Part shown: in pieces, positions 1 to 64,000 of the stretch
Layout: each line of letters begins with the position of its first letter
How positions within the stretch are numbered: the stretch's first letter is position 1
Assembly: GCF_019320115.1 (NCBI RefSeq)
Contig: NC_089582.1
Location: forward strand, 117,388,657-117,452,656
From: Miscanthus floridulus
Lineage: Eukaryota > Streptophyta > Magnoliopsida > Poales > Poaceae
Direction: 5' to 3'
DNA: 64,000 nt
Made by a program: the position numbers and the translations under genes
The notes under the pieces: generated by a model
What the model was told of the DNA's origin: nothing
Database searches by the model: none
The model's input: only the letters and a program-made list of their open reading frames with translations

Positions 1-3000
1 TCACCCTTGGCCTTCAGCTCCCAGCGTCGGGTCTTGGCCTGGCAGGCCTCGGCTTTCACCTTCAACCGTTGGGCCTCGACTCGAGAGGCCTCGGCCACCC
101 TGGAGGCTTCACTCCCCAGCTCTGTGTCATATGAGGAAGTTAGGAAGCGAACATAAGGGGAAGAAAACAAAACAAGGGGACTCAAACTCACTCTCGACTG
201 TCCCCCTCAAAACCACAGCCTCGAATTGCGAGGCCTCAGCCACAGCAAGGGCCTCGTTTAGAGCGCCTTTGGTCAGCCGGTGCGCACTCTCCTCTGCCCC
301 CAGCTGCCCGGCGAGGGCCTTGCCCGAGGTCGTCACTTCTTCAGCCCAGGACCTGAAGGCATCCCGGTCGCTGACGGCGCGGGTAAGCTCCTCCTCTAGC
401 TCCTTGATCCGCGCCGCCAAGGGGGCGAGCTGCGTCTGGGCCGTGGCCGCCTTGACCTTCGCGTCGGCACAGCGAAGGTGGAGGTCCTCCACCTCCGTGC
501 TTCGGGCCGACAGAAGCTCGTTAGCATCGGCAAGAAGGCCCCTCTGCCTCTGAAGCTGGTCCCAGATTCCCCTCTCCCGCCGGAGGAAGACCGACTTCCT
601 GAGGGACCGGGTCTCGAGATCCTGAGGAGGCAGAGCAGAGGTTGTCGATTGCGACAAAACCAAGGAAAGAACAACATCGCGCGAGAAAGGAAAACATGAA
701 CCTGAGCGACTCTGGGCAGTTCGTCGGCCACCACGGACAGCGCCGTCTGTAGCGACCGTTCTGCCAGCTCGCAGTACTGCTCGAAGGTACTCCAGCGCCC
801 ACCCTCGGCCGTGTCCTCAAGGGCAAACAAAGGCTCCCCCTCAGGGTCGTCCCGGCTCCACCACAGTACCCGCAGGTGATCCCACCCATGGGGCTCGGGT
901 CACACCCGCACAAGGGCCAAGCTTCCCTCGTCTAAGAGCGGCGCCGGCTGCTCCACGGCGTCGGTCTCCTCGGCGCCAACCACCTCCCGTGCCCGGGAAG
1001 TATCGTCGGAGGAGATTGGATAGACCTCCGTCTCCCGGGCACTCTCCCGCAACAACGGCAGGCCCTGAGCCAAGGGCACGGCCGAGGCCTCCATCGCCGA
1101 CATCTCCGCCTCCTGCACAGACGGCCTCGCTGCCATCACGACGGCCGTGGTGACCTCGGGGGCTCCGGCCTCTGCAGTCATGGCCTCGGCGGTCTCGGGG
1201 GCTCCGGCCTCCATCATTATGGCCTCGGCAGACGCAGAAGCGCCGGCCACGGACACTGCGGTCTCAGCGGTCATGGGCGCCGGGGCCCCCATTGCCTCAG
1301 CCCCAGAGGCCCCGGGAGCCTCGGCAACAAAGGGCACGATGGCCCCATCCAACCATGTAGGGGCCGCCTCGGCAACCCTTCCTTGGGTAGCCGGTTCCTG
1401 TGGGTCGACCCTCGCCGACACCGCGCCGCGCTGGATGGCGGCTTGTGCCTCCGCCACCCAGTGGGCAGAGGAGCCGGGGCTCGCCTTAAGTGCTTTAAGG
1501 GGTGCCAAGGGGAGGTCGTCCGCAGGCCGCTTCCGACTAAAGAAAATCAACCTACAGGGTCAGCACGAGACCAAAAAAGCGAATGGAAGACACCATAACC
1601 CCGCCAAAAACACACTTACTTTGAACGGGGCAGCCCCAGCTTCGCCACAGCAAACCTCCTCTGCAACGGTGGAGGTGGCAGCAGGGGCGTCGCATCCGTA
1701 TCCACCGGCGCCGGTCGGTCCTCGGCGGACCCCGACGCCCCTTCGACCCTCAGCGGGGCCGGTGGCGTCGCCTCCACCGCCACCGGCTCTGCCGCGACCA
1801 CCGAGCTTACTAGGCTGACGGCGCGTTTGCCTAACGCCCGCGCCTCGGGCATGTCAGCCACGGCCCCGGAGGGGGCCACCACCGGCCCCGGGTCTGCTTC
1901 CTCTCCCCTTCCCGGGGGTGCTGGGCTGCTTACCGACGCCCCGGGCGCCACCTCCTCGACGTCCGGAAGGTGGTCTAGGGGGCCTCGCCCCACCATGCCC
2001 TTGTCATTCCCGTCCGAGGCCTCCGTCGACAATGACGTCAACGGGGACTCCTCCAACGGGAGACCTTCCTTCCGTTGCTGACAGCGGCGCTTATCCAACG
2101 CCTCACACGCAAGGATGTGCTTCGTGCGCTTCGCCGCCTTAACATCCTTCCGCTTCTTCTGCGTGTCGGCATGAGCGCGGTTAATCGCCCGCTGCCCCGC
2201 GTCCTTGGGAACGGGCGGCGGGGAGGAGCGCACGTCCCTCATCCCCTGAACAAACCACAAACACGCATAAGGAAACAAGGGATAAAGAGAGATTGAGGAG
2301 GCTCAGAGGCTGCAGCGGCACTCGACTTACCAGCGAAAGAAACCCCCGCGACGGTCGCATCGCAAAGGGGGTTAGGTTGCCGCCCCTCAACTTCACATCT
2401 ACCGTCTCCCCCACCCGATGGTGAATCTCCTCGTTGGAGAGGGCGGAGGAAGACATCTGGGTGCCTTCGACGGGCTCACCTGGCCTCATCTCGAACAGCC
2501 GCCGCCGTCGAGCCATCAACGGCAGCACCCTCCGGCGGTGGAAGGCGGCCACGACCACAGCGATGGTGAGGCCATGGTTCCGCAGCCTCGCCAGCCCCTC
2601 CAGGAGCGGCTCCAGCTTGGGCTGGTCGACCTTCGGGACGCCCCATTTCCATTTCTCTGGGCAACTCCCCACAATCCGCCCAGTATAAGGGGGAAGTCCC
2701 CCGTCGTCGTTGTGGAGGTAGAACCAACTCATGTACCACCGGCGGTTGGAGGACGCGAGTTGGGCCGAGATGTAGAGGTGCAGGCGGTCCTGACGCACTT
2801 GGAGAGTGCAGCCTCTGGCCCTCGACGCCTTCCTCTTGCCCGACGTTCCCGTTGGCTTGGTAGTATGCCCCGCCCGGAACAGGTGGAGCCACAAATCCCA
2901 ATGGGGAGCGATCCCCAAATACCCCTCACAGATGGCAACAAAGATAGCCGCCTGAGCGATGGAGTTGGGATTAAAATTGTGGAGCTCCACTCCATAGTAA

Positions 3001-3249
3001 TATGGGAGCGCCCGCATGAATCGGTCCGCCGGAACGCGCGAGGCCGCGCTCGTGGAAGGAGACGAAGCTCAAGATGCAGCCATCGCGGGGCCTCGGCTCC
3101 AGCTCGCCGTACGGAGCAATCCACTCCGGCCTACTAGGGTCTGTCACCGGGCGGAGGAGTCCACCATCGACAAGCAACTGGAGCATCTCCTCAGTGACAT
3201 CCGACGGATCCTAGGGGTCCGCCTCGACAACGACGACGTTGCCGGCCAT
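1..3249 (-). pseudogene. antisense extra ORF of Tat element, Transposase_28-like ('putative gypsy type transposon') protein, five exons, 5' end to window edge
   Basis: Exons, read on the minus strand: 3249-2331, 2245-1620, 1551-702, 621-192 and 121-1 (continuing off the window). Every junction is GT/AG and the phases join in frame. Exon 1 encodes the conserved block with YYYGVELHNFNPNSIAQAA, typical of the Pfam family Transposase_28. Exons 2-3 are rich in Ala/Pro/Glu and low in complexity. Exons 4-5 are a heptad-rich coiled coil. The ATG at 3249 is chosen because it begins the conserved N-terminus. Lesions: TAG at codon 13 (3213-3211), a one-base frameshift near 3025-3045, and an in-frame TGA at 902-900. 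The function of these proteins is not known; the Pfam name does not mean transposase activity. The gene is antisense to its own LTR. Family assignment is from memory of the motif. Confidence 0.8.
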
Positions 3250-3430
3250 CAATGCGATGGAGGAATCGGGCACGGCGGTGAGTTTTTCTCCCTCCCTCCA
3301 CGCTCTCGCTTTTTTCTCGCTTTCTCCCTAGACTCGCTCTTCTCTCCTCTTCTTCCCGGCACCCGCTGCTTTGGCGACGGCTCGACGGAGGAGGCAGGCA
3401 AGTTAAGATAAGGAGGGGCGAGACTCTTCG

Positions 3431-3440
3431 GGTATTTATG
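3431..3440 (-). promoter_or_regulatory. candidate TATA box of the antisense gene
   Basis: The minus strand reads CATAAATACC, about 180 bp upstream of the antisense ATG at 3249, in an otherwise GC-rich stretch. Transcription starting about 30 bp downstream would give a 5' UTR of about 150 nt. The motif is short, so the call rests mainly on position. Confidence 0.35.
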
Positions 3441-3715
3441 TAGGGAGGAGGTGAAACGAACGGGCGATGAAATTAGGGAGGTTTTCCCCGTCCGGCGCGG
3501 TTAACCATGAGCCGATTTTGGCGGCCCACGCGCCCACGTCTCCTGCATTAAATGCGTGAACAGTTACGTCTCGTCCATCACGTCGCGCTCGCCCACTACG
3601 GCAGCAGACGTCGTTTCGCCTCCCCGTGAAACCGCCTCAAAAGGCACGCCACCCGCGGCCGAGCCGATAGGGAGGACATTTCCTGTGGCCTGTTCCTTTC
3701 ATAGGAAGGAATCGG

Positions 3716-4930
3716 GCTCTGAGCCCGTTACGATCCAGGGGTTCGAAGGCTGGACCCCAAAGGGTTTCGACAGCCGCCCCAGGATAACAGAGTCAGGGGC
3801 AACTGCGGGCGAGCCTATACGGGGCCAAGACCCAAGCGAGCGAAACGCCTGGGATGCCCAAAGTTGTGTTCGAGACCAGCAGGAAAGTATCCGAATGGGA
3901 TCCCACCGTAGGGAGGCACCGAGCCACCGAGGCCCAACGAACGGCCTCGGCACCCACTAGAGAAATCCTCTGGTACTCTTGGAGTGTGTCTCTGGACCGC
4001 TAGCCGTCCCCTAACGAACGGGGTTCGGACCTCCACTCGGACTACCCGATAACAGCTCACTGGAAGTGCCACCGCTCGTGCCCATTGAGGGTAGCGAGGC
4101 ACATTCCACCCCTCCTTCTGAGCGAAAGGGAAGCGCGAGGGTCGCATAAAAAGTTAGGGAAACCCCTAACGGCCTTCTCGCCCTATGCAGAGGCTAGGGG
4201 GCTCCTCCTACAAGTATGCCAAGACCTCACGACCCGTGCTCGCGCCCAAAGGGGCCTCGGCAAACAAACCCTCACGCGCGAGGGGCGTATAAAAAGTCAG
4301 GAGAACTCCCAACGGCCCTCTCACGCAGAGGCTAGGGGCTCTTCCTGCAACCTTGCCGAGACCAGAATGGGCTCGGCAAACTAACCCTCCGTCCGAACGA
4401 AAAGGACATGTGAAGACCAGATGAAAGGGCCAGAACACCTAAGACAAAGACAAACAGTCCAAAACCGCGCTAGAGGTTTCGCTACAAACACGATAAAAGG
4501 GCGCCGAGCCCGTTACGGTCCAGGGGTTCGAAGGCTGGGCCTCCAAAAGGTTTCGATAGCCGCCCCAGGGCAACAGAGTCAGGGATGACATTGGGGTGAG
4601 CCTACGAATGGCCCAGACCTGAGCGAACGGTCGCTCAGGGCGTCCTAAGTCATGTCCGAGACTGGCGGGGAAGTATCCGAATGGGATCCCACCGTAGGGA
4701 GGCACCGAGCCACCGAGGCCCGTGAACGACCTCGGCACCCACTAGAGAAACCACCTGGTACTCTTGGAGTGCATCCCTGGACCACTAGCCGTCCCCCAGC
4801 AAACGGGGCTCGGGCCTCCACTCGGACTACCCGCTAACAGCTCACCGAAAGTGTCCACGCTCGTGCCCATCGAGGGTAGCATGGCACGTTTCACCCCTCC
4901 TTCCGAGCGAAAGGAAGCGTGAGGATCATA
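3716..4930 (+). repeat. two diverged direct copies of a ~420-bp block
   Basis: Copy 1 spans about 3716-4135 and copy 2 about 4505-4930. Both contain, in the same order, GAGCCCGTTACG, CCAGGGGTTCGAAGGCTGG, AGTATCCGAATGGGATCCCA, CACTAGAGAAA, CTGGTACTCTTGGAGTG and a final block on CTCGTGCCCAT. The copies differ by many substitutions and small indels, so the duplication is old. The ~370 bp between them holds shorter, partly related motifs. Confidence 0.75.
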
Positions 4931-5281
4931 CCCAAAGTCATGGGGCCCCTGACGAACCTCTTGCTCCACGTAGAGGCTAGAGGCCTTTTTTCCCTGCAGC
5001 CTCGCCGACACCCCCGCAACCCGAACTTGCGCTTGGGGGCTTGGCAAATGCAATAAGAACTACTCGTTCAGACACGGAAATGAAGAAAGCCCCTAGAGGA
5101 GTAACTCCACTCCCCCAGGGGCTCGGGGGCTACACCCGGCGGGTGCACTCGCGCGCACCCACCAGAACCTCAAAAAACAAACCCCAATTCCTACGGGGCA
5201 GGTATGAACCAAGCCTTGGCAAACCCTCAAGGGGAGTGCAAGCCTCGGCAAACCCTCTGGGGGAGTGCACACACTCCCCTC

Positions 5282-5297
5282 GAGGCTCGGGGGCTAC
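5282..5297 (+). other. polypurine tract of the Tat element
   Basis: GAGGCTCGGGGGCTAC lies directly before the TG of the 3' LTR at 5298, where the plus-strand primer is expected. A near copy (GGGGCTCGGGGGCTAC) lies upstream around 5109-5124. The tract is interrupted by pyrimidines, as is common in these families. Confidence 0.6.
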
Positions 5298-5781
5298 TGT
5301 CGGGTACCTTAGAATGGGGTACCCCAAGCAAAACATCAAATGGGTTGCCCAAGTCGCATCTAAAAAATAATAATGATGATAAAAGCAAAAAGATAAGTCG
5401 TGGGCCCCTCCCCGTCGCGACCAGGCCCACTGGGTCCTCCTCCTCCTTGCCTCGAGCCCCGAGAAGGAGGTCTCGACATCTAGGCGAGGCTCCCCAGGGA
5501 AGGCCTCGGCAGGAAACGTCGTCTCCGCCTCGCCCGAGGCTCTCCATAGAAGGCCTCAGCAGGAGGCGCGTTCTCCGTACCGCGCGAGGCCTCTCGCGCG
5601 AAGCCTCAGCAAGGAGCTTGATCTCCGTCTCGCGCGAGGCCCCATTCTCCGTGTCGCTCGAGGCCGGCTCGCCCACGGTCCGTCGCCCCCCACCTCGGCC
5701 GACCCTCCCGACAGCCGGTCATGTCCCATTAATGCTTTCAACCACTCCTGTGATCTCAGCTAGACAGCGGCTCAACATCAT

Positions 5782-6579
5782 AGAAAGACCGATGCGATCC
5801 GAAGTCGCATCAGCACCATACCGGCCAGGACAGGGCACAGCAGGGATTACCGGCCACTGTGTCCAAACACTGTGACCACGATCAGCCGCCGTCAGCGCCT
5901 GGGACAGGATGTGGTGGGGGTTACTGGCCACTGTGTCCTACCACTGTGTCCACGATCAGCCGCCCGCTCAAGGCCTCGGCGCTGTACACCAAGGCCTCGG
6001 CACTATACATCAGGGCCTCGGCAATGTTGGGGTCCGCACCTGCCGAGACCCCCCCACCGCAGTACTAGCCTCGGCCCCAACCAAGTTTTGGCCTCGTGCA
6101 TAGTCCGTCCACAGCGGCTTATGGTCGCCGCCACGTCCACTCCGAGGCATTCCTGGGGTTTCTACGACGCACAGGACAGGAGAAAGACCGACGCGACCCG
6201 AAGTCGCATCAGCACCATACCGGCCAGGACAGGGCACGGCGGGGACTACCGGCCACTGTGTCCAAACATTGTGACCACGATAAGCCGCCGTCAGCACCTG
6301 GGACAGGATGTGGCGGGGGTTACTGGCCACTGTGTCCTACCACTGTGTCCACGATCAGCCGCTCGCTCAAGGCCTTAGCGCTGTACACCAAGGCCTCGGC
6401 ACTGTACATCAGGGCCTCGGCAATGTTGGGGTCCGCGCCTGCCGAGACCCCCCACCGCAGTACCAGCCTCGGCCCTGACCAAGTTTCGGCCTCGTGCATA
6501 GTCCATCCACAGCGGCTTATGGTCGCCGCCATGTCCACTCCGAGGCATTCCTGGGGCTTCCACGACGCACAGGACCTGA
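5782..6579 (+). repeat. two-copy tandem duplication, period ~399 bp, inside LTR U3
   Basis: 5782-6180 and 6181-~6579 align from AGAAAGACCGAYGCGAYCCG through CGACGCACAGGAC. Each copy contains ACCGGCCACTGTGTCC, ATCAGCCGC, several GGCCTCGGC motifs and GTCCACAGCGGCTTATGG. The copies differ by scattered transitions. The duplication may double upstream promoter elements. Confidence 0.85.
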
Positions 6580-6727
6580 TGGGACGACCACGCCGCCCCA
6601 GTACTCCAAGGATGGGTCGCTCCAACGACCACACCGCCACAGGAACAGGCCATAGGGCTTGGACATGCCGTCCCTGTTGGCACGACGCCGCATAGTAATA
6701 CATGTACTGCCCTTGTCCCCCCTTCAA

Positions 6728-6737
6728 CTATAAAAGG
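6728..6737 (+). promoter_or_regulatory. TATA box of the Tat 3' LTR
   Basis: CTATAAAAGG, followed about 35-45 bp downstream by a CACACACACACGCACACC-type start region. It shows that LTR transcription runs on the + strand, opposite to the gene at 1-3249. Confidence 0.75.
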
Positions 6738-7114
6738 AGAGGACTTAGGCCACTTAGAGAGGACGCCTAGAGAACACACACACACGCACACCTTCCAGCC
6801 GCTTGAGAGCAACGTCTCAGACGGCCCCACAACACCCTGCCGAGACCTAGGACAAGTTCCCTCTCTCCCTTAGCTTGTAACCCCCTACTACGAGCACTTC
6901 GGTGCAAGGAATACAAGTTCTATCCCTCAGACTGGACGTAGGGCGCCGATTGCCTGAACCAGTATAAACCTTGTGTCTCTTTGCATCACCATCCAGAATC
7001 GGGAGCACGCAGAACAAATTCACTAGTCGGTTGAGGACCCCCCGGTCCGAAACACCGACACAACGTATGCACTCGCTGCATAGCTCTATCACCTCTCTCA
7101 ACCACCTGATCTCG

Positions 7115-7768
7115 CTATAAGTTCATATCAGCCAACTGCTCCTGCAAGCTAGCTATAGCACGTGCCTGTCTCTTCTTCTGCTTTCTCCCCTTGAGCTTAT
7201 CCTGACCATGCAAGCCAGTCAAAGTCCAGTAGGTACTCTCGAGACCCTCATACGCTCTGATGGCAGCGAACATACCACTCATTGCCTGGTTGTCGCTAGC
7301 CTGTCCTTCAGCTGGACCTCTAACCAATGCACTTCCCTGAGGCTGAACCCAAATGGCATCACGAGGATCATCCCTAGGAAAAGTGCCAGCTAGAGCTGCT
7401 ACAAGCTCATTGGGAAATCTGCTCATAATGTCCCTGATGACACAGAAGGCTGCTCCCTCTGCACCCTCAGCTGGAGTGTGACCCTCAAACTCCAAATGCC
7501 AACCATCCCAATCTAGAGCATCACCGAGAGCAGGAACCGTGATCTCCACCACTGCGAGTCCATCCTCTGCTAACTGACTCTCATTCCAAGAGTACACCGG
7601 CTCTTGACCCTCTGGGTACCCCACATCATGGAGCACTCTCCAAAGCAAGGTTGGCATGCCAAACTCACTCAAGAAGGTGTCCGTGGTGCGGTGCTCCCTC
7701 AGGGCCAACGGACGTCGGGGTGCTCTTCCTCCGGTGGACTTACGGGCGGTCTACTTTGTGCAGGCCAT
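7115..7768 (-). pseudogene. ORF1 with histone H3-tail-like N-terminus, damaged by a stop at codon 6
   Basis: The ATG at 7768 follows TTGCTACAG directly, a good 3' splice site. The frame reads M-A-C-T-K-stop, then [16 protein letters not shown], then about 196 further residues to the TGA or TAG-type stop near 7115. Histone H3 begins [21 protein letters not shown], so positions 3, 4, 6-13, 15-17, 20 and 21 agree. Residue 2 (Arg in H3) is Cys and residue 5 is TAG (7753-7751), both explainable by C-to-T change. The body has an acidic/hydrophobic domain (WNESQLAEDG, DWDGWHLEFEG, FPRDDPRDAIWVQPQ) that I cannot assign, and ends in a basic stretch (KGRKQKKRQAR) and a short helix. The body is unrelated to the ORF at 54838; only the tail is shared. 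Confidence 0.75.
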
Positions 7769-8544
7769 CTGTAGCAAAAGTTCTTTTATTACCTTAGGGA
7801 AACATATTTTAGGTGATACAACTTTTATTAAAATGAGATAATCAATTTATAAGGGGAGGAATGCATGACATGAATGAAATGCACAAGTAACATGATGTAT
7901 GTACGTGCCGTACGTTCTCACAAACTTAGGAATAATAATTTCTAACGATGAATTCGGTGGCATACAAACGATCTCTCAAATACGTAGCTAATACGTTCTA
8001 CATGATAGCATTGTTATGTACCTGCAGAAGATTTATTTTAGCCCAATTCCCAATGAATGCATAAAAGTAGTAAAATTTTATCTACACGCTCTACACGAAT
8101 CCCTAGATACATGTACAACAGTAGTAACTACCCAAACCATCGTCCTATTGATGGCATCGCCTCAACAGACGGAAGACCCATACATGAGATACCTTTGTAA
8201 AACACGCGTAGAACATGTAATTACTCCAGCATCATATAAGCATTTACCCTAGATCGGCGGTGTATCCGATCATGCTCTCACAACTCACACTTACCGAGGC
8301 GTAGAGGCAAATGATCCATACATTACCACTCAAACAAGTGGCACTCATATAATAGCACGCCGTATGAGCGACAAAAGAGAAATATGATGCAAGAACCCCC
8401 AAGTCAGTATTTAATTAAGCCACCTAGAGTCCTTAACTGGGCATAGAGGATATGATCACTGGCACACTTTATATTTTGAAAATCACATTTTTCAAATGCC
8501 TTTTTGTTTTAAATACACTTATGAACAGTAACACGCTAAACCAT
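7769..8544 (-). other. 5' leader of the chromovirus-like element
   Basis: AT-rich and without a long frame. It runs from the primer-binding site to the ORF1 ATG. It ends in a pyrimidine-rich stretch and TTGCTACAG immediately before the ATG, so the last part may be the 3' end of an intron. Confidence 0.6.
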
Positions 8545-8556
8545 GCTCTGATGCTA
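8545..8556 (-). other. primer-binding site, initiator Met-tRNA type
   Basis: The minus strand reads TAGCATCAGAGC two bases after the LTR end. It matches the canonical TGGTATCAGAGC at 10 of 12 positions; both differences are transitions. Confidence 0.7.
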
Positions 8557-8987
8557 GCTGTAACAGAACCAACCAATTATACGAAATTAAGTAAGAAAAT
8601 CATCCGCCAGAGCAGACGATTTAGCTAACTTAAGCCCGTATAACCCGGTAGTCTATGAAATCACGAAGGATTTCAAACCAACTTCCATTCTAGCCAAGAT
8701 CATAATAAGTTTAGCGGTCACCATCACATATTACATAAAAGTTCGCAATCTCAGATACATCAGAGTTTCAACATAGTTATTACAAAACCAGTTCGAATAA
8801 AAGTAGCGGAAGTCATTTGTTCAAACCACACACACACTCACGTGGAGTTTAAATATAGTGCCAGCAAATGATCATCTCCAACAAAAGCATCAGAAGAGAC
8901 GTAAGGAATGACCATGCCCATGGTCCTAAGCATCACCCATCACAGGATAAAGGCAATTGATACAGTAGCCGTAATACATCTGCCCAT

Positions 8988-9042
8988 CTGCAACAAGTGG
9001 GAATAAAACCCTGAGTACGAGAAGGTACTCAGCTAGACTTAC
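8988..9042 (-). promoter_or_regulatory. conserved LTR block with GTAAGT...TTGCAG borders and perfect hairpin
   Basis: The minus strand starts GTAAGTCTAG and ends TTGCAG, 55 bp. It contains CTGAGTAC-CTTCTC-GTACTCAG, a perfect 8-bp stem with a 6-nt loop (9011-9032). The same block lies at 53601-53655 and 42075-42128, each about 480 bp from the LTR 3' end. Function unknown; it would lie in the leader RNA if transcription begins upstream. Confidence 0.7.
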
Positions 9043-9988
9043 CTGACATAACCGAAAATAAATGACACCAAGGATTATGAAGGGCTTTATAGTAGGGTAG
9101 CTGACTCATTTGCAAAAAGAAGCATTTTTAGCTTTTCAAGAACCTTTCTAAAAGCATTATTGCCAAGTTAGTTATTATTAACCTGTCGACTAGATTTGCA
9201 CCTATACTAGAGTAAACATATGATTAAGCAGATAATGATAACCAATGATCATTAAACAACTTCCATACTATCATATTCATTATAATTGTCCAAGTGTTCC
9301 ATAAACATTTACTACGATGAAGTAACTCAAGTCAAGTGCTCACTATCCAGGAGCGATGGCGATTCGAATCGATTCCTAACTAGCTGGTGATTTATTCCTT
9401 ACACAAACCTCACACACCCACTAAAGTGAGATATTGATCACCGAGTCAACTTTCCAGGTATCTCGAGTTTGCTAGGAACCACATGTACTCGGGGGCCGAC
9501 CGACTGCACTTTGGTCTTATCATCCCGCCCCCGTGTCCTACCACACCTGCTTCAGCACAGTGCGTTGCGGGCAATCTACTCAGCCCGAAAAATCTCCCAG
9601 CTTCATGGTTGGAAGGTACTTTATCTGGCCAGCTAAATGTAAGGCATGCGTTTAACATGACTCGAGGCCCAACAAGGGTCGGTCCTTAATCGACACAGAC
9701 AGAAACACTACAGTCCAAAACTCTGCAAGTCTTCGTCCGGTCTCAACTTCATTTAACACTTAGTTATACCATGACTTCATAGTCATCCAAGCTGATCTAG
9801 GTAACCACCTATAGCTCGCAGGTGACAGGAAATCACCCGACTTCTACCGGTCTAAGCTAGCTAAGCATTGACTCGACTGCGGATACCAGGGTAACAAGGA
9901 TATAGTATAACAAAGGTAAACAAGGTATAATGCAGCAATGGTTGCAAACAACTTCTGAACGTAATGCATCAATTAAAGTAAAGCATTT

Positions 9989-10177
9989 AATTAATAATTG
10001 CAAACCAGGAGAAAATGCTCCGGGGCTTGCCTCTCTCAAAGGAGCTCGGACGATGATCGGGGCACTCTAGAAGTTCCTCAACGTCCTCCTCGTCGGCTTC
10101 GGGCACTTCCTACGGCTGCACCTCGAACTGCTCCTCAGGCTCCTCAGGTATGATGACTGGGTTCTCGGTTTGCGATC
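9989..10177 (-). pseudogene. coding-like exon inside LTR, acidic with GKPRSI motif
   Basis: Begins after ATACAG (acceptor-like). The minus-strand frame is rich in Glu/Pro/Gln and continues through ECPDHRPSSFERGKPRSIF to a stop near 9989. One in-frame TAG interrupts it (QP-stop-EVPEADEE). The C-terminal 20 residues closely match the exon at 52434 and 63085 in another LTR family. The upstream exon and start codon are not identified. Confidence 0.5.
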
Positions 10178-12454
10178 CTGTATGATGCAATGCGTGTAAG
10201 TGCTTATGCAATCGATGCATCGGATGAGATGAATACAATGGATATGTTTAAATGCAATGTAGTCAGCATCATCCAAGAAAATATACTACAAGCACATGTC
10301 ATCTACTGCATTCTCTTCTACTCCTGATATGTTAAGTCAACATATCTTAATAAATGCTTCAAAGATACACCAAAGCTTTACTAATTTCTTAAACACACTT
10401 AAAGCAACCCTTAATTAAACCCTAATTAATAATAGGTTTGAATAGCAACCTCTATTTTTATTGCTTAGAAAAATCTTAGAAAATTACCATAGCACATTAC
10501 TACCCTAAGTAGTCTACCGTCAGATTTTCATGGTGTTTGAATGAGTGGATTAGCCTACACAAAAATAACAAGCTATGGCAGGATTATGAACATAAAAATA
10601 CTTTGAACTGTGAAAAGTGTCAAACAACAGAGTTAGTATTTTTCCTAGGTTCTTCATAGTATACAATGACTGTACAAAAATTATCACATGCATGTTTTAT
10701 ACAAAGTTTGCTCTCTAGCTAAAATAACAAAAATCAGCCATTAAAGGTACTTGAACTACACCTCAAAATTTTCCCACAACACATGCATGAAACATATTTT
10801 TCCTAGGAAATACAAGACATAAGAAGATTAACAAACTTGGAATCATATTTTTCTGAAGCATATAGATTTTTCTACATATTTTTCAAGTTATCAGCAATAT
10901 ACATGATTAAATAAAATTCTACAGAAAAGTATTTCAAAAATGACATGCAATAATTTTCCCAAGTAGATCTGATGATAAGGAACCTAGACAAATTTATTTC
11001 AACAAATTTGGAGCAACTTTGAGTATCCAAACATTTTGCAAACCATTTCTATTTTCAAATAATAAAGAATAAATTGAAAATAATTCCTTCAATCGCTACT
11101 GGGCCGGCCCGCTGGAATCAGCTGGCCCACGACCGCTTTTGGCATGCGCAGCCTGAGCACAAGGAAGGGGAGACAGCCCGGTAGGGCGTCGGCCCACGGC
11201 CTGGCTCGGCCTGGCTGGCTGAGGCAGAGGCCACGCCGGCGCTGGTGCTAGCGCGGCGGCGCGGCTCGGCCACGAGGCCGGCGGCCATCTCTGGCCAAGA
11301 CAAGGCGAGCTAGCGGGCGCATGCGATGTGCAAGAAGATGGCGAATGCGGTAGGGTAGCTAGGCGGGGCTGGAGAAGAGAAGGAAGGGGCCTTCCATGGC
11401 GACCGAGCATGGCGGCGCCATGGCCGCAGTGGCGAGGCTGAGACGGCTCTACCTGAGCTCGGCAGGTGGCGCAAATGCGAGCACAACTTGAAGGAGGGCG
11501 AGGCGGAGCTACGGGCGCGGGATTGCTGGCCGAGGTGGAGGAGCCGCGGCGGATTTCGTCGGCGGGTGCGTGGCGCGGCGAGAGGCAGAGCTGCGGGCAC
11601 ACGGTGCTTGCAGAGAGGCGAGGCAGCGTGGAAGTGAGCCAGCGAGCGCACCGGCACCAGCAGGTGTAGGCGAGCGCGTGGGCGCGGGCGCAGGTCGGCT
11701 GCGACATGCGGCGGCGTCGATGGCGCATGGCCGCCACGCGGCGGGCGAGCTCTGCCGCGGTCGGGACGCGCGGCGCGGCGCGTCAGCGGGCAGGCGCGCG
11801 GAGGCAGGCCAGGCGCGGCGCGGTGCTAGGCTGGGCTGGGCCGAGTGAGGCGAGGCGCGCGCGGGAGGCTGGCTGGGCCGGCTTCGGTCGTGGACCAAAA
11901 GCGAGGCGGCGGCCCGCGAAGGAGAAAAAGTCCTTTTCCAAATATATTTTTAAGGAATTTTTAAATGCCATCTTTCAAATATTATTTTGAGCAAGAAAAT
12001 GACATCTTTTAAAAATATACCAAAAATGAAAGTTGACTAGAATTTAATTCTCTACAACTTTGCTTTTATGACCAAAGCCAAATTCTTTCTAGATTTTGAA
12101 TTATAAATTCAAAGTCCAAGTTTAACTCAAAATCCTAATTTTTTGGAATTTATTTTTGAAGCCAAATTTCAAATTAATTTGAATACAACCTTGCTCCAAA
12201 AATTTGAACTAAACAATCCTAGATGATTTACAATAGTAGCCAACCATGTTTTACTAACCTAGCAAGCAAAATCAGGGCAAAACAAGTCTAACAAAGGTAT
12301 GCAACATTCAGGTTTCACAACATGTTTCAAATGTTTCGAAGCAGTGTTTCAATTGTTATTTACATGATTAGGCATGTATGATTTGGATGCTTGATGATGC
12401 ATGATATGTATGATTTGTAGTGACTAAATGCAGGCATAACACCGAGGTGTTACA

Positions 12455-13658
12455 CAAGGCTCAACCCAAGAGTCTAAAGCGACAGGCCGAAAGGGCGGCC
12501 CAGTCACCGATCGGAAGGTCTGGCCGAAGAGGAACAGCGTCCGCTCATCGGCTACTTTGGCCCACCTCTCCGACCGGGGCGTTCGCTTCGACTCTGGCCA
12601 CCTCCGGACGGCCCCTACGATCGGAAGGCCTGGCCCAAAATGCTACTTCCGATTCCGACCCCGCGTCTCCGACCGGGGATCGCAGTAACCCTGCTCACCG
12701 CTCTTCTCTGACCGGCGCACTCAATGCCGACTGGAGCCATCCGACCAGGGACGCCCCCTCGGTAGGAACCAGAAGACATGTGGAGAAAAGCAAGGCAAGG
12801 CTCACAAGTCAAAACCACTGTACCAGGGACCATATCCTGCATGGAACAGTACTCTGCAGCCACCCAGACACCAATAGTATTGTAGGCGCCGACATCTCCC
12901 ACTACAGTATTGTAGGGGCCGCTAAAACTCCCAAACGGTAAGGCCCCATGTGCCTCTAGGCATCGATAGCGGTATAGGCGCCAGGATTTACCATACCGGG
13001 CGAGCATAGCGAGACTCCTCACATGCCTCTAGGCATTAAATAGTATTTGCAGGTACCAACGTCCACCATCCCTAAAAAAGGTAGCATGACCTCCCGTGTG
13101 CATCTGACATTCAACAGTGACATCAATAATGTTGTAGGCGCCTACTATTATCTTGTACCCACCGGCGTGGGCAATAAGGCTCGGTAGGCGTGGGCAACAA
13201 GGCTCGGTAGCATACATATCCTCACCCTCTCACTTGTAAAGCCATCTCCTTTATCTATAAAAGGGGATGTGCCCCCTCCAACAAGAAAGAAAGCCCTTCT
13301 TGAAGATAACAAGCATCGATCGAGTTCATCAACTCACAACCATAGAACCGCAGGGTTCGTACCCCAAGCACATGCTTGAAAACTTAGCTCATAGCGTAGC
13401 TCCTGTCGCTCCTAGCCCTTCCGACTGGAGGCATCCGGACCTCTTGTACACCCCATCTTTCTCTTTCTCGTTTGTAACCCCACTGCAAACTTTGAGCATC
13501 TGGGCTTAGGAATAAAGTCACTGACCGACCCAAACTGGACATAGGGCACGTTGCCTGAACCAATATAAATCCTGTGTCATTGAGTGCTAGGCCACCTCTG
13601 ATCACAACGTATGACAAAACTATAAATATTCACTAGTTGATCACTTTCTGCACCAATA
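12455..13658 (+). repeat. right part of an LTR of a gypsy element with Asp-type primer-binding site
   Basis: Plus orientation: a TATA box at 13255-13264, then a transcribed-looking region, then CACCAATA and the primer-binding site. Its left part was separated when the chromovirus-like element inserted at 12454/12455. Bases CAAGG at 12455-12459 are expected to be one copy of that element's target-site duplication. Confidence 0.7.
13255..13264 (+). promoter_or_regulatory. TATA box in the LTR fragment
   Basis: CTATAAAAGG, about 400 bp before the LTR end, a normal promoter position for this type of LTR. Confidence 0.65.
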
Positions 13659-13660
13659 GT

Positions 13661-13678
13661 TGGCGCCGTCTGTGGGGA
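13661..13678 (+). other. primer-binding site, tRNA-Asp-like
   Basis: TGGCGCCGTCTGTGGGGA follows the LTR end by two bases. TGGCGCCG is complementary to the 3' end of plant tRNA-Asp; the rest fits only partly. This sequence is common in Tat/Athila-type elements. Confidence 0.7.
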
Positions 13679-13882
13679 AGACGCTGTACGTTCAACACTT
13701 TTTGGTCATCAGATGACTCACTTTTTCGCCACCCTCGCCATGGTGGGCTTGGGCGATATGATTCGCTTTGGCTCGCTGGAGTTTCCTGCACTCTCACCCG
13801 CTGGGATGCGGTTCCACCCGTCTTCGAGCTATTCTAGGCCTTCCTCTTCAGAAGCCTGAATTTCATCGCCGACTAGCTCGGC

Positions 13883-15420
13883 GTGCTACATCTCCGCGAG
13901 GAGGCTCACGTCCCGGCACCTATCAAAGGAGCACCCTCCATCCACTCCGGGATGCATGGCTTCGACGACGTGGCATCTGTGCTTCTTTCCAAGCAAACTC
14001 TCTGCTCAAACCCCGCTGTGAGTAATATACACACTGTTATTTACTTACTATTCTTTATCTTCCGTCGATTACCCGGTGGAACACCATTGTCCCCAACGCA
14101 ACCGCCGTACGACCGATTCCCCTATGGCATCGCGTCTTCCATGGACGCATATGCCCGGGGGCTCCGAAGGATGCCTGCGTTGCCCCCTCTCGCATCCGAA
14201 TTTGTGGGAATGGTGAGCTATGCTCCGACCTGTTTCCTCAACCTCATGGATGACAATGGCAAGAGTGATGGCTCCAGTATCAGTGACATGGCACCTAGCC
14301 ACCGTCCGTCCCGGGAGTGCATCATGGTGGACCCTCCGGGACACCCACCCATGGAAGTGGAGTCCTCATGGTCTCACACCTCTCTAGACCCTCATGCAGA
14401 GACCCCCGAGCTCACACTTTAGCACAGGGAGGAACTACGACAACGGTGCCTGCATCAGCCACCAACTACGCCGGCACACCCAACGCACCACACTGCGCCC
14501 TGCATGCATAGACCTGTGAGCGGCACCCGAGGGCGCACCCGTCAGGTCTAGCACAACACCATGGCCAGGGAGAACGATCCCCCGCACTTCGCTCAGGTGA
14601 ACCAGAACATCGCCGCCGCGACAATGCTTCTACGTGGCCTATCCGAGCCGAATGACCCTCATGAACAGGCGATCCACCAGAACCTCCGGGCACTAGTGGA
14701 GACCGCCGCCATTCAACAAGCGGAGTGCTCCATATCACGACACCGACTCGCATTCTCGCTCTCCGTTAGGGGAACAAGGACGTGGTAGATGGGTCGCTCC
14801 ACCCGGTCGTCGCTACAATCGCCGAGCGCGGCACAGGAGGCCACATTGGCACCTCATCTTGACCCAGCGACCGCTCCACACCGACCACTTATATTCACGT
14901 GACTCAAACCGAATCGAGACACACATCGCAGCGACCAAAGTCCTAGCCCTAATGGCTCGGGACCGTGGACCTTTGTCCAAAACCCCCAACAAACGCCGCT
15001 CCTGTCATGCTCCAACGAAGGTCGGGGCAAGGGCAAGGCCAATCGCTGAGATCAGGACAAAGGCCGCTCCATGCAGAGGGGGAAAAGAATAGAAAGAATC
15101 GCCGCTAACCGACCAACTCTGTGTTGGTCGCCATGGCTGATCATGCAGGCACACAGCCCTAGTAGGACCCTTCGGGCCACTTCCACGAGCTCATGGAGAG
15201 CCCATGCACCAACCACGACTACCCCGTAAAACACCTCTACAAGGACTGCCAGCTCCTCAAGCACCTTCTACGCCAAGCCAGTAGGCCAAAGGAAGAAAAA
15301 GGCAAGAAAGCAGCAACCAAGAAAGGGGGCGTAGCAGGCTAGGAACCGGATGACTAAAGGACGAAGTGATCCGACCGGACGCATACCGACCGAAGGACGA
15401 CAACGATGCCCTTCTCTCCA
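13883..15420 (+). pseudogene. decayed gag region of the gypsy element
   Basis: Readable segments occur in more than one frame: about 13883-14422 (contains RMPALPPLASEFVGMVSYAP and SHRPSRECIMVDPPGHPPME), then about 14561-14788 (ENDPPHFAQVNQNIAAATMLLRGL, with LRALVETAAIQQAE), and shorter pieces to ~15420. The character, a Pro/Ser-rich N-terminus followed by a helical segment between the Asp-type primer-binding site and where pol would start, fits a Tat-type Gag precursor. Stops and frameshifts are frequent. No zinc knuckle or pol follows because the copia element begins at 15533. Confidence 0.55.
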
Positions 15421-16316
15421 AACGCCTAGAATAGCTATGTCGCTTTTTCCCTAAGCTTCAATCTTACCATTGTTTACTTAGTATATGCTCCAGTAAAAGC
15501 ACCCCGACCCGAATACTTTTCAGCCTAGGGCTGAAAGCTTTAGTTTGGTTTTGGTTAATTGATGAAACCCTAAGTGCTAACCTAGTTTATCAAAGTGATT
15601 ATGAGATAGGTAGCACTACTCCAAGTGATGAAGCAATGGAGAAGATCATGATGATGATGATGGCATGGTGATGATCAAATGCTTGAACTTGGAAAAGAAG
15701 AAAGAGAAAAACAAAAGGCTCAAGGCAAAGGTATAAATAGTAGGAGCCATTTTGTTTCGGTGATCAAGACACTTAGCGAGTATGATCACATTTAGGTTAG
15801 ATAGCCGTACTATTAAGAGGGGTGAAACTCGTATTGAAATGAGGTTATCAAAGTGCCACTAGATGCTCTAACTCATTGCATATGCATTTAGGATCTAGTG
15901 GAGTGCTAACACCCTTGAAAACATTTGTGAAAATATGCTAACACATATGCACAAGGTGATACACTTGGTGGTTGGCATATTTGAGCAAGGGTAAGATACT
16001 TCACCGGTGAAGTGTCCACCCGTAGAGTGCACTAGACAGTTCGACGGTGCCACCAACGCCCTAGACAGAAAAGTTAGAGGTCACTATAAGTGATTGGACG
16101 CTGGCCTCGGTTGGACCGGTGCATTCGGTCAGTGGCAGCAGAGGGTGCGTGTTTTGGTCTTATGACCGGACGCTGGGTCACTTAGTGACTAGATGCTAGC
16201 CAGGTGTGTCCGATCAGTGCTGACGTACGCTGATATGAGACACATAGAGGAGACGTTGTGTGACCGAACGCTGGGTAAGTCTGGTCGAATATCACGTTTG
16301 GAACCTTACTAGAAAC

Positions 16317-16345
16317 GACCGGACGCTGAGATCCAGTGTCCGGTC
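16317..16345 (+). promoter_or_regulatory. palindromic U3 motif
   Basis: GACCGGAC, 13 bases, then GTCCGGTC: a perfect 8-bp inverted repeat. A diverged copy is at about 16434-16465 (GACCAAAC...GTCCGGTC), and half-sites such as GACCGGACGCTGG recur upstream from 16080. They lie within 200-450 bp of the TATA-like box, so they may bind a regulator. Confidence 0.5.
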
Positions 16346-16516
16346 ACTTTCTAACTGATGCGTCTGGTCATTACTTGATCGTTGAAATCAAGCGATCGAC
16401 ATTTGAAGCCGATGACACGTGCCGCACATCGCACGACCAAACGCTGAGGTCCAGTGTCCGGTCGGCCCGTGTTCAGTGCAGTGAGGAGCCCAATGGCTCT
16501 ATTTCGTGGGGGCTTC

Positions 16517-16524
16517 TATTTAAG
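16517..16524 (+). promoter_or_regulatory. TATA-like box of the copia LTR
   Basis: TATTTAAG within GGGGCTTCTATTTAAGCCCC. It is the best TATA candidate in the LTR, about 920 bp before its 3' end. Confidence 0.4.
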
Positions 16525-17448
16525 CCCCATGGCCGGCTCAAGCTCACTCTCTTGGCCATTTTCATTAACATAGCAACCTTGTGAGCTTAGCCAAAGTCCT
16601 CCCACTCATCTCCATCATTGATTCATCATCTTTGTGAGATTGGGAAAGAATCCAAGTGCATTGCTTGAGTGATTGCATCTAGAGGCACTTGGTATTTGTG
16701 TTTTGCTATGGATTTCACTTGTTGCTCTTGGTGGTTGCCACCACCTAGATGGCTTGGTGCAGCGGTGGAGGATTGGCATGAGTTGGTGATTGTTCGTGGC
16801 CATCTTCGATGATTGTGAGGGGGTTTATACCTTCCCCGGTGGAGCACCAAAAGGTAACTCTAGTGGATTGCTCGTGTCATTGAGTTACCTCACTTGTGGG
16901 TAGGTTCTTACGGTGTCCAATCGTGTGGATGAGGTTTGTGCAATACCTCTTAGCCATCGAACCACCAAGTGTTGGTCGATACAATGGGGACATAGCGTGT
17001 TGGCAAGCACATGAACCTTGGAAGAAAATTGGTTGTCTCTTGCCCTTTGAAATTCTCCCGGTGATTGATTTCATCTTCATCTTGTGATTGGTTCATCCCT
17101 CTATATGATGGTATAATCACCCTACTCACTCTTCTATACTCTCGCAAACTAGTTGTGCCAAGCTCTTTAGTATAATTAGAATTGAGAGCTTGTTTTGTTA
17201 TTTAAGTTCATCTAGTGGAGCTCTTTAGTGTAGCAAGATTGAGAGCTCTTAGTGAGTAGTATCATAGCAAGTTGTGTGTCTAGTAATCATTGCAACTAGA
17301 ATTGTTGGATAGGTGGCTTGCAATCCTCGTAGAGCTAGAGCAAGTTTGTATTTCGCTATTTGTCTTACTAATCAAATTACTCTAGTTCATTTGTAGATTT
17401 TTTAAATAGGCTATTCACCCCCCTCTAGCCATATTAGGACCTTTCAAG

Positions 17449-17460
17449 TGGTATTGGAGC
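17449..17460 (+). other. primer-binding site, initiator Met-tRNA type
   Basis: TGGTATTGGAGC two bases after the LTR end; 10 of 12 match TGGTATCAGAGC. Confidence 0.8.
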
Positions 17461-17506
17461 CATGGTCACCGTTTGATTGAAGGCTTAACAACCTCGGTGT
17501 CAAATT

Positions 17507-19600
17507 ATGGCTCAAGTTGTGTTCAACCATGTGGGGGGCAAACCACCGTTCTTTGATGGCACATGCTATGATTATTAGAAGAGAAAGATGAGGATGTATC
17601 TTGGTTCAATCAATGATTAAGTATGAGAAGTGATCGAGAATGACTATGCTATCATTGATCCCGATGATCCAACCAACCAAGATAAGATCAACAAGCAATG
17701 CAATACAATGGCTCTCAACACCATATACAATGCCATTGATTTCAAGGTGTTTAAGCAAATCAAGGATTGTGAAAGAGCAAATAAGGTGTGGAAGAGATTG
17801 GAGGAAACATATGAGGGCACACCGGCGGTGAAGAGTGCTAAGTTGTATATCCTCAAGGACAAGTTGACAAGCTTCAAGATGAAGGATGATGAGAGCATTC
17901 TAGAGATGTTTCATCGATTGCAAGTCATTGTCAATGATTTGAAGGCATTGGGAGAGAAGATCAAGGATGATGATGTCTCTCATCAGTTCTTGATGTGCCT
18001 ACCTCCAAGATTTGAGATGTTGAGATTGCTCATCATAAGAGGAGGATTGAAAGAGATTACCCCCAACCAAGTACTAGGTGATGTCATGACCCAAGAGACA
18101 TACCGTGTGGAAAGAGAGGGGGATGACAAGGAGGACAAGAAGGAAGAAGAGGACAAGAAGAAAAAGAGTGTAGCATTTAAGGCTAGCTCATCATCATCCA
18201 AGAATAAGGGCAAGTCTAAGAAAGAATCAAGTGATGATGATGATCTTAGTGACATTGATGATGAAGCCATGGCTCTATTTGTGCGCAAGATGGGCAAATT
18301 CATGAAGAACAAGGGCTATGGTGCAAGCAAGAGAAGAGATCACACTAAGAGCAAAGAGTATGTGAGAAGATGCTACAATTGCAAGAGCCCCGATCATGTT
18401 GTAGCAAATTGTCCCTACAATAGTAATAATGATGAAGATGAGAAGAAAAAGCATAAGAAAGATAAGAATGAAAAGGAGAAGACGGAGAAGAGAATGACCT
18501 TTAAAAAGAAGAAGAAGGGTGGAGGCTATGTAGTCACTTGGGATAGTGATGGTTCCTCGGATGGTGATAGCTCTAGTGATGACAACAAAAAATCTATCAA
18601 GAGAGCACTAGCAAGCATCGCCATCAACAAGAAGCTCTCCATCTTCGACACTCCATCGACATGTCTCATGGCAAAGCCTACCAAGGTAAAATATGATGAG
18701 AGTGATGATGATGAATGTGAAAGTGACTCTTGTAGGAATGATAATGATGATGAGGATGAGGAGTACACCAAGGAGGAGCTCTTGGACATGTGTGAGCAAG
18801 TGCACGCTTGCAATGAGATGAAGAGAAAGGAGTGCAAAGAATTGCGCAAGAAAGTAAAATTTCTTGAGCAATCCTTTGATGAGCTCAATGCTACTCATGA
18901 GAGGCTAATGGAAGCCCATGAGAAGCTTGGCAAAGCTCACTCTAAGCTTGAAAAGGCTCACTCCTCTCTCATTGAGCTAGTCAAAGTGGAGGAAGCCAAG
19001 AAGGAGCAAGTGATCATATCATGTGATGTGGGACTAACATGTGATCTTATTGATAAATCTATTTTTGTTGCTCCCACTAACACTTCTTGTAGCACTACCA
19101 CTTTCACTTCACCCTTGAGTGATGGTCTCACTTATAAAAACTCACTAAAAGTGAAAAATGAGTCCCTCAAGAAGGAGGTGAATGAGCTCACTCATGCCTT
19201 AGGTAATGCCTATGGTGGAGATGTCCGTTTGCTAAAGTGCTTGGGTAGCCAAAGGTTTTCTCTCAATAAAGAGGGATTAGGCTATACCCCCCAAAAAGGC
19301 AAGGCGGCCTTTGTCACTCCCAAAGTTAGCTTTGTGAAGGGCAATGGTCGGTTTTGCAATAGATGCAAGCAAGTTGGGCATATAGAGCAAAATTGCAAGA
19401 TTAACAAGAATAAGCTACCTAATGTATCCTCAATTAAATTTGATTCTTGTTACATGCTTTTTAAGGGTGCCAATGGTGTGAAAGCTAAATTCATTGGTAC
19501 ACCAATTGTGGGCCCAAAGAAGAAGGCCATTTGGGTACCAAAGACCTTGGTGACTAACCTACAAGAACCCAAGCAAGTTTGGGTACCTAAAAAGAATTGA
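17507..19600 (+). pseudogene. gag: copia Gag (SIRE/Maximus type), three early stops
   Basis: The ATG at 17507 starts a 697-codon frame with UBN2-type Gag homology (codons about 60-190: KVWKRLEETYEG, LKDKLTSFKM, FHRLQVIVNDLKALGE). It has two CX2CX4HX4C zinc knuckles, at codon 289 (CYNCKSPDHVVANC) and codon 617 (CNRCKQVGHIEQNC), with Lys/Asp/Glu-rich linkers and a heptad-rich coiled coil between them (codons about 425-505). Stops: TAG at 17576, TAA at 17618 and TGA at 17624, all within the first 40 codons; each is one transition from a sense codon. From 17630 the frame is open to 19600. Gag forms the particle and packages RNA. The stops would prevent full-length translation. Confidence 0.85.
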
Positions 19601-19613
19601 TCTTCTTTTATAG

Positions 19614-20398
19614 GTCAATTATAAAGCCGGAGGAAGGCATTGGGTGCTTGATAGTGGGTGCACACAATATATCACTGGTGATCCAAGAATGTTCAATTCA
19701 ATCAATGAAAACAAGAGCAATGGGATTGATAGTATCACATTTGGTGACAATGGTAAAGGCAAGGTCAAAGGGCTTGGTAAGATTGCAATATCCAATGACT
19801 TGAGCATTTCCAATGTGCTACTAGTAGAGAGCTTGAACTTCAACTTATTATTGGTAGTTCAATTATGTGATCTTGGTTTCAAGTGCATATTTGGTGTGGA
19901 TGATGTAGAGATCATAAGTGTAGATGGCTCTAACTTGATATTCAAAGGATTTAGATATGAGAATCTATACTTGGTTGATTTCAATGCTAGAGAAGCTCAA
20001 TTGTCAACATGTTTGATCACTAAGTCTAGCATGGGTTGGTTATGGCATAGAAGGCTTGGTCATATTGGAATGAAATAATTGAACAAGTTGATTAAGCATG
20101 ACTTAGTTAGAGGCTTGAAAGATGTCACATTTGAGAAGGATAAGCTATGCAGTGCATGTCAAGCCAGAAAAGCAAGTTGGTAGCACACATCCTAAGAAGA
20201 GCATGATGAGCACATCTAAGGCATTTGAGTTAATGCACATAGACTTGTTTGGACCAACCACATACACTAGCATTGGAGAAAATAAATATGGATTTGTGAT
20301 TGTGGATGATTTCACTAGATACACATGGGTATTCTTTCTTATTGACAAAAGTGATGTGTTTGCAACATTCAAATCATTTGTCAAGGGCATTTACAATG
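19614..20398 (+). pseudogene. pol: copia pol fragment: protease, GAG-pre-integrase, integrase start
   Basis: Pol lies in the +1 frame relative to gag, after a gag TGA (19598-19600) and a TAG (19611-19613). Protease motif WVLDSGCTQYITGD is at ~19641-19682. GAG-pre-integrase motif LWHRRLGHIGMK ends at a TAA near 20076. The HHCC-type segment CSACQA follows at ~20145, and the integrase core begins with LFGPTTYTSIGENKYGFVIVDDFTRYTW. An extra base near 20172-20176 shifts the frame. The sequence stops at 20398, where another element has inserted, so catalytic residues after the first Asp are missing. Confidence 0.85.
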
Positions 20399-20796
20399 TG
20401 TCGACGAAATATGGTCGGCAGTCCACCGAGGGGGGTGCCCGTGGTGGTAGATTATCGGTAGGATGCGTGTGATCAGGAACCAGATGGTGACACAAGGCGC
20501 AGAGACAGCGATTTAGACAGGTTCGGGCTGTCTGATTGACGTAATACCCTACGTCCTGTGTCTTTGGTGTATTGTATTGGGATGTATACAGATTAACCTG
20601 TCCTCTAGGGGACCCTTGTCTCTCCTTATATACTCCGAAGAGACAAGGTTACAAGTAAAGTATCCAATTTGGTACTATTACAATATCTAGTACAACTTGT
20701 AATCTTGCCATGTATGCCTTGATCTCACGGGCCGGGCCACCTCGGATGGTGCGGCCCATGTACCATCTTGTGGTACCCGGGGGTATATCCCCCACA
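20399..20796 (-). repeat. 3' LTR (minus strand) of a Tat-like gypsy element
   Basis: On the minus strand it begins TGTGGGGGATATACCCCC and ends TTTCGTCGACA, 398 bp. It has a TATATAAGG box at about 20628-20640 (minus strand). To its right, GGCGCTCGGGGACTAGC on the minus strand is a polypurine-like tract, which makes this the 3' LTR of a minus-strand element extending right. CAATG (20394-20398) would be a target-site copy. The LTR is related to the solo LTR at 31795. Confidence 0.75.
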
Positions 20797-21604
20797 GCTA
20801 GTCCCCGAGCGCCATGTATTCTGATGCGACACGCCGTTTCAACCTTCTCCGAACAGTGAGGCTTGAGTTCTTGACATCTCCGACCACCGTTATCGCCGAA
20901 GAAGTAGGTTGTTCGAAGAATGTATGGTGCTCTTAAGAAGAAAGAAAAAGATTTCCGTCCTGGGAAGTGTGCCCACTTGTATTTCTGAAAAGAAATGTAA
21001 GTGCGTCTTAAAGCGTAGCATCTTTGATCATCAGAGACATAGTGGTCGAAAAATAAGCACATTCACTGCAAGGTGAAGTGTGCCCACTTAGTCCTCGAGC
21101 CTGGTAGTAGGTGACTTAGGCACGTGGTGCCAGGGTCTAAAAAGAATTACCAGTTAAATTGAGAACCCAATTGTCATACAGGCAATACAAGATGCACCGA
21201 CAGGTGCATCGTACCGATGTAGTCCCCGAGCTTGCTGGAAGGCGAGGTATGAGCCTTGTAGCAAGGTCTAAGTGAGAAAAAATATCCCAACTGTATGCGA
21301 GTTGCTAGTCACATGTAGTCGAGATGCAAAGTCCCCGAGCTGTGGTTGGAGAGTGGTCGAGGCAGTCCCCGAGCACAGGTCGAGGAGCGAGCGACGAAGT
21401 TCCCGAGCCGTGGTCGGAGAGTGATCGAGGTAGGTAGTCCCCGAGCACAAGTCGAGGAGCGAGCGACGAAGTCCTCGAGCCATGGTCGGAGAGTGGTCGA
21501 TGCAGTCCCCGAGCACGGGTCGAGGAGCGAGCGACGAAGTCCCCGAGCCATGGTCGGAAAGTGGTCGAGGCAGTCCCCGAGCACATGTCGAGGAGCGAGC
21601 GGCG
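20797..21604 (-). other. 3' region of the minus-strand Tat-like element
   Basis: Non-coding. It contains scattered copies of AGTCCCCGAGC, which on the minus strand is GCTCGGGGACT, the same as the polypurine tract. It passes into a regular tandem array from about 21325. The element continues into the assembly gap. Confidence 0.65.
21325..21604 (-). repeat. tandem array of ~68-bp composite units ending at the gap
   Basis: At least four units. Each combines GTCCCCGAGC(C)-TGGTCGGAGAGTGGTCGAGGCA and GTCCCCGAGCAC-GGTCGAGGAGCGAGCGACGAA half-units of about 34 bp. Variants differ by a few transitions and one 4-bp insertion (GGTAGGTA). The array is interrupted by Ns, which suggests the assembly failed in it. 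Confidence 0.85.
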
Positions 21605-21704
21605 NNNNNNNNNNNNNNNNNNNNNNNNNNNNNNNNNNNNNNNNNNNNNNNNNNNNNNNNNNNNNNNNNNNNNNNNNNNNNNNNNNNNNNNNNNNNNNNN
21701 NNNN
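21605..21704. other. assembly gap, 100 N
   Basis: Exactly 100 Ns, so probably a placeholder of unknown true length. Continuity between 21604 and 21705 should not be assumed. Confidence 0.99.
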
Positions 21705-21888
21705 TCTTTTTCTTTCCTCTGCATTCATGGTCATGCGTGCGAAGTTTGTAGCAGTTTCAGCTTGCAACAAGAGTGAGGTCAAAGATTGTTCGTTCAAGAA
21801 TCACATGGTTGCCAGGCTATGGAGGAAAAGCTGTCTGGCCTCAGGTAATCGTTACCAGGTTCTATTGGGCAATTCAGGGGCTGTCAAA
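21705..21888. other. unassigned sequence after the gap
   Basis: A frame on the + strand encodes about 60 residues (EVKDCSFKNHMVARLWRKS) before the Helitron, but nothing I recognise. It is the left flank of the Helitron insertion. Confidence 0.4.
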
Positions 21889-22218
21889 TCCTATACTCTT
21901 ATAAAGCAAAACCCTACTGCAATTTTTTTTACAAGCGAGGTGTTCACCTCAGTAGTCCACTATCATTGCATGCAAGGTGTTCACCTCAGCAGTCCACTAT
22001 CACTTGCAATTAAAGTTCACCGGCACAAGCAATTATGATGATATCCACGTTAGCGAGACACATCATCCACTAACATACATTATTTGTCCACATCAGCGTG
22101 CCACACTATCCACTAATATTAGTTTATCATAGTTAATCTCTTCCTAAGAATTATATGAATAGTTAAATTTCATTCCGAATCAGTAGTTCCCGTAGCAACG
22201 CACGGGGTGTTCTTCTAG
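21889..22218 (+). mobile_element. small non-autonomous Helitron
   Basis: Starts TCCTATACTCTTATAAAGC right after an A and ends CTAG right before a T, as Helitrons do. Thirteen bases before the end is a hairpin-type motif CCCGTAGCAACGCACGGG (stem CCCGT/ACGGG). Length 330 bp with no coding content, so it depends on a Rep/Hel source elsewhere. It contains two near copies of AGGTGTTCACCTCAG(T/C)AGTCCACTATCA (about 21941-22003). No target-site duplication is expected. Confidence 0.8.
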
Positions 22219-23451
22219 TTCACTATATTTCATCATATAGGCAGGAGGGCAAGCTGATTTCTTTTCCCCTTTCATTATTTTTGAGGTGTGAACTGATTCA
22301 TATGGATTACAATTTGCAATTGCCATTATGGGATGCCTTAATTTCAAATTCCTTAATCTATGGTGTAAATCACTACACTTAATTTTTTGAACTGGGGAGA
22401 AAGTAAACTTCTTGAACTGGATATAGAAAGTGCATGGAGAAGAAAACAATTGAGCTTCCCTATGGCCTTGTTTCTCTTTATATTACAGATCACGTCTGAA
22501 AACATTTATAGTCTATTTGGCTATTTGAAGGGGCATTTCCGATGCTTACGAATGAGGTTTGGTGCCCCTGCAGAAAGGGAGCACAAGCTTCTTATGCGTA
22601 CATTGGGTTGATACTGCAATGTGTATGTTGATGCACATACTGGGATGACCCGATTATTGCAAAGCACTAAAGACCTTGAAGCTAAATGTTTTCACTGTTT
22701 ACTAGGTTTGTCATTTGTATTCATGCTAAGCCACATCCTAGGATGTTAACTGGTACATAAATTTATTGGGTTAGATTTTGGAAACTATGCATGTAGAGAG
22801 AAATAAGGGCATTGTTGGTTGTAGCTGGTCCAGCAATGAATGATGAGTTCTTCTGCAAAGCTGAACAGTGTTTAGGACGGTTCGTCTCAAGTTTCCTTCA
22901 GAACTAATAAAGTGGACTTAAATTTCATGAGAACCCCCCATAGTGTTACAAACAATGGTAGAGCCAGCAACCAGAATGTGGTTATAAACTTGAAAAATCA
23001 CTGGTCAAATGGGAAAAAGAATGAAGCACATAATAGCACAAATCAAATAAGCTAAAATACAAAAACCTCCAATTAGAGAAACATTACTGTGTGATTTTGC
23101 ATAAATTACAAATACCTGAGAATAAATATACAATATAGTTAAGAGAGCTCTTCATGCCTTGGAAGGCTGCTATATATATCGTCATCACTCATTAACTTCT
23201 AGAAAAAATACCACTTGAGTAAATATTTGACTATAAATGTTATTACAGATCCCAATGCAGAGATGTTTGATGAGCTAAGTGGCCATCTATACAGGCTTAG
23301 TGTTTCCGACTTTTGGCCATCTATGCATGCAACGATATATCCTACACTAGAGAGCCTTTTCTTTCTCCTTGTGCATGATACATCTCTCCAGTCGCCTTAA
23401 ATTATTGTTCCTTGCCAAAATTCCATCTCTATAACTGCATTGCCATTGCAA
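22219..23451. other. host-like AT-rich sequence, downstream side of the kinase fragment
   Basis: Presumed 3' flank of the kinase gene. A plus-strand frame at 22387-22611 (contains SLFGYLKGHFRCLRMRFGAP after TATATTACAG, an acceptor-like site) might be an exon of something, but I cannot assign it. No repeat signature seen. Confidence 0.35.
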
Positions 23452-23918
23452 TTATCGAAAGGTTTCGACAAATGCCTCTTTGATGGCCTCAAGTTTTGCA
23501 CAAACATCTTGCATTCCTGGTCTATCTTTCGGTGACTCTATGGAACACATAAGGCCAATTTCAACCAATGGTATGATATATCTTTGCATGCATAGAATAG
23601 AAGCAACAACATCCTCCTCATGTGGCATTTGGGGATCTAAAATCTCGTTAATTTTGTTAGGGAATGCTAACTCTACATACTTGTGAAGGCTGAGGTCATT
23701 GCCAAATAGTGTGTCAGTTGGTCGCTTTGCCGTGAGCATTTCTAGTAGTAACAACCCAAAACCATAAACATCACCACCAGTTGAGATTTTGCATCCCATC
23801 CCATATTCTGGCAAAACAGGAGTACTAACATCATTTATTTCATAAACTAGCAAAAGAAAAGTTTAATAGCATAAAAGAATGTGGTGTACAGCTTACCTGG
23901 TGCGATATATCCAATGGT
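23452..23918 (-). pseudogene. 3' end of an LRR receptor-like kinase (subfamily XII, EFR/Xa21-like), truncated by CACTA insertion
   Basis: Exon 2 (23807-23452) encodes the C-lobe from just after the APE Glu: YGMGCKISTGGDVYGFGLLL, LTAKRPTDTLFG, then the DRPGMQDV region and a normal C-terminus. The intron is 23896-23808 (89 bp, GTAAGC...CAG). Only about 22 bp of exon 1 remain (23918-23897), encoding TIGYIAP, which splices in frame to complete the activation-loop APE motif. Upstream, the CACTA element begins at 23920. The whole receptor, ATP-binding lobe and catalytic loop are missing and do not recur in the window. Such kinases sit in the plasma membrane and sense microbial or peptide signals. 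This is the clearest host-gene remnant here. Confidence 0.85.
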
Positions 23919-24169
23919 TCACTATTAGAAATATCCACTTCTATGACGAACAACTTTCTTCATCGAAGGAGCCAAATTCATCATAATTTCAGTTTTGTGA
24001 TGAATTTATGTCGAAAAACGGTTCATTATAGAAGTCGCGTCATTCTTGCAATTCTATGACGATTCTAGAAAATCGTCATAAAAGTGGATAGATCTATGAT
24101 GAAAACTGACCATCATAGAACTGCTTTGGCATGCGTGGCAGGGGGCAGCCACGTTGGTGGGTGCTTCCG

Positions 24170-24700
24170 TTGGAAATGCTTTCCACGTGTACATGCTATA
24201 GTCGATGGCATTAGAGATGGTTCGGGTATGTGTCACCTTCTTATTGCACAATGTGGTCATCTCTGGTTCTTGCACGTTTCAGGTTCTTACTGGACCACGT
24301 GTTGGGACCCTGTTGTTCCACATGTCAGTTTTCTATTGGTACACGTGTCGTGTTGCAGTTGGGTCACATGTCACTTCTTCATTGGACCATGTGTCATATT
24401 TTTTATTGGTCCATGTGGCATGACCACAATACCCCACGTGTCTTTCTTTTACTCGACCACGTGTCTCGATGATGTACATCCTCGTGTCGGTATTTTATTG
24501 GGCCACGTGTTGCGCCCTAAACTACCCATGTGTCTTTTTCTGATTCAACCACGTGGTAGGACGGATTTGTACCACGTATTTTATTTGTATTGGCCCACGT
24601 GCCCTGTCGTGGCTATTACACGTGTCATTCACTGGTTCATCCATGTGTTAGATTCTTATTTAACAACGTGTCTGTGCCGGATCTACCACGTGCACACCAA
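24170..24700. repeat. array of ~19 CACGTG(T)-like motifs, irregular 20-40 bp spacing
   Basis: CCACGTGTC and variants (CCATGTGTC, CACATGTC, CCACGTGG) recur about 19 times between 24170 and 24700, often preceded by TTGGACC- or TATTGGNCC-like bases. The core matches the plant G-box/ABRE. It sits in the subterminal region of the CACTA element, where transposase-binding repeats are expected. Confidence 0.8.
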
Positions 24701-24883
24701 TCATTACATCAGAGAAAATGATTTCAGATCTACACTGCTGCAGAAAATGGCTACATGCATAATTATATTCAACCTGAATCAAATAATAGCTGTTTAGCTC
24801 AACAACAAACCATTGACAGAGTTCACATATCAAGCCGCCAAAATTTCACATCAAAACAACAATAAAACCACATGTTCACTGCA

Positions 24884-26424
24884 TCAATAAGACTGAGAGT
24901 TACTGGCACTTAAGAGCATGATATGCTCACGGAGCTTATTGTACTCCATCTGTTGCTGTTTCTTGAACTCCTCAAACTCCCTATTAGTGTTTTCTACCTT
25001 CCTCTTTAGTTGATTCACTTGTTTAGCGAGGACAGCTGAACTTTCTTGATGAGCTGCAAGCCGTTCCCGAAGTCTTGAGCAGCTTGTCCTGATACCAGCA
25101 TTCTTCAAAGAAAAGGTGTTGCAGCTGGCCTAGGAGAGAACCTTGGAAACAACATCAGCAACAGGTTCTGCTCGTATAGTTTCCATAGCTTCCAGTGAAA
25201 ACCAAGGAGTAAACATTAGGAAGAGGACTTAAATTGCAGAACCAAGAGATTATTTCATTACAAGTAATGCATAGGTCTTCCTCAGCCTACTTCAGACAGA
25301 GATTCATAAGCACAATGCATAGGTAACATATTAACTATTGTAATATTACAACTTCAAAATGATGGTGCCATTTTAGGATCCTCCTACTTTTCCTTCTTTT
25401 ATGCCAATGGCTTCAGTAGATTTCAAGAAAAACAAACGAAGGTACTTACCACTGCTTCTCTTGCAGCATCGCTCAGTCTCGTATTGCTATTGGTATGGAA
25501 GTTGTTGAAGATTACCACTGCATCGACATCTTCATGAGGTCGATCATGTTCTTCAACGAGCACTTCTTGAACGCGTCCTGCGTCCTTCCTATTTTTGTCC
25601 TTCTATTAAAATTGCACATGCCTTTCAATTGATACAAAAGACATTGCATATTTGATATAAAAAGAGTAACACAACCATCACTTACATATGCTTGCAGGTG
25701 GGCAATATAGGAGCGAGATCCTATAACCTGGTGGCACTTGACTTTTGCACGGTTTCACTTGTTCTTGGAAGGTGTCAATATAGGACCGAGACTACCTATA
25801 ACCACAATTGTGTTAGACTACAACACAAGTAGACCACATAAAGACTATACAAGAAATAAATGAGTTCACGCACACACACACCTTGTTCTTGGAACTTAAC
25901 CATATGTGGACAAGTGCACACCACTGTGCGTCATTCATGCAAGACATAGGAGAGGTATTTCTAATTTCATCAGTGGGGACTCCGTTGAAGTAAGATCACT
26001 TGAACCTGTTTTGTGTCTGCCATATAACAGACTGGAATATACTCATGCATCCTTCTTTTGTTGCTTCAACATTGTCATCAATGGCCAGCCTCCACTGCAG
26101 AAGTGTGAATGCAAATTAAATCCATTACTAAGTTGCTCTAGGCAAAGTTGAATGTCAACAGAGGATATATATACTTACAGATAGCTTGGCCACAAATCCA
26201 TTGAGATGTTTGATCTGTTGCTTGTAATATTTCCAGTGCGGGAAAATTGGTACTTGAGACCTAACTACTACACTTGCCTCTAAGACAAACTTGACAGCTT
26301 GCAATGGATCATGTGGCCTTCTGTTCCCCTTGACAACCGAGATGGGCATCCTTGTTCCCATTGATTGGGTGGTTTTGTGAAGCCAAACCCCCTTAGTTGC
26401 TTGCCTCGACTTCCTCGCTCTTCC
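24884..26424 (-). pseudogene. CACTA-encoded Transposase_24 (Ptta/En/Spm) protein, several exons
   Basis: Exon pieces on the minus strand: 26424-26179 (GRARKSRQATKGVWLHKTT, then VPIFPHWKYYKQQIKHLNGF), about 25960-25886 (MNDAQWCALVHIWLSSKNK), about 25735-25690, about 25600-25450 (VLVEEHDRPHEDVDAVVIFN, then ARLSDAAREA-like end) and 25108-24884, a coiled coil ending NSQSY. Junctions are GT/AG. The first coding exon probably lies at ~37850-37741, across the inserted Tat element. This family accompanies the TNP2 transposase of CACTA elements and may bind its subterminal repeats. The exon limits other than 26424-26179 are approximate. Confidence 0.7.
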
Positions 26425-26520
26425 CTACAATGGTACTATATAGTTTTCATACATTCAGATTGTTAGAAAAGTAACATGGATATCAAATACTGTGACTTGA
26501 TTTATAGACATGTCTAAGGT

Positions 26521-28508
26521 TGTTGACACAAAAATGTGGCGATATGATCAACACACAGCAAGCCAGAAAGATCTGCTTGATGGAGCAAGGCTGGAGATTC
26601 GCTTGGCTTCAAACACAGGATCAGTCAGTTTTGGGACCGAAGGCGTGCCAGTCAATTTGACCTTGCAATTGACAAGGAGAAAAAGATCAGTAATTTAAGG
26701 TGGAACATGCCGGTATTGCACTAGACAATTCTGATATGTGGCTAGATCGACAATTCAATGGGGCTATCGACTAAATAGTCGATATCTAGCATATTAGTAA
26801 AGCAAGGATCGCTAAATTAAAGATTATCGGCTAATATCAATGATGATGGTATGAATTCAAAATAACCGAGACACATGGGTCATAGCGATTTATTATGATT
26901 GATTAATCTAGACAGAACAAGTACTATACACCCAAATATAAGTAATATAAAGAAACATCATCAGCAGATGGATATAACCAATGTAAAGCATTGATCCGAT
27001 AAGTTTAACAAGAAAGAATATAACATGCGAACAAATCAACCGTCTAGTACAAATGAATCTTCAAACGCTCTGGATCTAATCTATTACCATCAATAGTGAG
27101 GTTCGACCGGATCGATACAGCTATGATAATGATAATAAACTAAAGCCAAAGAATCCATAAAACCATCTATATATTGATAGGTTCATGAAAAACATGCTAT
27201 ATGTGTGAAAGCATAGGCAAATTGGCTAAAATAGCCCATTCAGGAAGAAAAAGGATTATAGCGTGTGAACAATTGACTATTTAATATGAATAGATTTATA
27301 AACTCATAAAATCTAACCTATTATCTTTAACAGTGGGGTTCGACCGAATCGATGGCAGCCATAATAAAGATAACAGATTAAACCTTTAAAATAAATAGAT
27401 CTATTCACATTGAACAGAATCATGAAGACACACTATAAGCGTTAAAGTACTGACAATCGGCTATTTAGCCGATGCAGGCATAGCAAACAGCCAAGGTCAT
27501 GCCTAGTCGAAAGCAAATCTACCAACTAGCATACTCCGATTTAAAGTGCTAACAGTGGGGATCGACCAGATCATTACAGGCCATATAGCGAGCTATAGAC
27601 TAGATTCAACTAGCTAGTAAACCTTCTCAAGATCAGACATGCCTTAACCGCGTACTATGCATCAAGATCGAAGTAGAACGCCCGATAAAACATAATCCAT
27701 CGTTTAAAGTAAGAACCATCACAATGTGACAAAATAAACGATGGACTAAAAGAATGTGAGGCCAATCTAGATCGATCTCGATCGGACAGGTTGATATTGC
27801 TAAAACTAATGACAACGAGAACATTAGTAAGATCGGTAACTTAATGAATCTACTTGAAAGATGCCATCCTTAGGTAGACCTGATAACTTGACCTTAATCT
27901 AATTCGAGCAGCGAAGGTCGAACTTAACCGATGCAGCCGTACTTGAAGTAGATAAGGATCGATAACTAACTTATACTAGAGCTCGTAAGAGGTCGACCGG
28001 ACCAATGTAGCCTTACAAATAAAAGTATAAGCCATGACGGTACTTATAGACAAGCCGGAGGTCGACCGAATTGATGCAGCCCTGCTTGTTGAAGAACTCG
28101 TCGAAATCTATAGTACTCCTACTCCTAAGGGTTGGCGTGAAGCCAAAAAAGTAAAGACTGATTTTGATTGATGTGTCTATGTTGCAATAGCCGGGGGTTT
28201 ATATTTATACCCTGGGCGGATAAGAGTCCTAAACGAACATGACTAGATAACAAAAAGAAATATCAAGATACATGGACTCTAATTTCCTTTTTGCAAAATC
28301 CTTGTTGATGAAGCTTCCTTGTTTGATACGTGTCCTTGTTTCTTTCAATCCTGATATTCACCAGGACGTCATGTCTCTCTCAAATTTATTAAATAATATT
28401 TCCTGGCTGTCTCATAAATATCCCTTAATTAGGAAACTTCCTTGCTTTTGACATCATCAGCCGATCTCTTCCTTTCCAGGACAATCTTACCAAATTTTGG
28501 TGTAAACA
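26521..28508 (-). repeat. 3' LTR of the 11.2-kb element
   Basis: Window-left end TGTTGACACAAAAATGTGG and right end CCAAATTTTGGTGTAAACA, which form an imperfect ~19-bp terminal inverted repeat. 1988 bp. It differs from the other LTR by several percent, by eye, so the insertion is older than the chromovirus at 49584. Confidence 0.9.
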
Positions 28509-28522
28509 CAGGCCCCCCTAGT
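28509..28522 (-). other. polypurine tract of the 11.2-kb element
   Basis: The minus strand reads CTAGGGGGGCCTG directly before its 3' LTR. Confidence 0.7.
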
Positions 28523-31500
28523 TTGAAGTATGAGTTTTCATGCTTCGAACTATTTTGATCCAATAATCTCCTTTCTCAAGTCAATGACATCTGATTGCAA
28601 TACTTGGCTTTAATGACTTACTTGGGTTGGCTGTTCATCTGCTTTAGTCGATTAAGAGCTGGCCCCTGAGTTTATAACTATAATCGGCTATCAAATCACT
28701 GGTAAGGAGCTGAAGAATTCACTGGTAGCAATATTACCTTATTCCAAGCTTCACCTATACATGTGAACTTTGAAGTGTCTATCCCGCCATCTTGGGTGGT
28801 TGAAGAATGGAACGGATTAGAATCTAGTCTTCCTCACTTCTCCTGCTCAGAAAACTTGGGGTTTTTAAAGATTTTTAAATTAAAACATAGCTTTGCTCCG
28901 CAAATGATTCTCTCAGACCGCTCAATATGCATAGTTCCTCACCAAGACATTGTTTCTCCTTTATTTACCCTACTTCTAAAAAGCATATGTGGAGTTCAGG
29001 TAGGGACAAAGTATGTAGCATACTTACCTTGCATATCGAAAGTCAAACCCTAGAATCAAGGAGAGAAGTGTCATACTCTTAGATCAAGATGTGCATGTGT
29101 GTGGAATATTTAGTTGCTAACCTAATTTAACTATGCTCTCTGAAATATATTTCTCTCTTGTAGAATATTTTTTGCGAGACCATGGGTTATCTTTATTCTC
29201 ATTTCTTTTTCTTTTTCTCCTTTTACTTTGGACCTCTTTTGTGTCCATCTTTTATATTTTGCATAACCCATGTCTATTTTTACAACAACTTTTGAGAGAA
29301 ATATTATCAAGAACTTGGAGCATTTATTCTAATAAAACCTAGCAAACATATTTTTGTCTTCTCCTAGTGTACGAGCATAACATTTTGAGGTGGATGAAAA
29401 ACATGTTTTTGCCTACTTCCAGTATAGAAGCAGTAGATATATGTGGCATGTACGTGATTTTGATCTTGGGAGCATGATAAATCTCTCAACAAGGGTCAAC
29501 AAGACTTGACAAAACTCAACAAAGAGCAAGCAACTTATGTGAAAGGGTTTTAATGAGACTAATATATGGATCTAGTAGGAAATTCAACATCATTGAGGAG
29601 ACAAGCTATTGATTTTGATTTTTTGTAAGAAAATTTCCCAAGTACTTTGCAAAAAGAAGCAAGGTTTCTTTCATCATACCATATCTCATTCATCAACTAA
29701 TTAGATAGCAATGCTTTCCCTTTGATAGATTGTTCACAAGTGACAGGAAAAGCAGGAAATAAAGAATATGCGTACCTCCGCTTTGAACCGATGAATGCCT
29801 TTGCTCGGACTTTCTCCCAGTATGCATATATTAGCTAGACTTTGTCGGCCTTATGATCTTTGCATTCCCAATCAAACATATGATATGGCATGACCACACG
29901 TACTTCCAAGATCTGATTCATCCTTTTTGTGCCCACGTACATCATGTATATATATGCATGGAAATCTGACTTGCATGCACTACATAAAGGGCTCTATCGG
30001 CTTGATGCCTTGATCTGCCAATTCTGAGCCGATTGCGAGCAATCTTTCATTTACTGCTTATGACTTTAAATAAGGTGATTGTCAGTTTCAAAAGTCCCAC
30101 AATCAGATCAAGTTGAGAACACACAAAGAGAGAGACTGCGAAAAAATCGCTTGCCGAAGCCACAAACTGTAACAAAGGTCAGGGCTGGTCAAGAGGCTTC
30201 CTACGTTGGCCGCAGAGCATGCTGTAGGTGCATCATGGTAGTGCAGACTCCTTTGTTGTCATCGGACATGTCCTCGCCAAGCACGAGCTTAGAGACCCTA
30301 TTTTTCGCCAGCGCCTATCTTGTCGCCAATGGAGCAGTAGTCGATCATGTCGGTGCGAGGCTTCATGCTGAGTCGTCTGAAGGGCACGGCGGTAAATGCT
30401 GAGGATCGGCCGATGAGCTTGGCCACTGTGGTGGTCGGCTTGAACAATCTGCTAATGTCAACGCTGCTGCACTGCTCTGAGAAGGACGTGGATTCATCAG
30501 ACACGGCATAGCTGAGGTCACTTGCCATATCAATGAAACTCTGTGTGGACAACAATGAGCAGCATTTATTGTGTTATGGCCTAGACTCTTCCACGTCCTT
30601 TGCTCATCCATTGGCTATGCCTCCATGAGAGAATATAGTTGATGTAGAGGAGGAGGTCCACAGCCTTGTTTGCTAGCATCACTTCCTTGTCATCGCCGTC
30701 GGCAATGAGTTCCTTGACCTTGCCCCACGGTAGCTTGTCATGGCTGCCATTAGTCTTACACTACCATCATAGCAACACGTGGCCTAGAGTTACATACACA
30801 AGGTTCACCATTGGTTCTTTTTGCATCCGAAGCTGATGTTTGAAAAGCTCCACTACACTTCAATACTTGGAGCCGATGTCTTTGATGACTTGGACTATTG
30901 GCTATATTTGGAAGCATGAACATTGGCTTTCCTCGATTGCATACGTGATGGTTCCTGGTTGCTTCCTGTGTACACCCTTTTCATGTTATTGGATCTTTTC
31001 TCCTCCGTGCCAAGCCTCCAGCCTTTCTTTCTAGCATGCGGCAATATAAGTCATCCTTGGCTAACTTCCAGCAGCTTGCAACAACCAAGCGGACAACTCT
31101 TTTGATCTTCTCTCAGCAATATATAGTGCCACACGTAGAAGAGCGCTCAATAGAGGCACGTAGCAAATATGAGGTGTTCACTCTTGCATCTTATTTAATA
31201 ATAATTCCTAGCTCAAGATAAATTCCTCTTCGCCATAAATTTGAGAACCGGGAATATTTACCGCTTCAAAATTATTCAGCCGATGGTCCCCTATCGGCTG
31301 TCAGGTTGCTAGCTTTTTTGTGTTTCTAACACAACCTCTCATGATGGTTTTTTCTCTTATTGAAGAATATATTACTATATTGCCCTCTATTGAGAACAAG
31401 CCTGTTGAGCTTATCACTTCCATCTTTAGATTGAGCTTTGTATGATGTAGGAAAAGACAACCATATTAATAGGGACTAATAGGCTGATCACATCGGCTTT

Positions 31501-31794
31501 ATGCTTAACCTGCCTTTTTGGTTCCTCTTCTTGATTTGTCAACTACTGATTTTGAACTATCGGCTCTCCTACAGTGCTACCGGTTCATCTACTGTCGAGG
31601 TACCTTTGTTGCGGCAGAGCTGGCAATGTCGCGTCTACTAGGCCGGATGGCTCCATCACCTGACGTATTAGCTAAAGTGGAACCTGAGCCAATACTGGTC
31701 CCCCAGCTGATCTCTATATATCTGTACTTGGAGTTGATGGGGGTGAGAAGCCAATGGAGGTGAATAGCCTGATAAATTTCAATGTGATGCACCT
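28523..31794 (-). other. interior of the 11.2-kb element, decayed
   Basis: AT-rich, with many ATCGGCT/AGCCGAT words. The best frame is on the minus strand at 30555-30298, which contains MASDLSYAVSDESTSFSEQC and KPRTDMIDYCSIGDKIGA; I do not recognise it. No pol motif. Confidence 0.45.
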
Positions 31795-32265
31795 TGTGGG
31801 GGTATTAACCCCTATACCCTTACGGCTAGGCTTGGGTCAGCCCAGACCTGGGGGTCTGGCCCACTAGAAGACAACACATGGCCCAGCCAATTTGCTTGGA
31901 GTCCCGCGCAAGGAATCAAGGCAGACTTGGAGATCAAGCAAGATCCTAGTTAGTTAGAATATGAATCCTTATCCGGCCACTTATGGCAATTGTAACTAGT
32001 TAGGATTAGTTTCTAGATATGTAACCCTACCCCCCAGACTATATAAGGTGGGCAGGGGACCCCTCTCAAAAAACATCTCTCATTGACATACATCAATACA
32101 ATCAGACGCAGGACGTAGGTATTACGCCTTCAGGTGGCCGAACCTAGATAAAATCTCATGTTTGTCTTGCGTAATCATCTTGTTTGTAGCTTGCGCATCT
32201 ATCTACTGATAATCTACTACCTTGGGCATACCCCTAGGTAGACTGCTGACCATATTTTGTCGACA
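31795..32265 (+). repeat. solo LTR with target-site duplication CACCT
   Basis: Begins TGTGGGGGTATTAACCCC, ends TATTTTGTCGACA, 471 bp. CACCT at 31790-31794 and 32266-32270 is a perfect 5-bp duplication. A TATATAAGG box lies at about 32040-32047. No internal region, so it arose by LTR-LTR recombination. Its start, TATA region and end resemble the LTR at 20399-20796 in the opposite orientation. Confidence 0.9.
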
Positions 32266-32880
32266 CACCTGGACTCTTGATTCTTGGTTGCTCGTAGTAA
32301 AAGTGCCCTCATCGGCTTTTACTGACATGTGTGCCAGCAGCTGTCATAAGTTGAAGTTTTTTGAGCTTGATGATGGATTTGATGTGCCCCTTGAATGTGT
32401 GCAGCTCCCTGGACCTAACTACCTCGGCGTACTTTGTGACCTACTCATCGAGCTCTGATAGTTTGTAGTAGTCCTAGTTGTCATCACTGAAGAAGTTGGG
32501 ATTGGCAGTAGCCTAGTTGAGGCCTTGCAACATCCTTTGCACTGTGCCAACGCTTCTCGTTCACCCTCGCCATAGTTGGCGAACATGGTACTCAAGATCA
32601 TGCTCAACTCGAATTGTTCATATGATGTTTGACGCACTCGGGGCCATATTCATCGTGTCGTCCACTACGATGTCGATGTCCGTCTTAGTTAGTGCCGACG
32701 TGTTGTTCACGCCATCGCCGGCATGTCGTAGATGTGTCTAGCCACCTCATGATCTCATACTTAGGAACATCTTGGTGGATCCATCCACCTTGTTGATCAA
32801 ACCTTCCATCACCAGAGGACGGGTACATGTTGCTGCCCATGCTAAGGCGCTGCACTATCCCCTTGCCGATATCCAACTAG
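32266..32880 (-). pseudogene. decayed internal ORF (gag-like or extra ORF) of the 11.2-kb element
   Basis: Minus-strand frames with coding character: the piece near 32880-32640 (MDIGKGIVQRLSMGSNMYPS), then FANYGEGEREAL, then NPNFFSDDN, DYYKLSELDE, VTKYAEVVRSRELHTFKGHI and MTAAGTHVSKSR to ~32290, with stops and frame changes. It lies on the 5' side of the element, as Gag would. No zinc knuckle is visible. Family not recognised. Confidence 0.4.
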
Positions 32881-35726
32881 TCACTAGTGATTACCTTCAC
32901 ATTCTCGCCTAGGTGGAACATGCACCGGATGATCTCCATTTTGTCATGTCACATTAGATTGAACAACGACAGGAGGCTGATGAACTGCCATGGTTCGTCA
33001 GTGCTTTCCTTTTCTTAGGGACCTGTTGGTATGATATGCCTAGAGAGTAAAAGTCGCAATTGGCATAGCTGTCGATCGGCGCATGGATCTTTTTCTCGGC
33101 ACTCTTGCTCATTTGGCACAGCTGATGATTTGCTCAGGGTCCACATCATCTTCCTTTCGAACTTGTTCTTCATTAAGTGACCATGCTCCATCGGCTATTT
33201 AGTTTTTACAGCCGATGAGCTATACTTTTGCAAGCCGATAAGCAACCTGGAGGCAACAATCTTTGAATAAAAAATAACTGATGCATCAATATTTCTAAAA
33301 GCCAATGTCCAATTGTCTTGCTGATCAACTTGATGCAATAAAATATTTCAATATACTTTCAACCATCGATATCGGCTATCTTCACATACTCGTCGATTGG
33401 TTCCAACTAAGTCAACAATTGTCATCGGCTGTCAGTTTTTATCAGCTTCATGATCTGGCTTTGCCGTTTGGCTGGTGACTATCTTGCATATATGATATAT
33501 AAATATTTCCCTATTGTTTTTTCTCTTGTAAACAACTAGCCTAGCAAGACATGCAAAAGTGCCAATAAAATTGGAGTATCGAACCCAAGATGGATTTGAT
33601 CACTAGGGGTTCGTAAATGATTGACTGGACTTTATCGGCTCCATCTAGCCGATCAACTACAGACGTATACCCATATCCTTCTTGGAATCCCCATGCATGA
33701 GACGCACGTATACACTTAACAAACTTGGCTTCCTTGTTTCCATCATACATTTCCAACTGGATTCCAAGACGCTTGCAAGCCATCTTCTGCACACATAAGA
33801 TAGCATTGTATATACCAACTTCCAATGATGATTGTTTGGATTCCATCGGCTTTGAACAATCCTTGATGATCACCTTCTGTTGGCGTCATCGGCCCAAATA
33901 CTTGATTTTCGGTTATGTAACTATTTCCTAAGCTGATGACAACATCTGCAGCTTGATCAAATAGCCGATATTAATAGCCGATACGTTACGCCTTTGAATA
34001 TAGGTAGGTCCTGCCTCTGCTCTGTGCTTCAATCAGATACTGCTATCAAGCACCAAGCTTTAGACTCCAAGCATCAACGTGGCCATGTGCACATGTGTGG
34101 CATTCGGACTTTATCTCTTGTACTTTTTAAATAATCTCACATGCAACTATGTAACTAGTAGGCAAAGTCAATTCTTCTTCAACTTCCTTCGTACGTGAAT
34201 TCCAGTTTGCCTCAGAATAGTGCCGAATACTTTTCAATATTGGAGCTAATCCCTGACTTCTCAAACGATTGTGATTCCACCGTGAACAAGCTTAGGTAAT
34301 AAGCAAATAGAATATGCTTAACCAGAGCAAAAATCCATCCATCGGCTATCCTTTGTTATTACCTCCATCGGCTATTTATTATATCAAGAAACAATAGCTG
34401 ATGAAAGAATTCAAGATATAACCAGAAGTTGCATTGATATTCATTAAGGGCTACCGGCTTTAAATTATAAATGCTCATAGCCAATAAGGTCATCTTATGA
34501 CGGCTTCTCAAAGTACTACCACCAATTTCCCAAAAATAGAATCTTTCAACTTATATTGCTAGGAATTCTATTAACAGCAGCCCTAGCAATATATTTCTAA
34601 AAGACATTGGTTAATATTCTTACATGATTGATCACATTGGTTGTGCGTACGCCAAACAGTAAATAGCCGATGCGCTGATATTAGCGGGCATCTCTTTAGA
34701 CCACCTTTGTAGAAGTATCAGCTGCCTAGATGACTATTGTGGACTTCTGCTGTCGATATTCTCCAAGCCAATATCCCTCTTCGGGCTTTTAAGAAGAATC
34801 TGATTACTCCACTGTATCGACTAACATGCTCCCTACTCAGCCGATACTTTTGAATGTGGCCTAGGATGGCTTTTTGCCGTCCAGTGCCTGCTGCACAGTG
34901 AGACCCTCTAACTTGTTCTTCAAGGTGTGTTTCGGTGATGATATACTCGTATGGTCACCGTACTTGCTCAGGCCAAGACTACTTCTAAAATCTGAATCCC
35001 TTGCTAGTTTCTTCTGAAATTAAGCCAATAGCCAATTCTTCTCCTGAATAGCCGATTCCTTGTACCAAAATTATAATAATCATTAATCTAATCTCTGGAC
35101 CTGCCCCTGGATCCTTATCAAGCTAATGAAGCAACTTGAAGTCATTTGCCAAGAAATTTATCGGCTATTGCAATATGGAAATCGGCTCTTCGAGGCTGCA
35201 TCGGCTTAGCGAGCAAGACTTTGGACCCTAGCCAATTCCACTTTTAGATAGCCAATCTCCATCGGCAAGCTTCCATAAATATCACTTTTATACTGCTTGC
35301 CCAATGAAAAATTCCATCCAGGAGTTTCCCCAACATGTGCTTGAGCACACCATATCTGATTTGATATATATGGCCAATATAGTCCCATTCCATCTTCTCC
35401 AATCCAAATCAATGTACGATATAAGTCTTCTTTAAGCTAGTAGTCTGACCAAGCCGAGTGAATATCTCTGTGTGCGCTTAGCCAAATAGTTCTTTGAGTG
35501 GTGGAGTACAAGAGCGGTAGCTTTTGATCTTCTTGAGTTTATCACTTGGAGTGTCAATGTGCTACCACACGTCACAACCGGCCCCATGCAAATGACACGT
35601 AAAGAAGGATTGGCTTGCAAGCCTCGTGCGGTGATAAGTCTTGGCAATATGGACGACATTCTTAGAACAGTCCTAAAGATTCAGTATAATGATCAATTTT
35701 GGCCGACTTCTAATCAAACAATTGTG
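32881..35726 (-). other. 5' interior of the 11.2-kb element
   Basis: Leader-like, AT-rich, dense in ATCGGCT words. A minus-strand frame at 33873-33541 (contains KMACKRLGIQLEMYDGNKEA) could be a coding relic. Nothing else recognised. Confidence 0.4.
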
Positions 35727-35744
35727 GTCCCACCAGGCGTGCCA
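35727..35744 (-). other. primer-binding site of the 11.2-kb element
   Basis: The minus strand reads TGGCACGCCTGGTGGGAC, seven bases after the 5' LTR. It ends in TGG at the LTR side, complementary to a tRNA CCA end. I cannot name the tRNA. Confidence 0.6.
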
Positions 35745-35751
35745 AAAAGTG

Positions 35752-37740
35752 TGTTGACACAAAAATATGGCGATGTGATCAACACACAGCAAGCCAGAAA
35801 GATCTACTTGATGGAGCAAGGCTGGAGATTCGCTTGGCTTCAAACACAGGATCGGTCGGTTTCGGGACCGAAGGCGTGCCAGTCAATTTGACCGTGCAAT
35901 TGACAAGGAGAAAAAGATCAGTAATTTAAGGTGGAACATGCAGGTGTTGCACTAGACAGTTCTGATATGTGGCTAGATAGCCGATTCAATGGGGCTATTG
36001 ACTAAATAGTCGATATCCAGCATATAACTAAAGCAAGGATCGTTGAATTGAAGATTATCGGCTAATATCAATGATGATGATACGAATTCAAAATAACCAA
36101 TACTCATGGGTCATAGCAATTTATTATGATTGATTAATCTAGACAGAACAAGTACTATACACCCAAATATAAGTAATATAAAGAAACATCATCAGTAGAT
36201 GGATATAACCAATGTAAAACATTGAGCCGATAGTTTAACGAGAAAGAATATAACATGCAAACAAATCGACTGTCTAGTATAAATGAATGTACAAACACAT
36301 TGAATCTAATCTATTACCATCAACAGTGAGGTTCGACCGGATCAATACAACTATGATAATGATAACAAACTAAAGCCAAAGAATCCATAAAACCATCTAT
36401 ATATTGACAGGTTCATGATAAACATGCTATATGTGTGAAAGCATAGGCGAATCGGCTAAAATAGCCGATTCCGAAAGAAAAAGGATTATAGCATGCGGAA
36501 AATTGACTATTTAATATGAACAGATTGATAAACTCATCAAATCTAACCTATTATCTTTAATAGGGGGGTTCGATCGGATCGATGGCAACCACAACAAAGA
36601 TAAAAGATTAAATCTTTAAAATAAACAGATCTATTCACATTTCACAGAATCATGAAGACACACTATAACTGTTAAAGTACTGGCAATTGGCTATTTAGAC
36701 GATGCAGGCATTGCAAATAGCCAAGGTCACGCATGGTCAAAAGCAAATCTACCAACTAGCATACTCCGATTTAATGTGCTAACAGTGGGAATCAACCGGA
36801 TCGTTACAGCCATAATAGCGAGCTATAGACCAGATTCAACTAGCTAGTAAACCTTCTCAAGATCATACATGCCTTAACTGCATACTATGCTTGATCAAGA
36901 TTGAAGTAGAATGGCTAATAAAACATAATTCGTCGTTTAAAGTAAGAACCATCACATTGTGACAAAATAAATGATGGACTAAAAGAATGTGAGGCCGATC
37001 TAGACCGATCTCGATTGGGTAGGTTGATATTGCTGAAACTAATGACAACGAGAACATCAGCAAGATCGGTAACTTAATGAATCTACTCGAAGGATGCCAC
37101 CCTTAGGTAGAGCCGATAACTTGACCTTAATCTAATTCGAGCAGTGGAGGTCGAACTTAACCGATGCAACCATACTTGAACTAGATAAGGATCGATAACT
37201 AACTCATACTAGAGCTCGTAAGAGGTTGACTAGACCAATGCAGCCTTACAAACAAAAGTATAAGCCATGACAATACTTACAGACAAGCCGGAGGTCGACC
37301 GGATTGATGTAGCCCTACTTGTTGAAGAACTCGCTGAAATCTACAGTACTCCTACTCCTAAGGGTTGGAGTGAAGCCAAAAAAGTAAAGACTAATTTTGA
37401 TTGATGTGTCTATGTTACAATAGCCGGGGGTTTATATTTATACCCTGGGCTGATAAGAGTCCTAAACGTACATGAGTAGATAACAAAAAGAAATATCAAG
37501 ATACATGGACTCTAATTTCCCTTATGCAGAATCCTTGCTGATGAAGCTTCCTTGTTTGATACGTGTCCTTGTTTCTTTCATCCTGATATGCACCTAGATG
37601 CCATGTCTCTCTCAAATTTATTAAATAATATTTCCTGGCTGGCTCATAAATATCCATTAATTAGGAAACTTTCTTGCTTTTGACATCATCGGCTGATCAC
37701 TTCCTTTTTAGGATAAGCTTACCAAATTTTGGTGTAAACA
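35752..37740 (-). repeat. 5' LTR of the 11.2-kb element
   Basis: Direct repeat of 26521-28508 along its full length, 1989 bp, same ends. Followed by target-site copy AAGGT. Confidence 0.9.
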
Positions 37741-37860
37741 AAGGTAGGACCAACCTTCACAAGTTTGGTCATTCTACTAGTGGGGAGGTGGAGTCTCCTC
37801 TTTGGCATGGCTAAGGTCATCTTCACATGACTAGTCCCTCACAGGGCTTTGTTCGCCTTG
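37741..37860 (-). pseudogene. probable first exon of the CACTA Transposase_24 gene
   Basis: The minus-strand frame MPKRRLHLPTSRMTKLVKV runs into the insertion site at 37740. It would precede an intron whose acceptor lies at 26425, on the far side of the Tat element. A basic N-terminus is usual for this family. Assignment is by position and character only. Confidence 0.4.
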
Positions 37861-38504
37861 TGCATGCTAACTTTAGGACCTAGTTGGAAGTACAAGATGC
37901 TGCAACTCTACTGGACTAATTGGCTTCACTCTCTTTGATTGTCATCCCCTAGAACCCATATCAGTGCTGCCTTTTGCCTTGCTGGTAGGGACTTCTCTAC
38001 AACTTGTTCAACCCACACCCTAAAATTGGAGATACAAACCTAGCATGTAAAAATTGCATTGCTATCCACACAACAAAGAATTGAATTGCACTTCTACCTA
38101 AACCAACCCCCTCCCATCCCAACATGACAAGATAGAACAAGGACCTCAATTGCAAGGGGTACTAGCTCTTCTAAATCTTTATCTGTATCACCATATCCCT
38201 GAACACGCTTCCCTAGTTTAGGGAGATATTTCAGATGTCAACATGTAAATTACAAAGGCATTTATTGAGTTAATCTTGTATCAAATGTCAACAAAACAGA
38301 ACAGGAGCATGCAAATTAGGCGCCAAAACTATAGCTTTTATGGAAGCTATTACTTGAATAAAGCACATGTGAACTACAGCTTATACGAAAGCTATTACTC
38401 GAATAAAGCACATGTGAACTACAATCAACTAAGAAACATGACACCCCATCACTATATATCTACATGTCCTAGGTCCAACCACTAGAATACAACACGTATC
38501 ATAA
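37861..38504. other. unassigned sequence
   Basis: Probably the 5' part of the CACTA element or host sequence. It includes a two-copy 45-bp direct repeat (38327-38371, 38372-38416), each with AGCTATTAC and GAATAAAGCACATGTG. The missing CACTA end was searched for by eye and not found. Confidence 0.35.
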
Positions 38505-38642
38505 GGGCTTGTTTGGATGCGCATGTATTCATCTTGATCCACATGTGTTGAAGTGCATTGGAGTGGAATTAAACTAAGTTCTATTCTAATCCACTCCAAC
38601 ACATGTGGATTGAAGTGGATACATATGCATCCAAACAAGGCC
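38505..38642. mobile_element. Tourist-like MITE (PIF/Harbinger)
   Basis: GGGCTTGTTTGGATGC and GCATCCAAACAAGGCC form the terminal inverted repeats. TAA flanks both ends (38502-38504, 38643-38645), the usual target of this superfamily. The 138-bp element is almost wholly palindromic: ATCCACATGTGTTG and CAACACATGTGGAT face each other. Confidence 0.85.
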
Positions 38643-39858
38643 TAAAAGGAATTTGATTACCTCTTCCTATTCCTAGCTATGCTACATCGTCGACACCGCC
38701 CTCTTGTCATCCTAGTCATGGAAGTGGTGTGGCCAGCGTCGATGAAGGGGTAGAAGATCTGGTGTGGTGGTCATCAACGATGATGCTGGGGCTTAGTCAT
38801 GATAGGTGCTAACGTAGGGGGTCTAGATCTAGCATGTACCACCATTAACGATAGTCCTTCCACCATCAGCGGACCTCCTGCGACAAAGGGGATCGGATCC
38901 AGATCTAGCTTTGGCTCCGTCTAGGGTTCGGAAAAGTATGAGAGATGGTGTAGCTGGAGAGTGGAGATGGAGTCAAGCTAATGGCCGATGAGCCTAGCTA
39001 GGGTTTAGACCAGGATGGCAGAGGGAGGCTAGGCTTTTGAGTGAGAGGAGAGACGGTGCGGTTGGTCGAGCTAGAGAATGGAGATGGAGGTAGAGACGAC
39101 GACTCCTTGTGCTTTTATGTGGCCATCACAATACCACAAATACCCTTGTCTGAAATTGATGGTGTCGTAAACCAATTTTCCGCGAGGAGGGCAAAAGAAA
39201 GAGATCTAATTTTTGGTTCATGTTGGCGGCACTACTGGGCGTGGGGATTTCATTTTCGCCCAAAATCAAATTTTCGCGCGGGTAGATCGCCGCCTCGTTT
39301 GGTGTCTGGTGAGTAGAGACTGAATTTTATATGATGAATGATGATGATATATACATAGTAATACACCAATGTGTATTAACCGTTGGATCACCAATATTAA
39401 TCCCCCAAGTTTTGGTGGACCCCCCAAGTTTCGGTGGATGGCGACTCTTGACAGAGTTTATGTGTCGGTAATGCAATTACGCGGCACATGGGATAGTCTA
39501 CCGCTAAAGGCATTCTCTCAGTACCCATGTTTTCCTCTTTTGCGCGCCGTTTCCATCACCATTTGTCCCCTCTGACGCCACCCACCCTATGCCACCTCCC
39601 CCTTCCCCCTCCAAAAATCCCCCACCCTTCCCCCTCGCACATCAAAACCTCTTGCCCAGATCCTTTCGCTCCATGGGGATCTACTGCACCGTGGTGATCT
39701 ACCGTGCTGACATCTATCAGCGTGCCTCTCCTCAAGTGAGCAAGCTGGTTGTGATTGCCTTCTCAGCATGGTGAGGCCATCTACGATCTCCACTTTTTTT
39801 CTTCATGAATTTATGATGTTTGATGAAATGCATGTGTATTTTTTTCTAATTGTTATAG
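38643..39858. other. unassigned, possibly host gene 5' flank
   Basis: Moderately GC-rich, with C-rich runs (CCTCCCCCTTCCCCCTCC near 39593) of the kind found in plant 5' UTRs. CCCCCAAGTTT(T/C)GGTGGA is duplicated near 39402-39437. No frame that I can support. Confidence 0.3.
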
Positions 39859-41634
39859 ATGGCATGAGTTAAATCAAAGTGGGCAGAAGTACCACATCGT
39901 AGAAAGAGCTAGAGGTAGGCAACCATTCTTTGAGAAGCAGAGGAACAGGCACTACCACAACCTAGAAAGTGCTAGAGGAAGACTCACAGTATCCCAGAAG
40001 CAGAGGAACAAGCACCACCATAGCCTAGGAAGAGGCAGAGGAAGGCGGATAGTATTCGAGAAGCAGAGGAAGAAGCAACCAAAGCTATGCTAGTCCTGGA
40101 GTCTGGGAATTCTCATAGGTGGACTCAAACGGCCCACCGACAGTAGCAGTGTGAGGAGAGTGCTAAAATGGAACTCAGGGAGGAGGAGCTCACTGAGGAA
40201 CAACTGCAGCTCATGACCGAGTTCCACTCCAAAAACTAGACCAGTCACATTCCACCTTCCTAGGTCCAATCTGCAGTTAGTCATGGGTGCGCACGCACTC
40301 GCACTCATGGAGGTTTGATGTGTGCCACAATTGGTGGTACTAGAAGTAGTCAAGGAGGTTTGGTGTCTACCAATGGTGCTTTGAGGAGCAGTAATATTGA
40401 GAGAAAGAAAGACATGGTTTAGTTCTATGACTTTTGGTATTACAGGTCAAAGAAGATATGGAGCATTAGGTTCTGTGATATTGAGTTTTGGTTTCCACTC
40501 CTCAAAGAGCCTAACACAAAATCATAGTTCTAGACTATGACTCAGGAGAGTTTCTTCAGGAGCTACCATGCTAGAGGAATAGCACTAGCAGACCAAAGGA
40601 TACTTGGCTGGGATGAGCTTGAGAGAGCAGCTAGTATACCCATCTAGCCCCTCTTTGAGTTGTTCCCAAGCTTCATTCACCTTTTCAGTGAGGCTGATCA
40701 AATTGTGATAAGCTAGGTGTGTCAGTTCTATGCAACAGTGTGGATTTATCTAGAGCATGACTTCATTGATTTTATGCTCGATGGTCGGCCAAAGCGATTG
40801 TACTATAACCACCTGCAACAACTCCTTGGGGTTGACTTTAGATAGGAAGCTCCACCGGATAGTCTATGGAGATGCTCTTCCTCCACGTCATAGCAGGGCT
40901 AGAGGTACTTTTCCTATAGACCAGGAGATTCGGACACTCTTCATGGAGCCCTTCACCAACTGCTCCTTGCGTACACTAGACAAACTACTTCTAGAGGCTT
41001 ACGTTCTACACATGGCTTTAAGGAAGATAGTCCTACCTCGTGGCGGCAATAGGGAGTCGTTGACCAACTTGTAGCAGTGGCCACTACTATCAATATGGAG
41101 AGGCAAGTAGTTTGACTTCTTACACTTTTTCCTGTCTGAGATTAAGGATGTGATAGCTGACGCTATCAGTACATGATGGCACCACGTGTACCCTCACATC
41201 ATCAGCTATCTGCTATGCTCGATTGACTTTGAAAGGAATGGGGTGCTGCACAATGAGTCGACCTGTGAGGTTATGACCTACATGCCTGCAAGTCTGGACG
41301 ATCGTCGTCATGGATAGTGTGCCCTTAGGTCTATTCAAGAGCTATTACCCATATAGGATAGAGAAAGACACGAAATGATGGATGTAGCCCTAGAGTAGGC
41401 AGAGCACCAGTCTAGGATTGGAGGAATCTTAAATATACGAATGCAAGATTTAGCCTCCAATGATAGCGACTACCATGACCCTACGTCAGACGACCATGAT
41501 GAGGGAGGGTCGTCCTCTGGTGGTGTGGCCGACAAAGAGATGGATGATGTTCCACCTATTACAAAGACGTTAGCCAAGAAGGCACCGCCTCCAGTGTCTG
41601 TTCAGCAACCATCGAAGCTTGGACAGATACTTGC
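39859..41634 (+). pseudogene. decayed plus-strand retroelement-like reading frame
   Basis: Coding character across ~1.8 kb but with many stops and frame changes. Segments: a 3 x 21-residue repeat at 39890-40078; FWFPLLKEPNTKS and GIALADQRILGWDELERAAS near 40480-40640; QFYATVWIYLEHDFIDFMLD near 40718-40775; RIVYGDALPPRHSRARG at ~40850; and an acidic Ser/Gly-rich end (NDSDYHDPTSDDHDEGG) at ~41460. The FYATVWI/FMLDGR pattern recalls Gag-like ORFs of grass gypsy elements. It abuts a minus-strand LTR fragment at 41635, so its relation to that LTR is unclear. Confidence 0.4.
39890..40078 (+). repeat. three in-frame 63-bp repeats (21 residues each)
   Basis: Units start at 39890, 39953 and 40016. 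They encode YH-x-x-E-x-ARGR...EKQRNRH-type peptides rich in Arg/Lys/Gln/His. All three are open in the same frame despite ~25-30% nucleotide divergence. Confidence 0.8.
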
Positions 41635-43043
41635 TGTCATAGAACCGTCCAATTTATAAGAGCACAAGTACAATAACAACCACCAAGGCAGTCAAACCAT
41701 CACACTTCAGCCCATATAAATCTGGTAGTCCATTGAGTATCACAAAGGATCTCGATTCAACCAACATATAAGCCAAGATCGTACATGATTCAACATAACC
41801 AATCACATGTTACATCATAGTTTACAAATAGTTGACAAATATCTCACATACAACGAAGTTCACATAGTTATTACAAACCAAGTTTAAATAGCAGAAGCAA
41901 AGTAGTTTAACATCAAGATCACACGTAGTTTAATACATAGCTAGTTTTCATTGTCATCTCCAACCAAAAGCACAAGAGTGAGATGAAATACAAAATGACC
42001 ATGCCCATGGTCCTATTCCTCATCCAATGTAGGAGCAAAGTAGTTCTTGCAGTAGTCATGGTACATAACATTATCTGCAACAATGGGAATAAAACCCTGA
42101 GTACAAGAAGGTACTCAGCTAGACTTACCCATCATCCACTAACATACTAAGACACCAAGGAGTATGAAAGGCTTTATAAGTAGAGATGGTAGACATTATT
42201 TGCATAAAAAGCATGAGTTGTCTAATATCTCTTAAACTGTGAATCACCAATTATTAATCCTATCTCATACTAGATTAGCAACTATCCTATGCCAGACACG
42301 TTGGTACCATTAAGTCAACATAATAATAATCATATCAAGTTGAGTTATTCCATAATCTCAAAACCAACACTTCCATCAATTACTACGGTGAAGTGTACTC
42401 CTGTCAAGTTCTCACTATCCGGGAGAGACGGTGATTCGAATCGATTCCTACCCAGCTAGGGAATTATTTCTAACACACACCCATACTTCCCCCGTCGGGG
42501 TCGCATTAGGTCACCTTTGGTACAACTCAAGTCCAATCGTGGGTAAGACCAGCGCTCGGGACTCTAACCCACCCTTGGATCTCAGGACTCTAACCCGCCC
42601 TTGGAGTTACGCCATTGGCTCTCCGCACATCCTTACTGCCTCCAGGGTGCACACTTTAACTACTCATGTCCCTGGCCTAAATTGAGCTAGTCGACTTCGT
42701 GGTCGGAATGACTTATCCGGCCAACTATGTGAGTGGCATGCGCTCAACATGACAAGATGACATCCAATGATCGGTCCTTAAATGACACAGACGGAATCAC
42801 TATGATTACCACAACATAAGACTCCGCTCGGTCTCCAATTGTTCAACATCACCAGGTTATGTTCCACGATAGCACAATATAGCCAACCGCGATCAAGTTA
42901 TCGCCTATAGCTCGCAGGAGACAGGAAATCACCAGACTTCTACTAGTCTAAGCATAGCTAAGCATAAGGAGTGTTCCTAGACTTAAATAGGATTCAGGGT
43001 AGATATTTTTGGACAAGGAAAGGTAATATGCAGCAAGTGTTTC
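41635..43043 (-). repeat. 3' part of a chromovirus-type LTR, minus strand, truncated
   Basis: Collinear with 8559-9960. On the minus strand it ends GGTTCTATGACA-like at 41635. It keeps the GTAAGT...TTGCAG hairpin block (42075-42128), the GACAGGAAATCACC block (about 42914) and the GATTCGAATC region (42435). It is cut at 43043 by the LTR of the next element, so the GKPRSI exon and GC-rich block are absent. No clear primer-binding site to its left. Confidence 0.7.
42075..42128 (-). promoter_or_regulatory. conserved LTR hairpin block (third copy)
   Basis: CTGAGTAC-AAGAAG-GTACTCAG on the + strand (42097-42118), perfect 8-bp stem, with GTAAGT and TTGCAG borders on the minus strand. Confidence 0.7.
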
Positions 43044-44845
43044 TGTCGGCACAAAAATTTTATCGCGTGCCGAGGACACACGAGCAAGCCAGAAGGGTCC
43101 GCTCGATGGAGCTAGAGATCCACCTAGCTTTAGCACAGGGGTGGTCGATCCTACGCACTCCTCCTGAGACATGCCAGTCAATTTGACACTGCAATTGACA
43201 AGGAGAGAAAGTTTATCAGTAATTTAGGGCGAAATGTGTCGGTGTTGCCAGACAGTCCCGAATGTGCGGCTCTGAGAGCCAATATGAAAGCAGATCGACT
43301 AAACAGTCGATTCCAGCATATTCATAAGAATAAATCAGTTAAAGCTCATGGGGTTGTGTAAGAAGAGTCAGTTATCATTCAGGATTGAATATCATTATTT
43401 AGACAAATATCAGTAAATGGCAAAAGGATGTCAACAATGATTAATTTATGCTAAGTCAATGACTGCAAGTAACCGAACCCCTTTTATATAAAAGAAACAG
43501 CTCATCACCATTGAACCATTTAATAAAGATAAATCTAATGAACATATTAGATCTCATCTATCGGTATGACTAGTCGGGCATGAGGCAGAATCATGCAGGC
43601 CGTAGAAACAACAATAGACTCGATGACCCTAACTTATCACTAATATCAGTGGGGCATGAGGAAGAATCATGTAGGCCATAATACAATAATAAGATCATGG
43701 GACTAACACATATTTCAACCTATCCCTACTTCAATGATCTCATGATGTGAATTGTTTGTGAAAGCGCTCGTTATCGGCTAAAACAGCCAATTCAGGCATA
43801 GCGCACAGTTAAGGTCATGCCCTCTTAGGAATAGATCTACCAAATAGCAATCCCCACTCCATAGTGCTAATAGTGGGGTGTGAGGCAGAATCACATAGGC
43901 CATGATAACGGGCATGGAACAGTTTTTGCTAGCCAATAGATCTACTCAAGATCAAACATGCCTTAACCGCACGCTATGCACGATAAAGATTGATATAAAA
44001 CAACCGATAAAACATAACTCATCATTTAAAGTGCAGATTAGATCAGTTTAGATTAACAAACGATAGGTTAAACAAGATATAAGGCCGATCTAGATCAATC
44101 CCAATCGGGCGAAGTAATATTGCTGTAATTAAATAAATAATAGAAGCAATAAGCAATATCGGTAACTTAATGAATCTATCCGAAGGCATGCCACCCTTAG
44201 ATAGAGCCGATAACTTGACCTTAATCTAGTTCGAGCAGTGGAGGTCGACCGGATCGATGTAGCCATACTTGAACCAGACAAGAGTCAATAACTAGCTTAT
44301 AACAGAGTCGCAGTGGAGGTCGACCAGATCGATGCAGCCGTATGAACAGAAGTATAAGCAATGATGGTACTTACAGATAAGCAGTGGAGGTCGATCGGAT
44401 CGATGCAACCGTACTTGCTGAAGAACTCGACAAGATCTACTCTACTCCTGCTCCTAAGCGGTGGCCAGAGCCGAAAAAAGTAAGTAACTTGTATTGGATT
44501 GATTGTGTGTTTTTACAATAGCCGGGGTCTGATATTTATACCCAGAGCCTAAACATGAATCCTACTCGAGCATGACTTGTTATAAACTTTAGCATAGAAG
44601 AAAACATCCCTAATTTAAGATAACTTGGACCCTAATCTTTCCCTTTTTGTAGAGTCCAATATACAATTTCCTAGTGCCAACCATAGCTCACCATCGCTAT
44701 CTGCTGATGTCATCCAAAGAGATTCGATTCTAGAGTTGTATCTAAATCAGCTGATATCGATCCTCATGCAATTGATTTCTTGATGGGCACAATCTTAGAA
44801 GCCTTAGAATTCCCACATTCTTCTCTCCAAATTTTGGTGTAAACA
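43044..44845 (-). repeat. 3' LTR of the Tat element with pol
   Basis: Window-left end TGTCGGCACAAAAATTTTATC, right end CCAAATTTTGGTGTAAACA, 1802 bp. It shares GCCAGTCAATTTGAC and GCAATTGACAAGGAG blocks with the LTR at 26521, so the two families are related. A second copy of the right end occurs at 45059. Confidence 0.8.
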
Positions 44846-45160
44846 CATGCCCCTAATTTTGGGATAAAAGTAATTTTATTCCAAAATTATCACGTTTGTA
44901 CCCCCAATAGGACCATAGTCACGGGTAGAGAATCTTGATCTGGGGTCTACTGTTTGTCGCCGTCTATGTCAGCTCATGAGCCCATTCCTCAAAACATTTA
45001 TGAGAGCATCATTGCTTCATGGGCACTTGTATTTATCCTTCCAAATTTTGGTGTAAACACATGCCCCCCAATTTTGGGATAAAAGTAATTTTATTCTAAA
45101 ATTATCATGTCTGTATCCCCGATAGGTCTGCAGTCATGGGTAGAGAATCTTGATCTTTTT
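44827..45160 (-). repeat. duplicated LTR end plus polypurine tract, offset 214 bp
   Basis: 44827-44935 and 45041-45157 both run CCAAATTTTGGTGTAAACA, CATGCCCC, AATTTTGGGATAAAAGTAA, then GGGTAGAGAATCTTGATC. So two LTR/polypurine junctions lie in tandem. The minus-strand purine tracts are AATTAGGGGCATG and AATTGGGGGGCATG. Confidence 0.8.
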
Positions 45161-48100
45161 ATTGTAATATTTTGCAATCCTCGGTTTATTGGCTTTGATA
45201 TTTTTGAGAGCACGTAGCCGAAGGCAACTCAAGTCCTCTAAGTCATCTATCATAAGATTCTTGTAGACCTCGGCTGACAAATCATTTTGTAATGTAGCAT
45301 GCCTTGATCCAATCTGAACTTCCCTAGGAAGAACTGCATTATGGCCATACACAAGTTCATAAGGCGATGTTTTAATTGATCCATGATAGGCCATCCTATA
45401 TGCCCATAGTGCCTCATTAAGCGTTGAATGCTGCCATTTCCTTGGCTGTTCTTCAATCTTTTTCTTGATCAGCTTAATCATAATCTGATTGGACGCCTCT
45501 GCCTAGCCATTAGCCTAAGCATAGTAAGGAGAAGAATTTATTAGCTTGATTCCCATACTGGCAGCAAAATCTCTGAACTCCTCTGATGTGAACATTGTCC
45601 CCTGATCGTTAGTTATAGTTTGAGGAATCCCAAAATGATACACAATGTGCTCCTTGACAAAATCAACCATGTTCTTTGAGGTTACCGTCTTCAAAGGAAT
45701 TGCCTCAACCCATTTAGTGAAGTAATCTATTGCTACCAATATGAACTTATGTCCTTTGCTTGAGGGCAGAAAAATCTAGCCAATTAAATCAATTCCCCAA
45801 CCTTAAAACGGCCATGGCTTGATTATTGGATTCATGGCCAATGCAGGTGATTTCTAGATATTACCAAAACATTGATAATCCTAGCACCCCTTGTAATATT
45901 CAGAACAGTCTTCTAATATTGTTGGCCAGAAATATCCAGTTCTGTGAATAATCCACTTCATCTTATAAGCCGAATGATGAGCTCCACATATCCCTTCATG
46001 CACCTCACCCATCAACACCTTAGCTTCTTCTTGATTTAGGCATTTGAGCAATACTCCATCGACTATTTTGTAATACAGCTGATCATTCAGTAAAACATAC
46101 TTAGTCGATTTATACCTTAGCTTTCTGGTAACTTTCTATGATGGATTTCTAAGGTAGTTGGCTATTTCAACTCTCCAATCATCATTCGAGGTTTCACTAC
46201 TCAAGACTTCTTGAAATACCCGATATCTTGATGCACTTTGAGCTAGATGATTACCTCTTGGTTTTGTGCTCTCGGAATATGTTGGAAAGAGACATGAAGA
46301 AATTCTTTGAGCAACTTTTGGCACTCGTCATAGTATCCTTTCAAAGTATCTTCTTTGCACTCATATAGGCTAATCAACTGATTACTAATTAACTGTGAAT
46401 CCCCAAATACTTCAATTGATTTGGCCTTTACTTCATGAAGAAGTTGAAGTCCCTTAAGAATAGCTTCATGCTCTGCTTGGTTGTTGGTAATCACTGGTTC
46501 GGTTGGAAGAGCAAACTCAAAACTTGCCCCCCAAGGCAAAATAATAACAATACTAATGCCATCGCCTTGCTTGCATGATGATCTATCAAAGAATAACATC
46601 CAAGGTATCTTCTCTACATAGCCAATGCTTGGCTTATGATGCTGGGTGACAAAATAGGCCATTATTTGACCCTTGACTGCTTTAGCCGATTCATACTTCA
46701 AGTCAAATTTTGATAACGCGAGAATCCACTTTCCCACTCTCTCATTCAGTATTGGCATTGATAACATGTGCTTGATCACATCAGCCTTGGAAACAACCAT
46801 ACATTTGGCCGATAATAGGTATTGTCGCAACTTAGTGCAAGAGAAATATAAGCACAAGCATAACTTTTTGGTGGGAGAATATCTTGTCTCTGGATCTAGT
46901 AGTCTTCTACTCAGATAGAAAACAACTCTCTCTTTTCCTTCAAATTCTTGCATCAAGGTCGATCCAATCATCTTGTCATCCACCGATATGTACAACTTAA
47001 AAGGCTTACCTTGCTGAGGAGGGACCAACACAGGTGGACACTTCATGTATTCTTTTATTTCTTCAAACACCTTTTGTTGTATGTCACCCCACTTGAATTC
47101 TTGATCATTTTTCAACTTCAACAAGGGAGAAAACAACAGAATCTTTCTTGACAAATTTGAGATGAATCTTCTGAGGAAATTAATCTTACCAAGCAGAGAT
47201 TGCAACTCTATCTTAGTAGTCGGGGGAACTGCCTCATCAATTGTTTTTACGCTTTTCTGACCAACATCAATTTCTCTCTTGTGGACCATAAATCCCAAGA
47301 ATTGTCCAGCTGACACTCCAAAAGCACACTTATTAGGATTCATCTTTAGACCATGTTTTCTTGTGCATTCCAGAGTCTCTCGCAAATCAGCTAGGTGCTC
47401 CTTGTACCCTTTGGATTTTATCATCACATCATCGATGTAGATTTCAACAATCCTACCGATCAACTTATGAAAAATATAATTCATTGCCCTTTGATAAGTT
47501 GCATCGGCATTCTTCAGACCAAAGGTCATCACAACCCATTCGAATAAACCAATCACGCCGAGGCACCTAAAAGCAGTCTTTGCTATGTCTTCCTTAGCCA
47601 TGAAAATTTGGTTGTACCCTGCATTGCCATCCATAAAGCTAATAACCTTGTGCTTGGCTACTGCATCTACTAACATGTTAGCTATCGGCATCAATTAACC
47701 ATCCATGGGTGTGGTTTTGTTCAGATCCCTGAAATTGATGCAAACTCTTAATTTTCTATTTTTCTTGTACACAGGGACAACATTCGATATCCACTCTGTA
47801 TATCAGCACAGTCGGATAAACTTTGCCTCCAGTAACCTTTTAGTCTCCTTTTTGATATCATCAAGCACGTTTGGGTTGAATCTCCTTGGAGCCTGTTTAA
47901 ACGATCGATATCCAGGTTTGATTGGTAACCGATGTTCAACAATTGACCGGTCTAGGCTAGGCATCTCATAGTATTCCCAAGCAAAATAGTTTTTAAATTC
48001 CTTTAACAAATCAACTAACTCTCTCTTATACTCAGGGTCCAACTTGGCACTTACATACATCGGCCTAGGTCTATCTCTAGAACCAATGTCTACTTCTTCC

Positions 48101-48838
48101 AATTCATCGGCCAACGTGAAACCATGTCCCAGTTTGCCATCTGTACCATCTATTGGATTATCCATTAAGACAAATTTTCAAAGCCGACTACTTGGATCGG
48201 CTATTGGCTTTCATCATTGACTCTAATGAAATCTCCTTCCCATAATTTGCCAGAAAACCATTCAAAATCTCTTAGTTCCCAAAAGATTGGATCGGCTGTT
48301 GCGATGCTCACAGATTCATCAGCGCGAACCATCTCGACATCATCTCCATACCATTGATTCAAACACTGATACATGGTTGATGGTACACAATAGTTCGGAT
48401 GAATCCAATCATGACCAAGGAGCAAACTGTATGACCCTTTTACATCGATGATGAAGAATGTGGTGAGCATAGTCTTACTCCTGATTGTTAGTCCGATGTT
48501 TATTGCCCCTGGGTCTTAGATGCATTACCTCCAAAATCCTTAAGCGTCATATCAGTCTCCATCAGATCTCCTGGTCCTTTGCTAAGTTTACGAAAAGTGG
48601 TGGAAGGCATAAGATTGACAGAAGCACCTCTGTCCACCAACATCTTGTTCATCGGCTTCCCATCAACAAAACCTTTTATATATAAAGCCTTTAAGTGGCG
48701 ATGCTTGACTGGTTTATCAAATATTTCTTGTACAACCATCAACTTGGCAACTATCTCTCCGTACTCCAATTCATCAAAATCCGAATAAACTTCTTGATCT
48801 GCTGGAGCTTTGAATTCTAATGGCAACAGAAAAGCCAT
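45134..48838 (-). pseudogene. pol: Tat pol: protease, RT, RNase H, archaeal-type RNase H, integrase (broken)
   Basis: Protease at ~48838-48500, with VDRGASVNLMP where D-S/G-G is usual, so its active-site turn is altered. RT N-terminal part at 48165-47803 (PGYRSFKQAPRRFNP). RT core, connection RNase H and second RNase H in one open stretch 47694-46243: YIDD at about 47439-47428, first RNase H from ~47000 and second from ~46600 (WMLFFDRSSCKQGDG, NNQAEHEAILKGLQ, EVFGDSQL). Integrase zinc region at ~45960-45760, core at 45739-45515 with Asp (IDYFTKWVEA) and Asp (TNDQGTMF); Glu follows after an in-frame TAG in GQAEASN. C-terminus at 45481-45134. At least five stops or frame changes separate the pieces. 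Together these enzymes copy and integrate the element; this copy cannot. Confidence 0.85.
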
Positions 48839-49583
48839 TTATATATTAGCCGATGGTTGCTTTCTATCGGTTGTTTGCTTAGTACGCCACACTTGAGGTT
48901 TACCAGGTGCCTGAGCCTGTTCCAACTCTCTATTCCTTAGGCATTGCACCCTTCTCTTTAGGCTTCTTGTCAAACCTCTTAGACACCATTGGCCTTCCTG
49001 CCAAACATATTCTCTCTTATTTCCCTCTTCTTCATAATCAGCCTAGTCTTGATCAATAACTCTTTTCCCCAGCCGATTATGAACACTTCCATTTTTAAGC
49101 GCTGATCCATGTTATTATGATGATATGCATCTGAGCATGGATAGATCGGCGGCTGGTTTGAGATTGCCTAGACCCCCAATATTGATCGCTGCACTCTAGA
49201 CAGTTACTCCTAGAAGGCAACTCCAAACCTTCATTCTAGCAATGTCTGAAGAAAGGACAATTCTAATGTGATTCGGCTTGTTTCCTTTCATACCTCTCTT
49301 CTTCTAGTTGACGCTGGTATTCTTGATCCTTTAACCAACGCTGATAATCCTTTTTCTTCCGCTGCTGCCACTTATTCAACAGAATCTAAGATGTAACTCG
49401 TGGCTTTGTCGCCCCATCTTTTGACGTTTCCCCTTGCTCATATCGGCTCTTTTGCTTATCACGATGTCTTTTAATTTCCCTGTATTCGTTGGCTGATATT
49501 TGCATCTTGGGATCGACTGTTCTAGTTTCTCTTGATTTGGTTGATGTTATGACCTTAGTCTTTCCTTTGAGTAGCCTAGCATC
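48839..49583 (-). pseudogene. gag/pol-linker relic of the Tat element
   Basis: Minus-strand coding character with many stops, rich in Arg/Lys/Gln (from words such as CTTCTTCTAGTTGACGCTGG on the + strand). It lies where the end of gag belongs. It is cut at 49583 by the chromovirus. Confidence 0.45.
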
Positions 49584-52433
49584 TGTAACACCCTAGGTGT
49601 TTAGGCTTCCACTAATTGCATGTCATTTCATAAACATGTGCATTAGCTATGTCATCATGTCATTATCTTTGAAACATACATATGCAACATTTTAAATTGT
49701 ATGTGTTTCATGCTTGATTTCTTAGAGTGGTAGTAGTGCAACATGTGAATGTAACATGAAACTCTCATACATGGAAACATGGCAATATGGTAAGTAATGT
49801 GGCAATTATAAAATTGACAACAAGGTATTGAAACATATGAAACATTTCATTACAACATATGATTGAATTGTTTGTTTTAGTTGTTTTATTCCATGTGATC
49901 ATTAGAAGTGGTATGACAAGTTTGTAAAGTGGTTGATCATGGTCTAATGCACCTTAACTACACTTAGAGTAATTGTTTGGACATTGTTCATGTAGATCAA
50001 AATGACCAACATGCCCTCAAGTGCAAGTTTGACTTGAATTGACCCTTGGAGTGTCATTGTTTGACTGTTTAAAAAGTCCAACTTAGAAACCTTGCATGGC
50101 TGTGCACTCTTTACAAAAGTTGTAGATAATTTATCAAGGAACAAAAGTTGTTTTATGGTCAACTCATGAAAATGTCTAGAACGTGGTCAAACATGGCCCA
50201 CAAGTCAGAATTTCATGCTAATCAACACTGAAAAATCTTGCTAAGTCATTGATGACATTTCAGTGTGATCGAGCCATCTTTGGCTTGTTGTAACTTCTGA
50301 TCCATGGCAAATTAGGTGATGGTTCTTGAAAGTAAATTGCAGATGGATGTTTGGTCTACATTTGTCATGAACACTGTTTTTGCAAACAAGCAACGGATTA
50401 GCCAGTTTACCGCGAGGAAGTCACGCTGTCAGGCTGCTCGCCCCGACTGAATGGAAGCTACAGTGGTCGCGTTTTTCAGAAAACGCCGGACACGTGTGCG
50501 CCGCGCGTCGACGGTCGGCTGACCGCGCTGGCCACGCGCTGTGCGCCTCCTGGCGTCGCAGACGCGCCTTGAAGCCACCCCGCGCCTGCCGACGCCCTCG
50601 CTAGTCCTTTTTCATTTCTTCGCTCGCCACTGCAAGCGCAGCCGCAAGCAGCCACTCCGCCATAGCTCCGCCGTCGTAGAGCTTGCTCACCGCTGCAACT
50701 ACCCGCACTACGCCTTCACCGAAGCTCCGTCGTGTTCGTCTGGACCTTCCCCACCTTCTAGCTGAGCCAATCGCGCTGTAGGTGAGGACCTTGGCCAGTT
50801 TTTCCGACACCGTCGCCATGGCCGTACCCCGCCGGAGCTAGCGCTCGTCATGGCCGGCCGCCTCCGCTCCCTTCCTGCCTCTTCTAGTGCGCGCATGGGG
50901 ACCCTTAGGAGCTGTAGTGCCTACCTCGTAGATGTAGTCACTAGATTCGCCGCCGTTGAGCCGGAACACGGCCGCGCGCCGCCGTGCGCCATGGCCGAGC
51001 CGCCGAGCTCCATGGCCGACGCACCTAGAGACCGGTAGGGTTTGGGGTTAGGGTATCAATCGACGCGTGAGGTTGAGGAGGTCACGTAGGTGCCGTCATC
51101 GTTGCCGAAGAAACCGCCGTCGGCGAGCTCCGCCGGATTTCCGTCATGCGAGCCGCGTCCCCTATTTCGGTCTCGCTGACGCGCGGGTCCGCCCTGTCAG
51201 CCGCTGACGCGCGCGGCGGGAGCACGCTGGGCCGCGCCGTCGTCTTGGGCCACGACTGCGTACTCGCGGGCCGCCGTCCCTTCGGGCCGGCCCAACAGCA
51301 GTGAAGCTTCATTTTTGTTTTTGTTTTTCTTTATTTTATAGATTTACATATGAATTTGTAAAATGTATATCTCAAGTTCTAGGGATCTAAATGATGTGCT
51401 TCAATTTTTGTAGTGTTCTTTGTGAAGTCTAGTATTTAATAAAAATATTATATGAGCTCATGTTTTAGAAAAATTGGATGAATTAAATAGGAGATTGAAA
51501 TGTGTTTTTAGAAGCATGCAAACTTGTTTGAATTTTATCTTGAGTTTCTGTGGTCCAAAAATTATGAAATTTTGTGGGTCATCTATTTTTGATTATTAGA
51601 GTATCTGGTTAAAATTTCAGAGCTAGTGCATGTGTAGTTTTTAAGTTATAGAATTTCCTTTTATTAATGGATGTTTCTTGGGTGAATTTTCATAATTTTT
51701 CTATAGATCCAGTAAAGGTAAAATTTGGTGGGTACTATTCTTATGCTAGAATGATGCTAGGAAAAATGTGAAATCTATTGCTTGACACTTTTCATTAGGA
51801 TTTCTTAATTATGCCATTTTAAGCCATTATGACTTATCATTTTATGTAGACTGTTATACTTACTCAATGGCTTTGAAATTTTTATGGTAGTCTATGTGAA
51901 GCATGAGATAGCTACTGTAATTTTTGTAGATTTTTCTGAACAGTTTTACTATATATTGCTTTAATCACCTAATTAACTAGATAAATTAGAAAAGGGTATT
52001 AAATAATTTATTTAGAAGTTGACACTATACTTTCTGATGTTTATTAGGTATGCAAAACAAGTTGGTAAACTTGGTTTGATCAAAGTATGCTTTTGCACAA
52101 TCATTAAATAATTAAGTTACTACTTGTTGCATATGAAGCTTTAGCTGTTATTTTAAGTATGTCTTTACTATTCTAAGTTCATGGTACTGTTCCTAGGTGT
52201 TAGGCCTTTAACTGAAGATGAGCATCTTTATCTTAGGTTATGCAAATTAGGTAAGTTGCTCTTGTTATTTAAGTTAAGTTGGATACAAGCTTAAAGTGAT
52301 TTGAATAGAGCTAATTACTCGGTAAACTGAGTGTCCAGTGATGCTTTCGTAAACACTCACTGTGATTCATTCATCATGCATCATGTCATTCTTATGCATT
52401 CATGATATTTATATTGTGCATCGGCATGCAATA

Positions 52434-52612
52434 GGTGTACCGGAAGGAGTAACCCTGCTGGAATTCGAGGAGCTGAGCGAGCAGCAGCAGCCGACACCGG
52501 AGATTCAGGAGGAGCAGCCTTCAGGAGAAGTGCCAGACTGAGGTCGCCGTTGAGTGCCCTGACCACCGTCCTTGCAACTTTGTGAAAGGCAAGCCCCGGA
52601 GCATATTAAGCC
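52434..52612 (+). pseudogene. LTR-internal coding-like exon (5' LTR copy), frameshifted
   Basis: Same as the entry at 63085 but with an extra T at 52539 that creates a TGA after GEVPD. Otherwise nearly identical. Confidence 0.5.
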
Positions 52613-53600
52613 TCCTATTTTCCGAACTGCAGTTACAGTATTATTATTATATATATTGTTGCATTAAGTTTAGGTGTTGGATGCAAACACTTGCTGCATT
52701 GGTTACCCATTCCTTGTCCAGATATTGTTACCCTGAATCCTATATAGCTCAGGCTCGAGTAGTGCTTAGCCCTGCTTAAACTCGGTAGAAGTCGGGTGAT
52801 TTCCTGTCACCTGCGAGATATAGGATGATACATGTGGCACGGTTGGCTATATTTGCTATCGTGGAAAAGAACCAGTCTTAATTTGAAATGAAGACCGGAC
52901 GGAGGCTTGCCGGTTTGCAGTGACTCCGTTTGTGTCGATTAAGGACTGAATCTTGGAGCCTTTCCTGTTCATGTTGAACGCATGCCTCTCTCTTAGTTGG
53001 CCGGCCTGAAGACCGACCGCGAAGCCGAGTAGCTCACCTCAGGCCGGGAGTCGATAAGTATAAAGTGCGCCTCGGAAGGGAGCCGTAGGCGTGAGTCCAA
53101 GGGCAGGTGATTTAAAAGTCCTGGTCATCCTGGCAGAAGGGTAATCCCTGAGAGTGCTGGCGCTGATCGAACCCACGAATTTGGTTCCTGAGATGTCCCA
53201 AAGGTGACCCACGGCTACTCTTGCAAAGTATGCCAGGGTGAGGGTTAGGAATACCCCCTCAGCTGAGTTGTAATTCGATTCGAATCAGCCGTCTCTCCCG
53301 GTTAGTGAGAACTTGACGGGCTTATCTCCAATGTAGATACACTTAATAACTTAATGGTTCGGAAATGATGATATGATGATGATAGCCTTATTAGACCTGC
53401 TATGGTTAATACTGTTTGCTCCTAATAAGTGAGTGCTCTAGTACAGGTGCTAATCTAGTGGACAGGTAAATAATGATAAGCTTGATGCTAAGTTTAAATT
53501 GGTTACTATAATCTTAAGTTCTTTTATGCAACTGTGTCAAGCTAGCCCACCTAAAAGCCTTGCATGATCCTTGGTGTCTTTTATTTCTGATTTTCGTCGG

Positions 53601-53655
53601 GTAAGTCTAGCTGAGTACCTTCTTGTACTCAGGGTTTATTTCCCACCTGTTGCAG
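53601..53655 (+). promoter_or_regulatory. conserved LTR hairpin block (first copy)
   Basis: GTAAGTCTAG to TTGCAG, 55 bp, with CTGAGTAC-CTTCTT-GTACTCAG at 53611-53632. It is 431-485 bp from the LTR end, as in the two other LTRs. At 55 nt it is shorter than usual plant introns, so splicing is doubtful; the stem is the more conserved part. Confidence 0.7.
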
Positions 53656-54088
53656 ATGACCAGTTCTACTTTGGTTGCTGCAAGTACTGCCTTCTCCCAG
53701 CTGGGGATGAAGACTAGACCGTTGGGCGCGGTTTCTACTAGTTCTCGTACCTGATAATGCTTTTGTGGGACATGACTCTGATCTTGGCAATGTATTTGAA
53801 AACTATGATGTTTTGTACTAAACTATTTTGCTTCCGCACACTCAAACTTGGTTTGTAATATTTATTTGAACTCTGATGGATGTAATCCGAATGCTACTTA
53901 TGAAATGTTGTAACGGATGATGTGTGGTGTTGAATTATTACGATCTTGGTATGTATGTCGAGAGTTGGTTGAAATCCTTCGCGATTTCCGGACTACCGGG
54001 ATTATGGGAGCTTAAGTACAGGAATTTGATCGCTTCGGTGATTGTTTTTGTACTTACGTTCTTATAATTTGGTCGGTTCTGTTACAGC

Positions 54089-54100
54089 TGGTATCGGAGC
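54089..54100 (+). other. primer-binding site, initiator Met-tRNA type
   Basis: TGGTATCGGAGC two bases after the LTR; 11 of 12 match TGGTATCAGAGC. Confidence 0.9.
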
Positions 54101-54837
54101 AAGATTTGACACTAAACACATCATTTGTGTATTTAAAACAAAAGTATTTGTGAAAATCCTTAATTAAATACTAAGTATTGCCAGTGGTCATATCCTGTAT
54201 GCCCAAATAAGGACTCTTAGGTGGCTTATTAAAGTACTAACTTGGGGGTTCTTACTTGTTCTGTTTCGTCGTCCATACGGCGTGCTATTGTATGGATGCC
54301 ATCCGCTTGGGTGGTAATGTATGGATCAAAATACCTCTACGCTCTGGTAAGTGTGAGTTGTGAGAGCATGACCGTCCAACCGTCGGTCTAGGGGAGAGTA
54401 GTTGTGGTTGCTCGCATACTTACATGTTAATCATGTATCTATGAGAGTACTTAATTATGGGTATCTCTGATGGGTAGCTGTGATACTAGAGTATATGCAT
54501 CAGGGGATGTATGTATGAAAGTATTTAGTTTACTGCTTGTTTCTATGCTTTTTGGGAAATTATTGGGCTGAAATGAAATTTCCTGCAGGTACACTAACAA
54601 CGTATCGTTGTAGATCGACTAGCTACCGTATACGAGAGAACGTATGTATGCCACCGTATATTTCGCTAGCCTTTAAATTTTTCTAGGTTTGTGAGGACGT
54701 ACGGGTCGTGCATGCATCATGTTCAAACATACATGGCATTTCTTGCATTACTCCCTCCTTTAAATTGATGGTCCTGAATAATTAAATTTCGTATCCCTTA
54801 AATGATTCTCCCCTTACGTTGTAACTTTTTGCTACAG
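54101..54837 (+). other. 5' leader between primer-binding site and ORF1
   Basis: No long frame. It ends with a pyrimidine-rich stretch and TTTTTGCTACAG directly before the ATG at 54838, a good 3' splice site. Candidate donors include GGTAAGTG at about 54348. Confidence 0.6.
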
Positions 54838-55422
54838 ATGGCGCGCACGAAACGCACTGCTCGCAAGTCCGCTGGAGGTAGGGCGCCTCGTCACCGTTTA
54901 GCTCCTCGTGAGCCCTGTCCTGAGCCTACTGAGGTGGAAAGGCTGAGGGCAGAGCTGACTCAGGTAACTGCTGAAAGGACTGTAGTTCAGCAGCGTTTGG
55001 AGCAAGTCACGCAGGAACGGGATCAAGAAAACCTGGAAGTTCAGAGGTTGACAATTGCTCACCGCATCTGTGAGCGTATGTTGGTTCACATGCTGAACCA
55101 ACGGAATGAAGCCTGGCACGAGGAGAATGTGTTGAGAGCGAGGCAGATTGAGCTAGAGCAGCAGTTGGCAGCTGCAGAAGAGTACAATGACAATCTCCAT
55201 GAGGAGGTTCACCTACTGCATAATCAACTTCACCCTATCCTGCCACCAGATGATGAGAATGAGATGGGTTCTGGTGTCATCATGGCTGAAGGTGATGATG
55301 ACATGGAAGTCAATGGACCTGAGTACGCTCCACCTGATGAGGAGGAAGATGAGGAGTTAGAGCCTCCTAGTGATGAAGATGGAGGAGAAATCTTCGACAC
55401 CGACTCCGAGGACGATGCGTAG
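54838..55422 (+). CDS. ORF1: histone H3-tail mimic, coiled coil, acidic tail
   Basis: 194 residues, intact. Start at 54838 chosen because it begins MARTKRTARKSAGGRAPR, which matches the mature H3 N-terminus at 16 of the first 21 positions; H3 residues R2, T3, K4, T6, A7, R8, K9, S10, G12, G13, A15, P16, R17, L20 and A21 are kept, while Q5, T11, K14, K18 and Q19 differ. Residues ~31-131 are heptad-rich (EVERLRAELTQ, RARQIELEQQLAAAEE) and probably form a coiled coil. Residues 138-194 contain 27 Asp/Glu in 57, like acidic tails of histone chaperones. It resembles no enzyme. It lies upstream of gag in a different frame, 413 bp apart. Plausible roles, all inferred: binding H3-tail readers or writers, or the element's own chromodomain. 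Nothing beyond residue 21 resembles H3. Confidence 0.8.
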   Translation: MARTKRTARKSAGGRAPRHRLAPREPCPEPTEVERLRAELTQVTAERTVVQQRLEQVTQERDQENLEVQRLTIAHRICERMLVHMLNQRNEAWHEENVLRARQIELEQQLAAAEEYNDNLHEEVHLLHNQLHPILPPDDENEMGSGVIMAEGDDDMEVNGPEYAPPDEEEDEELEPPSDEDGGEIFDTDSEDDA

Positions 55423-55835
55423 TTTAGCTTGCTACTGAGCTAATGCGCTAGATCTAGTCTTTTGTTGATCCTCATGCATGAACGAGTAACTTTGTAGCAA
55501 GTTAATCGTTGGGATGTAATATCGAACCCTATGTTACCCTTGATGTAAGTTGGAACCACTATGGCTCGGATGTAACCTAACAAACGTATTATGCTCCACG
55601 TATGTGAGCTTTTGGCAATTTCCGTCTGTGCGGTTTATCGATCTCATTGCTGGTGAAGTTCATCGCATTAATGTGTCAATTGGTGCGCGTGATGAGTTGT
55701 GTGATTGTGATGAATGATTGTGCCTCTGTTGATAGTATAAATTCGTTTTCTCCATTGGAGTCAGTTTGGCATAATTATACAATTCATCTACAAAATTTCC
55801 ACATCGTCAGTGCTCATTGGCTATACATTTTGCAG
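55423..55835 (+). other. spacer between ORF1 and gag
   Basis: 413 bp. It ends CATTTTGCAG directly before the gag ATG, another acceptor-like junction. The gag frame is open upstream to 55647, but the ATG at 55836 starts the conserved Gag (MAYNLRRGR). Confidence 0.6.
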
Positions 55836-58800
55836 ATGGCTTACAATCTTCGTCGTGGTCGTAACCTTGGAGATGAGGAGCAAACACCTCCTCCACCACC
55901 ACCCACACCAGCTGAGCTAATGCAGATAGTTGTGGAAAGTCAGCGCATGCTAGCTGAGGCTATGCGCCAGATGGCAAACCGTGAGGACCGGCATGTCCGC
56001 CAGGGACCCGAGCCGAACCAGTACAGTAGTTTTAAGGACTTCATGGACACGAAGCCTCCTATCTTTCATGAGGCCGAAGAACCCTTACAAGCAGACGAAT
56101 GGTTGAGCACGATAGAGCAAAGATTTGGATTGCTCCGTTTGACTGAAAGCATGAAGGCTACGTATGCAGGGCACCAGCTCCAAGGCCCTGCAGGCATTTG
56201 GTGGACCCATCATAGGACCACCTTCCCTGCTAACATTGAGATCATCTGGAACCAGTTCCAGGCAGCCTTCAGGGGACACTTTATCCCTCCTGGTCTCATG
56301 GCCATCAAGCATACTGAGTTTATGAAACTCACTCAAGGCAACAGGAGTCTCAATGAGTACCTCCAGGCATTCAACAACTTGGCAAGATATGCTCCTGAGT
56401 TCGTCGATACTGACACCAAGAGAATAGCTAGCTTCAAGAGGGGACTTTCCCCAAAACTGATGAAGTCAATGGGCAACTGTAAGTGTGTCACCTTCAATGA
56501 GTTTATCAGTGACACTCTGACTCAGGAGAACAATGACAAGATTTATGCTGCTTCCAAGAACCGGAAAAGGAACTTTGAGGCTGGTGCTTCCCAGTCCAAG
56601 GCTCCAATGGTATCTAAGGCCCTGTACCATCCACCCAATGCTAATGTCCGGTACCGCCCACCTCTGAAGAAGAACCAAGCTAAAACCGGTTTCCGCAAGG
56701 GGTATACAATTTCCTTGCCGAAGAATACCTCAGGGCAGGGTAGCTCCAATGTTCCACCAGCAAACAGGCTGTGCTGGAACTATAACCAGCCTGGTCATTG
56801 GGCAAATAGATGTCCCCATCCTCCCAAGAATGCTCAAGGAAACGTCCGTCAGAGGTGTGTTCACTATACTACGGTGGAGGAAATTCCTGCTGGTGAAGTG
56901 GTCACCGCTGGTAAGTTCCTTGTTAATGATCACCCTGCAGTTGTGCTCTTTGATTCTGGTGCTTCACATTCCTTTGTGAGTTCAACTTTTGCATCTAAGC
57001 ATCAGTTGAATGTGATTACAATTGTCAAGGGGGGTTATTGTATTAGTGCTGCTAGGAATAATATCATGACTAACCAAGTAGTTAAAGATGTAAAGATAGA
57101 GATCGGGGATCGAGAGTTCCTCGTGGATCTTGTAGTTCTACTGGGGGTAGGAATCGATGTAATCCTAGGAATGAAGTGGATGAGCGGGAATGGAGTGTTG
57201 ATCGATACATCAACCCGTGTGGTTATGTTGAGGGATCCTGTGGATAAGAAAGGTTTTCTAGTGCAGTTACCTCGTGATATCACTATCCACAGTACAGCCA
57301 ATGCTACCTTAGCCAAAGCCATTAAGGATCTACCGGTTGTCTGTGAGTTTCCAGATGTCTTTCCTGATGACTTGCCTGGATTACCTCCGGACCGTGATGT
57401 AGAATTCAAGATAGAGCTCATTCCGGGTATGGCTCCCATTTCTCGAAGGCCCTATAGAATGCCGCTCAATGAGTTGGCTGAGCTGAAGAGTCAGTTGAAT
57501 GAGCTATTGAAGAAAGGGTTGATTCGACCTAGTTCTTCTCCTTGGGGTTGTCCGGCTATATTTGTGAAGAAGAAGGACGAGTCTCTACGCATGTGTGTGG
57601 ATTATCGTCCCCTAAACGCTGTTACTATCAAGAACAAGTACCCTCTTCCTCGCATCGATATTCTATTTGATCAACTCTCCAAAGCTAAGGTATTCTCCAA
57701 GATCGATTTAAGGTCTGGCTACCATCAGATCAAAATTCGTCCTGAAGATATACCTAAGACAGCTTTCTCTACTCGTTATGGCTTGTTCGAATACCTCATC
57801 ATGTCATTTGGGTTGACAAATGCTCCGGCACACTTTATGTACCTGATGAATTCTGTATTCATGCCGGAATTGGACAAATTTGTCGTCGTGTTTATTGATG
57901 ATATCCTAGTATATTCTCAGAATGAAGAAGAGCATGTTGACCATCTGAGAATTGTTTTAACTCGGTTACGTGACAACCAGCTTTATGCTAAGTTCAGCAA
58001 GTGCGAGTTCTGGTTGAACAAGATACCTTTTCTTGGTCATGTATTATCTGGTGATGGAATTTCGGTTGACCCTACTAAGGTGCAAGAAGTTCTTGAGTGG
58101 AAGGCACCTACTACGGTCACAGAAGTCCGAAGTTTTCTAGGATTGGCTGGTTATTATCGTCGCTTTATCCCGGATTTCTCAAAGATCGCCAAGCCCATGA
58201 CTCGACTACTGCAAAAGGATGAGAAGTTTGAGTGGACTCTGAAGTGTGAAGAGGCTTTCCACACTTTGCGGACCTTACTAACCTCTGCTCCTGTATTGGC
58301 ACAACCCAACATCGAGAAGCCTTTCGATGTCTACTGTGACGCATGTGGCACCGGTTTGGGGTGTGTTCTTATGCAGGAAGGCCGAGTAATTGCTTATGCT
58401 TCGCGCCAGCTCCGAAAGCATGAAGTCAACTATCCTACCCATGACTTAGAGCTAGCCGCAGTTGTTCATGCCCTGAAGATCTGGAGACATTACTTGCTGG
58501 GTAATGTATGCAACATCTATACTGACCATAAAAGCCTCAAGTACATTTTTACTCAACCCGAGTTGAATATGCGTCAACGACGATGGTTAGAATTGATCAA
58601 AGACTACAACCTTCAAGTGCACTACCACCCTGGTAAGGCAAATGTGGTTGCTGATGCCTTAAGCAGAAAGGCCCATTGCAATTCCTTAGTTAGTGAAGAC
58701 TTTCATCTGGCACACCTCCTTCATCCTGTAGTACTCCACAATATCACTGTGGATTGCTCTCTTAGAAGTCGAATTATCGAGCTCCAGAAGACGGATGTGG

Positions 58801-60239
58801 GTGTATTTCACATCAAGCGGAAAATGAAAGAGAAAGAGACCAAGCACTTTAAAGTCGATGACAAGGGAATTTTCTGGTTTAATGATAGACTGGTGGTACC
58901 CAAAGATAAAGAACTTAGAAATCAAATTATGGATGAAGCCCATTCTTCAAAATTGTCCATCCATCCTGGTAGCAGTAAAATGTATCAAGATCTCAAGCTG
59001 TATTATTGGTGGACCAAGATGAAGAAAGAAATCACAGCTTATGTGGCAAGGTGTGATAACTGTTGCAGAGTCAAGGCTATTCACATAAGGCCCGGACTAT
59101 TGCAGCCACTATCTATTCCTGGCTGAAAGTGGGAAGAAATTAGTATGGATTTTATTGTTGGATTACCCACTACCAAAAAGGGTTGTGATTCCATCTGGGT
59201 TATCGTAGATCGTCTAACTAAATCTGCTCACTTTATTCCGGTCAAGTCTACCTATCATCCTCACAATTATGCTGAGATTTATTTTCAACAAGTGGTACGT
59301 CTCCATGGTGTACCCAAATCCATTGTTTCTGATAGAGGACCTCAATTCACGGCTCGTTTTTGGGAGTGCTTACATCAGAATCTTGGCACTCATCTAATTC
59401 GTAGTTCTGCCTATCATCCGCAAACATCAGGACAGACTGAGCGTGTTAATCAAATTCTTGAAGACATGCTTAGAGCTTGTCTTATCTCTTGCAAAGGCTC
59501 TTGGGAAGACTGGTTACCTCTCGCGGAATTCTCGTATAACAACAGTTATCAAGAAAGTATCAAAATGGCTCCTTTTGAAGCTCTTTATGGCCGCAAGTGT
59601 AGAACTCCTTTGAACTGGGTGGAACCCGGAGAAAGAAGATTCTATGGTATTGATTTTGTAAAAGAAGCCGAAGAGCAAGTCTGAACTATACAGAAGAATA
59701 TGACTGCCGCTCAGGCCAGACAAAAGAGCTATGCTGACAAGAGAAGAAAACCTATTGAGTTTGAAGTAGGTGACCATGTTTATCTGAAGGTATCCCCTAT
59801 GAAAGGAGTCAAGCGTTTTGGAATTAAAAGGAAGCTTGAGCCTCGATATGTTGGACCCTACCGCATTATCGAGAAAAGTGGAAGAGTAGCCTATAAACTC
59901 GATTTACCCTGTGAAATGGGCGCTATATTTCCGGTATTCCATGTGTCCCAGCTGAAGAAGTGTCTTTGTATTCCCGAGGAAAGAATAGCAACAAGGAAAG
60001 TCAACTTGAAATCTGATCTTTCTTATGAGGAAAAGCCCGTGCAAGTTCTGGATACTCAAGAAAGAGTGACTCGTACACGAGTGGTTAAGTTATACAAGGT
60101 AGTTTGGAGTAATCATAGTGAACGGGATGCAACCTGGGAGCGGGAAGATTATTTAAAAGAAAACTATCCAGCTTTCTATATTAAATGGTACGCTTTCCAA
60201 ATCTCGGGACAAGATTTTTCTAAGGGGGGAGGGCTGTAA
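55836..60239 (+). pseudogene. gag-pol: chromovirus Gag-Pol polyprotein with two UGA stops
   Basis: One frame, 1467 codons. Gag domain codons ~60-240 ([28 protein letters not shown]). Zinc knuckle at codon 313 has Tyr in place of the second Cys (C-W-N-Y, TAT at 56781). Protease DSGASHSFV at codon 373. RT with FIDD at codons 686-689. RNase H with [18 protein letters not shown] and YTDHKSLK. Then an HX..HX..CX2C zinc region (ARCDNCCRV), TGA at 59124 (codon 1097), integrase core with Asp (DFIVGL, VDRLTKS), Asp (SDRGPQFTARF) and Glu (GQTERVNQ), TGA at 59682 (codon 1283), and a chromodomain at about codons 1403-1446 (TRTRVVKLYKVVWSN, ATWEREDYL). Both stops are one transition from sense codons. The chromodomain steers integration to marked chromatin in this clade. 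Probably mobilised only in trans, if at all. Confidence 0.92.
60221..60234 (+). other. polypurine tract of the chromovirus
   Basis: TAAGGGGGGAGGGC ends directly before the TG of the 3' LTR. It overlaps the last codons of the polyprotein (SKGGGL) and its stop lies inside the LTR. Confidence 0.85.
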
Positions 60240-63200
60240 CACCCTAGGTGTTTAGGCTTCCACTAATTGCATGTCATTTCATAAACATGTGCATTAGCTA
60301 TGTCATCATGTCATTATCTTTGAAACATACATATGCAACATTTTAAATTATATGTGTTTCATGCTTGATTTCTTAGAGTGGTAGTAGTGCAACATGTGAA
60401 TGTAACATGAAACTCTCATACATGGAAACATGGCAATATGGTAAGTAATGTGGCAATTATAAAATTGACAACAAGGTATTGAAACATATGAAACATTTCA
60501 TTACAACATATGATTGAATTGTTTGTTTTAGTTGTTTTATTCCATGTGATCATTAGAAGTGGTATGACAAGTTTGTAAAGTGGTTGATCATGGTCTAATG
60601 CACCTTAACTACACTTAGAGTAATTGTTTGGACATTGTTCATGTAGATCAAAATGACCAAAATGCCCTCAAGTGCAAGTTTGACTTGAATTGACCCTTGG
60701 AGTGTCATTGTTTGACTATTTAAAAAGTCCAACTTAGAAACCTTGCATGGCTGTGCACTCTTTACAAAAGTTGTAGATAATTTATCAAGGAACAAAAGTT
60801 GTTTTATGGTCAACTCATGAAAATGTCTAGAACATGGTCAAACATGGCCCACAAGTCAGAATTTCATGCTAATCAACACTGAAAAATCTTGCTAAGTCAT
60901 TGATGACATTTCAGTGTGATCGAGCCATCTTTGGCTTGTTGTAACTTCTGATCCATGGCAAATTAGGTGATGGTTCTTGAAAGTAAATTGCAGATGGATG
61001 TTTGGTCTACATTTGTCATGAACACTGTTTTTGCAAACAAGCAACGGATTAGCCAGTTTTCCGTGAGGAAGTCACGCTGTCAGGCTGCTCGCCCCGACTG
61101 AATGGAAGCTACAGTGGTCGTGTTTTTCAGAAAACGCCGGACGCGTGTGCTCCGCGCGTCGACGGTCGGCTGACCGCGCTAGCCACGCGCCATGCGTCTC
61201 CTGGCGTCGCAGATGCGCCTTGAAGCCACCCCGTGCCTACCGACGCCCTCGCCAGTCCTTTTTCATTTCTCCGCTCGCCACTGCAAGCGCAGCCGCAAGC
61301 AGCCACTCCGCCATAGCTCCGCCATCATAGAGCTTGCTCACCGCTGCAACTACCCGCACTACGCCTTCACCGAAGCTCTGTCGTGTTCGTTTGGACCTTC
61401 CCCACCTTCTAGCTGAGCCAATCGCGCTGTAGGTGAGGACCTTGGCCAGTTTTTCCGACACCGTCGCCATGGCCGTACCCCACCGGAGCTAGCGCTCGTC
61501 GTGGCCAGCCGCCTCCGCTCCCTTCCTGCCTCTTCTAGTGCGCGCATGGGGACCCTTAGGAGCTGTAGTGCCTACCTCGTAGATGTAGTCACTGGATTCG
61601 CCGCCGTTGAGCCGGAACACGGCCGCGCGCCGCCGTGCGCCATGGCCGAGCCGCCGAGCTCCATGGCCGACGCACCTAGAGACCGGTAGGGTTTGGGGTT
61701 AGGGTATCAATCGACGCACGAGGTTGAGGAGGTCACGTAGGTGCCGTCATCGTTGCCGAAGAAACCGCCGTCGGCGAGCTCCGCCGGATTTCCGTCATGC
61801 GAGCCGCGTCCCCTGTTTCGGTCTCGCTGACGCGTGGGTCCGCCCTGTCAGCCGCTGACACGCGCGGCGGGAGCACGCTGGGCCGCGCCGTCGTCTTGGG
61901 CCGCGACTGCGTACTCGCGGGCCGCCGTCCCTTCGGGCCGGCCCAACAGCAGTGAAGCTTCATTTTTGTTTTTGTTTTTCTTTATTTTACAGATTTACAT
62001 ATGAATTTGTAAAATGTATATCTCAAGTTCTAGGGATCTAAATGATGTGCTTCAATTTTTGTAGTGTTCTTTGTGAAGTCTAGTATTTAATAAAAATATT
62101 ATATGAGCTCATGTTTTAGAAAAATTGGATGAATTAAATAGGAGTTTGAAATGTGTTTTTAGAAGCATGCAAACTTGTTTGAATTTTATCTTAAGTTTCT
62201 GTGGTCCAAAAATTATGAAATTTTGTGGGTCATCTATTTTTGATTATTAGAGTATCTGGTCAAAATTTCAGAGCTAGTGCATGTGTAGTTTTTAAGTTAT
62301 AGAATTTCCTTTTATTAATGGATGTTTCTTGGGTGAATTTTCATAATTTTTCTATAGATCCAGTAAAGGTAAAATTTGGTGGGTACTATTCTTATGCTAG
62401 AATGATGCTAGGAAAAATGTGAAATCTGTTGCTTGACACTTTTCATTAGGATTTCTTAATTATGCCATTTTAAGCCATTATGCCTTATCATTTTTATGTA
62501 GACTGTTATACTTACTCAATGGCTTTGAAATTTTTATGGTAGTCTATGTGAAGCATGAGATAGCTACTGTAATTTTTGTAGATTTTTTTGAACAGTTTTA
62601 CTATATATTGCTTTAATCACCTAATTAACTAGATAAATTAGAAAAGGGTATTAAATAATTTATTTAGAAGTTGACACTATACTTTCTGATGTTTATTAGG
62701 TATGCAAAACAAGTTGGTAAACTTGGTTTGATCAAAGTATGCTTTTGCACAATCATTAAATAATTAAGTTACTACTTGTTGCATATGAAGCTTTAGCTGT
62801 TATTTTAAGTATGTCTTTACTATTCTAAGTTCATGGTACTGTTCCTAGGTGTTAGGCCTTTAACTGAAGATGAGCATCTTTATCTTAGGTTATGCAAATT
62901 AGGTAAGTTGCTCTTGTTATTTAAGTTAAGTTGGATACAAGCTTAAAGTGATTTGAATAGAGCTAATTACTCGGTAAACGAGTGTCCAGTGATGCTTTCG
63001 TAAACACTCACTGTGATTCATTCATCATGCATCATGTCATTCTTATGCATTCATGATATTTATATTGTGCATCGGCATGCAATAGGTGTACCGGAAGGAG
63101 TAACCCTGCTGGAATTCGAGGAGCCGAGCGAGCAGCAGCAGCCGACACCGGAGATTCAGGAGGAGCAGCCTTCAGGAGAAGTGCCAGACGAGGTCGCCGT

Positions 63201-64000
63201 TGAGTGCCTTGACCACCGTCCTTGCAACTTTGTGAAAGGCAAGCCCCGGAGCATATTAAGCCTCCTATTTTCCAAACTGCAGTTACAGTATTATTATTAT
63301 ATATATTGTTGCATTAAGTTTAGGTGTTGGATGCAAACACTTGCTGCATTGGTTACCCATTCCTTGTCCAGATATTGTTACCCTGAATCCTATATAGCTC
63401 AGGCTCGAGTAGTGCTTAGCCCTACTTAAACTCGGTAGAAGTCGGGTGATTTCCTGTCACCTGCGAGATATAGGATGATACATGTGGCACGGTTGGCTAT
63501 ATTTGCTATCGTGGAAAAGAACCAGTCTTAATTTGAAATGAAGACCGGACGGAGGCTTGCCGGTTTGCAGTGACTCCGTCTGTGTCGATTAAGGACTGAA
63601 TCTTGGAGCCTTTCCTGTTCATGTTGAACGCATGCCTCTCTCTTAGTTGGCCGGCCTGAAGACCGACCGCGAAGCCGAGTAGCTCACCTCAGGCCGGGAG
63701 TCGATAAGTATAAAGTGCGCCTCGGAAGGGAGCCGTAGGCGTGAGTCCAAGGGCAGGTGATTTAAAAGTCCTGGTCGTCCTGGCAGAAGGGTAATCCCTG
63801 AGAGTGCTGGCGCTGATCGAACCCGCGAATTTGGTTCCTGAGATGTCCCAAAGGTGACCCACGGCTACTCTTGCAAAGTATGCCAGGGTGAGGGTTAGGA
63901 ATACCCCCTCAGCTGAGTTGTAATTCGATTCGAATCGCCGTCTCTCCCGGTTAGTGAGAACTTGACGGGCTTATCTCCAATGTAGATACACTTAATAACT
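60235..64000 (+). repeat. 3' LTR of the chromovirus, cut by window edge
   Basis: Collinear with 49584-53349 at an offset of 10651. The last ~740 bp, with the hairpin block and LTR end, lie outside. Substitutions relative to the 5' LTR are mostly transitions and more than half fall in the GC-rich block (61050-61960). Confidence 0.95.
63085..63429 (+). CDS. LTR-internal coding-like exon, acidic with GKPRSI motif
   Basis: After CATGCAATAG (acceptor-like) the frame reads GVPEGVTLLEFEEPSEQQQP, then an acidic Glu/Pro/Gln-rich stretch, then ECLDHRPCNFVKGKPRSI, staying open to 63429. The same C-terminal motif (ECPDHRPSSFERGKPRSI) is in the otherwise diverged LTR at 8559-12454, at the same distance from the LTR end and in the same splice phase. 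Many nucleotide differences between them are at third positions (CCT/CCC, GAC/GAT, CAC/CAT). The upstream exon, perhaps in the GC-rich block, is not identified, so translation is unproven. Confidence 0.45.
   Translation, partial: GVPEGVTLLEFEEPSEQQQPTPEIQEEQPSGEVPDEVAVECLDHRPCNFVKGKPRSILSLLFSKLQLQYYYYIYCCIKFRCWMQTLAALVTHSLSRYCYPESYIAQARVVLSPT

Follow-up and report, generated by a model that had tools for sequence, protein, structure and literature searches.

An open reading frame of a grass retrotransposon begins with a copy of the N-terminal tail of histone H3, and very probably this tail derives from a captured host H3 exon and has been conserved as a mimic. The frame lies at positions 54838..55422 (+) of a 64,000-nt stretch of the Miscanthus floridulus genome (GCF_019320115.1, NC_089582.1, 117,388,657-117,452,656, forward strand; hereafter the window). 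It is an ORF0, the known 5' extra open reading frame of Tekay-type chromoviruses, the class being assigned by layout, and its tail would represent a new form of histone mimicry on this already known class of ORFs. As far as literature searches show, no transposon has been described before that mimics chromatin by means of a histone exon taken from its host, and this one would be the first. Judged from sequence comparisons, retention of the captured exon as a silencing decoy or adaptor would be the best overall explanation, and we favour it by a modest degree of belief.

The translation of this ORF0 (type A) has 194 residues, no internal stop and the N-terminus MARTKRTARKSAGGRAPRHRLAPRE. Sequence match, exon comparison and conservation delimit an H3-tail module of 24 codons (54838..54909, +), followed by what by eye appear to be a coiled coil (about residues 35-135) and an acidic end. 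Counting the Met, 15 of the first 18 residues are identical to H3. When type A was searched against PDB sequences with phmmer, the best 60 of 134 matches were histone H3 or H3-like chains, including Cse4 and CENP-A chimeras, and the alignments of these 60 extend from residue 1 or 2 to 20-25 with one exception (1-37). By this comparison, the N-terminal match of residues ~1-24 is to H3 only, among the PDB matches listed. The best E value was 3e-4, and that for P0146, a protein of the second ORF0 type described below, was 1.1e-6. No Pfam family reached its cut-off in type A, and no histone family was among the Pfam matches of ORF0, the likeness to H3 being restricted to the tail. The initial annotation, a retrotransposon ORF that opens with a copy of the H3 N-terminus and then leaves H3 for a coiled coil and acidic end, therefore describes the frame accurately.

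The retrotransposon that carries type A in the window (element A) is bounded by a 5' LTR of about 4.5 kb (49584..54086, +), defined by LTR-LTR alignment, and a 3' LTR (60235..64000, +) that ends at the window edge. The LTRs are 98.67% identical across 3,770 aligned bases (5' LTR against 60234-64000) and, read by eye, start with TGTAACACCC / TGTAACA and end with TGTTACA. A primer binding site, TGGTATCGGAGC (54089..54100, +), adjoins the 5' LTR and presumably resembles the end of initiator-Met tRNA. The gag-pol region (55836..60239, +) was recognized by its reading frames, an ATG at 55836 and Pfam matches to gag and protease. Two in-frame stops (59124-59126 and 59682-59684) interrupt the integrase part, while ORF0, which sits between primer site and gag on the same strand, is open. 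A putative chromodomain is located at the integrase end (60045..60173, +), where the matches are weak (Pfam Chromo, 16.9 bits against a cut-off of 25.1; Clr4 chromodomain, E 1.5e-4). Element A was assigned to the Tekay type because its layout matches that of RIRE3, RIRE8 and Retrosat2, and its LTRs of about 4.5 kb exceed the 3 kb of the Tekay-type criterion. Membership in the Retrosat2/RIRE8 family proper was rejected, the LTR ends being TGTCACACCC...GGGCGTGACA there and TGTAACACCC...TGTTACA here. Further upstream in the window, open stretches on the minus strand (47803-48838) resemble, by eye, the protease and the start of the reverse transcriptase of another Ty3/gypsy element.

In the accessible text of the work on RIRE3, RIRE8, Retrosat2, FRetro3, ZMsat2 and Sorsat2, ORF0 is a rapidly diverging 5' extra ORF of the Tekay clade with no assigned function (PMC3485330). 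The frame described here is like these in being a separate ORF between 5' LTR and gag in a grass Ty3/gypsy element with LTRs above 3 kb (PMC3485330). It differs, as far as the two can be compared by description, in its H3 tail, since the same text predicts hydrolase-like enzymes and leaves histones unmentioned (PMC3485330).

A second ORF0, of a longer type, was located by tblastn of the type A ORF across the window (7115..7768, -). Stops at codons 6 and 218 disrupt it. P0127 is 92% identical, over its 180 aa, to this copy, which has the same H3-like start as type A, followed by a largely different body. Its H3-tail module (7697..7768, -), delimited by a codon table, is 76% identical over residues 1-25, and residues 36-125 (7394..7663, -), placed by alignment to P0127, form a putative central domain that resembles a double-stranded RNA-binding domain (dsRBD). 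Intact longer-type copies elsewhere in the genome start with MARTKQTARKSTGGRAPR, which corresponds to H3 residues 1-17 with K14 alone changed, so that A1-G13 is a run of 13 consecutive H3 residues. All four copies fetched are 329 aa long, with the N-terminus MARTKQTARKSTGGRAPRRPLALREHRTTDTFLSEFG and K14 replaced by R. The coil of the window copy breaks off near 7050 (the last P0128 match in the region ends at 7052) and other sequence follows (~6800-7050, -), probably an insertion. Not far from it, a near-identical frame of about 90 residues occurs twice in a row (5784-6700), suggesting a local tandem duplication.

The two ORF0 types share both ends. Their tails are identical at 20 of 25 positions (E 6e-9) and their coils and acidic ends are 34% identical over 119 columns (E 4e-18), so that type A resembles a version of the longer protein from which the central domain is missing. 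The database protein P0213 combines the tail and the start of the central domain with a type-A-like coil and acidic end, and an internal deletion like that in P0213 may have produced type A. The central domain was modelled as a dsRBD in a predicted structure; this likeness is a fold comparison of a predicted model and does not establish a function. The RNA-contacting lysines of dsRBDs lie at the start of helix 2 in a KKxAK motif. At this position 4/4 fetched longer-type copies have GRTPAEGAEGAAF and are without these lysines. A basic cluster, KLKGKKQKK, occupies positions 191-199 of the longer type.

The tail is a regular part of both types in the genome. Residue 1 was included in 149 of the 150 scored matches of type A (P0001; 12,101 candidates) and in all 150 of those of the longer type (P0127; 9,015 candidates), counts that describe the best-matching copies, as only the best candidates were scored; 111 and 129 of these matches, respectively, are free of internal stops. 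Among 215 sequences, consisting of the window ORF and 214 database proteins (the 120 listed out of 218, 5 more and all 89 relatives from a further search), 47 have the tail, many others begin downstream of it and four have another start. Within the 89, 14 possess the tail, the four with another start have the same body behind a short N-terminus of unrelated sequence (MDVPASP and similar), and the remaining sequences begin further down than the tail. A scan of viral contigs for ORF0 relatives gave 65 pattern matches and no relative. Chance resemblance, or capture of H3 by the window copy alone, could be suspected from the single-sequence H3 match of only 24 bits, but both were rejected and now have a negligible probability, as the tail occurs in both ORF0 types and in almost every scored copy and A1-G13 is unbroken in the longer type. 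Absence of the tail from other copies of the family and an H3 5'-end capture in one copy had been named beforehand as findings that would speak against the initial annotation; the tail is present in other copies as well as in other families.

Relatives without the tail exist side by side with these elements. Genome matches to P0196 and P0195 (150 scored each) are tail-less, 50/50 loci read having no H3 tail before the domain, and mostly start with MATPVGCENFL, MAAPALPPRSDTFL or similar. Such tail-less ORF0s are abundant in the same genome as the tail-bearing ones, from which it follows that elements can be successful without it. In a tree of the dsRBD-like domain (64 rows), a branch supported at 100/100 separates 9 of the 10 tail-bearing rows from the 54 tail-less rows and P0196; two changes are required, and the arbitrary root gives no direction for gain versus loss of the tail. 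P0196 itself is a database protein in which the H3 tail and linker lie between the leader and the central domain of an otherwise tail-less family. Its tail was reached by 0/150 scored genome matches and is represented by one member sequence, and P0196 may have arisen by recombination or be a chimera of the assembly.

These relatives bear on the main rival to the decoy, according to which the tail serves the element itself in assembly or targeting, as a ligand, perhaps methylated by the host, either of the chromodomain of its integrase or of host factors involved in directing integration. The chromodomain at the integrase end of element A fits this idea, as do the accessible parts of two studies in which type II chromodomains are without part of the aromatic cage and without an identified partner (PMC6317226, PMC3350952). 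The chromodomain match is weak, however, and the tail-less relatives presumably keep a chromodomain. We regard a tail that serves the element as unlikely, though it is the strongest of the alternatives.

Conservation of the tail is concentrated in particular residues. The start Met of the 47 tail-bearing sequences is followed by Ala1 (46/47), Arg2 (39/47), Thr3 (45/47) and Lys4 (43/47). Further identity with H3 is found for S10 and L20 in all 47, K9, G13 and P16 in 46, A21 in 45, T6, A7 and A15 in 44, G12 in 41, R8 in 39, R17 in 31, Q19 in 19, T11 in 18 and Q5 in 8 sequences, and for K14, K18, T22 and K23 in none. K14 is replaced by R in 45, K18 by H or R in 46 and K23 by R or H in 46 sequences; R2 and R8 are each changed in 8/47 and K4 in 4/47. 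Since the 47 sequences are related and not independent, the loss of K14, K18 and K23 may be one founder event and not the outcome of repeated selection.

Comparison of six pairs of body lineages revealed an identity of 76-93% in the tail, 35-82% in the linker and 42-61% in the body. Over codons 1-18, the window ORF0 and the intact longer-type copies differ with pS 0.76 and pN 0.064, and the window's own pair of ORF0s gives pS 0.85 and pN 0.054 over 17 codons. Among 30 recent type-A copies, which were picked as best protein matches, the pN/pS of the tail is 0.35, a value that rests on very few changes and is the highest in the ORF (0.08-0.14 elsewhere), so that the claim of selection rests on the comparison between the types. 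A passenger without function, conserved by shared descent and recent amplification alone, is conceivable in that related copies inflate the counts and the type-A copies are close to each other; the large synonymous excess over amino-acid change between the two types and a tail identity above the body identity between lineages nevertheless make it very unlikely. Somewhat more probable, though still improbable, is a generic role as a basic, nuclear-targeting or RNA-binding start, or as a stable N-terminus, that involves no H3 reader or writer. The stretch is indeed very basic, and type A has no other nuclear signal that is obvious by eye. Such a role, however, has no need for A1, T3, T6, S10, G13, P16 and L20, which are kept in 44-47 of 47 sequences with synonymous sites near saturation, and the longer type has a basic cluster of its own.

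The extent of the tail points to its source. A search of the same genome for H3 (150 of 3,861 candidates scored) gave 97 matches, among them 21 stop-free one-piece matches over the whole of H3 and at least seven split genes whose first piece comprises residues 1-25 or 1-26. These split genes, which we take to be H3.3 genes, have a first coding exon that runs from the ATG to the K23 codon and is followed by GT in 6/6 fetched. The sequence before their ATG ends in ...atgcag in 2/6 (L089, L091), in ...gactag in 2/6 and without an AG in 2/6. The mean BLOSUM score of the tails to H3 (n=47) is positive at 22 of the 24 codons of this exon, the exceptions being 18 and 22, and at only 4 of the next 16 (26, 35, 36 and 38). 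The fading of the resemblance at the end of the first coding exon, after K23, points to an ancient exon capture, although residues 18 and 22 fit poorly and the point at which the match stops is uncertain by one or two codons. Start and extent of the tail, as aligned, agree with one whole host H3 coding exon with this soft end. No more than 5-11 of 18 third positions in the tail agree with those of nine host H3 genes, which implies that the capture is old and that no donor gene can be named. A single capture for both ORF0 types appears favoured over independent captures because of the shared K14R, the changed K18 and K23, a similar leader and an identical stretch of 16 bases from acceptor to ATG; the nucleotides of the two tails are compatible with independent captures too.

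The leader contains a candidate intron in each of the two elements of the window. That of element A (54347..54837, +) has the donor CTG/GTAAGT and ends directly before the ORF0 ATG, and that of the second element (7769..8294, -) has the same donor and acceptor strings. The donor string GGTAAGTGTGAG is found 491-498 bases upstream of the ORF0 ATG in 26/30 type-A copies and in element B, and the acceptor TTTTGCTACAG directly precedes the ORF0 ATG in 30/30 type-A copies. Directly before the gag ATG, TTTTGCAG is present in element A and in 17/30 copies, the exact string not being found in the other 13. From these strings we infer that the leader may be spliced alternatively to ORF0 and to gag. The donor string occurs in 0/29 and 8/19 usable tail-less loci of two sets, and the leader intron is hence not universal. 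An AG likewise precedes the start of the tail-less ORF0s, and the acceptor may thus be older than the tail.

These observations can be assembled into a mechanism, along the lines of the suggestion in the initial annotation that the tail could recruit or titrate K4/K9 enzymes and readers. An H3 exon would have been captured once, long ago, probably together with its splice acceptor. The RNA for ORF0 would be spliced at the acceptor immediately before the ATG, and removal of the Met would expose Ala1, as at the N-terminus of H3. Several H3-like tails could be brought together by the coiled coil, and the protein might enter the nucleus, in the longer type by means of its KLKGKKQKK cluster. There it could serve as a decoy or adaptor whose H3 tail keeps H3 readers and writers of the host occupied, candidate targets being VIM/UHRF1-type PHD-TTD modules, SUVH/KYP SET domains and the chromodomains of CMT3 or LHP1. 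Without K14, K18 and K23, ORF0 could dock on such proteins yet not become an acceptor of acetyl or ubiquitin, and silencing of the element would be blunted. In the longer type, the dsRBD-like domain without RNA-binding lysines may add a protein contact to Dicer or DRB proteins. That H3 readers or writers are really engaged by ORF0 seems reasonably probable from the residues kept, and a net anti-silencing effect, although possible, is rather less so. More tentative is the full combination, in which a captured H3.3-type first coding exon that keeps R2, K4, K9 and S10 without the downstream acetyl and ubiquitin acceptors would be displayed as a silencing decoy on a coiled-coil scaffold, with a Dicer-partner-like dsRBD in one type, and in which this tail may also be the partner that the elements' type II chromodomains have so far lacked.

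Histone mimics are known from other systems. Influenza NS1 has a short H3-like stretch of few residues at its C-terminus, and differs in this from ORF0, whose mimic is an exon-sized N-terminus. VANC, the product of a VANDAL transposon, acts by sequence-specific DNA binding, and to our knowledge has no likeness to H3. It is nevertheless, according to the accessible text of a recent study, an extra transposon ORF that protects against silencing (PMC11728184). Viral histones (CvBV-H4, marseillevirus doublets and others), some of which are described to act via the N-terminal tail in the text available to us (PMC9145170), retain a histone fold that ORF0 does not have. In the part of the literature on Shugoshin that could be consulted, the Sgo1 protein has an H3-like N-terminal tail, bound like the H3 tail by the BIR domain of Survivin, and a coiled coil, but it is a host protein and its likeness is confined to the first four residues (AKER) (PMC9253516).

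The closest parallel is the PCNA-associated factor PAF15. Its H3-like free N-terminus is recognised by the H3 reader UHRF1 and is ubiquitylated, and a double K-to-R mutation abolishes ubiquitylation and chromatin loading, as stated in the accessible sections of PMC7060239. PAF15 is, however, a host protein that needs its acceptor lysines, and ORF0 has none of them (0/47 for K14, K18 and K23). By this parallel, the presence of R or H at K14, K18 and K23 would amount to docking without acceptors.

The proteins of 5' additional ORFs (aORFs) of Tekay elements from sunflower, maize and sorghum are predicted to be nuclear, and those from maize and sorghum were likened to DRBM proteins and to modulation of RNA silencing, in the available text of PMC11728184. 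The same text reports no H3 tail on these ORFs and describes the sunflower protein as unrelated in sequence to the grass ones (PMC11728184). The word histone is absent from the accessible text of PMC3485330, PMC7264820 and PMC11728184 in connection with such extra ORFs, the names ORF0, Tekay and Retrosat are absent from the review PMC7264820, and histone is mentioned once, for chromodomains, in the text seen of PMC6317226. In agreement with the initial annotation, which knew of no such tail in plant retrotransposons, no description was found in the open-licence literature; older papers on ORF0, RIRE3 or RIRE8 could mention it. Because of the H3 tail, a synthetic peptide could directly probe both the function of ORF0 and the partner of type II chromodomains (as described in the part of PMC6317226 available). 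The ORF0 families, which have thousands of candidate matches in a single grass genome, also provide a natural experiment that asks which H3 residues are sufficient for recognition once the sites of acetylation and ubiquitylation are missing.

Beside the tail, ORF0 as a whole is a lysine desert. Type A contains K4 and K9 only in 28/30 copies (P0001, L001-L030), and the lysines of the longer type are confined to K4, K9 and the 191-199 cluster in 4/4 copies (L081-L084). This scarcity could limit ubiquitylation of the ORF0 protein itself. The gag of element A contains 31 K and 30 R in 500 aa; the probability of zero K among the 13 basic body residues of type A is ~1e-4, in a test that was chosen after seeing the data.
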